Source: Gemmatimonadota bacterium (GTDB taxonomy: Bacteria; Gemmatimonadota; Gemmatimonadetes; Gemmatimonadales; Gemmatimonadaceae). From it: a stretch of 64,000 nt of DNA. The stretch lies in NCBI GenBank assembly GCA_023249375.1, contig JAHFCT010000004.1, positions 62,001 to 126,000 of the forward strand, read 5' to 3'. The notes under the pieces are model-generated. The model saw nothing but the letters and a program-made list of their open reading frames with translations, made no database searches and was not told where the DNA came from. Of this stretch, positions 1-64,000 are shown piece by piece. Position 1 is the stretch's first letter. Every line of letters begins with the position of its first letter. The position numbers were made by a program, and so were the translations under genes.

Positions 1-143
1 TGCCGGTGATCGTCGCCAGCGGCTACGATGCGGCCGACAGCGCGGCGCGGCTGCCGTTCGACGCGCGCGTGCGATTTCTGCAGAAGCCGTTCGAGATGCC
101 GGCGCTGGTGCAGCTGGTCGGCGAACTCACCATGCAAGGCTGA
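1..143 (+). CDS. Response regulator receiver domain, C-terminal fragment (gene starts before the window)
   Basis: The reading frame is open from the window edge (first full codon at base 3) to a TGA at 141-143 and gives 46 residues. The fragment has the end of a CheY-like receiver fold: a PVIVASGY strand with the usual switch Ser, then a LQKPFEMPAL segment whose Lys-Pro matches the conserved phospho-acceptor lysine of receivers, then a final amphipathic helix. The upstream part is missing, so whether this is a stand-alone regulator or the tail of a hybrid kinase cannot be told. It converges on the SRAP gene that follows. Confidence 0.75.
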   Translation, partial: PVIVASGYDAADSAARLPFDARVRFLQKPFEMPALVQLVGELTMQG

Positions 144-161
144 CGGCACCGCGTTCGCGGT

Positions 162-839
162 TTAATCCTCCGGCTCCGCGCATCGCTTGTCATCGTGCCC
201 GATGGCATTCACGTGTGTGCTCACGCGATGCGCGGTCCACTCCGAGGGTTCCCACGCCGCCATCAGTGCGCGCGCCGCCTCGGTTTCCGTGCCTACGGAG
301 AGCCACGCGGCGTAGCGCGACGGGTCGATGATCACGGGCATGCGCGAGTGAATCGGCGCCAGCAACGCGTTCGGTTCCGTCGTCAGCACCGTGCACGTTT
401 CGATCGCTGCCTCATCCGTCGTGCCGCGCGGCTGCCACCGCTCCCAGAGTCCGGCCAGCGCGAACGCGCCGCCGTCGGCACGCCGGATAAACCACGGCTG
501 CTTGCGCGCGCCGCCCTTCATCGCCTGCCACTCGTAGAATCCGTCGGCGGGAATCAGGCATCGCCGCTGCTTGAACGCCGCGCGAAACGCGGGCTTCTCG
601 CTGGCTGATTCGGCGCGCGCGTTCGCCAGCCGGCCGCCGATCGCGGGATCTGCCGCCCAGAAAGGAATGAGCCCCCAGCGCAGCAGCGCCACTTCCGCCT
701 CGGCGCCGGCGTGCCGCACCACCGCAATGGGACGCCCCGGGCCGAGGTTCCAGTGCGGCGGCAGCTGCGGGCCGCGGCGGACGCCAAACTGCGCCCAGTC
801 GATGCGATCGCTCTTCGAGAGCGCGAAGCGTCCGCACAT
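162..839 (-). CDS. yedK: SRAP domain abasic-site processing protein (YedK/HMCES family)
   Basis: This 225-residue protein is full length for the SRAP family, which forms a thiazolidine crosslink to abasic sites in single-stranded DNA and shields them during replication. It begins MCGRF, so after Met removal Cys2 becomes the catalytic N-terminal residue. The other conserved residues are visible: Asn73 in LANARAES, Glu103 in FYEW and His164 in HSRMP. The protein should be cytoplasmic. Its stop lies 3 bases from the hybrid kinase stop on the same strand side, with the kinase gene directly upstream, so the two may be co-transcribed. No LexA-like operator was noticed. The assignment is secure from motifs; the SOS link is family knowledge only. 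Confidence 0.92.
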   Translation of the reverse strand: MCGRFALSKSDRIDWAQFGVRRGPQLPPHWNLGPGRPIAVVRHAGAEAEVALLRWGLIPFWAADPAIGGRLANARAESASEKPAFRAAFKQRRCLIPADGFYEWQAMKGGARKQPWFIRRADGGAFALAGLWERWQPRGTTDEAAIETCTVLTTEPNALLAPIHSRMPVIIDPSRYAAWLSVGTETEAARALMAAWEPSEWTAHRVSTHVNAIGHDDKRCAEPED

Positions 840-842
840 CTC

Positions 843-3317
843 TCAGCTCGTGGTCAAGCGGCGCGGTGCGCTGCAGACGGTGTCGAGTCGCGCCAGCAGC
901 GCGTTGATGTCGACGGGCTTGAGCAGCACGTCGTCCACCGAGAGCTGGTGCATGCGCGCCAGGTCGTCCTCCCGCACAAAGCCGGTGCAGAGCAGCACCG
1001 GCACGTCGGCATCGAGCGAGCGGATCCGCTCAAGCGTCTCCACACCGCTGAACGGGCCCGGCAGTTGCACGTCGAGCAGGATGGCGCGGATGCGGTCGCG
1101 GTGCACGCCGAATTGGGCGAGGGCGCGGGTGCCGTCGGCGGCCTCGAGCACCGTGAATCCCGAGAGCTCGAGCACCATGCGCAGCATCTCGCGCAGCGCC
1201 CGCTCGTCATCGACCAGCAGGATCACCGGCCGGTCGGTGTGCGCCGGCGTCTGTCGCGGCGGCACCGATGTCGCCGCCGGCCGGGTGACGATGGCCTCGG
1301 CCCGCTCGGCGAGGGCAGGGAAAAGCAGCCGCACGTGCGTGCCCTGTCCCTCCACGCTGTGCACGGAGATCGCGCCGCCGAGCTGGCGCGTCAGTCCGTA
1401 CACGAGCGGAAGGCCGAGCCCCGTGCCGTGGCCCGGTTCCTTGGTCGTGAAGAACGGCTCGAACAGCCGCGCCTTCACTTCATCGGACATGCCGGCGCCG
1501 GTGTCTACCACCGAGATCTCGACGTACGTGCCCGCCTGCGGCAGCGCGGCGTCGTGCGCCTGCGCGTTGTCGAAGTACAGGCGCTTGGCTTCAATGCGCA
1601 GCGATCCGCCGCTGGGCATCGCGTCGCGCGCATTGATGCAAAGGTTGAGCAGCGCCTGCTCAATCTCACCGGCGTCTCCGAGCACGGCGGGCACGTCGGG
1701 GGCGGTGAACGTGTCGATGACGATGCGAGGTTCGAACGTGCGGCGGCAGATGGAATCCACCGTCTCGATGGCATGGGCGATGTCGACGGCTTCGAGGCGC
1801 AGCGGATCGTGCCGGCTGAAGCTCAGCAGCTGGCGCGTGAGCTCCGCCGCGCGCGTGCCGGCATGTGCCACGCCGTCGAGCGCGGCGAGCGCCGGGTGGC
1901 CGACACCCACCAGCGTGCGCGCCGCCGCGACGCCGGTGAGCACGGCGCCCATCAGGTTGTTGAAATCGTGCGCAATGCCGCCGGCGAGCGACCCCACGGC
2001 CTCCATCTTCTGGGCGTGCGCAATCACTTCGCGCCCCGTCAGGTCGCGGTACGCCGCGAGGGTCCAGGTGCCGCCGTCGAACGCGATGGTGCTCGCGGCC
2101 ACACCCCACGTCTGCGACACGCCGTCGGGCCGTCGCCAGCGCACCACACGCTGACCAGGACCGTCCGGCACGAGATCGCTCGCGAGCGTCTGGCCGATCA
2201 TGGCCGCGGCGTCCAACCCGGTGAGCGCGGTCGTGGCGGGGTTGGCGTCGATGACACGGCCGGTGCCGGGCTCAAGCAGGAAGAGCGCATCGGCCGCGCG
2301 ATCAAAGACATCGCGATACCGGCGCTGAAACTCGGACAGCGCCCGGACGCGGTCATTGAATGCGGAGCGCAGCACGTCCCACTCGGCGATCGGCAGGTCC
2401 GCGCTGAGCTCGCGCACGGAGGCGGAATCGCGCATCGCCTCGACGTCGCGAACGGTTTGCAGCAGCGGAGTCACCAGCAGGCGCTGTCCCCGGTACCACG
2501 CGAGCCACGAGGCCAGCGCGCCCACGAGGAGCACGATGACAACGAACGCCATGCCGCGACGCAGCCGCAGATTCTCGGCCCGCTGATCCATCGCCACGCG
2601 CACCACCGCCGCCGGCCGGCCGAGGATATCGTCCAGCGGCTCGAGGACGACGAGCGAGTCCGCGGACGCAAGGGTCGCCGCGGCGAGTCCCTCGAGCGGA
2701 ACGAGCGAGAGGTGAATCGGCCGCGTCAACCCTTCGTTGAACGACGCGAGAAAATCGGCGCTGACCGGAGCCGTCAGCACCACGTATCCGCTGGTACGCC
2801 GGCCGGCCTTGTCACGCAGCGGGGACGCGCCCACGCGGATGATCTCGCGACCGACGGACCAGTAGCCGCCAATCGCGCCGTCGGCGTCCATCCGGTCGAA
2901 CAGCGCGCGCGGAAAGTCCGGCGACGACGTGTCTCGGCCCGACGCAGTCCAGCCGAAGCGCATGACGCGCCGGTGGTCGAACAGCAGGAAGCGCTCGTAT
3001 CGATGACGCTCAAGGAAGCCACGCTCCTCGCGCACGAGTTGCGCTTGCGCCGCCGTCGATCGAGCGTCTCGCACCACCGCTGCGGCCTCGCCGCTGAAGG
3101 CGCGCGCTTCCGCGCCCTCCTGCATGTTGCGCGCGCGCCGCGCGAGCGCCGCCGATACCCAGGCCGTGGCGCCGCCGCTCGCCGCCTCTTCCGCCGTCCG
3201 CCACGTGCGATACATCACGAATCCGCCGCCCGAGACGCTCACGGCGAAGAGAATAAACGTCCCCGCCGTGAAGCTGGTGACGAGCGATCGAAGCGATCGG
3301 CGGCGGCGAGGGACCAT
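843..3317 (-). CDS. Hybrid sensor histidine kinase with PAS and C-terminal receiver domain
   Basis: The 824-residue protein has a first membrane segment at about residues 12-36, a long extracytoplasmic sensor region, a second membrane segment near 249-270, a PAS domain at about 325-430, a HisKA domain with the phospho-acceptor His450 in GGIAHDFNN, and an HATPase domain with an N box (NARDAMPSGG) and G boxes (DTGAGM, GTGLGLPLV). A receiver domain follows from about 695, with phospho-acceptor Asp749 in LLDVQLPG and a conserved Lys in LLKPVD. This is a membrane-bound kinase that can phosphorylate its own receiver. The signal sensed is unknown; the extracytoplasmic region may be CHASE4-like but this is a guess. 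No separate DNA-binding regulator lies next to it. Confidence 0.93.
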   Translation of the reverse strand: MVPRRRRSLRSLVTSFTAGTFILFAVSVSGGGFVMYRTWRTAEEAASGGATAWVSAALARRARNMQEGAEARAFSGEAAAVVRDARSTAAQAQLVREERGFLERHRYERFLLFDHRRVMRFGWTASGRDTSSPDFPRALFDRMDADGAIGGYWSVGREIIRVGASPLRDKAGRRTSGYVVLTAPVSADFLASFNEGLTRPIHLSLVPLEGLAAATLASADSLVVLEPLDDILGRPAAVVRVAMDQRAENLRLRRGMAFVVIVLLVGALASWLAWYRGQRLLVTPLLQTVRDVEAMRDSASVRELSADLPIAEWDVLRSAFNDRVRALSEFQRRYRDVFDRAADALFLLEPGTGRVIDANPATTALTGLDAAAMIGQTLASDLVPDGPGQRVVRWRRPDGVSQTWGVAASTIAFDGGTWTLAAYRDLTGREVIAHAQKMEAVGSLAGGIAHDFNNLMGAVLTGVAAARTLVGVGHPALAALDGVAHAGTRAAELTRQLLSFSRHDPLRLEAVDIAHAIETVDSICRRTFEPRIVIDTFTAPDVPAVLGDAGEIEQALLNLCINARDAMPSGGSLRIEAKRLYFDNAQAHDAALPQAGTYVEISVVDTGAGMSDEVKARLFEPFFTTKEPGHGTGLGLPLVYGLTRQLGGAISVHSVEGQGTHVRLLFPALAERAEAIVTRPAATSVPPRQTPAHTDRPVILLVDDERALREMLRMVLELSGFTVLEAADGTRALAQFGVHRDRIRAILLDVQLPGPFSGVETLERIRSLDADVPVLLCTGFVREDDLARMHQLSVDDVLLKPVDINALLARLDTVCSAPRRLTTS

Positions 3318-3461
3318 GGCGCGAGACGTGGGAAGGAGCGCGGCGTGCCCCGCACGTTACCGCGGCGAAGCACCCGCCGCAAACCTTTTGGCGGTGGTGC
3401 GTGTCAGAGAGAGTGAACCCCCGGCAGCCTGGTTGCCGGCCGTGCCACGGAGGACCCCCTG

Positions 3462-3647
3462 ATGGAAACCAAGCAAATGCTGACCACCGCCGGATCCATT
3501 CTCTGCCTGCTCGATGACCGCGGTACCATCATCGGATGGATTCCGTATCCGATTCGGCGCGATGTGCTGGGGCCGGGGCGCGAGAAGGTCTTTCTCGCCC
3601 GCCCGCAGTCGGTTCCCGTTCGCGAGGCGGCGTCGCGCGCCGCTTGA
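3462..3647 (+). CDS. Small protein of unknown function (61 aa)
   Basis: A 61-residue ORF begins at an ATG placed 8 bases after a clear GGAGG ribosome site (3450-3454), which is a better Shine-Dalgarno than most genes here have. The protein has an N-terminal half with a CLLDDRGTIIGWIPYP segment that looks like one beta hairpin, and a basic tail. I do not recognise a family. It is divergent from the hybrid kinase and is followed by a strong hairpin terminator at 3709-3735, so it may form a single-gene transcript. A hairpin (CCGGCA/TGCCGG, 3421-3439) lies just before the ribosome site. It could be a small regulatory or stress protein, or not a gene; moderate confidence. Confidence 0.5.
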   Translation: METKQMLTTAGSILCLLDDRGTIIGWIPYPIRRDVLGPGREKVFLARPQSVPVREAASRAA

Positions 3648-3708
3648 CCCGCCGCGCCTCTCGGCTCGCGTGTCTTCGCCGCGGCCGGTCCGGTGCCGTG
3701 CCGTGGTC

Positions 3709-3735
3709 CAGCCCCTCGCGATCAGCGAGGGGCTG
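3709..3735 (+). terminator. Strong hairpin with short T run, between the small ORF and pyrR
   Basis: A perfect 11-bp stem (3709-3719 with 3725-3735) closes a GATCA loop and is followed by TTTCGTT. It fits a Rho-independent terminator of the small ORF that ends at 3647. It also lies only 56 bases before the pyrR start, where PyrR-controlled attenuators sit in other bacteria, so a role in pyr regulation is possible. No PyrR-binding anti-antiterminator sequence was recognised. Confidence 0.7.
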
Positions 3736-3791
3736 TTTCGTTGCTCACACCCGTTGTCCCGGACCCCGCCCGTGCGGCATATTGTGAGCGC

Positions 3792-4343
3792 ATGTCCAAC
3801 GCCCCGACAATCGTCCTCAACGCCCGTGCGCTCGAGCGCACCGTGGCGCGCATGGCGGATGAAATTCTCGAGCGGGCCGACGGCACCGATCACCTGATTC
3901 TCGTGGGCATCCAGCGACGCGGCGTGCAGCTCGCCGAGCGGCTCTCCAAGGTGATTGCATCGCGCGAGCAGGTCGACGTCCCGCGCGGCGCGCTCGACAT
4001 CACGCTCTATCGCGACGACCTGCAGACCGTGGGGCCGCGCCCCATCGTCGGCAAGACCGTCATTCCGTGCGCCATCGACGGCAAGACGGTGTGCATCGTC
4101 GATGACGTGCTCTACACCGGTCGCACCATCCGCGCCGCGCTCGACGAGCTGGCCGATTTCGGGCGGCCGTCACGCATCATGCTCGCGGTGCTCGTCGACC
4201 GTGGCGGACGCGAGCTGCCCATCCACGCCGATGTCGTGGGCCGCACCATCGACGTCCCGAAGGGCGGCCGCGTGGACGTCGGCGTCGTCGAACTCGACGG
4301 CTGCGACGAAGTCACCTTGGTCATCGCCGGGGAGGAATCGTGA
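3792..4343 (+). CDS. pyrR: Bifunctional pyr operon regulator / uracil phosphoribosyltransferase PyrR
   Basis: The 183-residue protein is the usual PyrR length. It has the phosphoribosyltransferase PRPP loop [13 protein letters not shown] near residues 101-113 and the family pattern [15 protein letters not shown] near the N terminus. In known family members PyrR binds pyr mRNA leaders in response to UMP/UTP and has weak UPRTase activity. It heads the operon and overlaps pyrB by 4 bases (GTGA), so the genes are co-translated. The start at 3792 (MSNAPTIVL) is chosen because homologues begin there and the longer frame upstream has no PyrR-like sequence. A TATTGT box at 3780-3785 lies only 6 bases before the ATG and no Shine-Dalgarno is seen, so the mRNA may be leaderless. 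Confidence 0.93.
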
Positions 4344-5299
4344 GCGCTCCGCTCGGCAAGGACCTGCTCGGACTCGAGCATTTGTCCGCCGGGCAGATCA
4401 CTCTCATTCTCGACACCGCGGAGCCGCTGCGAGAAATCAGCGAACGGGCCATCAAGAAAGTGCCCACGCTGCGCGGCGCCACCGTGGTGAACCTGTTCTT
4501 CGAAGCTTCCACCCGCACGCGCATCTCGTTTGAGTTCGCCGAGAAGCGCCTCTCCGCCGACACGGTGAACGTGGCCACCGCCGCCAGCTCGGTGACCAAG
4601 GGCGAGACCCTCGTCGATACCGCCAAGAACCTCGAGGCGATGAAGATCGACATGGTCGTCATCCGCCACCCGTCGTCCGGCGCGGCGCGGTTCCTCGCCG
4701 AACGCATCGAGAGCAATGTCATCAACGCCGGCGACGGCATGCACGAGCACCCCACGCAGGGCCTGCTCGACATGCTCACGCTGCGCCGCAAGTTCGGCAC
4801 GCTGCAGGGCAAGCGCGTCTGCATCGTCGGCGACGTGCTGCACTCGCGCGTGGCGCGCTCCAACATCTGGGGGCTCACCAAGCTCGGGGCCGAAGTCGCC
4901 GTCTGCGGGCCGCGCTCCCTGCTGCCGACTCACATCGCCGACTTCGGCGTGCAGGTGTTCGACCGCGTCGAACAGGCCATCGAGTGGGCCGACGCGCTCA
5001 ATGTGCTGCGCCTGCAGCTCGAGCGCATGCAGGCCGGCTACATCCCGTCTCTGCGCGAGTACAACCGCGTCTTCGGCATCACGAGCGACCGGCTGGACCG
5101 CGCGCCGCGCGATCTCGTGATCATGCATCCCGGGCCGATGAACCGCGGCGTCGAAATCGACAGCGATGTCGCCGACGGGCCGCATTCGGTGATTCTCGAC
5201 CAGGTAACTAACGGCGTGGCCGTGCGCATGGCCGTGCTCTATCTCCTTGCCGGCAATGCGCCGGCGCTAGCCGAGGCCGCGAAGGGCGGCGACCGCTGA
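4340..5299 (+). CDS. pyrB: Aspartate carbamoyltransferase catalytic subunit
   Basis: PyrB joins carbamoyl phosphate and aspartate, the committed step of pyrimidine synthesis. The 319-residue length and the carbamoyl-phosphate loop [13 protein letters not shown] near residue 53 are typical of the catalytic chain. The aspartate-side motif [15 protein letters not shown] and the [11 protein letters not shown] segment are also present. It starts at a GTG inside the pyrR stop region and overlaps the pyrC start by one base, so pyrR, pyrB and pyrC form one operon. No pyrI regulatory subunit is present in the window, so the enzyme probably works as a simple trimer or together with PyrC, as in some deep-branching bacteria; this last point is inference. 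Confidence 0.96.
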
Positions 5300-6594
5300 T
5301 GACTGACCATCGTGATGTGCTTCTCAAGGGCGGGCGATTGCTCGACCCGTCCTCGGCCCTCGACGGCGTGGGCGACCTGCTGGTGCGCGACGGCAAGGTC
5401 GAAACGCTTGGCGGCAACATCGCCGCCCCCGACGGCGCACTGCTGATCGACTGCGCGGGGCAGGTGGTGTCGCCCGGCTTCATCGACGTGCACTGCCACC
5501 TGCGCGAGCCGGGACGCGAAGACGTCGAGACGATCCTCACCGGTGCGCGCGCCGCAGCCGCGGGTGGATTCACCGCCGTCTGCGCGATGCCCAACACCGA
5601 CCCCGTCACAGACAACCAGGCCGCCGTCGGCTTCGTGCTCAAGCAGGGACGCGCCGCCAACGCGGCGCGCGTCTATCCCTACGGTGCCATCTCCATCGGT
5701 CAGCAGGGTGAACGCCTCGCCGAGTTCGGCGAAATGGTGCATGCCGGCGCGGTCGCCGTCAGCGACGATGGCAAGCCCGTGGTGAGCGCGCAGTTGATGC
5801 GCACCGCGCTGGAATATGCCCGCACCTTCGGCATTCCCGTGGCGGACCACTGCGAAGAGCCGACGCTCGCCGCCGGCGGCGCCATGAACGAAGGCTACGT
5901 CTCGGCGCGGCTGGGCCTCAAGGGGATTCCCGCCGAGGCCGAAGAGATCATGGCCATTCGCGACATTCTGCTCGCCCGGCTCACCGGCGGCCACGTGCAT
6001 CTGTGCCACATGAGCACCAAGGGCTCCGTGGAACTGATTCGTTGGGGCAAGGAGCGCGGCATCCCGGTGACCGCCGAGGCGTGCCCGCATCACCTGTCGC
6101 TGACGGAAGAGATGGTCGAGGGATACAACACGCACGCCAAGATGAACCCGCCGCTGCGCACGGCCGCCGACGTCGAGGCGGTGCAGCAGGCGGTGAAGGA
6201 CGGCACGATTGACGTGATCGCCACCGATCACGCGCCGCATCATAATGACGAGAAGCAGCGCGAGTTCAGCGATGCGCCCAACGGCATCATCGGGCTCGAG
6301 ACCGCGCTCGCCGTGAACGTGACCTGGCTGGTGAAGTCCGGCATCCTCACGATTGGCACGCTGATTGATCGCATGGCGTGCGCGCCCGCGCGGCTCTTCG
6401 GACTCCCCGGCGGCTCGCTGCGCCGCGGCGCTGCCGCTGACATCACGGTGTTCGACCCGGCGAAAGCCTGGACCGTCGAGCCGAACAGTTTCCTCACGAA
6501 GGGGCGCAACACCCCGTACGCCGGCCGCATCCTCCACGGGAGGGTCGCGTGTACCCTCGTGGACGGTCGAGTCGTCTATACACGGATGGGGTAG
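5299..6594 (+). CDS. pyrC: Dihydroorotase, type I
   Basis: PyrC cyclises carbamoyl aspartate to dihydroorotate. The 431 residues hold the zinc-binding HCHLREPG motif near residue 60, the metal-site histidines in the GHVHLCHMST and ACPHHL segments, and the catalytic Asp in ATDHAPHH. These mark the long type I amidohydrolase form that pairs with PyrB, rather than the short E. coli type. Its ATG overlaps the pyrB TGA (TGATG). The last 46 bases also carry the likely start of the following aldolase gene. The assignment is secure. Confidence 0.96.
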   Translation: MTDHRDVLLKGGRLLDPSSALDGVGDLLVRDGKVETLGGNIAAPDGALLIDCAGQVVSPGFIDVHCHLREPGREDVETILTGARAAAAGGFTAVCAMPNTDPVTDNQAAVGFVLKQGRAANAARVYPYGAISIGQQGERLAEFGEMVHAGAVAVSDDGKPVVSAQLMRTALEYARTFGIPVADHCEEPTLAAGGAMNEGYVSARLGLKGIPAEAEEIMAIRDILLARLTGGHVHLCHMSTKGSVELIRWGKERGIPVTAEACPHHLSLTEEMVEGYNTHAKMNPPLRTAADVEAVQQAVKDGTIDVIATDHAPHHNDEKQREFSDAPNGIIGLETALAVNVTWLVKSGILTIGTLIDRMACAPARLFGLPGGSLRRGAAADITVFDPAKAWTVEPNSFLTKGRNTPYAGRILHGRVACTLVDGRVVYTRMG

Positions 6595-7244
6595 CCGCCA
6601 CGCACCGGACCGATGACGTCCGACAGGCGGTCTGTACCGTCTGCCGCCGGTTGTATGAGCGCGGGCTCATCGCGGGACAGGACGGGAATGTCTCCGTTCG
6701 GATCGCCGATGACGTCGTGCTTGTGACGCCCGCCGGCCTCTCGAAGGTGGACGTTCACCCGGAGGACCTCGTGGAACTCGGCCTCGATGGCACCGTGCGC
6801 AGCGGCACGCGGCGTCCGTCTTCCGAGTTGGCGGTGCACCTGCGCGCCTATCAGCGTCGTGCCGACGTGCGGGCGGTCGTCCACGCGCATCCGCCGATCG
6901 CCACCGCGTTCTCGATTACCAGCCAGACCATCGACACGGCCGCGCTCGCCGAGCTTCGCTATGGCGTGGGACCCGTGGCGTTGGTGCCGTACGGCACGCC
7001 CAGCACCGACGCGGCGGCCGACGTCTTCGATCCATTCTGGGCGTCGCATGACGCCTTCCTGATGGCGCATCACGGCGTGCTCACCGTCGGCCGCTCGCTC
7101 ACCGAGGCGCATCAGCGCATGGAAAGCCTCGAGAACGGCGCTCGTACGCTCTGGACGGCCCGCGCGCTTGGCCCTGTGCAGTCCCTGCCGGCTGACGCCC
7201 TCGCCGCGCTGGATGCGCTGCGCCAGGCGTCTCGCAACACGTGA
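6549..7244 (+). CDS. Class II aldolase/adducin family protein
   Basis: The protein belongs to the zinc-dependent class II aldolase fold (fuculose-phosphate aldolase, ribulose-phosphate epimerase, methylthioribulose-phosphate dehydratase). Visible are GNVSVR near the N terminus, the catalytic Glu in SSELAVHL, the zinc ligands in VHAHPP and the third His in MAHHGVL. The substrate cannot be read from the sequence. The only in-frame start that leaves the fold intact is the GTG at 6549, which overlaps the end of pyrC by 46 bases; a shorter start with an unusual codon is possible. It is followed after 14 bases by the coiled-coil/zinc-ribbon gene, suggesting one transcript running on from the pyr genes. 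Confidence 0.85.
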   Translation: MYPRGRSSRLYTDGVAATHRTDDVRQAVCTVCRRLYERGLIAGQDGNVSVRIADDVVLVTPAGLSKVDVHPEDLVELGLDGTVRSGTRRPSSELAVHLRAYQRRADVRAVVHAHPPIATAFSITSQTIDTAALAELRYGVGPVALVPYGTPSTDAAADVFDPFWASHDAFLMAHHGVLTVGRSLTEAHQRMESLENGARTLWTARALGPVQSLPADALAALDALRQASRNT

Positions 7245-7258
7245 CGAGGTAGAACCCG

Positions 7259-8500
7259 ATGAGCACTCCCGACAAGGACACGGTGGAGACCGTCGAAAAG
7301 CTGCTGAACGAGCGGCGCAAGGTGACCGGCTGGCTGAGCGCGCTCGCCGCGCGGCGCGCCGATACCCCGGCTGCCGTCTACCAGCGTGTGCACGACGACT
7401 ACTCGGCCAAGCTCGACAAGGTGCAGGCCAAGCTGGTCGCCGCGTCCGATTCCGTGCAGGTGCTGGCGGCGGATGTGGCGACGCGCCTCACCGACAAGGA
7501 AGAGTCGGTGGCGGCCAAACGCGATGAGCGCGCCGAGGCGGAACTGCGCGCCGCGGTTGGCGAGTACTCCGAGCGCGAGTGGGACAAGCGTCGCAGCAAA
7601 CTGGACGACGACATCGCCGCCGTGACGAGTGAACGCGACGCGCTGCGCGATGAGTTGGCACGCTTGCGTGGTGTGCTCGCCGAGGTCGCGACGTCCGGCG
7701 CGGCGGAGGTTCCCGTCGAGACGGTCGTCGACGCGGACGGTGCAGGAGCGGAGCCCACCGACCGTCTGCCGGGCATCGCCGAGTTTGCGCCGAGCGTTCT
7801 TTCTGACACTGGCGCTGCCACCGCCGAGCGCGCGGTGGAGTCCGCCCTCGACGCCGAGTATGAACGAGTGGTCGAGGCGGCGGTCGGGTCGGGCGGTGTT
7901 GCATCGGTTGCGGACATGACTGCGGCGAGCGCCGACGCGAGTGCCGACGCGAGTGCCGACGCGAGTGCCGACGCGAGTGCCGACGCGAGTGCCGACGCGA
8001 GTGCGACGGCGGAATCCTCGGCGCCGACGCCGGTGAACGGTGTTGAGGCCGTGGCGCCCTCGCGGCCCCTCATCCCGATCCACGAGCAATCGATCATCGC
8101 GCCGGTCGAGCCGGCGCAGCCGCTGGCACCGAGCTTCGATGAACTCGCGTTCCTCAAGTCGGTGGTCGGCCGACCCACGCCCATCGCGCCGCGTCCGGCG
8201 ATCGAGCCCACCGCACCGAGCGCTCGCGCCCCTGCGGTGCAGGCGGAACCAGCGCGGAACGAACCACGACGCGATTCGATGGGCTACGTCGTCCCTGAAC
8301 CGCCGATGCCGTTCCCTGATCCGGTGCCCGAACCGCGCGTGAGCCAGGAAATGACGCCGCCGCGCGAGAGCTTCTTCGGGCGTCCGACGCCGCGCACGAG
8401 CGAAGCCATCAAGTCGCTGCGTTGCCAGGAGTGTGGCACGCTGAACTACCCGACGGAGTGGTACTGCGAACGCTGCGGCGGCGAGCTGGCGGCGCTGTAG
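7259..8500 (+). CDS. Coiled-coil protein with Ser-Ala-Asp repeat and C-terminal zinc ribbon, unknown function
   Basis: I do not recognise a named family. The first 150 of 413 residues are charged, helical and likely coiled coil (EKLLNERRKVTGWL, EERAEAEL-type heptads). A low-complexity linker then follows, containing six exact SADA repeats, and a Pro-rich region. The last 25 residues hold a four-cysteine zinc ribbon (CQEC and CERC, separated by 11 residues). There is no signal peptide or membrane segment, so it is likely cytoplasmic. A good start is the ATG at 7259, 14 bases after the aldolase stop. The zinc ribbon with a long flexible linker suggests a nucleic-acid or protein adaptor, which is only inference. 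Confidence 0.8.
   Translation: MSTPDKDTVETVEKLLNERRKVTGWLSALAARRADTPAAVYQRVHDDYSAKLDKVQAKLVAASDSVQVLAADVATRLTDKEESVAAKRDERAEAELRAAVGEYSEREWDKRRSKLDDDIAAVTSERDALRDELARLRGVLAEVATSGAAEVPVETVVDADGAGAEPTDRLPGIAEFAPSVLSDTGAATAERAVESALDAEYERVVEAAVGSGGVASVADMTAASADASADASADASADASADASADASATAESSAPTPVNGVEAVAPSRPLIPIHEQSIIAPVEPAQPLAPSFDELAFLKSVVGRPTPIAPRPAIEPTAPSARAPAVQAEPARNEPRRDSMGYVVPEPPMPFPDPVPEPRVSQEMTPPRESFFGRPTPRTSEAIKSLRCQECGTLNYPTEWYCERCGGELAAL
7931..8002 (+). repeat. Six exact 12-bp tandem repeats in the coding region
   Basis: The unit GCCGACGCGAGT occurs six times without a mismatch and encodes Ala-Asp-Ala-Ser repeats in the linker of the coiled-coil/zinc-ribbon protein. Because the unit is a multiple of three, copy-number change would alter linker length without a frameshift. 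Confidence 0.95.
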
Positions 8501-8526
8501 CGCCGGCGACCATCGGCGAACGACAA

Positions 8527-8553
8527 AGGGGCTCGGCGATGCGCCGGGCCCCT
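8527..8553 (-). terminator. Hairpin terminator between the zinc-ribbon gene and rpsT
   Basis: A 12-bp stem (one G-T pair) with a 3-base loop lies between two convergent genes. On the minus strand it is followed by TTTGTCG, so it best serves as the rpsT terminator; on the plus strand no T run follows, though it may stop transcripts from both sides. Confidence 0.7.
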
Positions 8554-8585
8554 CGTCGGTTCATGCGGACGATGCCGCGAACGCG

Positions 8586-8819
8586 CTACGCCTTGCGCGC
8601 GATCTGGCTCTTGTGCCGGGCCGCGGCGTTCTTGTGCACCAGTCCCTTGCGGGCGGCGCGATCGACGAGCTGCACGGCGGCCTTCTTTTCAGCCGGCGTG
8701 GCGGCGGTCGTCTTGGCCTTCTTCAGGGCAGTCCGGAGCGCGGCACGCTGCGCACGGTTGCGCACGGTCGCAGTGCGGGACTTGCGCATGTTCTTCTTGG
8801 CGGACGCGATTCTTGGCAC
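8586..8819 (-). CDS. rpsT: 30S ribosomal protein S20
   Basis: The 77-residue, very basic protein has the S20 pattern: an N-terminal IASAKKNMRKS segment, RNRAQRAALRTALKKA, and a C-terminal LVDRAARKGLVHKNAAARHKS helix that binds 16S rRNA. It is a little shorter than the usual 85-90 residues because the C-terminal tail is trimmed. The start codon is GTG, supported by a GGAGAG ribosome site about 9 bases upstream. It is a single gene, as is common for rpsT, with its own promoter (8868-8896) and terminator (8527-8553). Confidence 0.95.
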   Translation of the reverse strand: MPRIASAKKNMRKSRTATVRNRAQRAALRTALKKAKTTAATPAEKKAAVQLVDRAARKGLVHKNAAARHKSQIARKA

Positions 8820-8867
8820 TCTTGGGACTCTCCGAAATGGTCTTTGAGGCGCCTGACGGCGCTAGCC

Positions 8868-8896
8868 TGATAAAAATGGACCGAGCGAGGGTCCAA
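8868..8896 (-). promoter_or_regulatory. Likely sigma-70 promoter of rpsT
   Basis: Read on the minus strand, TTGGAC (8896-8891) and TTATCA (8873-8868) are spaced by 17 bases. The spacer carries a 6-bp palindrome (TGGACC/GGTCCA, 8877-8895). The leader to the GTG would be about 40 bases. Assigned by eye only. Confidence 0.5.
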
Positions 8897-8913
8897 GTCA
8901 AGGAGCGAAACGT

Positions 8914-9061
8914 GCGATTCAGGACAGGGATCACGGATCATGCTTGCGGATTCAGAGCGAGGATGTCGAGCGACATGATCCTCGCGCGGCCGCGATCATT
9001 CGCGATCCAAATCCGTCATCGCAATCCTGACTCGTGCTCCGTGATCCCTGTCCCGAATCGC
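8914..9061. repeat. Intergenic inverted repeat pair with internal palindromes
   Basis: The 8820-9140 gap has no gene apart from the rpsT leader and a promoter region. It holds a 24-base arm at 8914-8937 whose reverse complement recurs at 9038-9061 with one mismatch. Between the arms lies a further hairpin made of GCGAGGAT and ATCCTCGC (about 8957-8985). The arms contain the word GGATCACGGA, which also occurs in other intergenic gaps of this window (see findings). A TAACTTTG box at 9085-9092 follows, a possible promoter of the protease gene. Confidence 0.75.
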
Positions 9062-9140
9062 TTCCGTTGCTTCCATCCGTCCCCTAACTTTGTCTCCGAC
9101 TGCCCGCGATGGGCCTCTTCATCCCCCCGGCGACGACCGC

Positions 9141-9824
9141 GTGACCACATTCCAGCAATTCCTGCTTGTCGCGCCGATGCTGCTCTTCTCGATGGTCGCG
9201 CATGAGTACGCGCACGGCTACGCGGCGCTGCGGCAGGGGGATGACACCGCGCTGATGCTCGGGCGCCTCTCCTGGAATCCGCTGCGGCACATCGACCCGT
9301 GGATGACGGTCATCCTGCCGGTCATCATGTTCTTCACCCTGGGATTCGCGTTCGGCGGCGCCAAGCCCGTGCCGGTGAATCCGCGCAACTATCGGCACTA
9401 CAAGCGCGGCGACATCATCGTTTCGCTCGCCGGCATCGCCACCAACTTGATGCTCGCGCTGCTACTCGTTCCGCTGGTTGCCGGGCTCGGCCTTGTGGGT
9501 CGGGCGCTGCCGGCGCTGAACGACACCATTTCGATCGTGCAGCTCATGTTTGCCTTCGGCATCACCATCAACCTGGTGCTCGCCGGTTTCAACCTGATGC
9601 CGATTCCGCCGCTCGATGGCTCGCACGTGATGAAGTACCTGCTGCCGACGCGCTGGTCGGTGGCCTACCAGCGGGCCGCCCGGTTTGGCTTCCTGGTGCT
9701 GATGCTCATCATCAGCTTCGGACGCCCGGTGCTCACCGCCTGGATGTCTCCCGTGTTCAAGCTCAACAGCATCGCGCTCACGTTCCTCTCTCCGTACGTC
9801 CTGCAGAGCCCGTGGACCACGTGA
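9141..9824 (+). CDS. Site-2 protease (M50) family membrane metalloprotease
   Basis: The protein is a polytopic membrane protein with the zinc-protease motif HEYAH near residue 22 in the first membrane segment and the NLMPIPPLDGSH motif, whose Asp is the third zinc ligand, near residue 155. This is the compact M50 subfamily (YwhC/Rip3-like without PDZ) that is often found next to scpA and scpB, as here. Substrates are unknown in most species. The GTG at 9141 (MTTFQQFLL) is preferred over an upstream GTG because the extra residues look like non-coding sequence. The gene ends 2 bases before scpA, so they are co-transcribed. Confidence 0.9.
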   Translation: MTTFQQFLLVAPMLLFSMVAHEYAHGYAALRQGDDTALMLGRLSWNPLRHIDPWMTVILPVIMFFTLGFAFGGAKPVPVNPRNYRHYKRGDIIVSLAGIATNLMLALLLVPLVAGLGLVGRALPALNDTISIVQLMFAFGITINLVLAGFNLMPIPPLDGSHVMKYLLPTRWSVAYQRAARFGFLVLMLIISFGRPVLTAWMSPVFKLNSIALTFLSPYVLQSPWTT

Positions 9825-9826
9825 CC

Positions 9827-10585
9827 ATGGATACCTCCGCACCGCGCGCCTCGTTCGCTGCGCCTGGCGCCAGCGAGCAGGGTTTCGTCGTCGACCTTCC
9901 GCATTACAGCGGGCCGCTCGACCTGCTGCTCGCGCTCATCCGTGACGAAAAGGTCGACATCTACGACATTCCCGTGGCACGCATCTGCCACCAGTTCATC
10001 GAGCGGATGCACACGCTCAAACTCGACGAAGCCGCCGAGTACCTCGAGATGGCCGCGCGATTGCTGCGCATCAAGGCGCAGATGCTGCTGCCGCGCCCGG
10101 ACGGCGAGGAAGCGTGGGACGATCCGCGCGCCGAGCTCGTGCGCCGGCTGCTCGAGTACCAGCAGATGCGCGAAGTCGTGGACGTGCTCGAGCGGCTCGG
10201 CGAAGACCGACGCAACCGGTTTGCCCGCACGTTCGTCCAGTCCTCGCTCTCGCCCGTGGTGCTGCCGCCGCTGTCGCTCTCGCTGGGCGAGCTGCTCGCC
10301 GCGGTGGACCGCGTGCTGCGCCACGCGCAGCAGCCCGATATGCACGACGTGATCTCGCGTCCCATTGACGTGGACGGCTTCATCGAAGTCGTGCGCGCCG
10401 TCATCGCGCTGCGCGCCATTGCCAAGTTCCGCGACGTCGTCCCGCCGGGCGCCGAGCCGTGGGAGGTGCTCTCTGGCCTCCTTGCGCTGCTCGAGCTGGC
10501 CCGCCGCGGCGAACTGCGTCTCGCCCAACCCCGTCCCTTTGCTTCCGTGGAGATCCGCCGTGAACTCGCTGGCGAAGCTGCTTGA
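9827..10585 (+). CDS. scpA: Segregation and condensation protein A (kleisin)
   Basis: ScpA is the kleisin that bridges the two heads of the Smc dimer to condense and separate chromosomes. The 252 residues include the typical N-terminal SGPLDLLLALIRDEKVDIYD, a central AAEYLEMAARLLRIKAQMLLP, and a C-terminal winged-helix region. The ATG at 9827 follows the protease stop by 2 bases. The gene overlaps scpB by 26 bases, as expected for partners made in fixed ratio. Smc itself is not in the window. Confidence 0.95.
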   Translation: MDTSAPRASFAAPGASEQGFVVDLPHYSGPLDLLLALIRDEKVDIYDIPVARICHQFIERMHTLKLDEAAEYLEMAARLLRIKAQMLLPRPDGEEAWDDPRAELVRRLLEYQQMREVVDVLERLGEDRRNRFARTFVQSSLSPVVLPPLSLSLGELLAAVDRVLRHAQQPDMHDVISRPIDVDGFIEVVRAVIALRAIAKFRDVVPPGAEPWEVLSGLLALLELARRGELRLAQPRPFASVEIRRELAGEAA

Positions 10586-11135
10586 GGCGGCGCTCTTCGC
10601 GAGCCCGCGTCCCATTCCCACGGACGAGCTCGCCGCGCTCGACGCCGAGGCGTCACCCGCGGCCGTGCAGTCGGCGCTCGACGAACTGCGCGAGCACTAC
10701 GATGTCGACGGCCACGCCGTCGAACTCGTGGACGCCGGCGGCGGCTGGCAGATCCTGACGCGCCCCGAGTACACCGAAGCCATCGAGCGCGCGCAGATGG
10801 CCCAGCGCCCGCGCCGGCTGTCACCGGCCGCGCTCGAGACGCTGGCCCTCGTGGCGTATCGGCAGCCGATTGGCCGCGCCGAGATCGAGGAGATTCGCGG
10901 CGTCGACGTGGGGAGCGTGCTCAAATCGCTGTACGAGCGCGGACTGATCGACGTGGTCGGCCGTTCGGAGGCGCTCGGACGTCCGCTGATGTACGGCACG
11001 ACGAGCGCATTCCTCGAACAGTTCGCGCTGCGCCATCTCGAGGAGCTGCCGCGGACGGACGAACTGATGATCGCGCTGCGTTCACGCATCCCAGAGACGG
11101 TGGAGAACATCGTCCACGCCGACGAGGCCACATGA
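10560..11135 (+). CDS. scpB: Segregation and condensation protein B
   Basis: ScpB dimers bind the middle of ScpA in the Smc complex. The 191-residue protein consists of two winged-helix domains, with the family signatures LEAALFASPRPIP near the start and ETLALVAYRQPIGRAEIEEIRGV in the centre. The GTG at 10560 is chosen because homologues begin with this helix; an earlier in-frame start would lie deep inside scpA. It overlaps the pseudouridine synthase gene by 4 bases, giving a protease-scpA-scpB-rluB operon, an order seen in many bacteria. Confidence 0.94.
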   Translation: MNSLAKLLEAALFASPRPIPTDELAALDAEASPAAVQSALDELREHYDVDGHAVELVDAGGGWQILTRPEYTEAIERAQMAQRPRRLSPAALETLALVAYRQPIGRAEIEEIRGVDVGSVLKSLYERGLIDVVGRSEALGRPLMYGTTSAFLEQFALRHLEELPRTDELMIALRSRIPETVENIVHADEAT

Positions 11136-11872
11136 CCGACGACGCGATGCGGATTCACCGTGCGCTGGCACGCGCCGGAGTCGCGTCGCGGCGCAAGGCC
11201 GAGGAACTCGTCGCCGCGGGGCGCGTGCGCATCAATGGCGCCGTGGCCCGCACCGGGCAGAGCGTGGACCCAACGCGCGACGACATCACCGTGGACGGCG
11301 TCGCGCTGGCCCGCCCGCAAAAGCCGGCGTGGATGCTGCTCCACAAACCGGCCGGTGTGCTTACGTCGCGCCCCGACGGGACGGACCGCCGCACCGTCTT
11401 CGATCTCGTCCCCGATGTGCCGGGTCTCACGTATGTGGGACGACTCGACTACCTCACCGAAGGCGTCCTGCTGCTGACCACCGACGGCGAAGCGGCGCAC
11501 CGTCTCACGCATCCGTCGTCGGAGATCGAGCGGACGTACGTCGCCACCGTGCGCGGCGACGTGCCGACCGCCGTGCGGCTGGCGCGGTCGGGCGTCGACC
11601 TTGACGATGGGTTTGTCCGCCCGATCGCGGTGGATGCGGCGCAGGGCGCGGATCGCCAGTGGCTCATGACCATCACCATTCGCGAGGGGCGCAACCGCGA
11701 AGTGCGCCGTCTATGCGAAGCGCTGGATCTGGAAGTGCGGCGCTTGGTGCGCACACAGTTCGGCCCCGTGCGGCTTGGCTCATTGCCGGCGGGCGCGTCG
11801 CGGCCACTCACGCCGCGCGAACTCACGCTCATCGCCACGCTTGGCGTGCACCCCGACGCGCCGGCGGGGTAG
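11132..11872 (+). CDS. rluB: Pseudouridine synthase, RsuA/RluB family
   Basis: The protein has an N-terminal S4 RNA-binding domain (IHRALARAGVASRRKAEELV) and a catalytic domain with the active-site Asp in VGRLDYLTEG near residue 106, followed by the GRNREVRRLCEAL motif of the RsuA/RluB/RluE/RluF group. It converts a specific uridine in 23S or 16S rRNA to pseudouridine. RluB is the likelier member by its place after scpB, but RsuA cannot be excluded. It is 246 residues, normal length, and overlaps scpB by 4 bases. Confidence 0.92.
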   Translation: MTDDAMRIHRALARAGVASRRKAEELVAAGRVRINGAVARTGQSVDPTRDDITVDGVALARPQKPAWMLLHKPAGVLTSRPDGTDRRTVFDLVPDVPGLTYVGRLDYLTEGVLLLTTDGEAAHRLTHPSSEIERTYVATVRGDVPTAVRLARSGVDLDDGFVRPIAVDAAQGADRQWLMTITIREGRNREVRRLCEALDLEVRRLVRTQFGPVRLGSLPAGASRPLTPRELTLIATLGVHPDAPAG

Positions 11873-11937
11873 CAGGGCGGGGCAGTGCCTCGCGCCGTTC
11901 GCTGCCGTCGTTCGTTCACCGCTTACCGTCCTCTCCC

Positions 11938-12888
11938 GTGCAAACCTCTCTCGCCCGCGCCATTTCCACGCAGGTTGGCAAACGCGTCGTCGGACAGGAC
12001 GCGATGATCGACCGGCTGCTGATCGCCATCCTGACCGGTGGTCACGTGTTGCTCGAGGGCGTGCCGGGGCTCGCCAAGACGCTCACGGTGCGCACGCTGG
12101 CCGAGACGATCAGCACGACGTTCAGCCGCATCCAGTTCACGCCGGACCTGCTGCCGGCCGACGTCGTGGGGACGCAGGTCTTCGATCAGGGGACGTCGCA
12201 GTTCTCGGTGAAGCCCGGCCCGATTTTCGCCAACATCGTGCTCGCCGACGAAATCAATCGCGCGCCGGCGAAGGTGCAGGCGGCGCTGCTCGAAGCGATG
12301 CAGGAAAAGCAGGTGACCATCGGCGGCCAGTCATTCCTGCTCGAGGAGCCGTTCCTCGTGCTTGCCACGCAGAATCCGATCGAACAGGAAGGAACGTACC
12401 CGCTCCCCGAGGCGCAGGTGGACCGCTTCATGCTCAAGTTGCGCGTCGATTATCCGACGCGCGACGAGGAGAAGGAGATCATGCGGCGCATGGCGTCGGG
12501 GGACGCGATTCCGGTGGAGCACGTGGCGACGCCCGCGCAGATCTTGCAGACGCGGCACGAGATCGCCGGCATTCGCCTCGACGAACGGCTCGTTGATTAC
12601 ATCGTGGACTTGGTGCACGCCACGCGCGCACCGGGCGATGCGGGCCTGCCCGCGCTGCAACCGCTCATCGAGTTTGGCGCGTCGCCGCGCGCCACGATCG
12701 CGCTGGCGCAGGCGTCGCGGGCGCACGCCTTCCTGCGCGGCCGCGACTACGTCTCGCCCGATGACGTGAAGGCGCTGGCCCCTGACGTGCTGCGGCACCG
12801 CGTCCTGCTCACGTACGAGGCCGAGGCCGAGAGCGTGTCGCCGGACGAGGTGGTCACGCGCATTCTCGACGCCGTCCCCGCCCCGTGA
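11938..12888 (+). CDS. MoxR family AAA+ ATPase
   Basis: This 316-residue ATPase has Walker A GVPGLAKT near residue 41, Walker B VLADEINRAP, the sensor-1 region ATQNPIEQEGTYPLPEAQ and a C-terminal lid. MoxR ATPases act as chaperones with von Willebrand (VWA) proteins encoded beside them. The GTG at 11938 matches the family start (QVGKRVVGQDAMIDRLL follows directly). It opens the Bat operon; the next gene starts 4 bases before its stop. The 65-base gap upstream may carry the operon promoter, though no clear boxes were seen. Confidence 0.93.
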   Translation: MQTSLARAISTQVGKRVVGQDAMIDRLLIAILTGGHVLLEGVPGLAKTLTVRTLAETISTTFSRIQFTPDLLPADVVGTQVFDQGTSQFSVKPGPIFANIVLADEINRAPAKVQAALLEAMQEKQVTIGGQSFLLEEPFLVLATQNPIEQEGTYPLPEAQVDRFMLKLRVDYPTRDEEKEIMRRMASGDAIPVEHVATPAQILQTRHEIAGIRLDERLVDYIVDLVHATRAPGDAGLPALQPLIEFGASPRATIALAQASRAHAFLRGRDYVSPDDVKALAPDVLRHRVLLTYEAEAESVSPDEVVTRILDAVPAP

Positions 12889-13844
12889 GTCCTGCCGCCG
12901 TGGCTGCCGCGCGTTTGACGGCGGCTCCCGCGCCCGAGAGCGGCGTCTCGAGCGTGCCGCCCGAGATTCTGCGCCAGGTCAAGCGCATCGAGCTGCGTAC
13001 GCGCGGTCTCGTGAACTCGCATTTTGCCGGCGAGTACCACTCGGTGTTCAAGGGACAGGGCATGGAGTTCGCCGAGGTGCGCGAATACCAGCCCGGCGAC
13101 GAGGTGCGCACGATCGACTGGAATGTGTCGGCGCGCATGCGGCGGCTCTTCGTCAAGCGCTATGTCGAGGAGCGCGAACTCACCGTGCTGCTCCTCGTCG
13201 ACTGCTCGGGCTCGGCGCGTTTCGGCACTGTTGATCGCGACAAGCGCGCGCTGTCGGCCGAACTGGCCGCGGTGCTCGCGCTCACCGCCACGCGCAACAA
13301 CGACCGCGTGGGGCTCGTGTTGTTCTCCGATGGCATCGAACACGTGGTGCCGCCGCGCAAGGGCCGCCGCCACGCGCTGCGTCTCGTGCGCGACGTGCTG
13401 GCGTGGCCGGCGCGGCAGCGCACCACCGATCTGGCCGGCGCGCTCGATCACGCCGCGCGATTGCTCTCGCATCACGCCGTGGTCTTCGTGATTTCCGACT
13501 GGGTGGCGCCCAACCCGGAGCGCGCGCTGCGGCGCCTGCGGCAGCGGCACGATGTGGTGGGTGTCGTGCTCGACGATCCGGGGGAGCGCGAGCTGCCGGC
13601 CATCGGCGTCGCGCGCCTGCTCGACCCCGAAACCGGCAGCTACCTCGAAGTCGACACCAGCGATCGCGTGGTGCGACGGGCCTACGCCGAGGCGCAGCAG
13701 GTGGAGCGCGCCGAGCGCACGTCGCGGTTCCGGCGGCTGGCCATCGACGAAGTACGGGTGCACACGGAATCGGGCTACGTGGACGCGCTGATGCGATTCT
13801 TCGCGACGCGCGAGACGCGCGCGCGCCGGCGCGCGCGGCGCTGA
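12885..13844 (+). CDS. DUF58 domain-containing protein (VWA-like) of the Bat operon
   Basis: The 319-residue protein carries the DUF58 signature (NSHFAGEYHSVFKGQGMEF, then GDEVRTIDWNVSAR) and a VWA-like half with a DCSGSARFG sequence that matches a MIDAS motif (Asp-x-Ser-x-Ser). DUF58 proteins are regular partners of MoxR ATPases. No membrane segment is seen, so it is probably cytoplasmic or bound to the inner face of the membrane through partners. The gene starts at a GTG overlapping the moxR stop and its own TGA overlaps the next ATG (TGATG). Confidence 0.93.
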   Translation: MSPAAVAAARLTAAPAPESGVSSVPPEILRQVKRIELRTRGLVNSHFAGEYHSVFKGQGMEFAEVREYQPGDEVRTIDWNVSARMRRLFVKRYVEERELTVLLLVDCSGSARFGTVDRDKRALSAELAAVLALTATRNNDRVGLVLFSDGIEHVVPPRKGRRHALRLVRDVLAWPARQRTTDLAGALDHAARLLSHHAVVFVISDWVAPNPERALRRLRQRHDVVGVVLDDPGERELPAIGVARLLDPETGSYLEVDTSDRVVRRAYAEAQQVERAERTSRFRRLAIDEVRVHTESGYVDALMRFFATRETRARRRARR

Positions 13845-14779
13845 TGGCCTGGTTGGCGCCGGCCGCGCTGCTGCTCGCGCTGCAAGGCGCGGGGACGCGT
13901 CCCATCGTCACGGTGGACATCCATCCGGCCACCGTCGCCGTCGGCGAGCCGTTCACGGTGCGCGTGCGCGTGCGCGCCGTCGCCGGCGCGGCCATTCGCT
14001 TTCCGGCCGTTCCTGATTCGGCGGGAAGTGTGGAAGCAGTGGATCCGCGCGCCATCGAAGATCATTCGACGAGCGCGGTCTTCGATCAGACGGCCACGTA
14101 TCGCTTCATCGCGTGGGAACCGGGGCGACGTCTCGTGCCGATGGGCGCCGTGCGATGGGAGCAGTCGCGCGGCGGCGAATCGTTGGCGATGGAGGCGGTG
14201 CACGTTGAGGTGACGACGATGCTCCCCGCCGACACCGCGGCGCACGTGCCGCGCGCCGCGCGCGCGCCCATCGATCCCCCGCCAAACTGGTGGCGATGGG
14301 CGCTCGCCGCGCTCGCGCTCCTCGCCATTGCGGTGATGGTGCGGATGGCGTGGCGGCGGCGCGCGTCGGTCACGCGGCCGACCGATGCCTTCACGGATGC
14401 GCAGGCGGCGTTCACCTCGGTTGATGCGCTGGCGCTCGTCGATGCGGGCGAGCCGGGGCGCGCGGTGCTGGCCTACGCGGAAGTGATGCGCGACTACCTG
14501 ACACGCCGTTTCCCGCAGGCGACGGACGGCCTGACGTCGCCCGAATACGTCGACTCGCTGGCTCAGCACGAACTGCCCATCCTCCCTGAGGAGGTGGCCA
14601 GTGTGCTCGAGGCGGCCGACGCCGTGAAGTTCGCGGGCGCGGCCGTGGACGCGGAGGCGGTGCGCCGCGTGGCCCGCGCCGCGCGCGACGTCGTGCGTGA
14701 TGTGCAGACCGCGTATGAGGCGAGGCTGGCGGCGGTCGACAAAGGCAAAGGGCCGCGCGGCCGGCGGAAGCACGCATGA
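13844..14779 (+). CDS. Bat operon membrane protein with N-terminal signal and one transmembrane helix
   Basis: The 311-residue product begins with a signal-like hydrophobic stretch (AWLAPAALLLALQ), continues with a beta-rich periplasmic domain (TVAVGEPFTVRVRVRA) resembling the first Ig-like unit of BatD, then a membrane helix at about residues 150-168 (WWRWALAALALLAIAVMV), and a cytoplasmic helical tail (AVLAYAEVMRDYLTRRFP). The layout matches the DUF4381-type proteins found between DUF58 and VWA genes. Function is presumed to be envelope stress tolerance with the rest of the operon; no enzyme motif is seen. Confidence 0.85.
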   Translation: MAWLAPAALLLALQGAGTRPIVTVDIHPATVAVGEPFTVRVRVRAVAGAAIRFPAVPDSAGSVEAVDPRAIEDHSTSAVFDQTATYRFIAWEPGRRLVPMGAVRWEQSRGGESLAMEAVHVEVTTMLPADTAAHVPRAARAPIDPPPNWWRWALAALALLAIAVMVRMAWRRRASVTRPTDAFTDAQAAFTSVDALALVDAGEPGRAVLAYAEVMRDYLTRRFPQATDGLTSPEYVDSLAQHELPILPEEVASVLEAADAVKFAGAAVDAEAVRRVARAARDVVRDVQTAYEARLAAVDKGKGPRGRRKHA

Positions 14780-15768
14780 TGTTCCTGCGCGGCTTCGAAC
14801 TCGCCTCGCCGTGGTGGCTGCTGGCGTTCCCGCTCATCGCGTGGTGGCTCTGGTGGAGGCGCCGGCGACAGCCTGACGCGATTCTCTTTTCGCGCGTGGA
14901 TCTCCTCGCGCGCGGCCCCGCGCGCGGCCGGTGGGCGGCGCGCGCCCTGCTCGTGTTGCGCCTCATCGCGCTCTCCGCCGGCGTGCTCGCGCTCGCGCGG
15001 CCACGCACCGGCGCGCGTACGGAGCAGGTGACGGGCGACGGCATCAGCATCATGCTGGTGGTGGACCTCTCCAGCTCGATGCTTGCCGAGGATTTTCAGC
15101 CGCAGAACCGTCTCGAAGTCGCCAAGGACAAGATCAAGCAGTTCGTGCTCGGGCGGACGACCGATGCGGTGGGGCTCGTGTCGTTTTCCGGCGAAGCGCT
15201 CACGCAGGTGCCGCTGACGGTGGACTATCCGGTGGTGCTCGCCGCCGTGGACAACCTGCAGTCGGGGCAGCTCGAGGATGGCACGGCCATTGGCACCGCC
15301 ATCGCGACCGCGGCGAATCGGTTGCGTGACGCGCCTGGCCGCTCCAAGGTGATGGTGCTGCTGACGGACGGCGTGAACAACCGCGGCGCCATCGATCCGC
15401 GCACCGCCGCGCAGGCAGCCGCATCGCTCGGGATTCGCATCTATACAATTGGCGTCGGCAGCGAGGGGATGGCGCCGGTGCCGGTGGGGCGCGGTGTCTT
15501 CGGCCTGCGTTACGAGAATCGCAAGGTCGAAATCGACGAGCCGCTGCTCAACGACATCGCGGCGGGGACGTCAGGACGCTACTTCCGCGCGCGCGACGGT
15601 GCGGCGCTGCAGCGCATCTACGAGCAGATCGACCGTCTCGAGCGCGTCCCCGTGCGCGCGTCACGCTTCGTGCGCTACAACGAGCTCTACACATTCCCGC
15701 TCGGGCTGGCGCTGCTCGCGCTCATCCTCGAACTCGCGCTGCTCGCGTGGCGAGGGCCGCTCCCATGA
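14776..15768 (+). CDS. batA: VWA domain membrane protein BatA
   Basis: The 330-residue protein has two N-terminal membrane segments (about residues 8-26 and 56-74), a VWA domain with a complete MIDAS motif (DLSSSM near residue 96, and a later TDG), and a C-terminal membrane helix near 305-325. This is the BatA/BatB arrangement: a VWA domain held in the periplasm or cytoplasm between membrane anchors. Bat proteins are linked to oxygen and stress tolerance in Bacteroides and Leptospira relatives. Starts overlap neighbours by 4 bases on both sides. Confidence 0.92.
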   Translation: MMFLRGFELASPWWLLAFPLIAWWLWWRRRRQPDAILFSRVDLLARGPARGRWAARALLVLRLIALSAGVLALARPRTGARTEQVTGDGISIMLVVDLSSSMLAEDFQPQNRLEVAKDKIKQFVLGRTTDAVGLVSFSGEALTQVPLTVDYPVVLAAVDNLQSGQLEDGTAIGTAIATAANRLRDAPGRSKVMVLLTDGVNNRGAIDPRTAAQAAASLGIRIYTIGVGSEGMAPVPVGRGVFGLRYENRKVEIDEPLLNDIAAGTSGRYFRARDGAALQRIYEQIDRLERVPVRASRFVRYNELYTFPLGLALLALILELALLAWRGPLP

Positions 15769-17450
15769 TCGCCTGGGAACGTCCCGCGCTGCTCGTCGTG
15801 GCGCTGCTCGTCGCCGCGCTCGGCGCGAGCGCCGCGTTCCTGTGGGAGCGGCGGCGCGGCGCGCGGCTCGCCGCGCTCGGCACCGACACCGCGCTGCAGC
15901 GGCTCGCGCCGTCAGCCAAGTCGGCGGCGGGACTGCGGCGCGCGCTGCGATTGGGCGTGGCGAGCGTGCTCGCGTCCGTCGCGTTGGCCGGGCCACGGTG
16001 GGGGACGGCGCGCGAACTCATTCGCACCAACGGCGGTGATGTCGTGCTGGCGATGGATGCGTCACAGTCGATGCTGGCCGATGACGAGCGTCCGACTCGG
16101 CTCGAACGAATGAAGCAGGAAGTGCGCCGCTTCCGCGCCGCGTCGCCGGGCGACCGCGTCGCGCTGATCGCGTTCTCCGGCCGCGCCTACGTGCTCTCGC
16201 CGCTGACGTCCGACGACGGCGCGCTCGAACTCTTCCTCGACAACCTCGATCCTTCTATTGTCGGCCAGCCGGGCACGGCGCTGGCACCCGCCATCACCAG
16301 CGCGCTCGATCTGCTGCAGGCGGCGCAGGGCGGAGCCGGCAAGGCGGTCGTGCTGCTCACCGACGGCGAGGGCTTCGACGACCGCGCCAGCGCCATCAAG
16401 GCGGCGCAGCGCGCGAAGTCCCTCGGCGTGCGCCTGGTAACGGTGGGGTTCGGTACGGCAGGCGGCACGTCGATTCCCGTGCGCGGCGCCAATGGAGTAG
16501 AGGCCAAGCGCGACGAGAATGGCGACATCGTCATCACGCGCTACCAACCCGAAACGCTCGCCGAGATCGCCCGTGTCGCCGACGGCGAGTTCATTCCGGC
16601 CGAGGCAACCGATAAGGGCACGCGCATCGCGCGGGCGCTCTCGTCCCTCGAGGCGAAACGTCGCGCGGCGGAAGCCGGCCTGTCGATGCCGGCTCGGTAT
16701 CAGTGGCTGCTGGGCGTCGCGGTGCTGCTGCTGCTCTTCGATGCGTGGCGCGCCGACGGCGGGCGCGTGTCGCCTCGATGGGTACCGCGGCGCTGGCGCC
16801 GCGTGACGGCGGCGATGATGGCGATGGTCGCGGGCTTCGCGCTTTCGCCGCGCGGCGTGCGCGCGCAATCGGTCGCGGACCGGGCGCTGGCCGAATTCAA
16901 GGCGGGGCGGGTGCCAGAAGCGGTGCGGCGCTATCGCGAGGCCGTCGGCCGCGGCGACCGCTCGCCGCGCACGCTCTACAACTACGGCACCGTCCTGCTG
17001 GCGGCCGACTCGCTCGACACTGCGATTGACGTGCTTGAACGCGCACAGTTCGGCGCGGCCGCGTCGCTGCGAGACCGCGCGCAGTACAATCTCGGCCTCG
17101 CCCAGCTCGCGCGGGCGCGGCGGTCCGACGGCGACGACAAGATCCAGTCGGTGCGCGCCGCACTCGCCGCGTTCCGTTCGCTGCTGCTGGCGCATCCCAA
17201 CGATGCCGACGCGCGCTGGAACTATGAACTCGCGCTGCGGCTGCGGCAGACGCCGCCACCGCAATCGGGCGGCGGCGGTTCGCGTGAAGATCAGCAGTCC
17301 GTGCCGCAGCAGCAGAAGGATCCGAATGGAATGTCGCCGCAGCAGGCCGAACAGCTGCTCGACGCCGCGGCGCGCGACGAACGCGATACGCAATCGCGTC
17401 GCCGCCGCGTGCCGCCGCGCGATCGCCCGCCGGGAGGGAAAGACTGGTGA
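15765..17450 (+). CDS. batB: BatB-like VWA protein fused to a BatC-like TPR domain
   Basis: The 561 residues hold an N-terminal membrane helix, a second helix near 60-75, a VWA domain with MIDAS motif DASQSM near residue 96, a membrane helix near 318, another near 350, then TPR units (ALAEFKAGRVPEAVRRYREA, YNYGTVLLAADSLDTAID) and a Gln/Pro-rich tail. In many species BatB and BatC (TPR) are separate neighbouring genes; here one frame runs through both. The ATG at 15765 overlaps the batA stop and gives the expected N-terminal helix. A positive C-terminal tail (RRRRVPPRDRP) follows. Confidence 0.88.
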   Translation: MIAWERPALLVVALLVAALGASAAFLWERRRGARLAALGTDTALQRLAPSAKSAAGLRRALRLGVASVLASVALAGPRWGTARELIRTNGGDVVLAMDASQSMLADDERPTRLERMKQEVRRFRAASPGDRVALIAFSGRAYVLSPLTSDDGALELFLDNLDPSIVGQPGTALAPAITSALDLLQAAQGGAGKAVVLLTDGEGFDDRASAIKAAQRAKSLGVRLVTVGFGTAGGTSIPVRGANGVEAKRDENGDIVITRYQPETLAEIARVADGEFIPAEATDKGTRIARALSSLEAKRRAAEAGLSMPARYQWLLGVAVLLLLFDAWRADGGRVSPRWVPRRWRRVTAAMMAMVAGFALSPRGVRAQSVADRALAEFKAGRVPEAVRRYREAVGRGDRSPRTLYNYGTVLLAADSLDTAIDVLERAQFGAAASLRDRAQYNLGLAQLARARRSDGDDKIQSVRAALAAFRSLLLAHPNDADARWNYELALRLRQTPPPQSGGGGSREDQQSVPQQQKDPNGMSPQQAEQLLDAAARDERDTQSRRRRVPPRDRPPGGKDW

Positions 17451-19690
17451 TGCGCGGATTCTCGTTACGCATGCTCGGTCACGGGCCCGCCCTATCGTGC
17501 AGCGCGGCGATGCGCGTCTCGCGGATGGCGCTCGCCGTGCCGACGTCGCTCACCGCACGGACGGCCCTCGTCGCACTCATGACGCTCGCCGTGCTGACGG
17601 TGCTCGCGCCGCACGCGGCGACGGCGCAGCAGTATCCGCCCGTCGTCACGCGCTCGCATCTCGACCCCAGCCGCGGCGTCAACTTCCACGCGGTCCTGAT
17701 ACCAGACACCGTGTTCGTCGGGCAGCAGGCGACGTACCAGATCGGTGTCTTCCTCAACCAGGACGTTCGTCAGCGGCTCAGGCGCAATCCGGAGTTCGTG
17801 CCTCCCGAGACGCGCTCGCTGCTCGTGTATGACTTGCCCGATGCGAAAGCGCCGCTGGTTGGCACCATCGACGGCCGCCCGTACGAAGTCCACGTCTTTC
17901 AGCGCGCGTTTTTCGGGCTGACGCCCGGGCGCTACGACATTCCGCCCTCCAGGCTCACGTATGCGCTGCCGCAGAGCGCGTCGTTCTTTAGTCGCGAAGA
18001 ATCGCATGCCATGCGCAGCGAAGCGCTGTCGCTCGTCGTCCTCCCCGTACCCGACGCCGGTCGCCCGGCCGATTGGGGCGGGGCCGTCGGCGAATGGCGC
18101 GCGCGACTGCGCATCGATTCCGCCTCGGGGCGCGTTGGCAATCCGCTCGTCATCACGCTGCGCATCGAAGGGCGCGGCAATGTCACGCTGCTGCCGCGTC
18201 CGCGCTTCGCCGTGGAGTGGGGATCCGTGGTCGCCGCCGACGAGCGCGTGGAGTTTGATTCCACCCCGTCGACACTGCGGGGCGCCAAGGAATTCGACTG
18301 GCTGCTCACGCCGCGGGAGACCGGCCGGCAGGCAGTCCCGTCGCAGCGCTTCACGTACTTCGATCCCGTGGCCAAGCGATTCGAGGTTGCCGCCAGCGCC
18401 GCCGTGGCCGTGAACATTGCCGCTGGTGACAGTGTCGCCGCCGACTCGCTCGCGGCGGCACCGGTCGAACCGCCGGCCGTGTCGGCGGCCGGCGCACCCG
18501 ATCTCTCCATTCGCACTTCGATGGGTTCCGCGGCGGGACGCTCGTGGATTCGCTCCCCCATTCTCCTCGCGCTCCTGCTCCTCGCGCCGCTCCCCGCACT
18601 CGTCGGCGCCCTGCGTCGCCGCCCGCGCCGCCCTCGGGCTTCGCGCACCCGCGCCCAGCAACTCGCCGACGCCGCGCACGCGCCGGCGGGTGATCTCGCG
18701 GCCATCCGGCGGCTCACGCACGACGCACTGCGCGAACGTCTGGGACTCGACGCCGGACTCGCGCTCGCCGAGGGCTCGCTGGTGGCGAAGCTGCGGCACG
18801 AAGGCGTGACCATTGAAACCGCGCGCCGCGCCGAGACGCTCCTGCGTGTGCTCGATGCGTCCGTCTTCAGTGGCGCCGGAAACGCGCATCCGCCGGCGGC
18901 CCCCGACCTCTCCGCGCTCTTCGACGCCATCGACACCGAGGCCAGGCGGCGCGGCACCAGCATGCGTGCGCGCCACGCCGCGCCCCTGGCCATCGTCCTC
19001 AGCGCGTGCATCGCCGGCTCGGCTCTCGCCCGACAGGGCGAAGATGCCGACAAGAGTTGGGCCGAAGCGCACACCGCGTTCGCCGGCCGCGACTACGCGC
19101 TCGCGGAGCGCCATTTCATTGATGTGGCTCGACTGCGGCCGGATCATCCCAGCGTCTGGGCGAATGTCGGCACGGCGGCGTGGCTTGCGGCCGACACGGC
19201 CCGCGCCGTGCAAGGCTGGCAGCGCGCGCTGCGACTCACGCCGCTCGACGGCGAGCTGCGTGATCGACTCGCCCTCGTGCGCGCCGTGCAAGACCGCGGC
19301 CCGGCGCGCGTACAACCCATTCCCGTGCAGCTGCCGCCCGTGCTCGTGTTGCTCGCGTGGATTGGCGGATGGGCGCTGCTGGCGCGACGCGCCTGGAGTC
19401 GGCGCACCATTGCCCTGCGCGCGGCCTGTCTCGTTGCCTGCGCCGCCGCCCTGCTCGTCGGTGCCGCATGGCTCGACGATGTCGAGCGTGCGCGGTCGGT
19501 TGCCGTGGTCGTTCGCCCCGAGCCGCTGCGCGCGCTCCCGGTGCTCGGCGCCGACCCGGGGCCGGCTCCGCTCACGGGCGAGGTCGCGTTCATCGTGCAG
19601 CGGCAGGGCGCGTGGGTGCAAGTGCGCCTCGACGGACAGCGGCAGGGATGGATCGCTGCTGAACTGCTGCTCCCCCTCGGCGATGATTGA
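17450..19690 (+). CDS. batD: BatD-like protein fused in frame to a BatE-like TPR/SH3 module
   Basis: The 746-residue protein begins with a signal sequence ending near ATAQQYPP, followed by BatD-type beta domains (HAVLIPDTVFVGQQATYQIG), a membrane helix around residue 365-380 (SPILLALLLLAPLPALVGAL) and a helical cytosolic segment. At about residue 505 a second signal-like sequence appears (MRARHAAPLAIVLSACIAG), then TPR units (AEAHTAFAGRDYALAERHF), two membrane helices and a C-terminal SH3-like domain (VQVRLDGQRQGWIAAELL). This second half is what BatE looks like. No stop separates the halves, so it is a fusion, or BatE is also made from an internal start at 18962. GTG 17447 is an alternative start. 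Confidence 0.87.
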   Translation: MRGFSLRMLGHGPALSCSAAMRVSRMALAVPTSLTARTALVALMTLAVLTVLAPHAATAQQYPPVVTRSHLDPSRGVNFHAVLIPDTVFVGQQATYQIGVFLNQDVRQRLRRNPEFVPPETRSLLVYDLPDAKAPLVGTIDGRPYEVHVFQRAFFGLTPGRYDIPPSRLTYALPQSASFFSREESHAMRSEALSLVVLPVPDAGRPADWGGAVGEWRARLRIDSASGRVGNPLVITLRIEGRGNVTLLPRPRFAVEWGSVVAADERVEFDSTPSTLRGAKEFDWLLTPRETGRQAVPSQRFTYFDPVAKRFEVAASAAVAVNIAAGDSVAADSLAAAPVEPPAVSAAGAPDLSIRTSMGSAAGRSWIRSPILLALLLLAPLPALVGALRRRPRRPRASRTRAQQLADAAHAPAGDLAAIRRLTHDALRERLGLDAGLALAEGSLVAKLRHEGVTIETARRAETLLRVLDASVFSGAGNAHPPAAPDLSALFDAIDTEARRRGTSMRARHAAPLAIVLSACIAGSALARQGEDADKSWAEAHTAFAGRDYALAERHFIDVARLRPDHPSVWANVGTAAWLAADTARAVQGWQRALRLTPLDGELRDRLALVRAVQDRGPARVQPIPVQLPPVLVLLAWIGGWALLARRAWSRRTIALRAACLVACAAALLVGAAWLDDVERARSVAVVVRPEPLRALPVLGADPGPAPLTGEVAFIVQRQGAWVQVRLDGQRQGWIAAELLLPLGDD

Positions 19691-19720
19691 CCCGCTTCGC
19701 GCGCGCCTGGAGATTTCAGC

Positions 19721-21490
19721 GTGACCGTCATCGCCCTTCTCCCCAGCACCGTCGCCGACCAGATCGCGGCCGGTGAAGTCGTCGAACGCGCCGCATCCGT
19801 GGTGAAGGAGCTGGTGGAGAACGCGCTCGACGCCGGCGCCACCAGCATCGACATTGCCGTGCAGGAAGGCGGTCGCTCGCTGATTCGCGTCAGCGACGAT
19901 GGCGCGGGAATGTCGCGCGACGATGCGGTGCTCGCGATCGAGCGGCACGCCACGTCCAAGATTCGCACCGCGGCCGACTTGGTCGGCGTGCACTCCTTTG
20001 GGTTCCGCGGCGAAGCGCTCCCTGCCATCGGTTCGGTGGCGCGCCTCGAGATCGACACCGCAACGCTCGATGGCGCCGGCACCCGCGTGCGCGTCGAGGG
20101 CGGCACGCTCGCGGCGGTCGGCGATGTGGCGCGCCGCCGCGGCACCACCGTCGCGGTGACCGATCTCTTCTACAATGTGCCGGCGCGCCTCAAGTTCCTG
20201 CGCGGTGCGCGCAGTGAGTGGCGTGCCGTGATGGACGTGCTCACCTCGATGGCGCTCACGCGCCGTGACGTGCGCTTCTCCATCGCGCATGATGGCAAGG
20301 CGCTGCTCACGCTGCCGCCCGCCGCCGGCTTGCGTGACCGCGTCGCCGCACTCTGGAGCGTGGCGCTCGCCGACACCCTCGTCGCCGTCGATGATGTCAG
20401 CGGGCCCATCCGCGTGAGCGGCCTCGTCGAGCGGCCGTCGGACGTCGGCACGGCGACGCGGCGTGTCTTCGTCACCGTGAACGGCCGCGCCGTGCGCGAC
20501 GCGGGCATCGTGCGCGCCGCGGAAGCCGCGTATCGGTCAACCATTCCGGCCGGCGTGCGCCCGACCGTGCTGCTTGAGCTCGAACTGCCCGGCGTCGACG
20601 TCGATGTGAATGTGCATCCCGCCAAGGCGGAAGTTCGCTACCGCGATCGCTGGACCACCGAGCGCGCCGTCGAACGCGCGGTGCGCCGCGCACTTGGCAC
20701 CGAAGACGCCGCCGTCTGGTTCGGCGCCGCGCCATCCGGCGCCGCCACGGTGAAGTTCTTCCCGCGCGACGTGGATGTCGAGGTGCTCCGCATTCCCGAA
20801 CGCGGAGCAGGGAACACCCCGCTCTTCAATCCGGATGCACCCGCTCCGGCACCCCTGAACCCCACCGTGCCTCTTCCCCTGCACCCGGTGGAAGAGGAGT
20901 CTTCGCTCGCACCTGACGTTCCGATCCCGCCGCTGTTCCAGCTCCGGCGCACTTTCATTGCGTTCGAACGCGACGATGGACTCGTGCTCATTGACCAGCA
21001 CTCCGCGCACGAGCGCGTGCTCTACGAGCGCTTCATGACCTCCATGGAGCGCGGCGATGCACCCGCGCAGCGGCTGCTCTTCCCGCTGACGCTGCATCTG
21101 TCGCCCGCTGAAGCCGACGCCTTCGACGCCAACCGCGAGCTGTTCGCCAAGCTCGGCTTTGAAGCCGAGGCGTTCGGCGGCACGTCGGTGCTTGTGCAGG
21201 CCACGCCGCATCCGCACCCACGCTTCGATGCCGAGCGCTGCCTGCGCGACACGCTGCAGGCGCTCACCGGCGATCGCGTCGCCAGTGTGCACGGGCAGCA
21301 CGAACGTCTCGTGGCCACCGTCGCGTGCAAGGCGGCCATCAAGGCCGGTGATGTTCTCGCCGCGGGCGAAATGCGCGCGCTCTATCTGGCCCTCGCCGGA
21401 ACGGCGCTCCCCGCGCACGATGTGCACGGGCGCGCCACCATCGTTCACGTCTCGTGGGATGAACTCGAGCGACGCTTCGGCCGGCGCTGA
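19721..21490 (+). CDS. mutL: DNA mismatch repair protein MutL
   Basis: MutL links MutS mismatch recognition to strand removal. The 589-residue protein has the GHKL ATPase motifs at the N terminus (VVKELVENALDAG with the catalytic Glu, DDGAGM, SFGFRGEAL) and a C-terminal dimerisation domain carrying DQHSAHERVLYE, the endonuclease metal motif (DQHAx2Ex4E with Ala replaced by Ser). ACKAAIKAGD is also present. The last conserved motif, usually CPHGRP, reads DVHGRA, so its Cys is missing. A nicking MutL fits a genome without MutH; mutS is not in the window. The GTG start at 19721 follows the Bat operon after 30 bases. Confidence 0.95.
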   Translation: MTVIALLPSTVADQIAAGEVVERAASVVKELVENALDAGATSIDIAVQEGGRSLIRVSDDGAGMSRDDAVLAIERHATSKIRTAADLVGVHSFGFRGEALPAIGSVARLEIDTATLDGAGTRVRVEGGTLAAVGDVARRRGTTVAVTDLFYNVPARLKFLRGARSEWRAVMDVLTSMALTRRDVRFSIAHDGKALLTLPPAAGLRDRVAALWSVALADTLVAVDDVSGPIRVSGLVERPSDVGTATRRVFVTVNGRAVRDAGIVRAAEAAYRSTIPAGVRPTVLLELELPGVDVDVNVHPAKAEVRYRDRWTTERAVERAVRRALGTEDAAVWFGAAPSGAATVKFFPRDVDVEVLRIPERGAGNTPLFNPDAPAPAPLNPTVPLPLHPVEEESSLAPDVPIPPLFQLRRTFIAFERDDGLVLIDQHSAHERVLYERFMTSMERGDAPAQRLLFPLTLHLSPAEADAFDANRELFAKLGFEAEAFGGTSVLVQATPHPHPRFDAERCLRDTLQALTGDRVASVHGQHERLVATVACKAAIKAGDVLAAGEMRALYLALAGTALPAHDVHGRATIVHVSWDELERRFGRR

Positions 21491-22388
21491 GCTGCGCATC
21501 GTCTGCGGGCCCACCGCGGCCGGCAAGTCGTCGCTCGCCGTGGCGCTCGCCGCGGCGAACGGACTCACCATCCTCGCCGCCGACTCGCGTCAGGTCTATC
21601 GCGGGTTCGATATCGGCACGGCCAAGCCCTCCGCGGCAGACCGCGCGCATGTGCCGCAAGAAGGCATCGATCTCGCCGATCCGGCCACGCGATTTAACGC
21701 CGCCGCCTGGGCGGCGCACGCCGCCGACGTCATCGCGCGCGTCGGGGCCGACCGTGTGCTCATCGTCGGCGGCACCGGGCTCTACCTGCGCGCGCTGACC
21801 GAGCCGCTCTTCGCCGAGCCGCCGCTCGACGCCGAACGCCGCGCCGCGCTCGCCGCTGAACTCGACGCGCTCGACACCGCCACGCTGCGGCGCTGGGTCC
21901 TGCACCTCGACGCCGCGCGTGCCGGGCTCGGCCGCACCCAGCTCCTGCGCGCGCTCGAGGTGGCGCTGCTCACCGGCCAGCGCATCTCCGACCTCCATCG
22001 CGACGCGGCCCGTGCCGCACGCTGGCGCGCGCGCTACCTCGTGGTCGATCCGCGCGAGGCACTGCACGGCCGCATCGAACAGCGCATCGGCGAGATGCTC
22101 GATGCCGGCTGGCTCGATGAAGTGCGCGGGCTCGATCAACACGTGCTGGCCGATGCGCCCGCGTGGAATGCCTGCGGCTACGAGGCGCTCCGCGATGTCG
22201 CGCAGGGCAAGGGGACGCTCGAGGAAGCGCGCTGGACTATACTTGTGGCGACGCGCCAGTACGCCAAGCGGCAGCGCACATGGTTCCGGCACCAGCTGCG
22301 AGAATCCGCCGTGACCCACATCGACCCACGAAGCGCCGACGCGGCCGTCCGGGCCGGGCGCTGGTGGCACGAGGGACGTTCAGCGTGA
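21459..22388 (+). CDS. miaA: tRNA dimethylallyltransferase
   Basis: MiaA adds a dimethylallyl group to A37 of tRNAs that read codons beginning with U. The 309 residues show the P-loop GPTAAGKSS near residue 14, the DSRQVYRGFDIGTAKP motif, and the IVGGTGLYLRAL and RQYAKRQRTWFR segments of the family. The ATG at 21459 lies inside the end of mutL, giving a 32-base overlap, and is the first start compatible with the P-loop. It overlaps bshA by 4 bases. A mutL-miaA pairing is common in bacteria. Confidence 0.95.
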   Translation: MNSSDASAGAELRIVCGPTAAGKSSLAVALAAANGLTILAADSRQVYRGFDIGTAKPSAADRAHVPQEGIDLADPATRFNAAAWAAHAADVIARVGADRVLIVGGTGLYLRALTEPLFAEPPLDAERRAALAAELDALDTATLRRWVLHLDAARAGLGRTQLLRALEVALLTGQRISDLHRDAARAARWRARYLVVDPREALHGRIEQRIGEMLDAGWLDEVRGLDQHVLADAPAWNACGYEALRDVAQGKGTLEEARWTILVATRQYAKRQRTWFRHQLRESAVTHIDPRSADAAVRAGRWWHEGRSA

Positions 22389-23512
22389 AGATCGGCATCA
22401 CCTGCTATCCGACGTATGGCGGCTCCGGCGCGGTCGCCACCGAACTGGGCATCGCCCTCGCCGCCCGCGGACACGAAGTGCACTTCATCACGTACGCGCA
22501 GCCCTTCCGGCTGCCGACGTTTTCGCCGCGCATCTTCTTCCACGAAGTCACCATCGGCAGCTACCCGCTGTTCCAGTATCCGCCGTATGACCTCGCGCTC
22601 GCCGTGCGCATGCACGAAGTGGCCACCCAGCAGAAGCTCGACGTGCTGCACGTGCACTACGCCATTCCGCACGCCACCAGCGCCTGGCTCGCCAAGCAGA
22701 TGCTGCAAGAGTCCGGGCACAGTCTTCCCGTGGTGACCACGCTCCACGGCACCGATATCACCATCGTCGGTCAGGACCACTCGTATCACGCCATCACCAA
22801 GTTCTCCATCGAGAAGTCTGATCGCGTCACCGCCGTCTCGCAGTACCTCAAGGATGAAACGGTGCGCGCCTTCGGCTGCGACAATCGGCGCGTCGAGATC
22901 ATTCCCAATTTCGTCGACCCGGCGGTCTTCGACCGCGGCGCCTACGACGGCGCCCTGCGGCAGCAGCTCGGCGATGGTCGCAAGGTGCTCATGCACATCT
23001 CCAACATGCGCGCCGTCAAGCGCGTCACGGACGTCGTGCAGATCTTCGCCGCCGTGCGCCGCGAGATTCCGTCCGTGCTGGTGATGGTGGGCGACGGCCC
23101 CGACCGATCCGCCGCCGAGGAAGAGGCCCGTCGCCTTGACGTCGAAAGCGATGTGCGCTTCCTCGGCAAAATCGACGGCGTCGCCCCGCTGCTCGCCAGC
23201 GCCGATCTGTACCTACTCACTACCGACCGCGAGAGCTTTGGCCTCTCGGCACTCGAGGCGCAGGCGTGCGGCGTCCCCGTCCTCGGCTACAACGTCGGCG
23301 GACTCCCTGAAGTCGTTGAACACAAGGTCACCGGTCATCTCGGCACCGTCGGTGACATTGTGGGAATGGCGGGAGCCGCCATCGACATGCTTGGCCACGA
23401 TGATCGCTGGCGCGCGATGAGCGCCGCCGCGGTTCGCCGGGCCGCGGGTAACTTCGCCACGGATCAGGTGCTCCCGCGCTACGAATCCATGTATGCCGAT
23501 GCCGTGCGCTAG
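22385..23512 (+). CDS. bshA: N-acetyl-alpha-D-glucosaminyl L-malate synthase (bacillithiol pathway)
   Basis: The 375-residue GT4 glycosyltransferase matches BshA closely in its N-terminal segments: GITCYPTYGGSGAVATELG, HVHYAIPHATSAWLAKQM and TTLHGTDITIVGQDHSY. The C-terminal half has the donor-site EX7E-type region (ESFGLSALEAQACGVPVLG). BshA joins UDP-GlcNAc and L-malate, the first step to bacillithiol, a low-molecular-weight thiol of Firmicutes, Bacteroidetes and related phyla. It starts at a GTG overlapping the miaA stop. bshB and bshC are not in the window; uses outside bacillithiol cannot be excluded. Confidence 0.9.
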   Translation: MKIGITCYPTYGGSGAVATELGIALAARGHEVHFITYAQPFRLPTFSPRIFFHEVTIGSYPLFQYPPYDLALAVRMHEVATQQKLDVLHVHYAIPHATSAWLAKQMLQESGHSLPVVTTLHGTDITIVGQDHSYHAITKFSIEKSDRVTAVSQYLKDETVRAFGCDNRRVEIIPNFVDPAVFDRGAYDGALRQQLGDGRKVLMHISNMRAVKRVTDVVQIFAAVRREIPSVLVMVGDGPDRSAAEEEARRLDVESDVRFLGKIDGVAPLLASADLYLLTTDRESFGLSALEAQACGVPVLGYNVGGLPEVVEHKVTGHLGTVGDIVGMAGAAIDMLGHDDRWRAMSAAAVRRAAGNFATDQVLPRYESMYADAVR

Positions 23513-23539
23513 CGCGGCCGGCTCCCTACCTTTCCGCGC

Positions 23540-24349
23540 ATGAACGACCTCTCCCTCTGGCAGGCAGCAGTGCTCGGCACCCTGCAGGGACTCGCCGAGT
23601 TTCTCCCCATCAGCAGCTCGGCGCATCTGTCACTCACGCCGTGGGCCTTCGGCTGGCCCGAGCCCGGACTGGCCTTCGATGTCGCGCTGCACGTGGGAAC
23701 GCTTGTCGCGCTCATCGGGTTCTTCTGGGCCGAATGGGTCTCGCTTGCCCGTGCAGCAGTCCGCGTGGCCACGACGCAGCGCGCCGAGACTATCGCCGAG
23801 AAGCGGGCGGTCTTTCTCGTGATTGCCACGATCCCCGCGGCCATCTTCGGACTGCTCTTCGAGAAGCAGGCCGAGACGATCTTCCGTGCGCCGGCGCTCA
23901 CCGCGACCGCGCTCATCGTCATGGGCGCGCTGCTCTGGTGGGCTGATCGCGCGTCCCCTATGTCTACGCCCCTCTCCGAGATGACGTGGCGCCAGGCGCT
24001 GCTCATTGGCTGCGCACAGGTCTTCGCGCTGATCCCCGGCGTGTCGCGCTCCGGGTCAACCATGACGGCGGCGCGCGCATTGAAGTTCGACCGGCAGTCG
24101 GCTGCCGTCTTCAGTTTCCTGATGTCGATGCCCATCATCGCGGCAGCCGCCGTGCTCAAGGTGCCCAAGCTGCTCGCCTCGGGCATCGACGCGCCGGTGA
24201 TCGTCGGCATCGCGGCGGCGGCGCTGAGCAGCTGGCTGGCCATCGCCATTCTCCTCCGCTTCATTCAGCGCAATGGATTCGCGGTCTTCGCCATCTACCG
24301 TTTCGTGCTCGGCGTCGCCGTCTACGCGCTCGTCTTTTCCCGTGGGTGA
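23540..24349 (+). CDS. uppP: Undecaprenyl-diphosphate phosphatase
   Basis: UppP (BacA) recycles the lipid carrier C55-PP for peptidoglycan and other surface polymers. The 269-residue integral membrane protein has both signature motifs: LQGLAEFLPISSSAHL near residue 15 and PGVSRSGSTMTAAR near residue 168, plus about seven further hydrophobic helices. No Shine-Dalgarno precedes the ATG. Instead a TACCTTTC box (23527-23534) ends 5 bases before it, so this gene may have its own leaderless transcript. It overlaps the start of birA by 8 bases. Confidence 0.95.
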   Translation: MNDLSLWQAAVLGTLQGLAEFLPISSSAHLSLTPWAFGWPEPGLAFDVALHVGTLVALIGFFWAEWVSLARAAVRVATTQRAETIAEKRAVFLVIATIPAAIFGLLFEKQAETIFRAPALTATALIVMGALLWWADRASPMSTPLSEMTWRQALLIGCAQVFALIPGVSRSGSTMTAARALKFDRQSAAVFSFLMSMPIIAAAAVLKVPKLLASGIDAPVIVGIAAAALSSWLAIAILLRFIQRNGFAVFAIYRFVLGVAVYALVFSRG

Positions 24350-25088
24350 GGTTCAGTTCGAGGGATTGTCAGCCGCCGCACTCGCGGGGCGGCTGGCGCT
24401 CCCCGAGGTGGAGCTGCATGATCGCGTCGCGTCGACCATGGACTTGGCGCACGATGCGGCAGGGCGCGGCGCACCGGCGGGGACGCTGGTCCTCGCCAAC
24501 ACGCAGGACGCCGGACGCGGCCGCGGCGGCAAGCGCTGGTCATCGCCGCCCGGTGGTGGGCTGTGGATGACGCTCGTCGAGCGGCCGGCCACGCATCGCG
24601 GCCTCGACGTGCTCTCGCTGCGCATTGGGCTGCGTATCGCCGACGCGCTGGATGCGCTGGCGGTGCATCGCATCGGCCTCAAGTGGCCCAACGATCTGCT
24701 CGAGCGTGACGGTAAGCTCGCCGGGATCCTCGTCGAAGCGCGCTGGCGCGATCAGCGCGTGGAATGGGTGGCCGTTGGACTCGGTGTCAACGTGGTGCCT
24801 GCACCAGAGGTCGAGGACTCCGCCGGTCTCGCGCCGGGCGTCACGCGGCTGCAGGCGCTGGCGCGAATCGTCCCGGCGCTGCGCGCGGCGTGCGCCACCG
24901 AAGGACCGCTGACCGTTGCGGAACTGGAGCAGTTCAGCAAGCGCGACATCGCCATCGGCCGCACCATCGCGCAGCCCGTGGCCGGGGTTGTGCGCGGCAT
25001 AGCCGCGACCGGAGAATTGATGGTGGAGACTGCGTCGGGCCCCGTCGCGTGCCACTCGGGGTCACTTGTCTTTGCGGAGGACCGCTAA
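24342..25088 (+). CDS. birA: Biotin-[acetyl-CoA-carboxylase] ligase
   Basis: The enzyme makes biotinyl-AMP and transfers biotin to carrier proteins such as acetyl-CoA carboxylase. The 248 residues include the RVASTMDLAHD start of the catalytic domain, the adenylate loop GRGRGGKRW, and KWPNDLL with the catalytic Lys, plus a small C-terminal domain. There is no N-terminal helix-turn-helix, so this is a class I enzyme without repressor function. The GTG at 24342 overlaps uppP and fits the domain start; an upstream ATG at 24273 would add 23 residues that overlap uppP coding. It overlaps coaX by one base. Confidence 0.92.
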   Translation: MGEVQFEGLSAAALAGRLALPEVELHDRVASTMDLAHDAAGRGAPAGTLVLANTQDAGRGRGGKRWSSPPGGGLWMTLVERPATHRGLDVLSLRIGLRIADALDALAVHRIGLKWPNDLLERDGKLAGILVEARWRDQRVEWVAVGLGVNVVPAPEVEDSAGLAPGVTRLQALARIVPALRAACATEGPLTVAELEQFSKRDIAIGRTIAQPVAGVVRGIAATGELMVETASGPVACHSGSLVFAEDR

Positions 25089-25873
25089 TGCTGCTCGTCT
25101 TTGACGTGGGCAACACCGAGACCACCATCGGACTCTGCGAGGGCGAGGAGGTCACGGCACGCTGGCGCGTGACGACCGACGGCAGCCGCACGCCCGATGA
25201 GGCGTACCTGCTCGTGCGGGCGCTGCTCGACGCCTCTGGCGTTGGCGGCGCGTTGGTGCACGGTGCCGCGATTGGCTCCGTCGTTCCGTCGGTGACGGCG
25301 CCGCTGGCCGCCGCGTGCGAGCGGCTGGTGGGTTCGCCCGCCGTCGTCGTGGATGCGCGCTCCAAGCTCCCCATTTCGCTCGACGTCGACGAACCGCTCA
25401 CCGTCGGCGCTGACCGCATCATCAACACCTTGGCCGCGAGCCGCCTGCACGAGCGCGACTGCATCGTGGTCGATCTTGGCACGGCGACGACCTTTGACTG
25501 CATCACGGCGGCGGGCGCCTTCATTGGCGGCGTCATCTCGCCGGGGGTGCAGATGTCGGCGGAGTCGCTCTTCCGAAAGACCGCCAAGCTCACGGCGACC
25601 GAACTCGTGCCGCCGCGGACCGTGATCGGGAGGCGAACCGAGGAGTGTATCCGCTCCGGCGTCGTGTTGGGTGCGGCGGATGCCATCGATGGACTCGTGC
25701 GGCGCATCAAGGCTGAGTGGCCGTGCGGGGGAAGCCCGCTGGTGATTGCCACGGGCGGCTTGGCCGCGGCCTTCATGCCGCTGTGCAAGGAACTCGACGT
25801 GCTGGAACCCGACCTGACGCTGCGCGGTCTCGCGATGGCGTACGGCATCTTGGGTCATGCCGGCGACAACTGA
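25088..25873 (+). CDS. coaX: Type III pantothenate kinase
   Basis: CoaX phosphorylates pantothenate in the first step of coenzyme A synthesis. The 261-residue protein has the ASKHA-fold motifs of the family: DVGNTETTIG at the N terminus, GADRIINTLAA near residue 112 with the catalytic Asp, and DLGTATTFD near residue 133. Its ATG overlaps the birA stop (TAATG), a pairing of birA and coaX found in many bacteria. The gene ends the mutL-coaX operon and is followed by a hairpin at 25946-25965. Confidence 0.95.
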   Translation: MLLVFDVGNTETTIGLCEGEEVTARWRVTTDGSRTPDEAYLLVRALLDASGVGGALVHGAAIGSVVPSVTAPLAAACERLVGSPAVVVDARSKLPISLDVDEPLTVGADRIINTLAASRLHERDCIVVDLGTATTFDCITAAGAFIGGVISPGVQMSAESLFRKTAKLTATELVPPRTVIGRRTEECIRSGVVLGAADAIDGLVRRIKAEWPCGGSPLVIATGGLAAAFMPLCKELDVLEPDLTLRGLAMAYGILGHAGDN

Positions 25874-25945
25874 CGGCGAGGGATGCCACGGATGAACGCG
25901 TAGGCACGGCAGGACCCGCAACGCCGTCGACGCCTGTCGCAGGAG

Positions 25946-25965
25946 GGCCGACCTGACAGTCGGCC
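25946..25965 (+). terminator. Hairpin terminator after coaX
   Basis: GGCCGAC (25946-25952) pairs with GTCGGCC (25959-25965) around a 6-base loop, with weaker extension outward, and is followed by TTCTGCAATTTT. It plausibly ends the mutL to coaX transcript before the groES promoter. Confidence 0.65.
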
Positions 25966-26037
25966 TTCTGCAATTTTGGCATACGTAATGCGCTGCAGCC
26001 ATTGGAGTTACGCCACTACGGCTCGAAATTACCTCCC

Positions 26038-26065
26038 TTGCGCTGGCACAACTCTCGCTTATCTT
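26038..26065 (+). promoter_or_regulatory. Likely promoter of groES-groEL
   Basis: TTGCGC (26038-26043) and TATCTT (26060-26065) are separated by 16 bases. The expected start of transcription near 26072 puts the CIRCE operator at the very beginning of the mRNA, the usual layout for HrcA-controlled chaperone genes. Confidence 0.6.
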
Positions 26066-26075
26066 ACGGGAGTTG

Positions 26076-26102
26076 TTAGCACTCCCCAATGACGAGTGCC
26101 AA
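26076..26102 (+). promoter_or_regulatory. CIRCE operator (HrcA binding site)
   Basis: TTAGCACTC (26076-26084), a 9-base spacer and GAGTGCCAA (26094-26102) match the CIRCE consensus TTAGCACTC-N9-GAGTGCTAA with one mismatch. HrcA binding here would repress groES-groEL until heat or unfolded protein draws it away. hrcA itself is not in this window. Confidence 0.93.
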
Positions 26103-26151
26103 CGTCTTGCAGGCAACACATACCACCCCCAAAGCACGAGGAGTCCCCAAC

Positions 26152-26457
26152 ATGGCAGCCAAGACCACTGGGTCGAAGGTCGCGCCGCTCGCCGATCGCG
26201 TCGTCATCAAGGCGATCGAGGAAGCCGAGCAGATGCGCGGTGGCCTGTACATCCCGGACACGGCGAAAGAAAAGCCGCAACAGGGCGAGATCATCGCCGT
26301 CGGCCCCGGGAAGTACGAAGACGGCAAGCTCGTTCCGATGGGCGTCAAGGTCGGCGACAAGGTGCTGTACGGCAAGTACAGCGGCACCGAGGTCACGATC
26401 GACGGCGAGAACTACCTGATCCTGCGTGAGTCCGACGTCCTCGCGGTTGTCAGCTAA
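26152..26457 (+). CDS. groS: Co-chaperonin GroES
   Basis: GroES caps the GroEL cavity during ATP-driven protein folding. The 101-residue protein has the family pattern [13 protein letters not shown], the mobile loop region ending near [13 protein letters not shown], and [14 protein letters not shown]. The ATG at 26152 is preferred to an upstream in-frame ATG at 26089 because a GAGGAG ribosome site (26138-26143) lies 8 bases before it and the earlier start falls inside the CIRCE operator. It is 45 bases upstream of groL. Confidence 0.96.
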
Positions 26458-28137
<1,680 letters not shown>

Positions 28138-28139
28138 AC

Positions 28140-28200
28140 TGAGATTGCGGATTTCGGATCACGGATCACGATTCGAGATCACGATTCAGGATTGCGATAC
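28140..28200. repeat. Intergenic GGATCACGGATCACGATT-type repeat after groL
   Basis: This stretch between groL and its terminator is built of overlapping near-copies of GATCACG and GATT words: GGATCACGGATCACGATT, then GAGATCACGATTCAGGATT. The same words occur in gaps at 8914-9061, 39350-39385, 55783-55824 and 56214-56270. It has no coding signs. Confidence 0.7.
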
Positions 28201-28204
28201 GGAT

Positions 28205-28232
28205 GGGGGGCCGAGCGAATGCTCGGCCCCCC
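28205..28232 (+). terminator. Terminator of groES-groEL
   Basis: A perfect 12-bp GC-rich stem (28205-28216 with 28221-28232) with a GAAT loop is followed by GTTTGC. It separates the chaperonin operon from the convergent hydrolase gene. Confidence 0.85.
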
Positions 28233-28249
28233 GTTTGCATCGCGCGCGG

Positions 28250-29047
28250 CTACAGGGCGAGTTGCATCTGCGGCGTGATCGGTTCGCCGGCGCGGGAGAC
28301 GGCGTCTTGCGCGGCGCAGGCGACGGCGCCGCGAAACGCTGTTCGCTTTAGCACATCCTTGGCTGCGGCGAGCGCGAGGCTCGGTTCGTTGTTCTGCTGG
28401 CTCAAGTGCGCCAGCAGCACCTGTCGAAGTCCCTTGTGCGCGATGCGCTGCAGCAGGCCGCCGGTCTGTCGATTGCTCAAGTGCCCGGTGGCACTCGCAA
28501 TGCGTGCCTGCAGGAACGGCGGATACGGACCAGTGCGCAGCATGATCTCGTCGTGGTTGCTCTCGAAGACCAGATAATCGAGGCGCTCGAACGCATCGCC
28601 CAGGGACTCAGGGACGTGGCCCAAATCAGTGGCCACGCCCACGCGGGCGCCGGAACGCCGCGCGGTGATCACTACGGCCGCGGGCTGCGCGGCGTCGTGC
28701 GGAACGGCCACGAGTTCCACGGTGCACTCGCCGACCGTCGGCGCGTCGCCATACGCTATGCGCATCTGCCGTTCGCGCGGAATGCCGGGAATGCCATCAA
28801 GCGTGCCGGCGGTGCTGATCACCGGCCAGTGCCACTTGGCCACCGCCTGCGCGAGCCCCTTCATGTGATCGATGTGCTCGTGCGTGACGATCACCGCGTC
28901 AATCGACGCCGGTGCGACGCCGGCCTCCGCGAGCCGTTTCGCGAGAATGCGCGGGCCGAGGCCGCAGTCGATGAGGAGGCGCGTGGCGCCGGCTTCCACC
29001 AGCGTGGCGTTCGCCTTGCTCCCGCTGGCCAGCGTGCAGACCCTCAT
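28250..29047 (-). CDS. MBL-fold metallohydrolase (YycJ/WalJ-like)
   Basis: The protein has the metallo-beta-lactamase motif THEHIDHMKG near residue 60 and an upstream LLIDCGLGPR segment, with a later ATDLGHV region and a C-terminal GHLSN motif. This is the YycJ/WalJ-like branch, thought to act as a nuclease or phosphodiesterase in the cytoplasm. The start MRVCTLASGSKAN at 29047 is typical for the family (LASGSxGN), while the longer frame upstream overlaps the neighbour. The ATG overlaps the stop of the GlmU-like gene by 4 bases, so the two are translated together. Substrate unknown. Confidence 0.88.
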   Translation of the reverse strand: MRVCTLASGSKANATLVEAGATRLLIDCGLGPRILAKRLAEAGVAPASIDAVIVTHEHIDHMKGLAQAVAKWHWPVISTAGTLDGIPGIPRERQMRIAYGDAPTVGECTVELVAVPHDAAQPAAVVITARRSGARVGVATDLGHVPESLGDAFERLDYLVFESNHDEIMLRTGPYPPFLQARIASATGHLSNRQTGGLLQRIAHKGLRQVLLAHLSQQNNEPSLALAAAKDVLKRTAFRGAVACAAQDAVSRAGEPITPQMQLAL

Positions 29048-30249
29048 ACCGACCAGCGCTGCCCATGCGCCAGCGTCAGCGCGCGACGGAGCCCGTCGGT
29101 GAGCGGCACGCCGCGGCGCGCGTGCACGCGCTCGGCGACCTCGAGGAACTTCTCGAGCGCAAAGACGCTGTGCGCGCCGCCGCCCCACGAGAATGGCGGC
29201 ACGACGGTGGAGCGAGCGGCCTGGTCAAAGACGTTGGCGCCTGCGCCCACCACCGTCCCGGTCACCAGCAGCGTCCCGATCGCCAACTTGGCGTGGTCGC
29301 CGATGAGCGAGCCAAGAAACTGCATGCCGGTGTCGGTCATCGCGCCTTCGGCCCACATCCGCACGGGCCCGTAGCTGTTCTTGAGATTGCTCGTCGTCGT
29401 GCCGGCGCCGAGGTTGGCCCAGCGGCCGATCACGGAATGCCCGACGAAGCCGTCGTGCGCCTTGTTGGCCTGGCCAAAGAACAGCGACACGCTCACTTCG
29501 CCGTGCACACGGCACTGCTCACCGATAGCGCTGGCCGCAACGCGCCCGCCGGCGACGACGCTGTCGGCCCCTACGTAGCACGGTCCGACGAGCCGCGTGA
29601 ACGACTGCACATGCGCGCCATGTCGCACGAGCAGCGGTCCCTGCTGTGCGTCGAGCAGCACGAACGGTTCGACGACGGCGCCGTCCTCGATGAACACTGG
29701 GTGCGTGCCCGCGAGCTTGACTCCGTCCAGCTGTCGCGGATCGCGCGTCGAGAGCGACGCGCCGAGTGCGGGAATGTCCGCGGCGAGCATGGCGGGGAGG
29801 TGACGGACGAGGTCCCACGCATGGTCAATCCACCAGCCGCGGAGCGGCGCCGTCCGCGTGCGCGGCGTGACCAACGTCTCGAGCGCGAGCGAACCGTCAG
29901 CCAACGCCAGCGGATCGAGCGCCGCCGCGAGTCTCACGGCGGCCACGCGTCCGTCCGCGACGAACACGTCGGCGTCCTCGAGCGCGGTGCCGAGCGCGGG
30001 GGCAAATCGCGCGTTCGCGAGGATGCTCCCCGCCGCGATGAGCTCGCTGGCCACGGGAGGCGTCCCCGTTTCGTCAAAGGTCGCGAGGTGCGGCGCACCG
30101 ATACGGGCGGCGATCGCGCCGTGCGCGAGCGGCTCCCAGCGTTCGCGCACCAGCACCGCGCCGGCACGCATCTCGCCAACGGGACGCACCAGCGAGAACG
30201 GCTCGAGCGCGCGCGCCGCTGCATCCTCGTACAGGATGATCGACTGCAC
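29044..30249 (-). CDS. Alternative GlmU-like sugar nucleotidyltransferase
   Basis: The 401-residue protein is weakly like nucleotidyltransferases at its N terminus (ILYEDAAARALEPFSLVRPVGEMRAG) and has a left-handed beta-helix in its C-terminal half, with hexapeptide-type turns (VVAGGRVAASAIGEQC, VIGRWANLGAGTTTSNLKN, GSLIGDHAKLAIG). This matches the alternative GlmU group seen in Bacteroidetes-type bacteria, which may make UDP-GlcNAc or a related nucleotide sugar. The usual GxGTRM loop of standard GlmU is absent. It lies 2 bases from manC and overlaps the MBL gene, so it is part of one sugar-nucleotide operon. Exact substrate is uncertain. Confidence 0.8.
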   Translation of the reverse strand: MQSIILYEDAAARALEPFSLVRPVGEMRAGAVLVRERWEPLAHGAIAARIGAPHLATFDETGTPPVASELIAAGSILANARFAPALGTALEDADVFVADGRVAAVRLAAALDPLALADGSLALETLVTPRTRTAPLRGWWIDHAWDLVRHLPAMLAADIPALGASLSTRDPRQLDGVKLAGTHPVFIEDGAVVEPFVLLDAQQGPLLVRHGAHVQSFTRLVGPCYVGADSVVAGGRVAASAIGEQCRVHGEVSVSLFFGQANKAHDGFVGHSVIGRWANLGAGTTTSNLKNSYGPVRMWAEGAMTDTGMQFLGSLIGDHAKLAIGTLLVTGTVVGAGANVFDQAARSTVVPPFSWGGGAHSVFALEKFLEVAERVHARRGVPLTDGLRRALTLAHGQRWSV

Positions 30250-30251
30250 GT

Positions 30252-31298
30252 TTACCGCCGTTCCCGCAGCGCCGTGGGCAGGGTTTCAAGCAGCGGCTTG
30301 AGGTTGCGCGCCATCGCTTCGGTGGTGACAAGCACCACGCCGTCGTGCTCCACCACCACGAGTCCGCGTACGCCGTAGAGCACCACGTCACTGCTTGCCG
30401 CGAAAACAACGTTGTCCGCCGCCTCGCGCAAATGCACGCGGCCATGCGCCACGTTGCCGTGGTCATCGGCGGCGCGCACGGTGCGAAGCGCCGACCACGT
30501 GCCGACGTCATTCCACCCAAAGTCCCCGGCCAGCACGAAGACGCGCGCGCTGCGTTCGAGCACGCCGACATCGACGGCGACCGGATGCGTCACTGCGGCG
30601 AAGAACGCCAAGGCATCGTCACCCGCCGTGTCGAGCGGACCGGCGACGGCAGGGCAGTGTTCGCGCAGTTCGTCGAGAAAGACGCCCACCGGCCATGCGA
30701 AGATTCCGGAGTTCCAGAGCGCGCCAGATGCGACCAGCGCATCGGCGCGATCCTGCGTGGGCTTCTCCACAAACCGCGCCACTCGCCGCGCCGCACCCTC
30801 GGTGGACTCTCCCACCTCGATGTACCCAAGCCCGGTGTCCGCATGCGTGGGAACGATCCCTACGGTCACCAGCCCGCGTGTCCGCACCGCCTCGGCAGCC
30901 GCGAGTTGCAACGCCGTGCGAAAGCGCGGCACATCGCGTATGGCCCAGTCGGCGTGCACCGAGATCATCACCGCGTCGGGGCCGGCGCGCTTGGCAATGC
31001 GGCTGGCCGCCCACGCGAGCGCGGCCGCGGTGCCGGCGGGACGTGGTTCGGCGAGCACGTGCTCGGCCGGAAGCTCCGGCGCGATGACGGCGACGCCTGC
31101 CGCCAGCTCGGCGTTGGTCAGCACCAGCGTCTGCGCGGCCGCCGCGACTGGCGCCAGCCGATCGAGCGTCTCCCGCAGCATCGGCCGGTCGGAGAGCAGC
31201 GGAAGGAACTGCTTGGGGCGCTCTGGGGTGCTCAATGGCCAGAAGCGTGAACCGACGCCGCCGGCGAGAATCACCACCCACGTGGAGGTGTCGCTCAC
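30252..31298 (-). CDS. manC: Mannose-1-phosphate guanylyltransferase
   Basis: This enzyme makes GDP-mannose from mannose 1-phosphate and GTP for surface glycans. The 348 residues open with the nucleotide loop LAGGVGSRFWPLST and PKQFLPLL, and continue with FVEKPTQDRA and the FGWNDVGTWSAL motif, all typical of the single-domain ManC/ManB-type guanylyltransferase without the C-terminal isomerase domain. A GTG start at 31298 overlaps the response-regulator stop by 4 bases. Together with the next gene it points to polysaccharide or glycoprotein synthesis. Confidence 0.93.
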   Translation of the reverse strand: MSDTSTWVVILAGGVGSRFWPLSTPERPKQFLPLLSDRPMLRETLDRLAPVAAAAQTLVLTNAELAAGVAVIAPELPAEHVLAEPRPAGTAAALAWAASRIAKRAGPDAVMISVHADWAIRDVPRFRTALQLAAAEAVRTRGLVTVGIVPTHADTGLGYIEVGESTEGAARRVARFVEKPTQDRADALVASGALWNSGIFAWPVGVFLDELREHCPAVAGPLDTAGDDALAFFAAVTHPVAVDVGVLERSARVFVLAGDFGWNDVGTWSALRTVRAADDHGNVAHGRVHLREAADNVVFAASSDVVLYGVRGLVVVEHDGVVLVTTEAMARNLKPLLETLPTALRERR

Positions 31299-31696
31299 GG
31301 CGTCCCCGGTGCGCCGGCGCTGTCGTCCACACCCGTCAGTTCCGCCACGCGCGCATACAGCCGTTTGGGGCTGAACGGTTTCGTGATGAAGTCGGAGGCG
31401 CCGAGGCGCATCGCCTCGTCGTAGCGCTGGTCTTGCCCCGCGGCGGTCAGAATGACGCAGGGGAGCGACGACCAGCGGGGGTCATTTCGCATACGGGCCA
31501 GCACCTCGAGCCCGCTGAGGTGGGGCATCATGAGGTCAAGCAGCACGAGTCGGATATCGGGGTTCGCGGCGAGGGCGTCCAACGCCTCGGTGCCGTCGAA
31601 CACCAGCGTCACCTGGAAGGGCCCCTGTTCGAGCTTCGTCTTGACGATGCGGCCGATGTGTGGTTCATCGTCGGCCACGAGCACGTGGCACGTCAT
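31295..31696 (-). CDS. Single-domain response regulator (CheY-like)
   Basis: The 133-residue protein consists of one receiver domain: the acidic pair in VADDEPHIG, the phospho-acceptor Asp in LVLLDLMMPHLSG near residue 52, the switch Thr in CVILTAAG and the conserved Lys in FITKPFSP. There is no output domain, so it must act through protein contacts. The ATG at 31696 gives the standard start (MTCHVLVADDE). It follows the roadblock gene by 13 bases and overlaps manC, suggesting a signalling input to the sugar-nucleotide operon or a shared role in polarity or motility. Confidence 0.93.
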   Translation of the reverse strand: MTCHVLVADDEPHIGRIVKTKLEQGPFQVTLVFDGTEALDALAANPDIRLVLLDLMMPHLSGLEVLARMRNDPRWSSLPCVILTAAGQDQRYDEAMRLGASDFITKPFSPKRLYARVAELTGVDDSAGAPGTP

Positions 31697-31709
31697 GCCG
31701 GGCGGCCGC

Positions 31710-32063
31710 TCAGACCAGCGACGCGATGTTCGCGCGATTGCGCCGCAGCTCGTACAGGAGCTGGGCGAGGTTGGCGGTCGGATGGGCAAGCACGAGGAGG
31801 ACCGCGTCGGGCGAGAGCGAGGAGACGATGGCGAACCCGCGCTCGTGCTCGAGCACCGCCATTTGCAGTCCACCGTGCTGGCCGGCGAGCCCGAGCTCCT
31901 CGGCGGCGAGCAGCACCGGCGGGACATGCGCTGCGACGTTGTCGGTATCGAAAGTGGGCAGCGCTTGTCCGTCAATCACGAGGCCGTCGCGACCGAGAAC
32001 GACGGCGGCCTGCACCCCCTCCCGATCCCGAATCGCTGCCACGAGGTCGCGAATGGTCGGCAT
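31710..32063 (-). CDS. Roadblock/LC7 domain protein
   Basis: The 117-residue protein has the roadblock/LC7 fold pattern: an N-terminal helix (TIRDLVAAIRDREGVQAAVVLGRDGL), a central helix (HVPPVLLAAEELGLAG) and C-terminal strands (GFAIVSSLSPDAVLLVLA). MglB, a member of this family, is the GTPase-activating partner of MglA in cell polarity. No MglA-like GTPase is in the window. The start at 32063 (MPTIRDL) fits the domain. It heads a five-gene minus-strand operon. The partner and function are inferred only. Confidence 0.85.
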   Translation of the reverse strand: MPTIRDLVAAIRDREGVQAAVVLGRDGLVIDGQALPTFDTDNVAAHVPPVLLAAEELGLAGQHGGLQMAVLEHERGFAIVSSLSPDAVLLVLAHPTANLAQLLYELRRNRANIASLV

Positions 32064-32112
32064 CGTCCCACTCCGGAGTAGAAAAGGTTGCCGAAGTGTA
32101 CGCTCCCCCAGA

Positions 32113-32133
32113 GCGAAGTCAAGCCGACTTCGC
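32113..32133. promoter_or_regulatory. Palindrome between divergent genes
   Basis: GCGAAGTC (32113-32120) and GACTTCGC (32126-32133) form an inverted repeat with a 5-base spacer; the flanking A-T pair (32112 and 32134) extends it to 9 bp. It sits in the 111-base gap between the divergent roadblock and lipoprotein genes, where an operator for both would be expected. It could also be a terminator, but no gene ends towards it. Confidence 0.45.
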
Positions 32134-32174
32134 TTCCTTTGACGTGGCCTGAACGCTACTTTCACCTGTATCTC

Positions 32175-32774
32175 ATGCACACTCCGAATCTCCTCCGTCG
32201 CCGCGGCACCCGCGCGGCGTTTGCGTCGTTCTGCTTGGCCCTCGCGGCACTCGCCTCGGCCGGGTGCAGCGACCCGTTCAAGCTCAAGGCGCAATATGCC
32301 AACGAGCCGTTCACCTACACCCTCTACTCGCTGTCGGGCAAGGGACCGGCCAATGCGCCCTCTGCGCTGGACCTGATGGCCCGCGCCACGATGAAGGTCG
32401 ACGGCAACTTCTCCTTTGACGTCGCCTTCGATGTGAACGCCAGCGGCAAGATTGTGGTCATCCCGCAGAAGCTCGTCGGCACGCCGATCAGCGGCTCTCG
32501 GGTCATGTACCTGCAGCGGCTGTCGGGCGCGTACGAGTCAGTGCTCGAAGCGCCGGCCCACAACTGGCTGGCCGACTCCACCGTGACGCTCGTACCAGGC
32601 GAGGTGGTGGGCGTAAAGCTCATCCCGTCGTCCTGCGTCTACCAGATCTCCAACGACGTCTACGCCAAGCTCGTCATCGACTCGGTTGGCCCGGGCGGCC
32701 TGCTCTATGGGCGTGGCGTGCTCAACCCGAACTGCGGTTTCAAGTCCTTCGCCGACGGCGTCCCGGAAAAATAG
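32175..32774 (+). CDS. Predicted lipoprotein of unknown function
   Basis: The 199-residue product has a lipoprotein signal: a basic N terminus (NLLRRRGTR), a hydrophobic core (FCLALAALA) and the lipobox ASAGC, so Cys would be lipidated near residue 36. The mature part looks beta-rich (TYTLYSLSGKGPANAP, SFDVAFDVNASGKIVVIP) and I recognise no family. The ATG at 32175 is chosen because it gives a proper signal; a longer frame from 32088 would put a non-signal stretch first. It ends 3 bases before serS and may be transcribed with it. Confidence 0.78.
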   Translation: MHTPNLLRRRGTRAAFASFCLALAALASAGCSDPFKLKAQYANEPFTYTLYSLSGKGPANAPSALDLMARATMKVDGNFSFDVAFDVNASGKIVVIPQKLVGTPISGSRVMYLQRLSGAYESVLEAPAHNWLADSTVTLVPGEVVGVKLIPSSCVYQISNDVYAKLVIDSVGPGGLLYGRGVLNPNCGFKSFADGVPEK

Positions 32775-32777
32775 GGT

Positions 32778-34052
32778 ATGCACGACATTCGGATGGTGCG
32801 TGAACAGTCGGCAGCGCTGCGCGACGGCATGCAACGCCGCGGCATGCTCGAACAGCTCGAGCCGGTCATCGCGCGGCTCGAATCGCTGGATCGCGAGCGC
32901 CGACAGACGATTCAGACCGTCGAAGAGAGGAAGGCCGCACGCAACGCGGCGAGCCAGGAAGTGGGCCGCAAGAAGAAGGCCGGCGAAGACGCTTCGGAAC
33001 TGCAGGCGCAGACGCGCGCGCTCGGCGAGGAGATTGCACGTCTTGAGGCGACGCTCAGCGACACCGAGGCCGCCATTCAGAAGGGTTTGTACGAAATTCC
33101 CAATGTGACGCTGGCGGAGGTGCCCGCCGGCGACGAGTCGAACAACACGGTGGTGCGCAGCTGGGGCACGCCACGCGCGACGGAGGGCGTGAAGCCGCAT
33201 TGGGAGGTGGGTGAGGCGCTCAAGCTCATCGACCTGCCGCGCGGCGCCAAGATCGCGGGGTCCGGTTTCATCGTCTTCCGCGGTGCCGGCGCACGCCTTG
33301 TGCGCGCGCTGATGAACCTGATGCTCGACCTGCACACGCGCGACCACGGCTACGACGAAACGTGGGTGCCAGTCGTCGTGAACCGCGCGTCGATGACGGG
33401 CACGGGCCAGCTTCCGAAGTTCGAAGACGACATGTACGGCCTCACGGACGATCAGGGGTTCCTCATCCCGACCGCGGAAGTGCCGGTCACGAACCTGTAT
33501 CGCGACGAGATCCTCGACGCCGCGCAGCTGCCCTTGGCGATGTGCGCCTACAGCCCGTGCTTCCGCCGCGAGGCGGGCGCCGCCGGCAAGGACACGCGCG
33601 GCCTGTTGCGCGTGCACCAGTTCGACAAGGTGGAACTGGTGCGCTACTGCCGTCCGGAGGATGGCGCGGCCCAGCTGGAGCTGCTCACGGGCCACGCCGA
33701 GCGCATCTTGCAGACGCTGGGGCTGCCGTATCGCGTCGTGCTGCTCGCCGCCGGTGACACCGGCTTCAGCAGCGCGATGACGTATGACCTCGAGGTCTTT
33801 GCGCCCGGTGTGGGCAAATGGCTTGAGGTGTCGTCCTGCTCGGTGTTCACCGACTATCAGGCGCGGCGCGCCAACATCCGCTTCCGCGCGGCGCCGGGCG
33901 AGAAGCCGCAGCACGTCTACACGCTGAACGGCTCCGCGCTCGCGTTCCCTCGCGTGATCGCGGCCATCCTCGAGCACTGCCAGCAACCCGACGGATCAGT
34001 CGTCGTGCCCGAAGCACTGCGCCCGTACGTCGGCCTCGACGTGCTGCGGTAG
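32778..34052 (+). CDS. serS: Seryl-tRNA synthetase
   Basis: SerS charges tRNA-Ser and also tRNA-Sec, which is of interest because this window holds selC. The 424-residue class II synthetase has the N-terminal coiled-coil arm (residues 30-100, RQTIQTVEERKAARNAASQE), motif 2 in CFRREAGAAGKDTRGLLRVHQF and motif 3 in LNGSALAFPRVIAAILE. The start MHDIRMVREQ is standard. The downstream histidine kinase begins 3 bases after its stop. Confidence 0.97.
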   Translation: MHDIRMVREQSAALRDGMQRRGMLEQLEPVIARLESLDRERRQTIQTVEERKAARNAASQEVGRKKKAGEDASELQAQTRALGEEIARLEATLSDTEAAIQKGLYEIPNVTLAEVPAGDESNNTVVRSWGTPRATEGVKPHWEVGEALKLIDLPRGAKIAGSGFIVFRGAGARLVRALMNLMLDLHTRDHGYDETWVPVVVNRASMTGTGQLPKFEDDMYGLTDDQGFLIPTAEVPVTNLYRDEILDAAQLPLAMCAYSPCFRREAGAAGKDTRGLLRVHQFDKVELVRYCRPEDGAAQLELLTGHAERILQTLGLPYRVVLLAAGDTGFSSAMTYDLEVFAPGVGKWLEVSSCSVFTDYQARRANIRFRAAPGEKPQHVYTLNGSALAFPRVIAAILEHCQQPDGSVVVPEALRPYVGLDVLR

Positions 34053-34055
34053 GCG

Positions 34056-35222
34056 ATGCATCGCCGGGTGCCGGTGGTTCTCGTCGCGCTCGGCCTCCTG
34101 CTGTTGCTGGGGTCGTATGTCTGGTACGCGCAACGCGTGGTAGATGAGCTGCGTGGAGAGGCAGAACGCACCGGCCGGATGTTCGCGCGCGTGTACGGCG
34201 CGCTCGTCGACAGCTCTGACGCATCGGGCACTGCCGCGCTGATGGACTTGTCGCGCGAAATTCGCGAGCTCGGCGTGCCGGTCATCGTGTCGGACCTGCA
34301 GGGACGGCCGACGTCCTTTGCGAACGTGCCGGGCTACGGCGACGGCATGCTCGGACCCAACGACCCGCGCGCCGCCGCCCTCGCCGCGATGACGCAGACG
34401 CTTGACCGGCAGAACCACCCCGTCGAAGAGCCGGGCATCGGCAAGATCCATTTCGGCAACACGCCGCTCGTGCGCGGGCTCAAGATCATCCCGCTGCTGC
34501 AGGTCGCCGTGCTCTGTATGCTGATCGTCGCCGGCATCATGGCGCTGGGCGTGCGCGCCCGCGCCGAGCGAGAACGTGTCTGGGCGGGCATGGCGCGCGA
34601 GGCCGCGCACCAGCTGGGGACGCCCTTGTCGTCACTGCAGGGCTGGCTCGAATTGCTCGCCGAGCGCGAGGGTGACCCCGCGGCCGATTCTGCGCGCCAG
34701 CATATGCACGGCGATGTGGAGCGCCTTGAGCGCGTGGCACATCGGTTCGAACGCATCGGCCGTCCGCCCAAGCTCGTCACGATGGACGTGGCGGATTCCG
34801 TCGAGGGCGTCGTGAACTATTTCCGGGCCCGCGTGCCGACGCTGGCCAACACAGTGGCGCTGACCTTCGAGCGCGGCGATGGCCCGCTCGTTGTCCCCGC
34901 GGATCGCGTGCTGCTCGAGTGGGCGGTGGAGTCGCTGGTGAAGAATGCGGTGGATGCGCTCGCGGGGCGGGGCGGCACCATCGCCGTGCGCGTCGACCGC
35001 GCCGCGGGGAGCGGAGCGCGCGTACGCGTCGCGGATGACGGTCCGGGCATTCCGCCAGCGTTGCGCCGGAAGATCTTCGCCGCGGGATTCACCACCAAGG
35101 AGCGCGGCTGGGGCATCGGCCTGCCGCTGGCGCGGCGCATCGTCGAAGAGTCCCACCGCGGCCGGCTGCTGCTTGTACCGTCCGATCGCGGGGCGGTCTT
35201 CGACGTGATCCTCCCCGGATGA
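34056..35222 (+). CDS. Membrane sensor histidine kinase
   Basis: The 388-residue kinase has two membrane segments (about residues 6-26 and 148-168) enclosing a sensor region of roughly 120 residues, then HisKA with the phospho-acceptor His185 in AREAAHQLGTPLSSL, and HATPase motifs (NAVDALAG N box, DDGPGIP, TTKERGWGIGLPLARRI). The region is full length for a simple kinase without HAMP or PAS. No response regulator gene is adjacent, so its partner is unknown. Its stop overlaps the helicase ATG. Confidence 0.92.
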   Translation: MHRRVPVVLVALGLLLLLGSYVWYAQRVVDELRGEAERTGRMFARVYGALVDSSDASGTAALMDLSREIRELGVPVIVSDLQGRPTSFANVPGYGDGMLGPNDPRAAALAAMTQTLDRQNHPVEEPGIGKIHFGNTPLVRGLKIIPLLQVAVLCMLIVAGIMALGVRARAERERVWAGMAREAAHQLGTPLSSLQGWLELLAEREGDPAADSARQHMHGDVERLERVAHRFERIGRPPKLVTMDVADSVEGVVNYFRARVPTLANTVALTFERGDGPLVVPADRVLLEWAVESLVKNAVDALAGRGGTIAVRVDRAAGSGARVRVADDGPGIPPALRRKIFAAGFTTKERGWGIGLPLARRIVEESHRGRLLLVPSDRGAVFDVILPG

Positions 35223-37465
35223 CGTCACGCGGGACACAGGGAGATGTCTCCCTCAACCCGGCGCAGCGCGCCGCGGTCGAACATGACACCGGGCCTCTCC
35301 TCGTGCTTGCCGGCGCGGGCTCGGGGAAGACGCGCGTCCTCACCACGCGCGTCGCCCGCATCGTCGATGAACTCGGCGTCGCGCCGCACCGCGTGCTCGC
35401 CGTCACGTTCACGAACAAGGCGGCCGGCGAAATGAAAGCGCGCATCGCGCGACTGCTGGGCGCCGAGCCGCGCGGCATGTGGATCGGTACGTTCCACGGC
35501 ATCGGCGCGCGCCTCCTGCGACTGCATGCCGACCGCGTCGGCCGCAGCGCGGAGTACACCATCTACGACGAGGACGACACGCTCACCGTCGTGCGCCGGC
35601 TGATGGAACGCGAGCGCATCTCGGTGAAGGACTTCGCCCCCAAGGCGGTTGCCGCGGCGATCAGCGATGCCAAGAATGCGCTCGTCTCGCCGCAGGAATA
35701 CGCGCGGCTGGCGATGACGCCGCTTGCCAAGGCGGCGTCGGGGGTCTATGCCGCCATGGAGGCCGCGCTGCGCGGCGCCAACGCCGTGAGCTTCGACGAC
35801 CTGCTCGTCCTCCCGGTGCAGATCCTCACCGAGCATGCGGACCTGCGCGCCCACTACGCCGCGCGCTTCGAGCACCTGCTGGTCGACGAGTATCAGGACA
35901 CGAACCACGCGCAGTACGAGTTCGTGCGCCTCATCGCCGGCCCTGCGGGCAACGTGGCCGTCGTCGGCGACGACGATCAGTCCATCTACGGCTGGCGCGG
36001 CGCCGATGTGCGCAACATCCTCGACTTCGAGCGCGACTATCCCGGCGCGCGCGTCGTGCGGCTCGAGGAGAACTACCGGTCCACGCCCGACATTCTCGCG
36101 ATGGCCAACGTCGTCATCGCGCAGAATGCCGAGCGCCGCGGCAAGACCCTGCGCGCCACGCGCCCCGCCGGCGAAGCCGTGACCGTGCTCAAGGCGCTCG
36201 ACGACCGCGACGAAGCCGACGCGATTGCCGACGAAATCGAACTCCGCCGGCTCAACCTCCGTGACCGGCCGTCCGATTTCGTCGTGCTCTACCGCACCAA
36301 CGCGCAGAGCCGGCCGCTCGAGGAATCGCTGCGCCGGCGCAGCATCCCGTACCGCCTCGTCGGCGCGGTGCGTTTCTACGACCGCCGTGAAGTGCGCGAC
36401 CTGCTCGCGTGGCTGCGCCTCGCCGCCAACCCCGCCGATGACGAGGCCTTTCGCCGCGCCATCACCGTGCCGCGCCGCGGCATCGGGGAAACCACGGTGG
36501 AGTTGATGGCCGAGGCGGCGCGCGCACTCGGCGTGCCGTTGCTCGAGATGGCGCGCCGCGCCGGTGAAGTCGATGGCATGCGACCCGCCGCGAAGACTGC
36601 GCTGTCCGATATCGTCCGTCTGGCGGATCGCTTTCGCGCGAGCGCCGCGGATTCAAGCGTCGACCGCCTCATCATCGAAATTCTCGAGGCGACCGGCTAC
36701 GACGAGGCGCTGCGAGCCGAAGGGCCGGAGGGGCTCGATCGCCTCGACAATGTGCGTGCCATGGTCGAAGGCGCCGCTGAAACCGTGGTCGATGACGGCG
36801 GCGAACTCGGGCTGCGCCCGCTTGACCACTTCCTGCAAAAAGCGATGCTCGTCACCGCCGTCGATCAGATGGGGCCCGGCGCCGAGGCCGTCACGCTGAT
36901 GACGGTGCACACGGCCAAGGGACTCGAGTTCCCGGTCGTCTTCATCGCCGGCATGGAAGACGGGCTATTCCCCCTGGCGCGCGCGTTCGACGATCCGGAG
37001 ATGCTCGAGGAGGAGCGCCGCTTGTTGTACGTCGGCATCACGCGCGCCGAGCGGAAACTTTTTGTCACGTGGGCGATGTCGCGCCGGCGCAACGGTGAAC
37101 TGCTCCCCGGAATTCTCTCGTCGTTTCTCGCGCCCGTGCCCAAGGAACTCTACGAGTCGCGCCAGACCGCCAAGCTGCGCGGCAGCGCGAGCGCATTCGC
37201 GTACACGTCGCCTTCCGTGCGGCGTCCGGGAGCGCCGGCGTTCCGCCCGTCCAAGTGGGAGCCCGCGGCTGACGAGGAGTCACAGGTGGCCCCGCGTTAC
37301 CTCAAGGGCGCGCGGGTGCGGCACAAGGCGTTCGGGGCGGGGACGATTCTCGAACTCGGCGGCAGCGGCCGCGACACCAAAGTCACCATCGAGTTCGATG
37401 ACGAAACGGTGGGACGCAAGCGGTTGGTCGTGGCCTTCGCAGGTCTGGAGCGAGAGGACGACTAG
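35219..37465 (+). CDS. pcrA: UvrD/PcrA-type superfamily 1 DNA helicase
   Basis: The 748-residue 3'-5' helicase has all SF1A motifs: the Q-type LNPAQRAAVEH start, Walker A AGAGSGKT near residue 35, motif II VDEYQDTN, motif III GDDDQSIYGWRGAD, motif IV VRLEENYRST, and the late MTVHTAKGLEFPVVFIAG and YVGITRAERKL. Its C-terminal Tudor-like segment (VRHKAFGAGTIL) binds RNA polymerase in PcrA. It acts in nucleotide excision repair and replication restart. The start overlaps the preceding kinase stop. It converges on the phospholipase gene with a 4-base overlap of stops. Confidence 0.96.
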   Translation: MTSRGTQGDVSLNPAQRAAVEHDTGPLLVLAGAGSGKTRVLTTRVARIVDELGVAPHRVLAVTFTNKAAGEMKARIARLLGAEPRGMWIGTFHGIGARLLRLHADRVGRSAEYTIYDEDDTLTVVRRLMERERISVKDFAPKAVAAAISDAKNALVSPQEYARLAMTPLAKAASGVYAAMEAALRGANAVSFDDLLVLPVQILTEHADLRAHYAARFEHLLVDEYQDTNHAQYEFVRLIAGPAGNVAVVGDDDQSIYGWRGADVRNILDFERDYPGARVVRLEENYRSTPDILAMANVVIAQNAERRGKTLRATRPAGEAVTVLKALDDRDEADAIADEIELRRLNLRDRPSDFVVLYRTNAQSRPLEESLRRRSIPYRLVGAVRFYDRREVRDLLAWLRLAANPADDEAFRRAITVPRRGIGETTVELMAEAARALGVPLLEMARRAGEVDGMRPAAKTALSDIVRLADRFRASAADSSVDRLIIEILEATGYDEALRAEGPEGLDRLDNVRAMVEGAAETVVDDGGELGLRPLDHFLQKAMLVTAVDQMGPGAEAVTLMTVHTAKGLEFPVVFIAGMEDGLFPLARAFDDPEMLEEERRLLYVGITRAERKLFVTWAMSRRRNGELLPGILSSFLAPVPKELYESRQTAKLRGSASAFAYTSPSVRRPGAPAFRPSKWEPAADEESQVAPRYLKGARVRHKAFGAGTILELGGSGRDTKVTIEFDDETVGRKRLVVAFAGLEREDD

Positions 37466-38382
37466 CTCGCCGGCGCGCGAACCGGTGTGTAGAGCGGTTC
37501 CGCTAGCTGCCCCGTGAAGCCAAGCGCGCTCGGCGGCATTCCAAAATGGCGCCCGGCCGATTCGCGTGCCGCGGCCTCGTCGCCGCCACGACGCAGCGCG
37601 GTGCGCCGCACCGCCTTGGCCGCGCGCAGCGGCTCTTCGCCGGATGGATCGTGCGCGTACGGTTCGCTGCCGTCCGTGCGTCCGAGAAAGTCCACGACGT
37701 AATCAAACGAGCGGGTCAGATACGAGCCGACATCTCGCTCGTCCAGGTCCCACCGGCTGCGCTCCGCCATCACGGCGAAGATGCGCTGCCAGCTCTCCGC
37801 ATCCGTCACGCGCACCATGCCGCGAAAGATCCGCCGGTTCGTGTGCGTGCTGAAAATCGTCGGACTCAGGATGCGATCGAGGTGATCGTCCGAGCGGGCG
37901 TGATCGAGCAGGATGATCTCGTGCGCCCGCCGGCTGTGCCGCGCGCCAAGATGCGATTCAAACCGGCTCTCCCAGTACGAGTGCCCCAGCGCGCTCGTGC
38001 TTGACGTTACCGCCAGCTGATGCGGCACGAACCAGTTGTGCGCCACCACGTCCGCGGCAAGGTGCGCGAGATAGCCGTAGGCAAAGGCCGTGAGCGTCTC
38101 GTCGCGCGCCCGGTCGAGAATCTCGAGCCCGACATACCAGTGATGGCAGTGGCGCCCGAAGCGCGCGTACTTCTTGGCAATGCTTGTGTCCGCGGCAATG
38201 GAACCGTAGAGAAAATCGTACGGAAAGGCCTGCAGCAGCTCGGCGATGCGCGGCGGAAGCAGAAACGCCGAGCGCAACACGGCTTCTCCGAGCAGAATGT
38301 GTGTGCCCGGAGTCCATGCGTGCGCGACGGCGGGAGTGACAGCGAGCAGCGCCACGACGAAGGCCGCGGCGCGCAGGATCAT
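37462..38382 (-). CDS. Zinc-dependent phospholipase C family protein
   Basis: The 306-residue product begins with a signal peptide (ILRAAAFVVALLAVTPAVAHA, cleaved near AHA|WTPG), so it is probably exported. The mature part has the metal-binding histidine pattern of the family: THILLGEAVL, FGRHCHHW, AHLAADVVAHNWFVPHQL and HSYWESRFESH. These fit a three-zinc phospholipase C/S1-nuclease fold, though activity cannot be proven. The ATG at 38382 is chosen for the signal peptide; longer in-frame sequence would run into the neighbouring low-complexity tail. Its upstream neighbour on this strand is the Gly-tailed membrane protein. Confidence 0.83.
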   Translation of the reverse strand: MILRAAAFVVALLAVTPAVAHAWTPGTHILLGEAVLRSAFLLPPRIAELLQAFPYDFLYGSIAADTSIAKKYARFGRHCHHWYVGLEILDRARDETLTAFAYGYLAHLAADVVAHNWFVPHQLAVTSSTSALGHSYWESRFESHLGARHSRRAHEIILLDHARSDDHLDRILSPTIFSTHTNRRIFRGMVRVTDAESWQRIFAVMAERSRWDLDERDVGSYLTRSFDYVVDFLGRTDGSEPYAHDPSGEEPLRAAKAVRRTALRRGGDEAAARESAGRHFGMPPSALGFTGQLAEPLYTPVRAPAS

Positions 38383-38428
38383 GGCGCGCCGTGCGTGGCC
38401 GACCGTTGGCTCGATCGGACGCACGGCC

Positions 38429-39235
38429 TCAGCGGGGCGGACTGTCGCCACTGGCGCCGCCGTGCGCACCATCCCCATCGCCACCACCACCACCGCCAGC
38501 ACCACCGCCGGCACCACCGCCGGCACCACCGCCGGCACCACCGCCGGCACCACCGCCGGCACCACCACTACCACCACCACCGCGCCGCCGATTCCGGCGC
38601 CGCTTGCGTGGCGCACTCGATGCCACTGGACCGGTGTCGGCGTAGGGCGAATCGTGATCCTCGTCGTCCGCGACGCGCCGCGGCGCAACCTCCCGTCGCA
38701 CGGCGTGCTGCGGCGCACTGTCCCGTCGCACCGCGTGCTGCGGCTGGCTTTCGCGTCGTCCCGTGAACAGCCGCGACCCCGCCTTGATCGTGCTCAGCGC
38801 CGCCCCCGCCACGTCGGCGACGGCGTCGGCCTTGTCGGTCACGCGCCCCAGCAGCGCGCCAAAGTCGTCGATGCGATCGGCAATCCCGCTCACCGAATCG
38901 CGGACACGCCCCGTCGCGTCGCTCAGCGCTTCCGCCGCCTCCACCGCGTCCTTGCGCACGACGTCAGTCAGCTGCCGCACGTTCTCGGCGGCCGCCGTCG
39001 CGCTGGCGATCATCGGGTCGACCTTGCTGCTCAGGCGGCTCAGCTGCTCCTGTATTGCTTGCTGCGCCCTCCACATGCGGTAGAAAATCACCGCCAGCAG
39101 CACGACGACGACCAGCGTCACCACCTGCGACACGCCGGCCGCCACGAAGACGACCTGCTCAAATCCGCTTCTGGCAGGAGAGACCTGTCGCACGAGGAGC
39201 GTGTCGACGGCCGCGATGCTGAAGTATGAAGGCAT
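38429..39235 (-). CDS. Membrane coiled-coil protein with Gly-rich tail, unknown function
   Basis: The 268-residue protein has one membrane segment near residues 35-55 (VTLVVVVLLAVIFYRMW), then a long helical region of DUF948-like type (QQAIQEQLSRLSSKVDP, DATGRVRDSVSGIADRID) and a basic then Gly-Ala-rich tail that ends in GGGGGGDGDGAHGGAS. No enzyme motif is seen. Such proteins are often inner-membrane or general stress proteins, but function is unknown. The tail is encoded by 12-bp repeats (38495-38566). The ATG at 39235 is favoured because an earlier in-frame start lies in a region that overlaps the murA promoter side. Confidence 0.78.
   Translation of the reverse strand: MPSYFSIAAVDTLLVRQVSPARSGFEQVVFVAAGVSQVVTLVVVVLLAVIFYRMWRAQQAIQEQLSRLSSKVDPMIASATAAAENVRQLTDVVRKDAVEAAEALSDATGRVRDSVSGIADRIDDFGALLGRVTDKADAVADVAGAALSTIKAGSRLFTGRRESQPQHAVRRDSAPQHAVRREVAPRRVADDEDHDSPYADTGPVASSAPRKRRRNRRRGGGGSGGAGGGAGGGAGGGAGGGAGGGAGGGGGGDGDGAHGGASGDSPPR
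38495..38566. repeat. Six 12-bp tandem repeats encoding Gly-Gly-Ala-Gly
   Basis: The unit GCCGGCACCACC is repeated six times on the plus strand (the first copy with one difference) and encodes GGAG units on the minus strand in the tail of the membrane coiled-coil protein. Copy-number change would keep frame. Confidence 0.92.
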
Positions 39236-39349
39236 GATCGTAGCATCCGGCGCGCGCGCGGCAAACGCAAGGGTGCTTCCACCGACGCCCCATCGGCGGA
39301 TGCCCCGCCGTCCAGCGTTGCGCGACTCAGTCGACCCCGGAACCGCACC

Positions 39350-39385
39350 TCGGGATCCGAATTCCATTTCGCAATCCGTGTCCTG
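39350..39385. repeat. Intergenic GATCC/GATTC-type repeat before murA
   Basis: Between the coiled-coil gene and murA the sequence GGGATCCGAATTCC followed by GCAATCCGTGTCCTGATTCC resembles the reverse complement of the repeat words found near rpsT and groL. It lies directly upstream of the murA start (39402). The 39236-39401 gap holds no gene. Confidence 0.5.
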
Positions 39386-39401
39386 ATTCCATATTCGTTC
39401 C

Positions 39402-40685
39402 ATGAAATTTCTCGTTGAAGGCGGCCGCCCGCTGAGCGGCACCATTCGCCCCTCCGGCAACAAGAATGCGGCGCTGCCCATCGTCGCCGCGACGCTCCTC
39501 ACCGAGCATCCCGTCACGCTGCAGAATGTCCCGCGCATTCGGGACATCGAGATTCTCGTCGAGCTGATTGCCACCACCGGCGCCGAGGCGCGCTGGACCG
39601 GCCCCAACACGCTCTACGTCCACGCCGGCAAGGTGTCGGCGCACGCGCTCGATCTCGAGATGTGCAAGCGCATTCGCGGCTCCATCCTGCTGGCGGCGCC
39701 GCTCCTCGCGCGCTGCGGCGAAGTCACGCTGTCGCCGCCCGGCGGTGACGTCATCGGCCGCCGCCGTCTCGACACGCACTTCCTCGCGCTGCAGCAGCTG
39801 GGCGCTGATCACGTGCTCTCCGACCAGATCCGGTTCACCACCAAGGGCCTCGTCGGTGCCGACGTGTTCCTCGATGAACCGAGTGTCACGGGCACCGAGA
39901 ACGCGGTGATGGCGGCGGTCGCCGCTCGCGGCATCACGGTGCTGCGCAACGCCGCCAGCGAACCGCACGTGCAGGATCTCTGCGAATTTCTCGTTGCACT
40001 CGGCGCACGCATCGACGGCATAGGCACCAACACCGTCACCATTCACGGCGATGCGGCGCTCGGCAGCGGCACGCACACCATCGGTCCCGATCATATCGAA
40101 GTGGGGTCATTCATCGGCCTGGCGGCCGTCACGCGCAGCGAACTGCGCATCGCCAACGCCGGTGTTCGCCACCTGCGCTCGATGCTCATGGGCTTCGAGC
40201 GGCTTGGCGTGAGCTGCCGCAGCGAGGGCGACGACCTCATTATCCCCGCCGCGCAGTCGATGGTCATTCAGAACGACCTCGGCGGTCATGTCCCCAAGCT
40301 CGAGGACCAGCCGTGGCCCGCGTTCCCCGCGGACGTGATGTCCATTGCCATCGTGACGGCCACGCAGTGCAACGGCCTGATCCTGATGCACGAGAAGATG
40401 TTCGAGTCGCGCATGTTCTTCGTCGACAAACTGGTGTCGATGGGGGCGCGCATCGTGCTCTGCGATCCGCACCGGGCACTCGTCGCCGGCCCGTCGGAGC
40501 TGCGGCCCGGCACCGTGGAAAGCCCCGATATTCGCGCCGGGATGGCGATGCTCCTCGCCGCGCTCTGCGCGAAGGGCACGAGCACCATCAAGAACGTCGG
40601 GCAGATCGACCGCGGCTACGAGCGCATCGACGAGCGCCTCAACGCACTCGGTGCGCGCATTACGCGCGTGCCGGAAGACAGATGA
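39402..40685 (+). CDS. murA: UDP-N-acetylglucosamine 1-carboxyvinyltransferase, Asp-type active site
   Basis: MurA transfers enolpyruvate from PEP to UDP-GlcNAc, the first committed step of peptidoglycan synthesis. The 427-residue protein opens with the KNAALPIVAATLL motif (GNKNAAL) and has the usual two-fold repeat. In the catalytic loop, the normal PGGCAIG-type sequence reads PGGDVIG, with Asp116 in place of the Cys that fosfomycin alkylates. Natural Asp variants (for example in Mycobacterium and Chlamydia) are fosfomycin resistant and active. It overlaps pgeF by 4 bases. Confidence 0.96.
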   Translation: MKFLVEGGRPLSGTIRPSGNKNAALPIVAATLLTEHPVTLQNVPRIRDIEILVELIATTGAEARWTGPNTLYVHAGKVSAHALDLEMCKRIRGSILLAAPLLARCGEVTLSPPGGDVIGRRRLDTHFLALQQLGADHVLSDQIRFTTKGLVGADVFLDEPSVTGTENAVMAAVAARGITVLRNAASEPHVQDLCEFLVALGARIDGIGTNTVTIHGDAALGSGTHTIGPDHIEVGSFIGLAAVTRSELRIANAGVRHLRSMLMGFERLGVSCRSEGDDLIIPAAQSMVIQNDLGGHVPKLEDQPWPAFPADVMSIAIVTATQCNGLILMHEKMFESRMFFVDKLVSMGARIVLCDPHRALVAGPSELRPGTVESPDIRAGMAMLLAALCAKGTSTIKNVGQIDRGYERIDERLNALGARITRVPEDR

Positions 40686-41380
40686 GCGGCTCACTCCCGC
40701 CGCGCGAACGCGTCGCCTCGTTCGCCGTGCTGGGACTCACCGCGTTCACCACCACACGCGACGCCGGCAGCTTCGGCTTTACGGACGACGCCCCGGTGCG
40801 TGAGGTCAACGAACGCTGGCTCGGGCTGGTGCGCGCCACGGGCGGACGGCTCGCCTCGGCGCACCAGGTGCACGGCACGAAGATCGTTACGCACGCCGCC
40901 GGGTGGGACGGTTGGCTGCGCATCGACTCCGCCGACGGCCATGTGACGGCGCATCACGACACCGCGATGGTCATCTCCATCGCCGACTGCGTGCCCGTGT
41001 TCATGGGACATCCGAACGGAGCGTCCGCGCTGCTGCACGCCGGATGGCGAGGCGTCGCCGGTGGCATTCTCGAGGGCGGAATCCGCGCGCTCAAGGCGAT
41101 GGGATGCCAGCCGTCAGAACTCGTCGTGCATCTCGGCCCCTCCATTTGCGGCGCATGCTACGAGGTCGGGCCCGACGTGTATGCCCAGCTTATGCGTCGC
41201 ACCATCGATCACCCGGCCACCGTCGACCTTCGCGCGCTGCTCGCCGATCAGGCGCGGATTGCCGGAGTCAAGCAGGTTGAGGTGAGCGCCTGTTGCACGC
41301 GGTGCCACAACGATCGCTTCTACTCCCACCGCGCTGGCGATTCGGCGCGGCAGGTAGCCGTCATCGCGCCGTCCGCATAA
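40682..41380 (+). CDS. pgeF: Peptidoglycan editing factor / purine nucleoside phosphorylase-like laccase-domain protein
   Basis: The 232-residue protein belongs to the YfiH/PgeF (DUF152) family: ASAHQVHG with a zinc His, ISIADCVPVFM with the conserved Cys, and LLHAGWRGVAGGIL with the second His. Members show purine nucleoside phosphorylase/adenosine deaminase activity in vitro and help keep peptidoglycan free of L-Ser in E. coli. The location directly after murA, with a 4-base overlap, fits a peptidoglycan-quality role. ATG at 40682 is the natural start. It is followed after 9 bases by a histidine kinase. Confidence 0.92.
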   Translation: MSGSLPPRERVASFAVLGLTAFTTTRDAGSFGFTDDAPVREVNERWLGLVRATGGRLASAHQVHGTKIVTHAAGWDGWLRIDSADGHVTAHHDTAMVISIADCVPVFMGHPNGASALLHAGWRGVAGGILEGGIRALKAMGCQPSELVVHLGPSICGACYEVGPDVYAQLMRRTIDHPATVDLRALLADQARIAGVKQVEVSACCTRCHNDRFYSHRAGDSARQVAVIAPSA

Positions 41381-41389
41381 GCTGAACGC

Positions 41390-42709
41390 ATGCCCAGCGC
41401 GGAGTCGTTGCCCCGGTCGTCGCTGCATGCGCGCACCACGCTCATGAGGGCCACGAGCGTGACGGTGCTCGTCGTCTGGGTCCCGACCCTCTTTGCCAGT
41501 ACCATTCTCGCGAGGCGGGAAGGGCAGGTTCCGCTCTACGCGTTCGTCACCTCAATCGCGACGCTGGCGAGCCTTCTCACGTGGCGTCCATCGAGGCGCT
41601 ACCTCGAATGGCAAGCCGGCGCGTTCTCGGCGCTGGTCTTCATCGGCCTCGCGGCGGCCCTGCTTCGCAACGGCCCACAGCCGATGGGTGCGTCCGCCGG
41701 CGCGGTCTGGGTTGCGTGGACCACGCTCTTCTTCGGCTGGCGCGGTCTGACCGCGTCGCTTGGCGCTCTCGCGCCGGTCTACATGTTCGCCTGGTGGCGC
41801 TTCACCCACGGTGCCGTCGTCCCCGCCGCGATGTTCGAGGCGACCGATCATAACTACTGGCTCCGCATTTTTCCGTTTCTGATGGCGACGTTTTTGCTCG
41901 CCGGACTCGTGGTGCGTGCAAGCGTGCGCGCGTTCGAAGGCGCCCTCCGGCTCGAACGCGATGCCATGGCCGCGGCTGCCCACGAAGAGACCGCTCGTAT
42001 GCTGGCACAGGCGCAGGCGGAGGTACTCCAGCGGCGACAGATCGTCGGCGCGCTCGCGAGCGAACTCGCCCACGACCTCAACAATGTCATCTCCGTCACG
42101 TCCGCTGGTGCCGAAGTACTCCTCGAAGCGGTCACTGACGAGGAACGGCGAGCCGCGATCGATCAAATCATCGACGCCAACGAGCGAGCCACGCTGATGG
42201 TGCGCGAGTTGCTCGCGCTCGGCCGCTCCGTCGACCGGTCGTCCGGCGAGTTCGACGGCGCGCGCGTCATGAAACGCGTCTCGCAGTTGATTCGGCGGAC
42301 CCTGCCGGCGGCGATCACCCTTGAGTGCAGCAACGATGCGCAATGTCTGATGGTAGGCGACGAGTTGCGTTTTGAGCAGGCCGTCCTCAACCTCGCGCTG
42401 AACGCGCGCGATGCCATGCCGCAGGGCGGTACGCTCGCCGTGTCGCTGCGCTGCGCCTCGGATGCCGAGTGCCGTCTCGACGTGCGAGACACCGGTGTTG
42501 GAATCCCTCCCGAGCTGCGCGAACAGATCTTCACGCCGTTCTTCTCGACCAAGTCTGCCACCGAAGGCAGCGGCTTGGGCCTCGCGATGGTGGCGCGCGT
42601 CGCGCAGGACATGGGTGGGCGCGTGCTGGTCGACAGCACCATTGGCGAAGGCTCCATCTTCACGGTCTTCTGGCCGCGTGGGTGCGGGGATTCGTCGAAC
42701 GAGTCTTGA
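41390..42709 (+). CDS. Membrane sensor histidine kinase with multi-helix N-terminal sensor
   Basis: The 439-residue kinase has about five or six membrane helices in residues 15-180 (VTVLVVWVPTLFASTIL, AFSALVFIGLAAALL, PFLMATFLLAGLVV), then a helical linker, HisKA with phospho-acceptor His228 in SELAHDLNNVIS, and HATPase motifs (NARDAMPQGG, DTGVGIP, GSGLGLAMVARV). A sensor made only of membrane helices suggests intramembrane stimulus detection. No regulator gene is adjacent. Its last codons overlap the strong promoter of the rimP operon. Confidence 0.92.
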   Translation: MPSAESLPRSSLHARTTLMRATSVTVLVVWVPTLFASTILARREGQVPLYAFVTSIATLASLLTWRPSRRYLEWQAGAFSALVFIGLAAALLRNGPQPMGASAGAVWVAWTTLFFGWRGLTASLGALAPVYMFAWWRFTHGAVVPAAMFEATDHNYWLRIFPFLMATFLLAGLVVRASVRAFEGALRLERDAMAAAAHEETARMLAQAQAEVLQRRQIVGALASELAHDLNNVISVTSAGAEVLLEAVTDEERRAAIDQIIDANERATLMVRELLALGRSVDRSSGEFDGARVMKRVSQLIRRTLPAAITLECSNDAQCLMVGDELRFEQAVLNLALNARDAMPQGGTLAVSLRCASDAECRLDVRDTGVGIPPELREQIFTPFFSTKSATEGSGLGLAMVARVAQDMGGRVLVDSTIGEGSIFTVFWPRGCGDSSNES

Positions 42710-42734
42710 CGGTACGCGTCGCGGCATCTATAAT
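42706..42734 (+). promoter_or_regulatory. Near-consensus sigma-70 promoter of the rimP-nusA-infB operon
   Basis: TTGACG (42706-42711), a 17-base spacer and a perfect TATAAT (42729-42734) form the best promoter in the window. Transcription should begin near 42741, about 28 bases before the leader terminator hairpin and 80 bases before the rimP start. Confidence 0.85.
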
Positions 42735-42768
42735 ACTTGGGCTGGGCGGGGCGCGTGACCGCCTTGGG

Positions 42769-42796
42769 AATGTGGGGTCGCCCCCCACATTTTTTT
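42769..42796 (+). terminator. Intrinsic terminator in the leader of rimP-nusA (likely attenuator)
   Basis: AATGTGGGG (42769-42777) pairs perfectly with CCCCACATT (42783-42791) around a 5-base loop and is followed by an unbroken T run (42792-42796). It lies downstream of the operon promoter and upstream of rimP, so operon transcripts must read through it. An upstream GGGGCG (42748-42753) can pair with CGCCCC (42779-42784) in the loop and 3' arm, which would break the hairpin and could act as an antiterminator. Confidence 0.8.
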
Positions 42797-42820
42797 GTCT
42801 TTATCGGGGAACTTCTTCAA

Positions 42821-43288
42821 GTGAAGCAGACACTGGAACCCATTGTCACTGCTGCACTTGAGTCTTTGGGGTTTGACCTCGTCGAGTTGCGCGTCGGTGG
42901 TACTCGCCAGCGGCCGTTGCTTGACGTGCGCATCGATCGCCGTGACCAGCAAAAGGTCACGGTGGACGATTGCGCAGGGGCATCACGCGCGATCGAAGCA
43001 CGACTGGACGCTGATCCGTCGCTCTTTGGTGAGCGCTATGTGCTCGAGGTGTCGTCGCCGGGAATGGAACGGCCGCTGCGCACCGAAGGCGACTGGCGTC
43101 GCTTCACGGGTCGCAAGGCCAACGTGAAAAGCGCCGTGCTCGGCGGACGCATGGAAGTGGAAATTGTCGGAGTCGAGGATGACACGGGCACGCCGCGCCT
43201 GCGCCTCCGCGACGGAAAGGGGAATGAGCACCTGCTCGGGCTGGCCGAAGTGGATGAGGCCCGCCTGGCGTTCAACTGGAAACCGTAA
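42821..43288 (+). CDS. rimP: Ribosome maturation factor RimP
   Basis: RimP helps mature the 30S subunit. The 155-residue protein has the family core LESLGFDLVELRVGG, DVRIDRRDQQKVTVDDC and ERYVLEVSSPGMERPL. The GTG at 42821 (KQTLEPIVTAAL) fits homologues; a frame extending upstream would read through the leader terminator. It is 11 bases before nusA and opens the classic rimP-nusA-infB-rbfA-truB-ribF operon. Confidence 0.94.
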   Translation: MKQTLEPIVTAALESLGFDLVELRVGGTRQRPLLDVRIDRRDQQKVTVDDCAGASRAIEARLDADPSLFGERYVLEVSSPGMERPLRTEGDWRRFTGRKANVKSAVLGGRMEVEIVGVEDDTGTPRLRLRDGKGNEHLLGLAEVDEARLAFNWKP

Positions 43289-43299
43289 CGAGGTCCCGG

Positions 43300-44646
43300 A
43301 TGTCCGGATCGGCTGAAATCCTTGCTGCGTTCCGCGAGTTGTCAAACGCGAAGCAGATCGACCGCGCGGAGCTGCATGCCCTGCTGACGGACGGCATTCA
43401 TGCCGCCCTCGCCAAGAAGCACGGGCCCAACGTCCAAGCCGATATCTCCATCGACGAGGGGCGCGGCGAGATCCGCATCGTCCTGCTGAAGACCGTCGTC
43501 GAGAAGGTCGAGGATGCCGGTCGCGAGATCACGCTCGAAGAAGCGCAGTTCGAGGATCCAGAGTTCGCCGTTGGCGACATCATGGAAGAACCCGTTGAGT
43601 TCGCCGAGTTCGGGCGGTCGGCGGTGCAAGCGGCCAAGCAGCGCATCATCCAGCGCGTGCGCGAAGGCGAGCGCACGAAGATTCGCGACGAGTTCTCTGG
43701 GCGCGTCGGCGATTTGCTCTCGGGCGAAATCCAGCAGATTGAGCGCGGCAAAATTGTCGTGATGCTCAACAAGTTCCGCGAAGCCGAAGCGATCATTCCG
43801 TATCGCGAGCAGAATCACCGCGAAGACTACAAGCAGGGCGAGCCGCTGCGTTCGGTGCTCAAGAAGATCGAGGAGACGCCCAAGGGGCCGCGCCTCGTGC
43901 TCTCACGCGCCGATCCGATGTTTGTGCAGGCGCTCTTCAAGCTCGAAGTCCCCGAGATTCAGCAGGGCATCGTCGAGATCAAGGCCTCATCGCGGGAATG
44001 CGGCAGCCGCACCAAGATCGCCGTGGTCTCGAAGGATGACGCCATCGATCCGGTGGGCGCGTGCGTGGGCCTCAAGGGCGCGCGCGTGCAGGCCGTCGTC
44101 CAGGAACTCGGCGGAGAACGCATCGACATCGTGCCGTGGTCGCCCGATCCCGAGCGCTTTGCCAAGCTTGCGCTCGCGCCCGCCAAGGTCGCGCGCGTCT
44201 TCAGCGATGCGGCCACCAAGACCATTCAGGCGGTTGTCGACGAGGACCAACTCTCGCTGGCCATCGGCCGCAACGGTCAGAACGTGCGCCTTGCGTCGGA
44301 GATCACCGGCTGGAAGATAGACCTGTACTCAAGCCGCGAATGGCTCGAGCGCGGCGGCGACATGCCGCTCTTCCAGCCGCTGCCAGAAGACGAGGACGCC
44401 GCCGCCGACGTGCATCTCTCCGCCATTGAAGGACTGCCGCCGGCCACGGTGGCGGTGCTTGAGGCGGGCGGGTTCCGCACGCTGAATGACATCATCGACC
44501 TCGAGCGCGACGACTTCCTGCGCTTGCCGGGCATCGCGCCCGAAGAGGCCGATCGCATCATTGCGCTGATCAACGAACTCACAACCGACGACAATAGCGG
44601 TGAGCAGGCGGCAGGCGACGCCGGCGCCGAGACGGCGGACGCGTGA
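43300..44646 (+). CDS. nusA: Transcription termination/antitermination protein NusA
   Basis: NusA binds RNA polymerase and controls pausing, termination and antitermination. The 448 residues include the N-terminal polymerase-binding domain (LTDGIHAALAKKHG), an S1 domain, KH domains (AVVQELGGERIDIVPW, IGRNGQNVRLASEITGWKIDLYS) and one C-terminal helix-hairpin-helix region (EAGGFRTLNDIIDLERDDFLRLPGIA split over residues 400-425). The presence of a terminator in the operon leader makes feedback by NusA plausible, as in other bacteria. Length is normal. Confidence 0.96.
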   Translation: MSGSAEILAAFRELSNAKQIDRAELHALLTDGIHAALAKKHGPNVQADISIDEGRGEIRIVLLKTVVEKVEDAGREITLEEAQFEDPEFAVGDIMEEPVEFAEFGRSAVQAAKQRIIQRVREGERTKIRDEFSGRVGDLLSGEIQQIERGKIVVMLNKFREAEAIIPYREQNHREDYKQGEPLRSVLKKIEETPKGPRLVLSRADPMFVQALFKLEVPEIQQGIVEIKASSRECGSRTKIAVVSKDDAIDPVGACVGLKGARVQAVVQELGGERIDIVPWSPDPERFAKLALAPAKVARVFSDAATKTIQAVVDEDQLSLAIGRNGQNVRLASEITGWKIDLYSSREWLERGGDMPLFQPLPEDEDAAADVHLSAIEGLPPATVAVLEAGGFRTLNDIIDLERDDFLRLPGIAPEEADRIIALINELTTDDNSGEQAAGDAGAETADA

Positions 44647-44665
44647 GTGTGAAGGTGTGCGGGTG

Positions 44666-44989
44666 ATGGACGCGGTGCTGCGCCGCCGGCTGCTCGGGCT
44701 CGCTGGGCTCGGCGTCCGGGGGCGCAACGCGGTGGTTGGAGTAGACCAGACGCGGGCGGCGGCGCTGGCTGGCACGCTGCGGGTGGCGCTGGTTGCTGCG
44801 GATGCATCGCGGCACAGCCGTGACAAAGTGGTTCCGATGGTGACGGCGAAGGGCATCACGATGATTGACGGCTTCACGGTGTCCGAACTGGGCGCCATTG
44901 TCGGGCGGGACGCGACGGCGGTGATCGGTATCGTCGACGCGGCGTTGGCGAAAGGAATTCGCGGAGCGCTCGGCTCCGCGGGCGAGTAG
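44666..44989 (+). CDS. ylxQ: L7Ae/YlxQ family RNA-binding protein
   Basis: The 107-residue protein lies between nusA and infB, the usual place for YlxQ. It has the L7Ae/L30e pattern with an LLGLAGLGVRGRNAVVGVDQ start, LVAADASRHSRDKVVPM and a C-terminal GAIVGRDATAVIGI segment. Such proteins bind kink-turn RNA; for YlxQ the target is unknown. The DUF448/YlxR gene that usually lies directly before it is absent here. ATG 44666 is chosen over the GTG three bases earlier. It is 18 bases from infB. Confidence 0.85.
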   Translation: MDAVLRRRLLGLAGLGVRGRNAVVGVDQTRAAALAGTLRVALVAADASRHSRDKVVPMVTAKGITMIDGFTVSELGAIVGRDATAVIGIVDAALAKGIRGALGSAGE

Positions 44990-45007
44990 CAGCACGAGGG
45001 AGGCAGT

Positions 45008-47851
45008 TTGACGAAGCTTCGGGTGAGTGATCTGGCGGCCGAGTTCGGCATCTCGAGCGACGAAGTGTTGTCCATGCTTCGCGCGATGGATGTCGTCGTG
45101 CGCAGCCACCTGACGCCCTTGACGGACGACCAGATTTCGCGCGCGCGTGCCCGCTGGGAACGCGAAAAGCGCGTGCGCGCCCACAAGTCTGCGGAGTCGC
45201 CATCGACGGCCGCGAAGAGCCGCCGGCGCGGCAGTGCCGCTGCCGAGGCCACGGCGGAGCAGGAAGAGAAGCCGGCGGCCTCCAAGGCCCGCGCCAAGAA
45301 GAAGGCCGCGGAGCCTGAAGTAGCGCCGGAGCCCGAATCGACGGATGCGCATAAGGTGCGCCGCCGCCGCGCGGCGCCGCCGACGCCCGAGCCATCGCCA
45401 GAGCCCGAGGTTGTCGAGGCGCCCGCGGAGGCGTCGAGCGTCGCTCCAGTCGTTGCGGTGGCTGCGCCCGTCGTCGAGAGCGCCACTCCTGCACCGGCTG
45501 AGATCGCCGCGCCTCCCGCACCTCCCGCGCCGCCGGCACCTGCGGTGGAAACGCCAGTGGCTGCTGCGCCCTCCGCGCCTGCCGCGCCGGCGGCACCAGC
45601 CGCTCCCCCACGGGCAATGCTTCCGCCGCGTCCTGCTCGGCCGCTTGCGCCGCCCACGCCGCCCTCGATGCCCTCTGGTCAGTCGCCCGCCATGCAACGC
45701 CCGCGGCCGCGTCCGGTGGTGCCGGGTGCTCCGCGCGGACGTCCCGCTCCCTCTGGCGGGCCGGGCCAGCGCAATCCGATGGCTCCGCGCCCGATTGCTT
45801 CGGCCGCTCCTGGCGGCGGCCTCAGCGGCGGGCGCCGCGAAGATCGCGGGCGCCCGGGCGGAATGAGCGGCGGCAGTTCCGCGCCGTCGACGCCGTCGAG
45901 CGGGCCGCGTCGCAAGAAGGGGAAGCGTGGGCAGGTCGATCAAGAAGCGGTGTCGTCAAATATCTCGCGTACGATGCGCGAGATGCGCGGCGCACCGGGC
46001 AAGCGCCGTCGTGACGACTCGGGACGCGAGGAGCTTGAAGCCATCCGCGCCGCAGTCGCCGAGCAGGAAAAGAAGACCGTACACGTCAACGAGTTCATCA
46101 CGGTCTCTGAACTCGCCGACATTCTCAAGATTCCCGCGACACAGATTGTTTCCTTCGCGTTCAAGCATCTCGGGTTGATGGTCACCATCAACCAGCGCAT
46201 GGACTTTGACCAGATCGAGCTCATCGCGGGCGAGTTCGGGTTCATCGCCGTGCGCGAGGCGGAGTACGCCGCCGCCCCGACCGAAGCCAAGGTGGAAGAC
46301 ACGCCGGAGCAACTGCTGTTCCGACCGCCGGTCGTCACCATCATGGGCCACGTCGACCATGGCAAGACGTCGCTGCTCGACTACATCCGCAAGGCCAACG
46401 TGGTCGCGGGTGAGGCCGGTGGCATCACGCAGCACATCGGCGCGTATCACGTCACGCTGGCCAACGGCAAGCACATCACGTTCCTCGACACGCCGGGCCA
46501 CCAGGCCTTTACCGCCATGCGTGCGCGCGGCGCGCAAGTCACCGACATCGTGGTGCTCGTCGTGGCCGCCGATGACTCGGTGATGCCGCAGACCATCGAA
46601 GCGATTTCGCACGCCAAGAACGCCGGCGTACCGATGATCGTGGCCATCAACAAGATCGACCTGCCCGCGGCCAACGCGCTCAAGGTCAAGCAGGAACTGC
46701 TCAATCACGGCGTCGTGCTCGAGGACTTCGGCGGTCAGACGCTGCACACCGAGGTGTCGGCCAAGAAAGGCACCGGCGTGTCGGAACTGCTCGATCAGAT
46801 CCTGCTGCAGGCGGAAATCCTCGATCTCAAGGCCAATCCCAACCGCAAGGCGACGGGCGCCGTGGTCGAAGCGCAGCTTGATGCGGGCAAGGGACCGGTG
46901 GCCACCGTGCTCGTGCAGAACGGCACGCTGCGCGTTGGCGACGACTTCATCTGCGGTCTCTACTCAGGTCGTGTGCGCGCGCTGCTCGATGAGCGCGGCA
47001 AGGCCGTCAAGATCGCCGGACCCGCCATTCCGGTGCAGGTGCTTGGCCTCACCGGCGTGCCGATGGCGGGTGACCAGTTCATCGCGGTGGCCGATGCGTC
47101 TGAAGCACGCGAGATCGCGCAGCGGCGCGAGCGCCTCGATCGCGAGGCCAAGAGCCGCCGCACCGCCAAGGGCGCGGTGTCGCTGGAAGACTTCATGGCG
47201 CAGTCGGGCGCGGGTGAGAAGCGCACGCTCAAGCTGCTCATCAAGGCCGACCAGGGCGGTCCGGCCGAAGCCTTGGCCGATGCGCTGCAACAGCTCTCCA
47301 ACGAGGAAGTGCAGGTGGAGGTCGTCCAGCGCAGCGTCGGCGCCATCACCGAAAGCGACATCCTCCTCGCCAAGGCGTCGGGGGCGATCATCGTCGGCTT
47401 CCACGTGCGCCCCGACAACAAGGCGCGACAGTCGGCGGAGCGCGAAGGCGTGGACATCAAGCTGTACAAGATCATCTACGAAGCGGTCGCCGACGTGAAG
47501 CTCGCGCTCGAAGGCCTGCTGCGCCCCGAAGAAAAGGAAGTCGTCCTCGGCGAGGCCGAGGTGCGCGAGGTGTTCAAGGTGTCGAAGGTGGGCCTCATCG
47601 CCGGCTGCTCGGTGCGTCACGGGGTCGTGACGCGCGCCGGCAAGGTGCGCGTGGTGCGCAACGGCGTGGAGGTCTTCAGCGGCACCATCCACTCGCTGCG
47701 CCGCTTCAAGGACGACGTGAAGGAAGTGAAGGAAGGATTCGAGTGCGGCATTGGTGTCGAGAACTTCAACGACATCAAGGTTGGCGACCTGCTCGAGTGC
47801 TTCCGGATGGAAAGCGTCGCGCGGACGCTTCAGCCGGCGCACGCCGGCTGA
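45008..47851 (+). CDS. infB: Translation initiation factor IF-2
   Basis: IF-2 places initiator tRNA on the ribosome. The 947-residue GTPase starts with a compact IF2_N domain ([20 protein letters not shown]), a long Ala/Pro/Arg-rich linker (about residues 75-320), a second IF2_N unit, and a G domain from about 446 with G1 [13 protein letters not shown]3 DTPGHQAF and G4 NKID, then C-terminal domains. The start codon is TTG at 45008, backed by a GAGGGAGG ribosome site about 6 bases upstream; a rare start may limit its translation relative to nusA. Confidence 0.96.
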
Positions 47852-47873
47852 GCCCGCACGGGAGATATCGCTG

Positions 47874-48266
47874 ATGCCGCCGCGTGACACGCGCCGCCCC
47901 GACCGGGTGGCCGAAGGCATCCGAATGGAAGTCGCGACGTTCCTGAACGGGGACGTCAAGGATCCGCGCGTCCGCGGTGCGCTCATCACCGTGACGGCGG
48001 TGGAAGTAACGCGAGACCTCGGCCACGCGAACGTCTTCGTGTCGATCATGGGGAGCGACACCGAGCGCGCCGCCACGCTCGAGGGCCTCGCGAGCACCGC
48101 GAGCTACTTGCGGGCGCGGGTCGGGCGTGCGCTCCAGTTGCGCGTCGCCCCCGAGATTGCCTTCCGCTTTGACGAGAGCGTGGCGCGCGCGGCGCGCATC
48201 GAGACGCTGCTCGCCTCGGTGCGCCCGACGGAACCGTCCGGCGATGATCCCGCGCCCGGCGCCTGA
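47874..48266 (+). CDS. rbfA: 30S ribosome-binding factor RbfA
   Basis: RbfA assists 16S rRNA maturation, especially in the cold. The 130-residue protein has the KH-type family pattern RRPDRVAEGIRMEVATFL, DPRVRGALITVTAVEVTRDLGHA (within residues 25-55) and LRVAPEIAFRFDES near the end. The ATG at 47874 lies 22 bases after infB. It overlaps truB by 23 bases. The C-terminal tail is short. Confidence 0.94.
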   Translation: MPPRDTRRPDRVAEGIRMEVATFLNGDVKDPRVRGALITVTAVEVTRDLGHANVFVSIMGSDTERAATLEGLASTASYLRARVGRALQLRVAPEIAFRFDESVARAARIETLLASVRPTEPSGDDPAPGA

Positions 48267-49155
48267 CGGCCTCCTGCTCGTCGACAAGCCGGCGGGGGTG
48301 ACGTCGCACGACGTCGTCAACGCGGCACGCCGTGCCCTTGGCGAGAAACGCATCGGCCACGGCGGGACGCTGGATCCGTTCGCCACGGGACTGCTCGTGC
48401 TTCTCGTCGGCCGTGCCACGCGCCTGCTGCGCTGGCTCCACGACGAGCCGAAGGTCTACGAGGCCGTGGTGCGCTTCGGCGCCGAAACCGCCACCGAAGA
48501 TCTCGAAGGCGAGGTGACGCGCGAGACGGTGCTGCCGTCGCGCGCGGCGCTCGAGGCGGCGGTGCCAGGGCTGCTCGGCGATATCGATCAGGTGCCGCCG
48601 GCGTACTCGGCCAAGCGCATTGAGGGCCGGCGCGCATACGAGTTGGCGCGCGAAGGGCGGACGGTCGAGATGCCGCCGGTGCGCGTGCATCTCGATGCGA
48701 TCGTGCTCTCGTTGTTCGAGGGAAGTGACGACGCCGTGAGCGCCTGCCGGATGCGCGTCACGTGCGGCGGTGGCACGTACGTCCGTTCGCTGGCGCGCGA
48801 TCTGGCGCGGGCCGCGGGCTCCGCCGCGCACCTCACGGCGCTGCGACGAGAGCGCGCGGGCGTCTTTTCACTCGCCCGTTCCATTTCATTGGAGCACATG
48901 CGCGACGGTGGCGCATTCACGCTCGCCCCCGCGGTCGATGCGCTCGAGGGATATCCGCATCAGGCGCTCTCGTCCGACGAAGTGGCCAAGGTGGTCCGCG
49001 GCATCGACGTTGAGGCCCGCGTCGACGGCGCCTTCGCGGCGCTGCTTGATGCCGGTTCCGAGACCAGCGCCGGCCTGCTTGTCGCGTTTGCCGAACGGCG
49101 CCCCTCCGAACTCGGCGAGCGCTGGCAGCCGCGAGTGGTCATGCGCGATGGCTGA
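48244..49155 (+). CDS. truB: tRNA pseudouridine(55) synthase TruB
   Basis: TruB makes pseudouridine 55 in the T loop of tRNAs. The 303-residue protein starts with LLLVDKPAGVTSHDVV and has the catalytic motif GHGGTLDPFATGLL with the active-site Asp near residue 42, plus VPPAYSAKRIEGRRAYELAR and the VRSLARDLARAAGSAAHL segment. The ATG at 48244 gives the standard start and overlaps rbfA. It overlaps ribF by 8 bases. The rbfA-truB-ribF order is widely conserved. Confidence 0.96.
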   Translation: MIPRPAPDGLLLVDKPAGVTSHDVVNAARRALGEKRIGHGGTLDPFATGLLVLLVGRATRLLRWLHDEPKVYEAVVRFGAETATEDLEGEVTRETVLPSRAALEAAVPGLLGDIDQVPPAYSAKRIEGRRAYELAREGRTVEMPPVRVHLDAIVLSLFEGSDDAVSACRMRVTCGGGTYVRSLARDLARAAGSAAHLTALRRERAGVFSLARSISLEHMRDGGAFTLAPAVDALEGYPHQALSSDEVAKVVRGIDVEARVDGAFAALLDAGSETSAGLLVAFAERRPSELGERWQPRVVMRDG

Positions 49156-50092
49156 TCGCCTCGACTGGCACGTCGAGTCGGGGTTGCCCCCCGATGTTGC
49201 CGGCACCGTGCTGACGGTCGGCACGTTCGACGGCGTGCACGCGGGGCATCGGCTCGTGCTTGAGCGCCTGGCGGCGCGTGCCGCGGCCACCGGGCTGCGC
49301 AGCGTGCTCGTCACGTTCGAACCGCATCCGCTTGAGGTGGTGAATCCGGCGGCGGCGCCGCACCTGCTGACGGTCGGAGACGAGAAACTGGAGGTGCTCG
49401 CGGAGAGCACGCTCGACTACCTCGCCATCCTGCCGTTCACCGCCGCGCTCGCGCAGTACGATGCGTCGACGTTTGTTGACGCGGTGCTGCGCGAACGCTT
49501 TGGCATGCGTGAGCTGCTCATCGGCTATGATCACGGCTTCGGCCGCGGACGTTCGGGCGACGCGACCGTGCTCAAGGAGCTCGGCGCCAAGCGCGGGTTC
49601 GGGGTGGAGGTGGTGCCTCCGGTGATGGGCCCGGACGGCCGTCCCGTGTCGTCCACGTTCATTCGTCGCGCAATCGCCGGTGGCGATCTCGAGCGCGCCG
49701 CGGGGGCGCTGGGCCGGCCGTACGGAATCAGCGGCACGGTGATAGTTGGCGAGCGGCGTGGCCGCACGCTCGGCTATCGCACCCTGAACCTGTCGGTGCC
49801 GCCGGCAAGAAAACTGCTCCCGCCAGACGGCGTGTACGCGGTGCGCGTGTGTACGCCGCTTGGCACCTTTGGGGGCATGGTGAATCTCGGCGGCCGTCCG
49901 ACGTTCGATGATCCGACGTGGACGCTCGAGGCGCACCTGTTCGATACCGCACCGGATTTGTACGGCCGACGTGTCCGGGTCGACGTGATTCACCGGTTGC
50001 GTGAAACGCGGAAGTTCGGTTCAGCCGCCGAGTTGGTGGAGCAGTTGGGACGGGACGAGCAGGCCGCCCGTCACGTTCTGCGCGACGATTGA
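49148..50092 (+). CDS. ribF: Bifunctional riboflavin kinase / FAD synthetase
   Basis: RibF converts riboflavin to FMN and then FAD. The N-terminal FAD-synthetase half has the nucleotidyltransferase motif VGTFDGVHAGHRLVL and later SSTFIRRAI; the C-terminal riboflavin-kinase half has the GTVIVGERRGRTLGYRTLN motif and NLGGRPTF. The 314 residues are normal. The ATG at 49148 is chosen because the truB overlap is short and the first motif follows at residue 24. It closes the rimP operon; a weak promoter for secD follows. Confidence 0.95.
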   Translation: MADRLDWHVESGLPPDVAGTVLTVGTFDGVHAGHRLVLERLAARAAATGLRSVLVTFEPHPLEVVNPAAAPHLLTVGDEKLEVLAESTLDYLAILPFTAALAQYDASTFVDAVLRERFGMRELLIGYDHGFGRGRSGDATVLKELGAKRGFGVEVVPPVMGPDGRPVSSTFIRRAIAGGDLERAAGALGRPYGISGTVIVGERRGRTLGYRTLNLSVPPARKLLPPDGVYAVRVCTPLGTFGGMVNLGGRPTFDDPTWTLEAHLFDTAPDLYGRRVRVDVIHRLRETRKFGSAAELVEQLGRDEQAARHVLRDD

Positions 50093-50120
50093 GGCAACTC
50101 GTTGTCAGTACGGAAGATGA

Positions 50121-50149
50121 TTGACTAGTCCGTTCCCCAAGTTTACTCT
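50121..50149 (+). promoter_or_regulatory. Possible promoter of secD-secF
   Basis: TTGACT (50121-50126) and TACTCT (50144-50149) are spaced by 17 bases in the 93-base gap between ribF and secD. The leader would be about 30 bases. Found by eye only. Confidence 0.45.
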
Positions 50150-50185
50150 TCAAGGCTTCGCATAAACCCTCTGCTTGTCCGGGCA

Positions 50186-51838
50186 ATGACCAACCTGAAG
50201 TACCGGCTGCTTACCATCGCGCTGCTCGTCCTCGCCTCGGCGTGGGCGCTCTATCCGCGCAAGGTGGTTGAGCGCGTCAAGCGCAACGGCACCTTCGTTT
50301 TCGACACGATCCAGCGAGTGCCGCTCAAGCGCGGCCTCGACCTGCAGGGCGGCATGCACCTGACCCTGGAAATCGACGAATCCAAGGGCACGATTGCCAA
50401 CAAGACCGAAGCGCTCGATCGGGCGCTGAAGGTCGTCCGCACCCGCATCGACGAGTTCGGCGTCTCGGAACCGATCGTGCAGAAACTCGGCAACGATCGC
50501 ATCATCGTCGACTTGCCTGGCATCGATGACCCGGTTCGCGCCACGGAAGTGGTGCAGAAGTCGGCGTTCCTTCAGTTCCAGATCACCGACAAGACGCAGG
50601 CGTTCGAGAAGAACGTCGGGCGCCTCGACGCGATCTTGAAGGAGAAGGGAATCGTCGCCGCGTCCAAGGCCGACACGGGCAAGGCCGCCGCCAAGGGAGC
50701 GCTGCCCAACCTGTTCGCGGCTCGTGACACGGCCAAGAAGGCCAAGGGCGACAGCGCGGCAGCCGACAGCATCAAGGCCGGCAACGGACCGTTCTCGACC
50801 AAGGTCGGCAAGGCACCGGGCGGTGATCCGGGCATGTACATGGTGCTCGAGAGCGACCGCGAAGAGATCGAGTCGTATCTCCAGAATGCCGACATTCAGG
50901 CCGCGCTCCCGCCGGGCAAGGTGCTCCGCTGGGGCGCCGACACCATCTCGCTTGGCGGCAACAAGGCCTATCGCGCGCTGTATGTGCTCGATGCGCGACC
51001 CATCATCACGGGCGAGTATCTCACCGACGCCAAACCCAATACGGTGCCGGTGGAAGGAACCATCGTCGAGTTCCAGCTCAACAATGAAGGCGGCCGCCGC
51101 TTCAAGAGCGAGACGGGCAAGCACGTGCGCGATTACATGGCCATCGTGCTTGATGACCGCGTGATGTCGGCGCCGGTCATTCAGAGCGCCATCGGCACGC
51201 GCGGCCAGATCACGATGGGCGGTTCGGGACTGCAGGCGGCGCAGGATCTCGCGCTCGTGCTGCGTGCCGGCGCGCTGCCGGTGCCGCTCAAGGTCGCCGA
51301 CCGCGTCTCCATTGGCGCGTCGCTCGGCCAGGACTCGATTCAGAAGGGCATGACGGCCGGCATCGTCGCCATCGTGCTCGTCATTCTGATCATGCTCATC
51401 TACTATCGCTTCTCGGGCTTGCTCGCGGTGGGCGGCCTCGTGCTCTACGTGCTGTACACGCTGGCGGCGCTGGCGGGATTCAGCGCCACGCTGACCCTGC
51501 CCGGACTCGCCGGCTTTGTGCTCGGCATCGGCATCGCCGTCGACGCCAACGTGCTGATCTTCGAGCGCATTCGTGAAGAGCTCGATCACGGCAAGAGCGT
51601 GCGCACGTCGATTGACGAGGGATTCAAGCACGCGATGTCGGCCATCATCGACTCGAACGTGTCCACGGCGCTCACCGCGCTCGTGCTGTACCAGTACGGC
51701 ACCGGCCCGGTGAGGGGCTTCGCGGTGACGCTGATCGCGGGCTTGGCGGCGACGATGGTCGCTTGCGTCTTCTCGGTCCGTACTTTCTACCTTGTCTGGC
51801 TCAACCGCAATCGCGGCGCCGAGTCGGTGAGCATCTGA
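50186..51838 (+). CDS. secD: Protein translocase subunit SecD
   Basis: SecD works with SecF to drive late steps of Sec-dependent export with the proton gradient. The 550-residue protein has an N-terminal membrane helix, the [15 protein letters not shown] motif near residue 47, the large periplasmic P1 domain (with an Ala/Lys-rich insert at about 150-200), and a C-terminal six-helix RND region with [21 protein letters not shown]-type sequence. It overlaps secF by one base. Confidence 0.96.
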
Positions 51839-52788
51839 TGCTGCGAATCCTGCACGGCACCAACTACGATTTCATCAAGTACTGGCGCACCGCCGCCGTA
51901 CTGACTGTTGCGTTCATCCTGCTCGGCGTCGGGTCGGCGCTCTTCAAGGGCGGCTTCCCGTACTCCATCGAGTTCACGGGCGGGACGCTTATGCAGATCG
52001 AATTTCAGCAGACGCCCGATGTGGCCAAGCTGCGTGCCACGCTCGACGCGGCCGGCATCAAGGGCGCCGAGATTACGACCTTTGGCTCGTCCCGCGACTT
52101 CACCATTCGCGCGCAGGGCGCCGAGCAGATTGCGGCCCAGGCGGCGGGAGCGGAGCGCGTCGGCCAGCAGATTGAGGCCGCGCTGAAGGCGGCTCCCGAA
52201 AACAACCAGTTCAGGGTGGTTCGCGTCGAGACCGTCGGCCCGCGCGTCGGGTCCGAACTTCGGCGCGGCGCGGTGATCGCCATTCTGATCTCCTTCGTCG
52301 TGACGCTCGCGTACCTCGCGTGGCGCTTCGAATGGCGATTCGGCCTTTCCGCCGTGCTCGCCACTGCGCACGACATTCTGACCACGATCGCGTTCATCAA
52401 GCTGCTGCATCTCGAAATTTCGCTGACGGTCGTCGCCGCGATTCTCACGGTGATCGGGTACTCGCTGAATGACACGATCATCATCTTCGATCGTGTGCGC
52501 GAGAACTTGCACAAGAACCGCAAGATGCCGTTCTACGATCTGCTCAACCGATCCGTCAACGAAACGCTGCCGCGGTCGATCCTGACGCATGCGACGACGC
52601 TGATTTCAACGATGGCGCTGCTCCTGTTGGCGGGCGAAGTGATCCGGCCGTTCGCGTGGGTGATGTCGTTCGGCATCTTCACCGGCACGTTCAGCTCCAT
52701 CTACGTTGCCTCGCCGATCCTGATGTGGGTTGAGAACAAGTATCCGCGCGCCAACGAAGCGCGCGGCGCCCAGCGTCCGCGGCCGTAG
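51838..52788 (+). CDS. secF: Protein translocase subunit SecF
   Basis: SecF is the partner of SecD in the translocon. The 316 residues show the first helix (VLTVAFILLGVGSALF), the conserved SIEFTGGTLMQIEF segment, the periplasmic part, and the RND-type helices with VIGYSLNDTIIIFDRVREN and MALLLLAGEVIRPFAWVMSFG. The ATG at 51838 overlaps the secD stop (TGATG). It ends the operon; the hairpin at 52812-52837 is the likely terminator. Confidence 0.96.
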   Translation: MLRILHGTNYDFIKYWRTAAVLTVAFILLGVGSALFKGGFPYSIEFTGGTLMQIEFQQTPDVAKLRATLDAAGIKGAEITTFGSSRDFTIRAQGAEQIAAQAAGAERVGQQIEAALKAAPENNQFRVVRVETVGPRVGSELRRGAVIAILISFVVTLAYLAWRFEWRFGLSAVLATAHDILTTIAFIKLLHLEISLTVVAAILTVIGYSLNDTIIIFDRVRENLHKNRKMPFYDLLNRSVNETLPRSILTHATTLISTMALLLLAGEVIRPFAWVMSFGIFTGTFSSIYVASPILMWVENKYPRANEARGAQRPRP

Positions 52789-52811
52789 TTTTCCGCGGCT
52801 GGTCTGTCACG

Positions 52812-52837
52812 AGGGCGCTCCGGTGATGGGGCGCCCT
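52812..52837 (+). terminator. Terminator after secF
   Basis: AGGGCGCTCC pairs with GGGGCGCCCT (with one T-G pair) around a 6-base GGTGAT loop and is followed by TT. It is a good intrinsic terminator of the secD-secF transcript. Confidence 0.75.
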
Positions 52838-53062
52838 TTGTGTCTCCGCGTTGCTGCCCCGTGGCCGAGGGACGCTCGCGGCGTGCCAGGGATGCTTTCG
52901 ATAAACGGCGGATCGCCACGGAACGATCGCTGTCATCCGTGGTAGTGCGATGTCGTCAGCTCCCAACGGGGCGAAGCAGACTGTAGGAAGCCCGCTGACA
53001 CCGAGGTAAGGGGCCCTGCACGGGCTGGGCGCGCGCTGTGTCCTCGCCCTAGATTCTTCCGA
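52838..53062. other. Gap between secF and tatD with possible structured RNA
   Basis: These 225 bases hold no ORF I would accept. Several hairpins can be drawn: CCACGGA (52916-52922) with TCCGTGG (52936-52942), GTCAGC (52955-52960) with GCTGAC (52994-52999), and a rough closing pairing between 52863-52871 and 53039-53047. Its size is like that of 6S RNA, but I could not match its sequence to that or any other named RNA. TAGATT (53050-53055) seven bases before tatD may be its promoter -10. Confidence 0.25.
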
Positions 53063-53845
53063 ATGCCCGCCTTCATCGACTCGCATTGTCACCTCGCCGA
53101 TCCGGCGTTTGACGTCGATCGCGACGACGCCGTTGCACGGGCGCGTTCGGCCGGTGCGGTGGCACTGGTCTGCATCGGTGAGTCGCCAGCAATGGCCGCA
53201 CGCGCGCGTGAACTGGCGGTGCGTCACGCGGGTTTCGTCTGGTACACAGCGGGCGTGCATCCCCACGACGCGGCGTCGTTCGATCCCATCGGCGATCTCG
53301 AAGGTTTGCGTGACGAGATCGCGCAGGGAGCGATCGCCCTTGGGGAGTGCGGGCTCGACTACCACTACGACCACTCGCCGCGGGATCAGCAGCGGCGCGC
53401 GTTTGCGGCACAGCTCGCGCTGGCGGCGGAATATCGTCTGCCGGTCGTGGTGCACTCACGCGAAGCGGCCGACGACACCGCGGCGATGGTTCGCGAGGCC
53501 GGCGCCGCCGGGGTCGTCGGAATCCTGCACTGCTTTTCGGGTCCGGCAGCGCTCGCTGACGTGGGACTTGCCGCGGGGTGGTACGTTTCGTTCTCCGGAA
53601 TCATCACGTTCAAGAAGTGGGCGGACGACGCGCTGCTGCGCCTGCCGCCGGCGGACCGGCTGCTCGTCGAGTCGGATGCGCCGTATCTCGCGCCAGTTCC
53701 GTATCGCGGCAAGCGCAACGAACCGGCATACGTCAGCCAGACCGTGGCGAAACTCGCGGAGGCGCGCGGCCTCAGCGCCGATCGCCTCGGCGCCGTAGTC
53801 TCGGAGAATGCCGTTCGATGTTTCAACCTGCCAGTGGCGACGTAG
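53063..53845 (+). CDS. tatD: TatD family metal-dependent hydrolase (DNase)
   Basis: The 260-residue TIM-barrel hydrolase has the metal ligands of the TatD family: FIDSHCHLAD at the N terminus, IALGECGLDYHYDHS near residue 100, His residues in VVHSREA and ILHCFSG, and VESDAPYLAPVPYRGKRNEP near residue 203. Members have 3'-5' exonuclease activity and act in DNA repair. The ATG at 53063 has no Shine-Dalgarno and follows a TAGATT box at 7 bases, so the mRNA may be leaderless. It ends 169 bases before fhs. Confidence 0.95.
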   Translation: MPAFIDSHCHLADPAFDVDRDDAVARARSAGAVALVCIGESPAMAARARELAVRHAGFVWYTAGVHPHDAASFDPIGDLEGLRDEIAQGAIALGECGLDYHYDHSPRDQQRRAFAAQLALAAEYRLPVVVHSREAADDTAAMVREAGAAGVVGILHCFSGPAALADVGLAAGWYVSFSGIITFKKWADDALLRLPPADRLLVESDAPYLAPVPYRGKRNEPAYVSQTVAKLAEARGLSADRLGAVVSENAVRCFNLPVAT

Positions 53846-53944
53846 CGAGCCAGGGCAGGCAGTGGAGCGTGTGCACCAGAAGCGTACGTCGCGGTCAGTC
53901 CTCCGCGGCAGGCCCATGAACCAGTGCGTGTCGTCAACTACGTG

Positions 53945-54014
53945 CCGTCTGCCTTAAGCCGTCTGTCATCAACCGTCTGTCATCAACCGTCTACCATCTA
54001 CCCGCTGACTTCAT
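53945..54014. repeat. Five 14-bp tandem repeats ending at the fhs start codon
   Basis: Units of 14 bases begin at 53945, 53959, 53973, 53987 and 54001; the second and third (CCGTCTGTCATCAA) are identical, the others differ at a few positions. The last unit ends at 54014, and the fhs ATG is 54015. The region shows no Shine-Dalgarno. Confidence 0.85.
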
Positions 54015-55706
54015 ATGCCCCACGATCCGCATATCGTCGTTCCTACCGACATTGAAATCGCCCAACGCGCCAAGCTGCGCCACATCCGCGACGTCGCCGC
54101 CGACCTCGGGCTCGGCGAAGATGACCTTGACCTGTACGGCAAGTACAAGGCGAAGATCAACCTGGAAGTGACGCAGCGCCCGGCGAAGGGCCGATTGGTG
54201 CTCGTCACCGCGATCAACCCGACCGCCGCGGGCGAAGGCAAGACGACGACGTCGGTGGGTCTCGCGCAGGCGATGCGTCGCATTGGCACCAACGCCGTGC
54301 TCGCCATTCGCGAGCCGTCGCTCGGGCCGGTCTTTGGCGTGAAGGGCGGCGCCGCCGGCGGCGGCTATTCGCAGGTGCTGCCGATGGACGACATCAACCT
54401 GCACTTCACCGGCGACTTCCACGCGATCAGCAGCGCGCACGGCCTGCTCAGCGCGATGCTCGATAATCATCTGCAGCAGGGGAACCTGCTCGGCATTGAT
54501 CCGCGCCGCATTACCTGGCCGCGCACCATCGACATGAACGACCGCGCGCTGCGCAAGTGCATCATCGGCCTCGGCGGTCCGATGGACGGCGTTCCTCGTG
54601 AGGAACGCTTCGTCATCATTCCCGCCAGCGAGATCATGGCGATCGTATCGCTCGCCACCAGCCCGGCCGATCTGGAACGGCGTCTCGGCGACATCGTCGT
54701 CGGCAGCACGGCCGGCCCGATGCGCCACCCGGTGCGCGCGCGCGAACTCAAAGCCGCCGGCGCGATGGCGCTGCTGCTCAAGGACGCCATCCGCCCGAAT
54801 CTGGTGCAGACGCTCGAAGGCGGTCCCGCCTTCGTGCACGCCGGGCCGTTCGGCAATATCGCGCACGGTTGCAACTCGATTCTCGCGACACGTGCCGCAC
54901 TCGCGCTCGGCGACGTCGTGGTGACCGAAGCCGGCTTCGGTTCGGACCTTGGCGCCGAGAAGTTCCTCGACATCAAGTGCCGATTCGGCGGGCTCAACCC
55001 CGAAGTCGTGGTGGTCGTCGCGACCATCCGCGCCCTCAAGATGAACGGCGGCGCGAACAAGAAGGATCTCGCCAAGGAAGACCTGAAGGCGCTCGAGAAG
55101 GGACTGCCGAACCTCGAGCACCACATCGCCAACATGCAGCAGTACGGACTGCCCGTCGTCGTCGCGGTGAACCGTTTCGCCACTGACACCGACGCGGAGC
55201 TCGGCGTGGTGATCGACTGCGCCAAGCGCGCCAAGGTGCGCGTGGCGATGAACGAGGTCTTCGCGCGCGGCGGTGCCGGCGGCGAAGAGTTGGCGAAGGA
55301 AGTGCTCGAGGTGCTCGAAGAAGGGAAGTCGCACTTCGCTCCCATCTACGACGCCGACAAGCCCATCAAGTTCAAGATCAACGAGATTGTCACCAAGGTG
55401 TACGGCGGCGATGGCGCTGACTACTCGTCCAAGGCCGAGAAGGCCATCGAGTACCTCGAGGCAAACGGCCTCGGCCGCACGCCCGTCTGCATCGCGAAGA
55501 CGCAGTACTCGCTCACCGACGACGCCGCCAAGCTCGGCCGGCCGACGGGCTTCCGCCTGACCGTCAACGAGGTGTATCCTGCTGCCGGCGCCGGATTTGT
55601 TGTGGCGCAGTGCGGCGACATCATGACCATGCCTGGACTGCCCAAGGAACCCGCAGCCGAGCGGATGGCCGTGAGCGCCGATGGCACGATCGTGGGTCTG
55701 TTCTAG
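54015..55706 (+). CDS. fhs: Formate-tetrahydrofolate ligase
   Basis: Fhs joins formate to tetrahydrofolate using ATP, feeding one-carbon units into purine and serine metabolism. The 563-residue protein has the ATP motif TAAGEGKTTTSVGLAQA near residue 69, the GVKGGAAGGGYSQVLPM segment, and TEAGFGSDLGAEKFLDIKC. Length is normal. It stands alone with its own tandem-repeat leader and is followed by a large hairpin. No folD is present in the window. Confidence 0.96.
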   Translation: MPHDPHIVVPTDIEIAQRAKLRHIRDVAADLGLGEDDLDLYGKYKAKINLEVTQRPAKGRLVLVTAINPTAAGEGKTTTSVGLAQAMRRIGTNAVLAIREPSLGPVFGVKGGAAGGGYSQVLPMDDINLHFTGDFHAISSAHGLLSAMLDNHLQQGNLLGIDPRRITWPRTIDMNDRALRKCIIGLGGPMDGVPREERFVIIPASEIMAIVSLATSPADLERRLGDIVVGSTAGPMRHPVRARELKAAGAMALLLKDAIRPNLVQTLEGGPAFVHAGPFGNIAHGCNSILATRAALALGDVVVTEAGFGSDLGAEKFLDIKCRFGGLNPEVVVVVATIRALKMNGGANKKDLAKEDLKALEKGLPNLEHHIANMQQYGLPVVVAVNRFATDTDAELGVVIDCAKRAKVRVAMNEVFARGGAGGEELAKEVLEVLEEGKSHFAPIYDADKPIKFKINEIVTKVYGGDGADYSSKAEKAIEYLEANGLGRTPVCIAKTQYSLTDDAAKLGRPTGFRLTVNEVYPAAGAGFVVAQCGDIMTMPGLPKEPAAERMAVSADGTIVGLF

Positions 55707-55717
55707 CGCGCAGTCCG

Positions 55718-55758
55718 GGCGGCGCCGAGAACGCGCGCTCCATCGCGTTCTCGCCGCC
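55718..55758 (+). terminator. Large hairpin after fhs
   Basis: GAGAACGCG (55727-55735) pairs with CGCGTTCTC (55744-55752) with an 8-base loop; GGCGGC and GCCGCC extend the stem past a 3-base bulge. No T run follows, so it may be a Rho-assisted or non-canonical terminator. Confidence 0.5.
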
Positions 55759-55782
55759 ACCCGATCGCCATCGCTATCCGAA

Positions 55783-55824
55783 CTCGTGATCATTGATCCC
55801 CGTCCGTGATCCCATTCCTCAATC
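55783..55824. repeat. Intergenic GATCCGTGATCC-type repeat before ridA
   Basis: The sequence between the fhs hairpin and ridA includes GTGATCATTGATCC and CCGTGATCCC, reverse complements of the GGATCACGG words found near rpsT and groL. It ends only a few bases before the ridA ATG. Confidence 0.55.
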
Positions 55825-55830
55825 TCTCCT

Positions 55831-56211
55831 ATGCCCCAGATCTTTCACTCCGATTCAGCGCCCGCCGCTATCGGCCCGTATTCGCAGGCCATTGCGGCCG
55901 GCGGTTTCCTCTTCTGTGCCGGCCAGACGCCACTCGATCCCGCGACGATGACGCTCGTCGAAGGAGACGTGGGCGTGCAGGCAGGGCAGGTGCTCAAGAA
56001 CTTGCACGCCGTGCTGCAATCGGCCGGCTGCTCGTGGAAGGACGTGGTGAAAACCACCATCTTCCTGCGCTCGATGGGCGATTTCGCCAGGGTCAACGAG
56101 GTGTACGCGGCCACGCTCGGAGAGGCGCGCCCCGCGCGCTCCACCGTCGCGGTGGCCGGACTGCCGAAGGATGCGCAGGTCGAAATCGAGTTGATCGCCA
56201 AGCTGCCGTAA
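55831..56211 (+). CDS. ridA: RidA family reactive intermediate deaminase
   Basis: RidA hydrolyses reactive enamines and imines such as 2-aminoacrylate from serine or threonine dehydratase, protecting PLP enzymes. The 126-residue protein has the family patterns SAPAAIGPYSQAIAAGG, FCAGQTPLDP, TTIFLRSMGDFARVNEVY and the conserved Arg in ARPARSTVAVAGLP. The size is standard for a trimer subunit. Note that 2-aminoacrylate chemistry is also central to selenocysteine metabolism; the selD gene is next, but the link is only a guess. Confidence 0.95.
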   Translation: MPQIFHSDSAPAAIGPYSQAIAAGGFLFCAGQTPLDPATMTLVEGDVGVQAGQVLKNLHAVLQSAGCSWKDVVKTTIFLRSMGDFARVNEVYAATLGEARPARSTVAVAGLPKDAQVEIELIAKLP

Positions 56212-56213
56212 TC

Positions 56214-56270
56214 GGAATCGCTGTCCGGACTCACGATCGCCCATCGTGATCCGTGGTCCCTTTCCGGAAT
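56214..56270. repeat. Intergenic GATCCGTGG-type repeat between ridA and selD
   Basis: CACGATCGCCCATCGTGATCCGTGG within this gap repeats the same words (reverse-complement orientation) as the gaps before ridA and near rpsT. The selD start codon (56277) follows closely. The stretch has no coding signs. Confidence 0.55.
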
Positions 56271-56276
56271 CCGCGC

Positions 56277-57314
56277 ATGACGCGAGAACAGATCTTCCGC
56301 CTCACTCAATTCGCGCGCTGCGCTGGTTGAGCGTCCAAGATGGGTCCGGAGGACCTGTCCGCCGCGCTCGCGCCGCTTGCGCGCCACGCCGATCCACGGC
56401 TGCTCGTCGGACCTGACACGTTCGACGACGCCGCGGTCTTTCGCGTGCGCGATGACCTGGCGCTCGTGCAGACGGTCGATTTCTTCGCGCCCGTCGTTGA
56501 CGATCCGTACGATTTCGGCCGCATTGCAGCGGCCAACGCGCTCTCCGATGTGTACGCCATGGGCGGCACGCCCATCACCGCGTTGGCGCTCGCGGCATTT
56601 CCTGATGAAAACGTTCTGCCGCTGCGGGTGCTCACCGACATCCTGCGCGGGGGCGAGGACGTGGTGCGCGCCGCCGGGGCCCTCGTGGTTGGCGGGCACA
56701 CGGTGACCGATGATGAGGTCAAGTACGGCCTCGCCGTCACCGGGACTGTGCATCCGGAGCAGGTGATGTCTAACGCGAATGCCAGGGTGGGCGACGTACT
56801 GATTCTGACCAAACCGCTCGGCACGGGCCTGCTGTCGACCATGATGAAGGCGGATACGCTGGAGCCGTCGTTCGCCGAGTCGTTGGTGCGATCCATGGTG
56901 ACGCTGAACGCTGAGGCGTCGAACGCCGCGGTCGAGACCGGCGTGCGGGCGGCCACGGACGTGACCGGGTTCGGTTTGTTGGGGCATGCCTCGCACATGG
57001 CGCGGGCCAGCGAGGTCACGCTTCGCTTCAACAGCGCCGCGTTCCCCGTGCTTCCTGGCGCGGAGCTCGCCGCCGAGCAGGGGACAAAGACCGGCGGCGC
57101 GGCGCGCAATGCGCGGTATCTGGAGCCGCTCGTCCGCTGGGGGACAAACGTCGGCGCCGTCGCGCGGGCGCTGGCGGTCGATCCGCAAACGTCCGGCGGG
57201 CTGCTCCTCGCGGTCCCGGCGGCTCGCGCGTCGGAGTATCTTGCGCGCGTTCGCGGCGCGGTGATTGTCGGCGACGTGCGGCCGCGCGAGCAGACGGCGC
57301 TTATTGTCGACTGA
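56277..57314 (+). CDS. selD: Selenophosphate synthase containing an in-frame TGA (selenocysteine)
   Basis: SelD makes selenophosphate from selenide and ATP for selenocysteine and selenouridine synthesis. Read through the TGA at 56328-56330, the frame gives 345 residues: the N terminus reads RLTQFARCAG-U-ASKMG, aligning with the E. coli RLTQYSHGAGCGCK region, with Sec18 at the catalytic Cys position and Lys21 at its essential Lys. The rest is typical (GGHTVTDDEVKYGLA, TDVTGFGLLGHASHM, DPQTSGGLLLAV). Without readthrough the N-terminal catalytic residues would be lost, since the next ATG (56340) lies after them. A SECIS-like hairpin follows the TGA, and selC is 14 bases downstream of the gene. 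Confidence 0.93.
56340..56358 (+). promoter_or_regulatory. SECIS-like hairpin in selD mRNA
   Basis: ATGGGTCC (56340-56347) pairs with GGACCTGT (56351-56358), including two G-T pairs, around a GGA loop. It begins 9 bases after the TGA, close to the position of bacterial SECIS elements bound by SelB, though the short loop differs from the E. coli fdhF type. Assigned from position and pairing only. Confidence 0.6.
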
Positions 57315-57328
57315 GCGCGCCGCGCCAC

Positions 57329-57425
57329 GGGGGCGGAGGGGGCCTGGTGGTCCTCCTGGTCTTCAAAACCAGTGCGGCCCGACGTCGTCGGGCCTGGTGG
57401 GTTCGATTCCCACACGCTCCCGCCA
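57329..57425 (+). tRNA. selC: tRNA-Sec (anticodon UCA)
   Basis: The anticodon loop CTTCAAA (57361-57367) carries TCA at 57363-57365, flanked by a CTGGT/ACCAG stem. The D arm is long (6-7 bp with a 4-base loop), and the variable arm is a perfect 8-bp stem (57376-57383 with 57387-57394), all marks of tRNA-Sec. The acceptor stem has 8 positions (one mismatch at the inner end, one G-T), and the gene encodes its own CCA (57423-57425). The size, 97 bases, fits selC. It lies directly after selD. Confidence 0.95.
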
Positions 57426-57564
57426 GCGCGCGGCGCGCGAGATGTCCGTCACTTTGCGCGCCGGTTCGTCACGCTGAGCGCGGACACCGTTTAGCTGGCG
57501 CGAACGGCCGGCCGACACTATATGGAGTCGTGACCTTTCGCTCTCGCCTCCAAGTAGCTCTCGC

Positions 57565-59034
57565 GTGAATATCGCTGCTGCAGTCTCGTTACTCGCCACC
57601 GCGACCGGTTTTGTCTTCGGCGCCATCTGGTGGCGCATGTCGCAGGCGCCCGGTTGGCACCACATGCGCTGGTTCGCCGCCGTCGCCCTCACCGCCGCCG
57701 GCTACTGCGCCTTCGACGGCCTTGTCGTCTTCGACAACATGCCATGGGGAGTCATCGGCTGGTCGACGCAGATGGCCTTCACCGTGAGCTCGCTGCATGC
57801 CTACGCGTGGATTCGCTGGCTTGCCGAATCGGTGCCGAGGCCGCTCGACAAGTTCGACAAGTTCATGCTCTGGGTCTGTCTCGCATTCTCGGCGGCGGGG
57901 CTCATACCGGGTGTGCTCGTTGGCGATGATCGTTCGTCGATGCACGTCGACGCCATCAACGTCACGTACCGCATGTACCTGCCGACCACACTGGGACTGA
58001 TCGGCTATCTGATCTTCCTCGTGGTCATGTGGGTGGTCGCGGGGCGGTCGTTCATGCGGTGGCAGCACGGCTGGCGGGCTCGGATGCCGGCGATCGCCGT
58101 CTCGATCCTCACGGCGCTCGCCGTGAATGATTCGCTCGCGACGGCGAACAAGATCCATATGCCGATGCTCGTCGACTTCGGCTTCCTCATTGTCCTGCTC
58201 CTTTTCGGCATCGACAGCCTGCGCCGATTCGCCGAGGACGCCGAGCGGCTCGACGAACTGAAAAACCGCCTCGAGCACTCTGTCGCCGAGCGCACGCGGC
58301 AGCTGGAAGTCGCGCACCTGGAGCTGGCGAAGGAACGCACCGTCGCCGCAGTCGGCCGCCTCGCGGGCGGCGTTGCGCACCAGATCAACAGCCCGGCCAC
58401 CGTCATCAGCGTGAACCTCGGCCTCCTGCGCGACGAACTCAGCGAGCATGGGCAGCTCAACGAGATGACGACGACGCTGCTGGACGAGTCGCGCTCCTCG
58501 CTGCATCGGATTCTTGGCATCGTCACCGACCTGCGGGTGTCTGCCGGCGCCATCGAAATTCACGGCGGCACGCATCACGCGGCGCCGTTGCGCACGTGTA
58601 TTGACGAGGCCGTCGCGCGGGCCGCGCAGCGCGGCGCGCGGGCCGTCAACACGTTCGTCAATGTGCCGCGCGACCTGCAGGTGCTGGGTGATCGCGATCT
58701 CATCACGCAGCTCCTCGCCGAGTTGGTTGCCAATGGTGCAGGTGCGGCCAATGCGGCGCGCCCCGACGCGGCGCGCATCGGCATTACGGCGCATGCGGAG
58801 AATGGGCACGTCCATGTGGACGTGCGCGACAACGGCGCCGGCGTGCCCTCCACGGTCCGCGCCGCGCTCTTCGAACCGTTTGTCGGCGTCGGCGGCGTGG
58901 CCCAGCGCCGCGGCCTGGGACTCTCCGTGGTGCGCGGACTCGCCGAGCAGTTGGGCGGCGCCCTGCAGCTCGTGGAGTCCAGCAGCGAAGGCACCCTCTT
59001 TCGCGTCCGGTTGCGCGCGCTGCCGAGCGCCTAG
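57565..59034 (+). CDS. Sensor histidine kinase with seven-helix-type membrane sensor
   Basis: The 489-residue kinase has about six or seven membrane helices in residues 1-220 (VSLLATATGFVFGAIWW, VALTAAGYCAFDG, LGLIGYLIFLVVMWVVAG, LVDFGFLIVLLLFGI), a coiled-coil linker (LKNRLEHSVAERTRQLEVAHLE within 235-260), HisKA with phospho-acceptor His272 in GGVAHQINSPATVIS and HATPase motifs (DNGAGVPS, RRGLGLSVVRGLAEQ). The N-box Asn region is NGAGAANAA. It starts with a GTG. A regulator gene is not adjacent. No relation to the selenium genes can be seen. Confidence 0.9.
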   Translation: MNIAAAVSLLATATGFVFGAIWWRMSQAPGWHHMRWFAAVALTAAGYCAFDGLVVFDNMPWGVIGWSTQMAFTVSSLHAYAWIRWLAESVPRPLDKFDKFMLWVCLAFSAAGLIPGVLVGDDRSSMHVDAINVTYRMYLPTTLGLIGYLIFLVVMWVVAGRSFMRWQHGWRARMPAIAVSILTALAVNDSLATANKIHMPMLVDFGFLIVLLLFGIDSLRRFAEDAERLDELKNRLEHSVAERTRQLEVAHLELAKERTVAAVGRLAGGVAHQINSPATVISVNLGLLRDELSEHGQLNEMTTTLLDESRSSLHRILGIVTDLRVSAGAIEIHGGTHHAAPLRTCIDEAVARAAQRGARAVNTFVNVPRDLQVLGDRDLITQLLAELVANGAGAANAARPDAARIGITAHAENGHVHVDVRDNGAGVPSTVRAALFEPFVGVGGVAQRRGLGLSVVRGLAEQLGGALQLVESSSEGTLFRVRLRALPSA

Positions 59035-59135
59035 CGCGCGGTGCGCACGGGGCCGTCGCCGAGCGACGGGCCGCGCCGTGTTATCTTTTCCGCGCGGCAC
59101 CCGCGCCGCGCCACCGGGTATACCACGGCATCGCC

Positions 59136-59726
59136 ATGCGCCTTCGCCTGTTCACTGCGCTGCTCACTGCCGCTCTCGCGATTCCGTCGCCTGGGCGGCT
59201 GCGCGCGCAGGCGTCCGGTACCCCGCTCGCCGAAACGCCGGCCGGAGTCTCAGCGGCGCTCAAGCCGCCAGTGACGCCACGTCGCGCCTTCCTCTATTCG
59301 TTGTTTGTTCCCGGGGCCGGCCAGGCGGCACTCGGCCGCCAGGCGTGGGGCGGGGCGTTCTTTCTCGCGGAGGGGTTGTCGTTGGCCCTGGTGTACCGCT
59401 CCGCCGAGGAGCTACGCCTCGCCCGGCAGTTCCGCGTCGACTCGGTGCCGGCCGCGTACACCGTGGATGCTGCAGGCCAACTGGTGCTGGGGAACGATGG
59501 CCGTCCCACCGTTGCCTCCTGGACCGTGAGCCGCTACTCGGCCGCGCGCGTGAGGGCGCGGCGCACGCACTACGAGGACTGGATTGCGGTGGTGCTCTTC
59601 AACCACCTCATCGCCGGCGCCGACGCCTACGTGGCGGCTCAGCTCTGGGATCTCCCGGCTCGTGTCGCGCTGCGCACGTCCCCCGCTGGATCGCCCGCCG
59701 TCACCGCCACGTTGAACTTCCGCTAA
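59136..59726 (+). CDS. DUF5683-like membrane protein with signal peptide
   Basis: The 196-residue product begins with a signal peptide (LRLFTALLTAALAIPSPG) likely cut near LRAQ|ASG. The mature part has PRRAFLYSLFVPGAGQAALGR, which matches the start of DUF5683-type proteins, then a hydrophobic segment. Such proteins are common in Bacteroidetes-type bacteria and have no known activity. A TATCTTTT box (59082-59089) lies 47 bases upstream. It overlaps the convergent lpxH stop by 4 bases. Confidence 0.78.
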   Translation: MRLRLFTALLTAALAIPSPGRLRAQASGTPLAETPAGVSAALKPPVTPRRAFLYSLFVPGAGQAALGRQAWGGAFFLAEGLSLALVYRSAEELRLARQFRVDSVPAAYTVDAAGQLVLGNDGRPTVASWTVSRYSAARVRARRTHYEDWIAVVLFNHLIAGADAYVAAQLWDLPARVALRTSPAGSPAVTATLNFR

Positions 59727-60511
59727 CGCTCGCTGCGCTCGATCACCGCGTCTTCGTGTTCCCGCGTGCCGTCCCAGCGACACAGCGCCGCGCGCTCCGG
59801 AACGAACTTCAGAAACGTCGGCTCGTTGAGCCACGCGCCCGGGTTCGCGTAGATGCCGGCCTCGCGCGAGTTCTTTTCCAGCATCGCGACGTGCGTGTGG
59901 CCATAGATCACCGCATGCAGTGACGCGTTCGCGCGCAGCGTCTCGTGTGCCACCGCCCGCAATCCTTCGCCGCCGTCGCGAGGACGCACGTTACGGCTGG
60001 TATGGGAGGTCGCCCGCGCCAGCGCCGCGCCCCAGTCTGGATGCAGCCAGCCAAAAGCGCGCACCGACCATGGATGCCGAATCACGGCGCGCAGCGCGCG
60101 ATAGCCCTTGTCGAGTTCGGGGCGCAGTCCGTCGCCGTGCGCGATGTGCGCGCGCCAGCCAGCCAGCTCGCCAATCCATGGCCCGTCGATGTACGTCGCG
60201 CCGCTCTGACGTCGCAGCACGTTGCCGCCCCAGCAGTCGTGATTGCCCTTGATCCAAAGCACGGGAAGCCCGCGCTCGGTCAGCGTGGCGAGCGCCGCGA
60301 GCAGCCGCACGCCCACCTGAGGCACCACGTGCGACCACTCGAACCAGAACTCAAACATGTCGCCGTTCAGCACCAGCGCGGCCTGCTCGCTCCCGACATG
60401 CTGCAAGAAACTCCACAACAGCTGCTCCTGTTCGTCGGGTGCCACGCCAAGATGGGCATCCGCGAGCACATAGACCGGCGTACCAAGTGAATCGGCGGTG
60501 AAAACGGGCAT
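59723..60511 (-). CDS. lpxH: UDP-2,3-diacylglucosamine diphosphatase LpxH-like
   Basis: LpxH cleaves UDP-2,3-diacylglucosamine to lipid X in lipid A synthesis, so it supports a Gram-negative envelope. The roughly 262-residue phosphoesterase has the metallophosphatase motifs in order: LADAHLG, VLNGDMFEFWFEW, IKGNHDCWGG, IAHGDGL and IYGHTHVAMLEK. The ATG at 60511 gives the normal start; the GTG two codons upstream (60517) is possible. It is divergent from the acyl-CoA thioesterase gene. Some homologues have other substrates, so the exact activity is inferred. Confidence 0.88.
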   Translation of the reverse strand: MPVFTADSLGTPVYVLADAHLGVAPDEQEQLLWSFLQHVGSEQAALVLNGDMFEFWFEWSHVVPQVGVRLLAALATLTERGLPVLWIKGNHDCWGGNVLRRQSGATYIDGPWIGELAGWRAHIAHGDGLRPELDKGYRALRAVIRHPWSVRAFGWLHPDWGAALARATSHTSRNVRPRDGGEGLRAVAHETLRANASLHAVIYGHTHVAMLEKNSREAGIYANPGAWLNEPTFLKFVPERAALCRWDGTREHEDAVIERSER

Positions 60512-60600
60512 CGCCACATTGTATCGCGCGGACGCGGCCTTTACAAACGGCGCGCGCGCCGGGAGACTTCCCGTTCTGGCAGCGCGCGTGGCGCGGGGTG

Positions 60601-61023
60601 ATGACGATGGGGCAGGAGACGGTCTCGGACATCAGGGTGCGGTACGGCGAAACCGACCAGATGGGTGTGGTGTATCACGCCAACTACCTGGTCTGGTGCG
60701 AGATCGGCCGCACGGACTTCATACGCCGCTGCGGCATGTCGTACGCCGACATGGAACGCCGCGGCATCAAGCTCGCCGTCACCGAGGCCACGCTCCGCAT
60801 GCACGCCTCCGCCCGTTACGACGATATCGTGCGCGTCACCACGCGTTTGTCGAGCGTGCGCTCCCGTTCCGTCGCGTTCGCCTACGAAATCATCGACGCC
60901 GGCACTGGCGCCCGCATCGTGTCCGCCGCGACGACACTCATGTCCGTCGCGCCAGACGGGCGCACGTGCTCGCTGACGCCCGACGTCCGGGCGTTGCTCG
61001 AACGCGGCCCGCTCGTCGATTAA
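60601..61023 (+). CDS. YbgC/4-hydroxybenzoyl-CoA-like acyl-CoA thioesterase
   Basis: This hot-dog-fold protein of about 140 residues has the thioesterase pattern VRYGETDQMGVVYHANYLVWCEIGR-type sequence (residues 14-38), with the catalytic Asp in ETDQMG and the following GVVYHANY. Members hydrolyse acyl-CoA or hydroxybenzoyl-CoA thioesters. It could use GTG 60598, ATG 60601 or ATG 60607; the last leaves a GGGG ribosome site at a better distance. Three bases separate it from the lptE-like gene. The exact substrate is not known. Confidence 0.88.
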   Translation: MTMGQETVSDIRVRYGETDQMGVVYHANYLVWCEIGRTDFIRRCGMSYADMERRGIKLAVTEATLRMHASARYDDIVRVTTRLSSVRSRSVAFAYEIIDAGTGARIVSAATTLMSVAPDGRTCSLTPDVRALLERGPLVD

Positions 61024-61026
61024 CAA

Positions 61027-61530
61027 ATGGCCCCGATCCGTTTACTGCGCGCCGCGTCGGCCGCCCTCGTGCTCGCGCTCGCTGGATGCTTCTACGGCTT
61101 CAGCGGCGGCGGGCTGCCCATGCATGTGCGCACCGTGGCGGTGCTGCCGTTCTCCAACGAGACGGCGTCACCAGAGCTCACGCGCGAACTCACCGACGCG
61201 CTCCGCGACGGTCTGTCCAAGCGCCTTGGCCTCCGTGACGCCAGCGAGGAAAAGGCGAGCGCCATCGCGCGCGGCACCATCGTGCGCTACGAGACCGACG
61301 TGCCCGTCGCGTACAGTGCCAACCCGCAGCAAGCCACGGCCACGCGGCGCAAATTGCAGGTGGTGGTGGATGTCGAGATCTACGATCAGGTGCAGGGCAA
61401 GACCATCTGGCAGAAGAAGGGGATCCTCGGCGAAGGCGAATACTCGGAGCGCTTTGAGGCCGAAGGCCGCAAACAGGCCATCGGTCGCATCGTCAACGAG
61501 GTGATTGAGGGGGCACAGTCGCAATGGTGA
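61027..61530 (+). CDS. lptE: LptE-like outer-membrane lipoprotein
   Basis: The 167-residue protein has a lipoprotein signal (AASAALVLALAGC, Cys near residue 20) and an LptE-like body (AVLPFSNETASPELTRELTDALRDG, then a YDQVQGKTIWQKKG region). LptE plugs the LptD pore that inserts LPS into the outer membrane. Conservation in this family is weak, so the assignment rests on the lipobox, the size and the neighbouring lpxH and rfaE2. It overlaps the next gene by 7 bases. Confidence 0.78.
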   Translation: MAPIRLLRAASAALVLALAGCFYGFSGGGLPMHVRTVAVLPFSNETASPELTRELTDALRDGLSKRLGLRDASEEKASAIARGTIVRYETDVPVAYSANPQQATATRRKLQVVVDVEIYDQVQGKTIWQKKGILGEGEYSERFEAEGRKQAIGRIVNEVIEGAQSQW

Positions 61531-61880
61531 AGCGCGCGCGGTGGGGACGCGGCCAGATCGGCTGCCTGTTGATGCTGATGTTCGTGGCCGCCGTCGGCTA
61601 CTTCGGACTTGGTGTTGGCCAGGTCTATTGGAACTACTTCGAGTACCGCGACCGCATGCAGCAGGAAGCGCGCTTCGCGGGCAGCCGTACCGACGGCGTC
61701 ATCAAGCGGCGTATCTCAGCGTATGCCGACTCGCTCGGTCTTCCCGAAGGTGCAAAGCAGGTCCGCGTGCGGCGGGTGGCCAAACACATCATCATCTGGG
61801 CTGAGTATTACGAGAACATTGAGCTCCCGTTTCTTTCCAAGGAGCTGCTGCTCTCGCCGCGCGTCGAGTGGACCTACTGA
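61524..61880 (+). CDS. Small single-pass membrane protein, unknown function
   Basis: The 118-residue product starts basic (VKRARWGRGQ), has one membrane helix (IGCLLMLMFVAAVGYFGLGV near residues 12-31), and ends with a soluble domain (VIKRRISAYADSLGLP, HIIIWAEYYENIELPF). It resembles DUF4845-type small membrane proteins of Gammaproteobacteria in layout but I cannot assign it. It overlaps the lptE-like gene and rfaE2 by a few bases, so it is translated with them in an envelope operon. Confidence 0.82.
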   Translation: MVKRARWGRGQIGCLLMLMFVAAVGYFGLGVGQVYWNYFEYRDRMQQEARFAGSRTDGVIKRRISAYADSLGLPEGAKQVRVRRVAKHIIIWAEYYENIELPFLSKELLLSPRVEWTY

Positions 61881-62362
61881 TCCCGCGGCCGCCGGCCGAC
61901 AAGATCCTCACGTGGCCCGCGGCCGCCGCCTGGCGGCGTGCGCTGCAAGGGCCGCTCGTCTTCACCAATGGCGTGTTCGACCTGCTGCATCCCGGGCACA
62001 TCGACGTGCTCACGGGCGCGCGCGCGCAGGGCGCGCATCTCGTGGTCGGGCTCAACAGTGACGAGTCCGTGCATCGCCTCAAGGGGCCGACGCGTCCGGT
62101 GCGCTCCGAAGCGGAGCGTGCGTACGTGCTTGCGGCGCTCGAGTGCGTGGACGCGGTCGTCGTCTTCGGCGAAGACACGCCGCGCGACCTCGTGCGGCAC
62201 CTCGCGCCTGACGTCATCGTGAAGGGCGGCGACTACACGCCCGACACCGTGGTCGGCGCCAGCGACGTCGTCGCGCGCGGCGGACGCGTCGTGATTATTC
62301 CGCTCACGCCGGGGCAGTCGACCTCCGGCATCATTGACCAGCTTCGGGGGTTGGGTGGCTGA
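61868..62362 (+). CDS. rfaE2: D-glycero-beta-D-manno-heptose 1-phosphate adenylyltransferase
   Basis: The protein is the stand-alone C-terminal half of HldE: it forms ADP-heptose from heptose 1-phosphate and ATP for the LPS inner core. The 164 residues contain the cytidylyltransferase motif [17 protein letters not shown] near residue 32, [18 protein letters not shown], and KGGDYTP. A GTG start at 61868 overlaps the preceding gene by 13 bases. The kinase half (hldE/rfaE1) is not in the window. Confidence 0.9.
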
Positions 62363-63074
62363 GACACGACCAGATGGACGGACGCCGGCGGCACTGCGAC
62401 CGGTGACAATGCAACGCGGCGCCGTGGCGTACGCGGAAGGCAGCTGTCTCACGTCGTTCGGCAACACGCGCGTGCTCTGCGCCGCGTCGGTGGAGCAGGG
62501 CGTGCCCGGATGGAAAAAAGGCCGCGGCGAAGGCTGGATCACCGCCGAGTATTCGATGCTGCCCCGCGCCACCCACACGCGCACGGCACGTGAAAGAGGG
62601 CAAATCGGAGGGCGTACACAGGAGATTCAGCGGCTCATCGGCCGCTCCGTGCGTGCAATGCTCGATGATTTCGCCTGGGGCGAGTGGACCATCAAGGTGG
62701 ATTGCGACGTGCTGCAGGCGGACGGCGGCACGCGCACGGCGGCCATCACCGGAGCGAGCGTCGCGGTCTGCGACGCCTTCGGCTGGCTCGTGTCGCAGGG
62801 CCATCTCGCGGTTTCTCCAGTGAAACGCCGCGTCGCCGCGGTAAGCGTGGGCATTGTCAGCGGCATCGCGTGCAGCGATCTCTGCTATGACGAAGACGTG
62901 CGCGCCGAGGTGGATATGAATGTCGTGATGGCGAGCAACGGACAGTTTGTCGAGGTGCAGGGCACCGGCGAGCACGGGACGTTTGACCGGGCACAGCTCG
63001 ACGCGCTGCTGGCACTCGCCACGGCGTCCATCGTCGAACTCGACGAACACCAGCGGCGCGCGCTGGGCGCGTGA
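62355..63074 (+). CDS. rph: Ribonuclease PH
   Basis: RNase PH trims the 3' ends of tRNA precursors by phosphorolysis. The 239-residue protein has the [15 protein letters not shown] start, [17 protein letters not shown], the phosphate-site [12 protein letters not shown] region and [18 protein letters not shown]. The GTG at 62355 overlaps rfaE2 by 8 bases and gives the normal N terminus. It overlaps rdgB by 4 bases, a widely conserved rph-rdgB pairing. Confidence 0.94.
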
Positions 63075-63715
63075 GCGAAGGGGCGCGTGGCCGCGTGCTG
63101 CTCGCGACGCGCAGCGCGGGCAAGCGGCGTGAGCTCGAACCGATGCTGCGCGCGCACGGCTTCGCGGTCGTTGATCTCGACGATGCCGGGCTCGAGGAGC
63201 GTCCCGCCGAGGAGGATGCACTCGAGGCGGCGTTCACGTTCGAGGAGAACGCACGGGCGAAGGCGCGCTATTTTTTCGCGCGCAGCGGCCTGCCAACCGT
63301 CGCCGATGACAGCGGACTTGCGTGTGACGCGATCGGCGGCGCGCCTGGCGTGCACAGCAAGCGCTGGAGTGCGCGACCAGAGCTCAGCGGCAGGGCGCTC
63401 GACGACGCAAACAACACGCTGCTGCTGCGATCGCTTGAGGCAGCGGGCGCCACGGGCGCGGCAGCGCGGAGCGCGCGCTATGTGTGTGCGGCCGCGTACG
63501 TCGATGCGTCGCGTGAGTATGTGGTGCGTGGAGAGACGGCGGGGCGCATTCTCACCAGCGCCGACGGGAACGGCGGCTTCGGCTACGATCCGCTCTTCTG
63601 GAGCCACGAGCTGCGCGCGTCCTTCGGGGCCGTGTCGCGAGAGGAGAAGGAGCGTGTGAGTCACCGCGCGCGCGCGGTCGAACAGTTGTTGAAGAAGTTG
63701 TCTGAGGGGAGTTGA
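63071..63715 (+). CDS. rdgB: XTP/dITP diphosphatase (non-canonical purine NTP pyrophosphatase)
   Basis: RdgB removes ITP, XTP and their deoxy forms from nucleotide pools. The 214 residues have the Ham1 family motifs: [60 protein letters not shown] (split across residues 55-100) and GFGYDPLFW near the end. It starts at a GTG overlapping the rph stop. It is the last protein gene of the window; two tRNA genes follow. Confidence 0.95.
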
Positions 63716-63751
63716 TTTGGCGTGTCCGCTCGGATATTTTTTGAGTCTTCG

Positions 63752-63825
63752 CGGGGCGTAGCGTAGCCCGGTATCGCGCCTGCTTTGGGAGCAGGAGGTC
63801 GCCGGTTCGAATCCGGCCGCCCCGA
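63752..63825 (+). tRNA. tRNA-Pro (anticodon UGG)
   Basis: A full cloverleaf is visible: acceptor CGGGGCG (63752-63758) with CGCCCCG (63818-63824), anticodon stem CCTGC/GCAGG around TTTGGGA (anticodon TGG), and T arm GCCGG-TTCGAAT-CCGGC. The discriminator is A. CCA is not encoded. Confidence 0.95.
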
Positions 63826-63901
63826 TGGTGAGCTCCAGTGGTGGAAGTGGTGGTGAGGTGCGCGGGGGAAGCAAGCCGATGCGGCGAAGTGATGGGGCTC
63901 A

Positions 63902-63975
63902 GCGCCAGTAGCTCAGGTGGATAGAGCAACAGCCTTCTAAGCTGTGGGTCGGGGGTTCGACTCCCTCCTGGCGCG
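63902..63975 (+). tRNA. tRNA-Arg (anticodon UCU)
   Basis: Acceptor GCGCCAG (63902-63908) pairs with CTGGCGC (63968-63974). The anticodon stem ACAGC/GCTGT encloses CTTCTAA with anticodon TCT, and the T arm GGGGG-TTCGACT-CCCTC has one G-T pair. The discriminator is G (63975) and CCA is not encoded. Confidence 0.95.
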
Positions 63976-64000
63976 CTTCGCGGGGGTGAAGGGATGGTGG

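Follow-up and report, generated by a model that had tools for sequence, protein, structure and literature searches.

A conserved terminator ahead of rimP-nusA in the Gemmatimonadota and its probable role in attenuation by NusA

Attenuation ahead of rimP is known from the 'rimP-leader' terminator of Naville & Gautheret 2010 (PMC2965389), which is there called the most ubiquitous attenuator and read as protein-controlled attenuation with NusA as the best candidate. In its general form (PMC2965389, Fig. 2b), a Rho-independent terminator lies in the 5' UTR of rimP-nusA-infB, 4-130 nt from the gene start, and combines a G-rich 5' arm, a C-rich 3' arm and a T-stretch with a conserved stem sequence and no visible antiterminator. 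The passages of that paper on hosts name Firmicutes and Gammaproteobacteria, not Gemmatimonadota. A related case is the B. subtilis nusA leader, in which NusA-stimulated intrinsic termination is reported to underlie NusA autoregulation (Mondal et al. 2016, as cited in PMC12288461). Rfam holds a rimP family, RF01770, with the same gene context and a 102-position model.

The window analysed here is a 64,000-nucleotide stretch from the genome of a Gemmatimonadota bacterium (GCA_023249375.1), and the leader features, rimP and nusA given below lie on its + strand. The operon runs in the order rimP, nusA, infB, rbfA. Its first gene, rimP (42821-43288; 155 aa; PF02576, E 3e-18), has a GTG start and is followed by nusA (43300-44646; 448 aa; PF08529, E 1.3e-31; PF13184, E 1.7e-28), which encodes the presumed feedback factor. 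Upstream of rimP, sequence reading, a promoter scan and the relatives all point to a sigma70-type promoter, TTGACG-N17-TATAAT (42706-42734), with the -35 at 42706-42711, the -10 at 42729-42734, a spacer of 17, 11 of 12 consensus matches and a predicted start at ~42741. It is the only promoter-like site that the scan finds in 41000-45000, for which shuffles give 0.3, and its -35 shares bases with the stop codon that ends a histidine kinase gene (41390-42709). Between the predicted start and the terminator, folding and the genus members support a small GC-rich hairpin, P1 (GGGCGG / CCGCCT, 42744-42764). Beyond it, 34 nt past the -10 box, comes a perfect 9-bp hairpin with the conserved rimP-leader stem, AATGTGGGG-TCGCC-CCCCACATT (42769-42791; dG = -15.6 kcal/mol, z = -2.7 against shuffles), and then the T7 run of an intrinsic terminator (42790-42796), some 60 bases past the promoter. 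The RNA 3' end is predicted at this run, which would give a terminated RNA of ~56 nt. The rimP GTG start lies 24 nt past the T-run, so that no transcript, wherever it originates, could reach rimP without crossing the terminator. The terminator comes after the promoter, which rules out insulation of the upstream kinase gene as its only role.

An earlier note on this DNA had proposed both the promoter and the premature terminator ahead of rimP-nusA, along with a search for the same layout in related genomes. Sequence reading bears the proposal out, as does strong conservation. A terminator scan of 41000-45000 is by itself weak evidence, with 4 terminator-like sites found and 2.0 expected; at the level of sequence it is conservation in relatives that is decisive. 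RimP searches across the phylum yielded the rimP upstream regions of 114 genomes from 9 families, on which we ran a terminator scan that presumes no stem sequence, together with a pattern count. In 113 of the 114, rimP is closely preceded by a G-rich/C-rich hairpin with a T-run; the sole genome with no recognisable terminator before rimP belongs to family f5 (G076, locus L092). The stem is of the GTGGGG type in 98 of these hairpins, GCGGGC-like in 13 and GTCGGG in 2, the usual RNA stem being GUGGGG...CCCCAC. The T-run is conserved as well, while the hairpin flanks are not, and across the phylum little of the leader sequence is conserved beyond the terminator stem.

The stem sequence is all but confined to this one site. 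The window's genome contains the motif TGTGGGGN{2,9}CCCCACA a single time, and across 121 genomes the stem pattern gives about one match per genome where present, nearly all at rimP, against 1 match for a reversed control pattern; the motif is not shared with other terminators. Compensatory changes are found within the stem: pair -1 is TA in 56 genomes and AT in 41, pair 1 is TA, TG or CG, and pairs 2 and 5 are GC or CG. Column frequencies and the core stem pairs are partly circular here, the hairpins having been found by pattern, but the free terminator scan and stem pairs -1 to -3 are not. Such changes imply that the stem acts as RNA, and together with the one-sided T-run they favour RNA over a DNA operator palindrome, which was rejected. 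Despite them the stem is unusually constant in sequence.

After the T-run, at 42797-42801 in the window and at the matching place in relatives, [GA]TT or GTCT is often present, in many genomes as TTTTTTTGTTC. This loosely conserved extension may belong to the terminator or be a degenerate boxA. A boxA proper after the T-run was rejected, as GTCTTT/GTTCT is only loosely similar to one and weakly conserved. Just past the window end, on the same strand as the rimP-nusA operon and ~20 kb beyond it, lies a 16S rRNA gene (G000:C103:126530-128053) whose leader has a boxA-like TTGTTTGACAA. A leader peptide with ribosome-mediated attenuation was also discarded: of the start codons present in the leaders of the 9 genus members, most fall in or beside the terminator stem, and the few that lie upstream of it are not common to the members.

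Most of the 113 hairpin-bearing relatives have a promoter-like site at a similar spacing before the hairpin. The best sigma70-like site upstream of it scores 8.6 on average, compared with 6.6 in shuffles, and a score of 9 or more is reached in 47% of relatives and 1.7% of shuffles. By the predicted start-to-hairpin distance the leaders form two classes. Class A, which includes the window and families f1 and f3-f7, has mostly 22-57 nt from predicted start to hairpin and contains the P1 hairpin. The P1 region folds better than shuffles in 38 of 43 f1, 7 of 7 f3 and 20 of 22 f5 members; P1 is paired in all 9 genus members, each of which keeps the structure of P1 plus terminator. Class B has its predicted start only 3-10 nt before the hairpin and comprises 18 relatives: 13 from f2, one from f8 and 4 of the 5 genomes of f9, a distant class. 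Class B loci include L041, L043, L048, L109, L110 and L114 in f2 and L062, L068 and L106 in f9. In several lineages the predicted terminated RNA is only ~30-40 nt long. It is possible, though we put it forward tentatively and hold it doubtful, that class B is a near-minimal, sequence-specific attenuator read by NusA, in which termination would come at about +30 to +40, close to promoter escape, and only the hairpin and polymerase factors would be left to control it.

The same stem is also present, in exact copies, outside the phylum. We scanned the genomes of 84,980 species with the pattern AGTGGGGN{3,8}CCCCACTTTTTT; the scan, which shows presence rather than frequency, returned at least 120 loci. 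Among the 120 listed, 39 have the motif no more than 450 nt upstream of a RimP gene, and these are mostly Chlorobiaceae, with several Gemmatimonadota, one Nitrospirae MAG and one cyanobacterial MAG. An AGTGGGG..CCCCACTTTTTT hairpin stands before rimP at L126 and in other Chlorobiaceae (green sulfur bacteria), and at L137 and L158, the set including the Nitrospirae and cyanobacterial MAGs.

Set beside the described systems, the Gemmatimonadota rimP leader is this phylum's version of a known and very widespread switch, not a new kind. It shares with the general form in PMC2965389 the Rho-independent terminator in the 5' UTR of rimP-nusA-infB, the distance to the gene start, the asymmetric arms with their T-stretch and conserved stem, and the lack of a visible antiterminator or any larger conserved element. 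All testable defining features of that form are present except that GUGGGG/CCCCAC replaces the exact published GGGc/gCCC stem. G-rich and C-rich arms with a GGG/CCC core occur in nearly all genomes, the flanking pair being g/c in the window and most relatives; the GGGC/GCCC form, with c/g flanking and hence the exact GGGc(...)gCCC signature, is confined to 13 f2 genomes. With B. subtilis NusA autoregulation the locus has in common an intrinsic terminator in the leader of a NusA-encoding operon, but that leader is ~180 nt long (PMC2965389), compared with ~56 nt to the terminator here, where the link to NusA would hold by analogy. RF01770 had no match in the window's genome even at E 10, and so none at its gathering threshold of 47 bits; an Rfam scan of 42000-43600 returned noise matches only.

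The earlier note had further proposed an antiterminator in which GGGGCG (42748-42753) pairs with CGCCCC (42779-42784). The two hexamers are where it placed them and are complementary, and overlapping alternative folds do appear transiently at RNA ends 42782-42788, as a classical antiterminator/terminator switch might have it. As a functional switch, the proposal finds no support. When forced, the pairing comes out 6.3 kcal/mol less stable than the terminator fold, and completion of the 3' arm brings its probability to below 1%. Of its 6 pairs, 3 hold in every one of the nine genus members and three are broken in some, with no double (compensatory) change. Competing folds that occupy the 3' arm gain nothing from the real 5' leader over a shuffled one (mean z about -0.2 in f1 and 0.04 in f5). 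Folding, genus members and shuffled leaders alike thus give no conserved pairing mutually exclusive with the terminator. In class B, moreover, the hairpin is predicted to begin at about +3 to +10, which leaves no RNA in which an antiterminator could form. We consider such a switch highly improbable; the GGGGCG/CGCCCC antiterminator is not supported and should be dropped.

The best explanation, and a probable one, is attenuation of the rimP-nusA leader by NusA feedback, which the earlier note had also considered likely. A constitutive-looking promoter would begin transcription at ~42741, and the nascent RNA would fold first into P1 and next into the rimP-leader terminator. Some of the RNA polymerase would halt at ~42796 and release the ~56-nt RNA, while the remainder would read through into rimP-nusA-infB-rbfA. 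The read-through fraction would most likely be set by NusA itself: high NusA would stabilise the hairpin-paused complex and raise termination, and low NusA would lower it, a negative feedback with no alternative RNA structure. That termination takes place here, with NusA as the factor, is our inference from this anatomy and by analogy; NusA dependence is plausible as carried over from Bacillus and E. coli genetics. Because the terminator is very stable, the scope for its modulation by NusA may be small.

Control by NusA would be indistinguishable in sequence from control by RimP or IF2 or from plain fixed-ratio attenuation. A terminator that, unregulated, lets through a constant small share of transcription would suit a strong promoter followed by a strong terminator and the lack of a supported alternative fold, but a plain terminator needs only any GC-rich stem, whereas the primary sequence of this one is kept across several phyla, and we regard the fixed ratio as unlikely. 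That same sequence-specific conservation could instead reflect recognition of the GUGGGG/CCCCAC stem by RimP, IF2 or a further RNA-binding protein that controls termination. This is decidedly unlikely: it is NusA that has the precedent, and we know of no RNA motif for RimP. RimP does interact with rRNA, and it is named as a possibility in PMC2965389. The terminated ~56-nt RNA might also be a functional small RNA acting in trans, given that it comes from a discrete promoter-terminator unit and that an enterobacterial rimP leader RNA has been reported among ProQ-associated sRNAs (PMC5391140), but little is conserved outside the stem and several lineages would make only the shortest RNAs described above, so that we see next to no chance of it.

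The modest novelty lies in the survey across the phylum, with the near-minimal class B as part of it. The rimP-leader attenuator is thereby extended across the Gemmatimonadota with strong comparative support and with a stem sequence common to the Chlorobiaceae, and the result speaks against seeking an antiterminator in the rimP leader. The near-minimal forms make the reading of the conserved stem by NusA, or by another factor, directly testable in a very small system.
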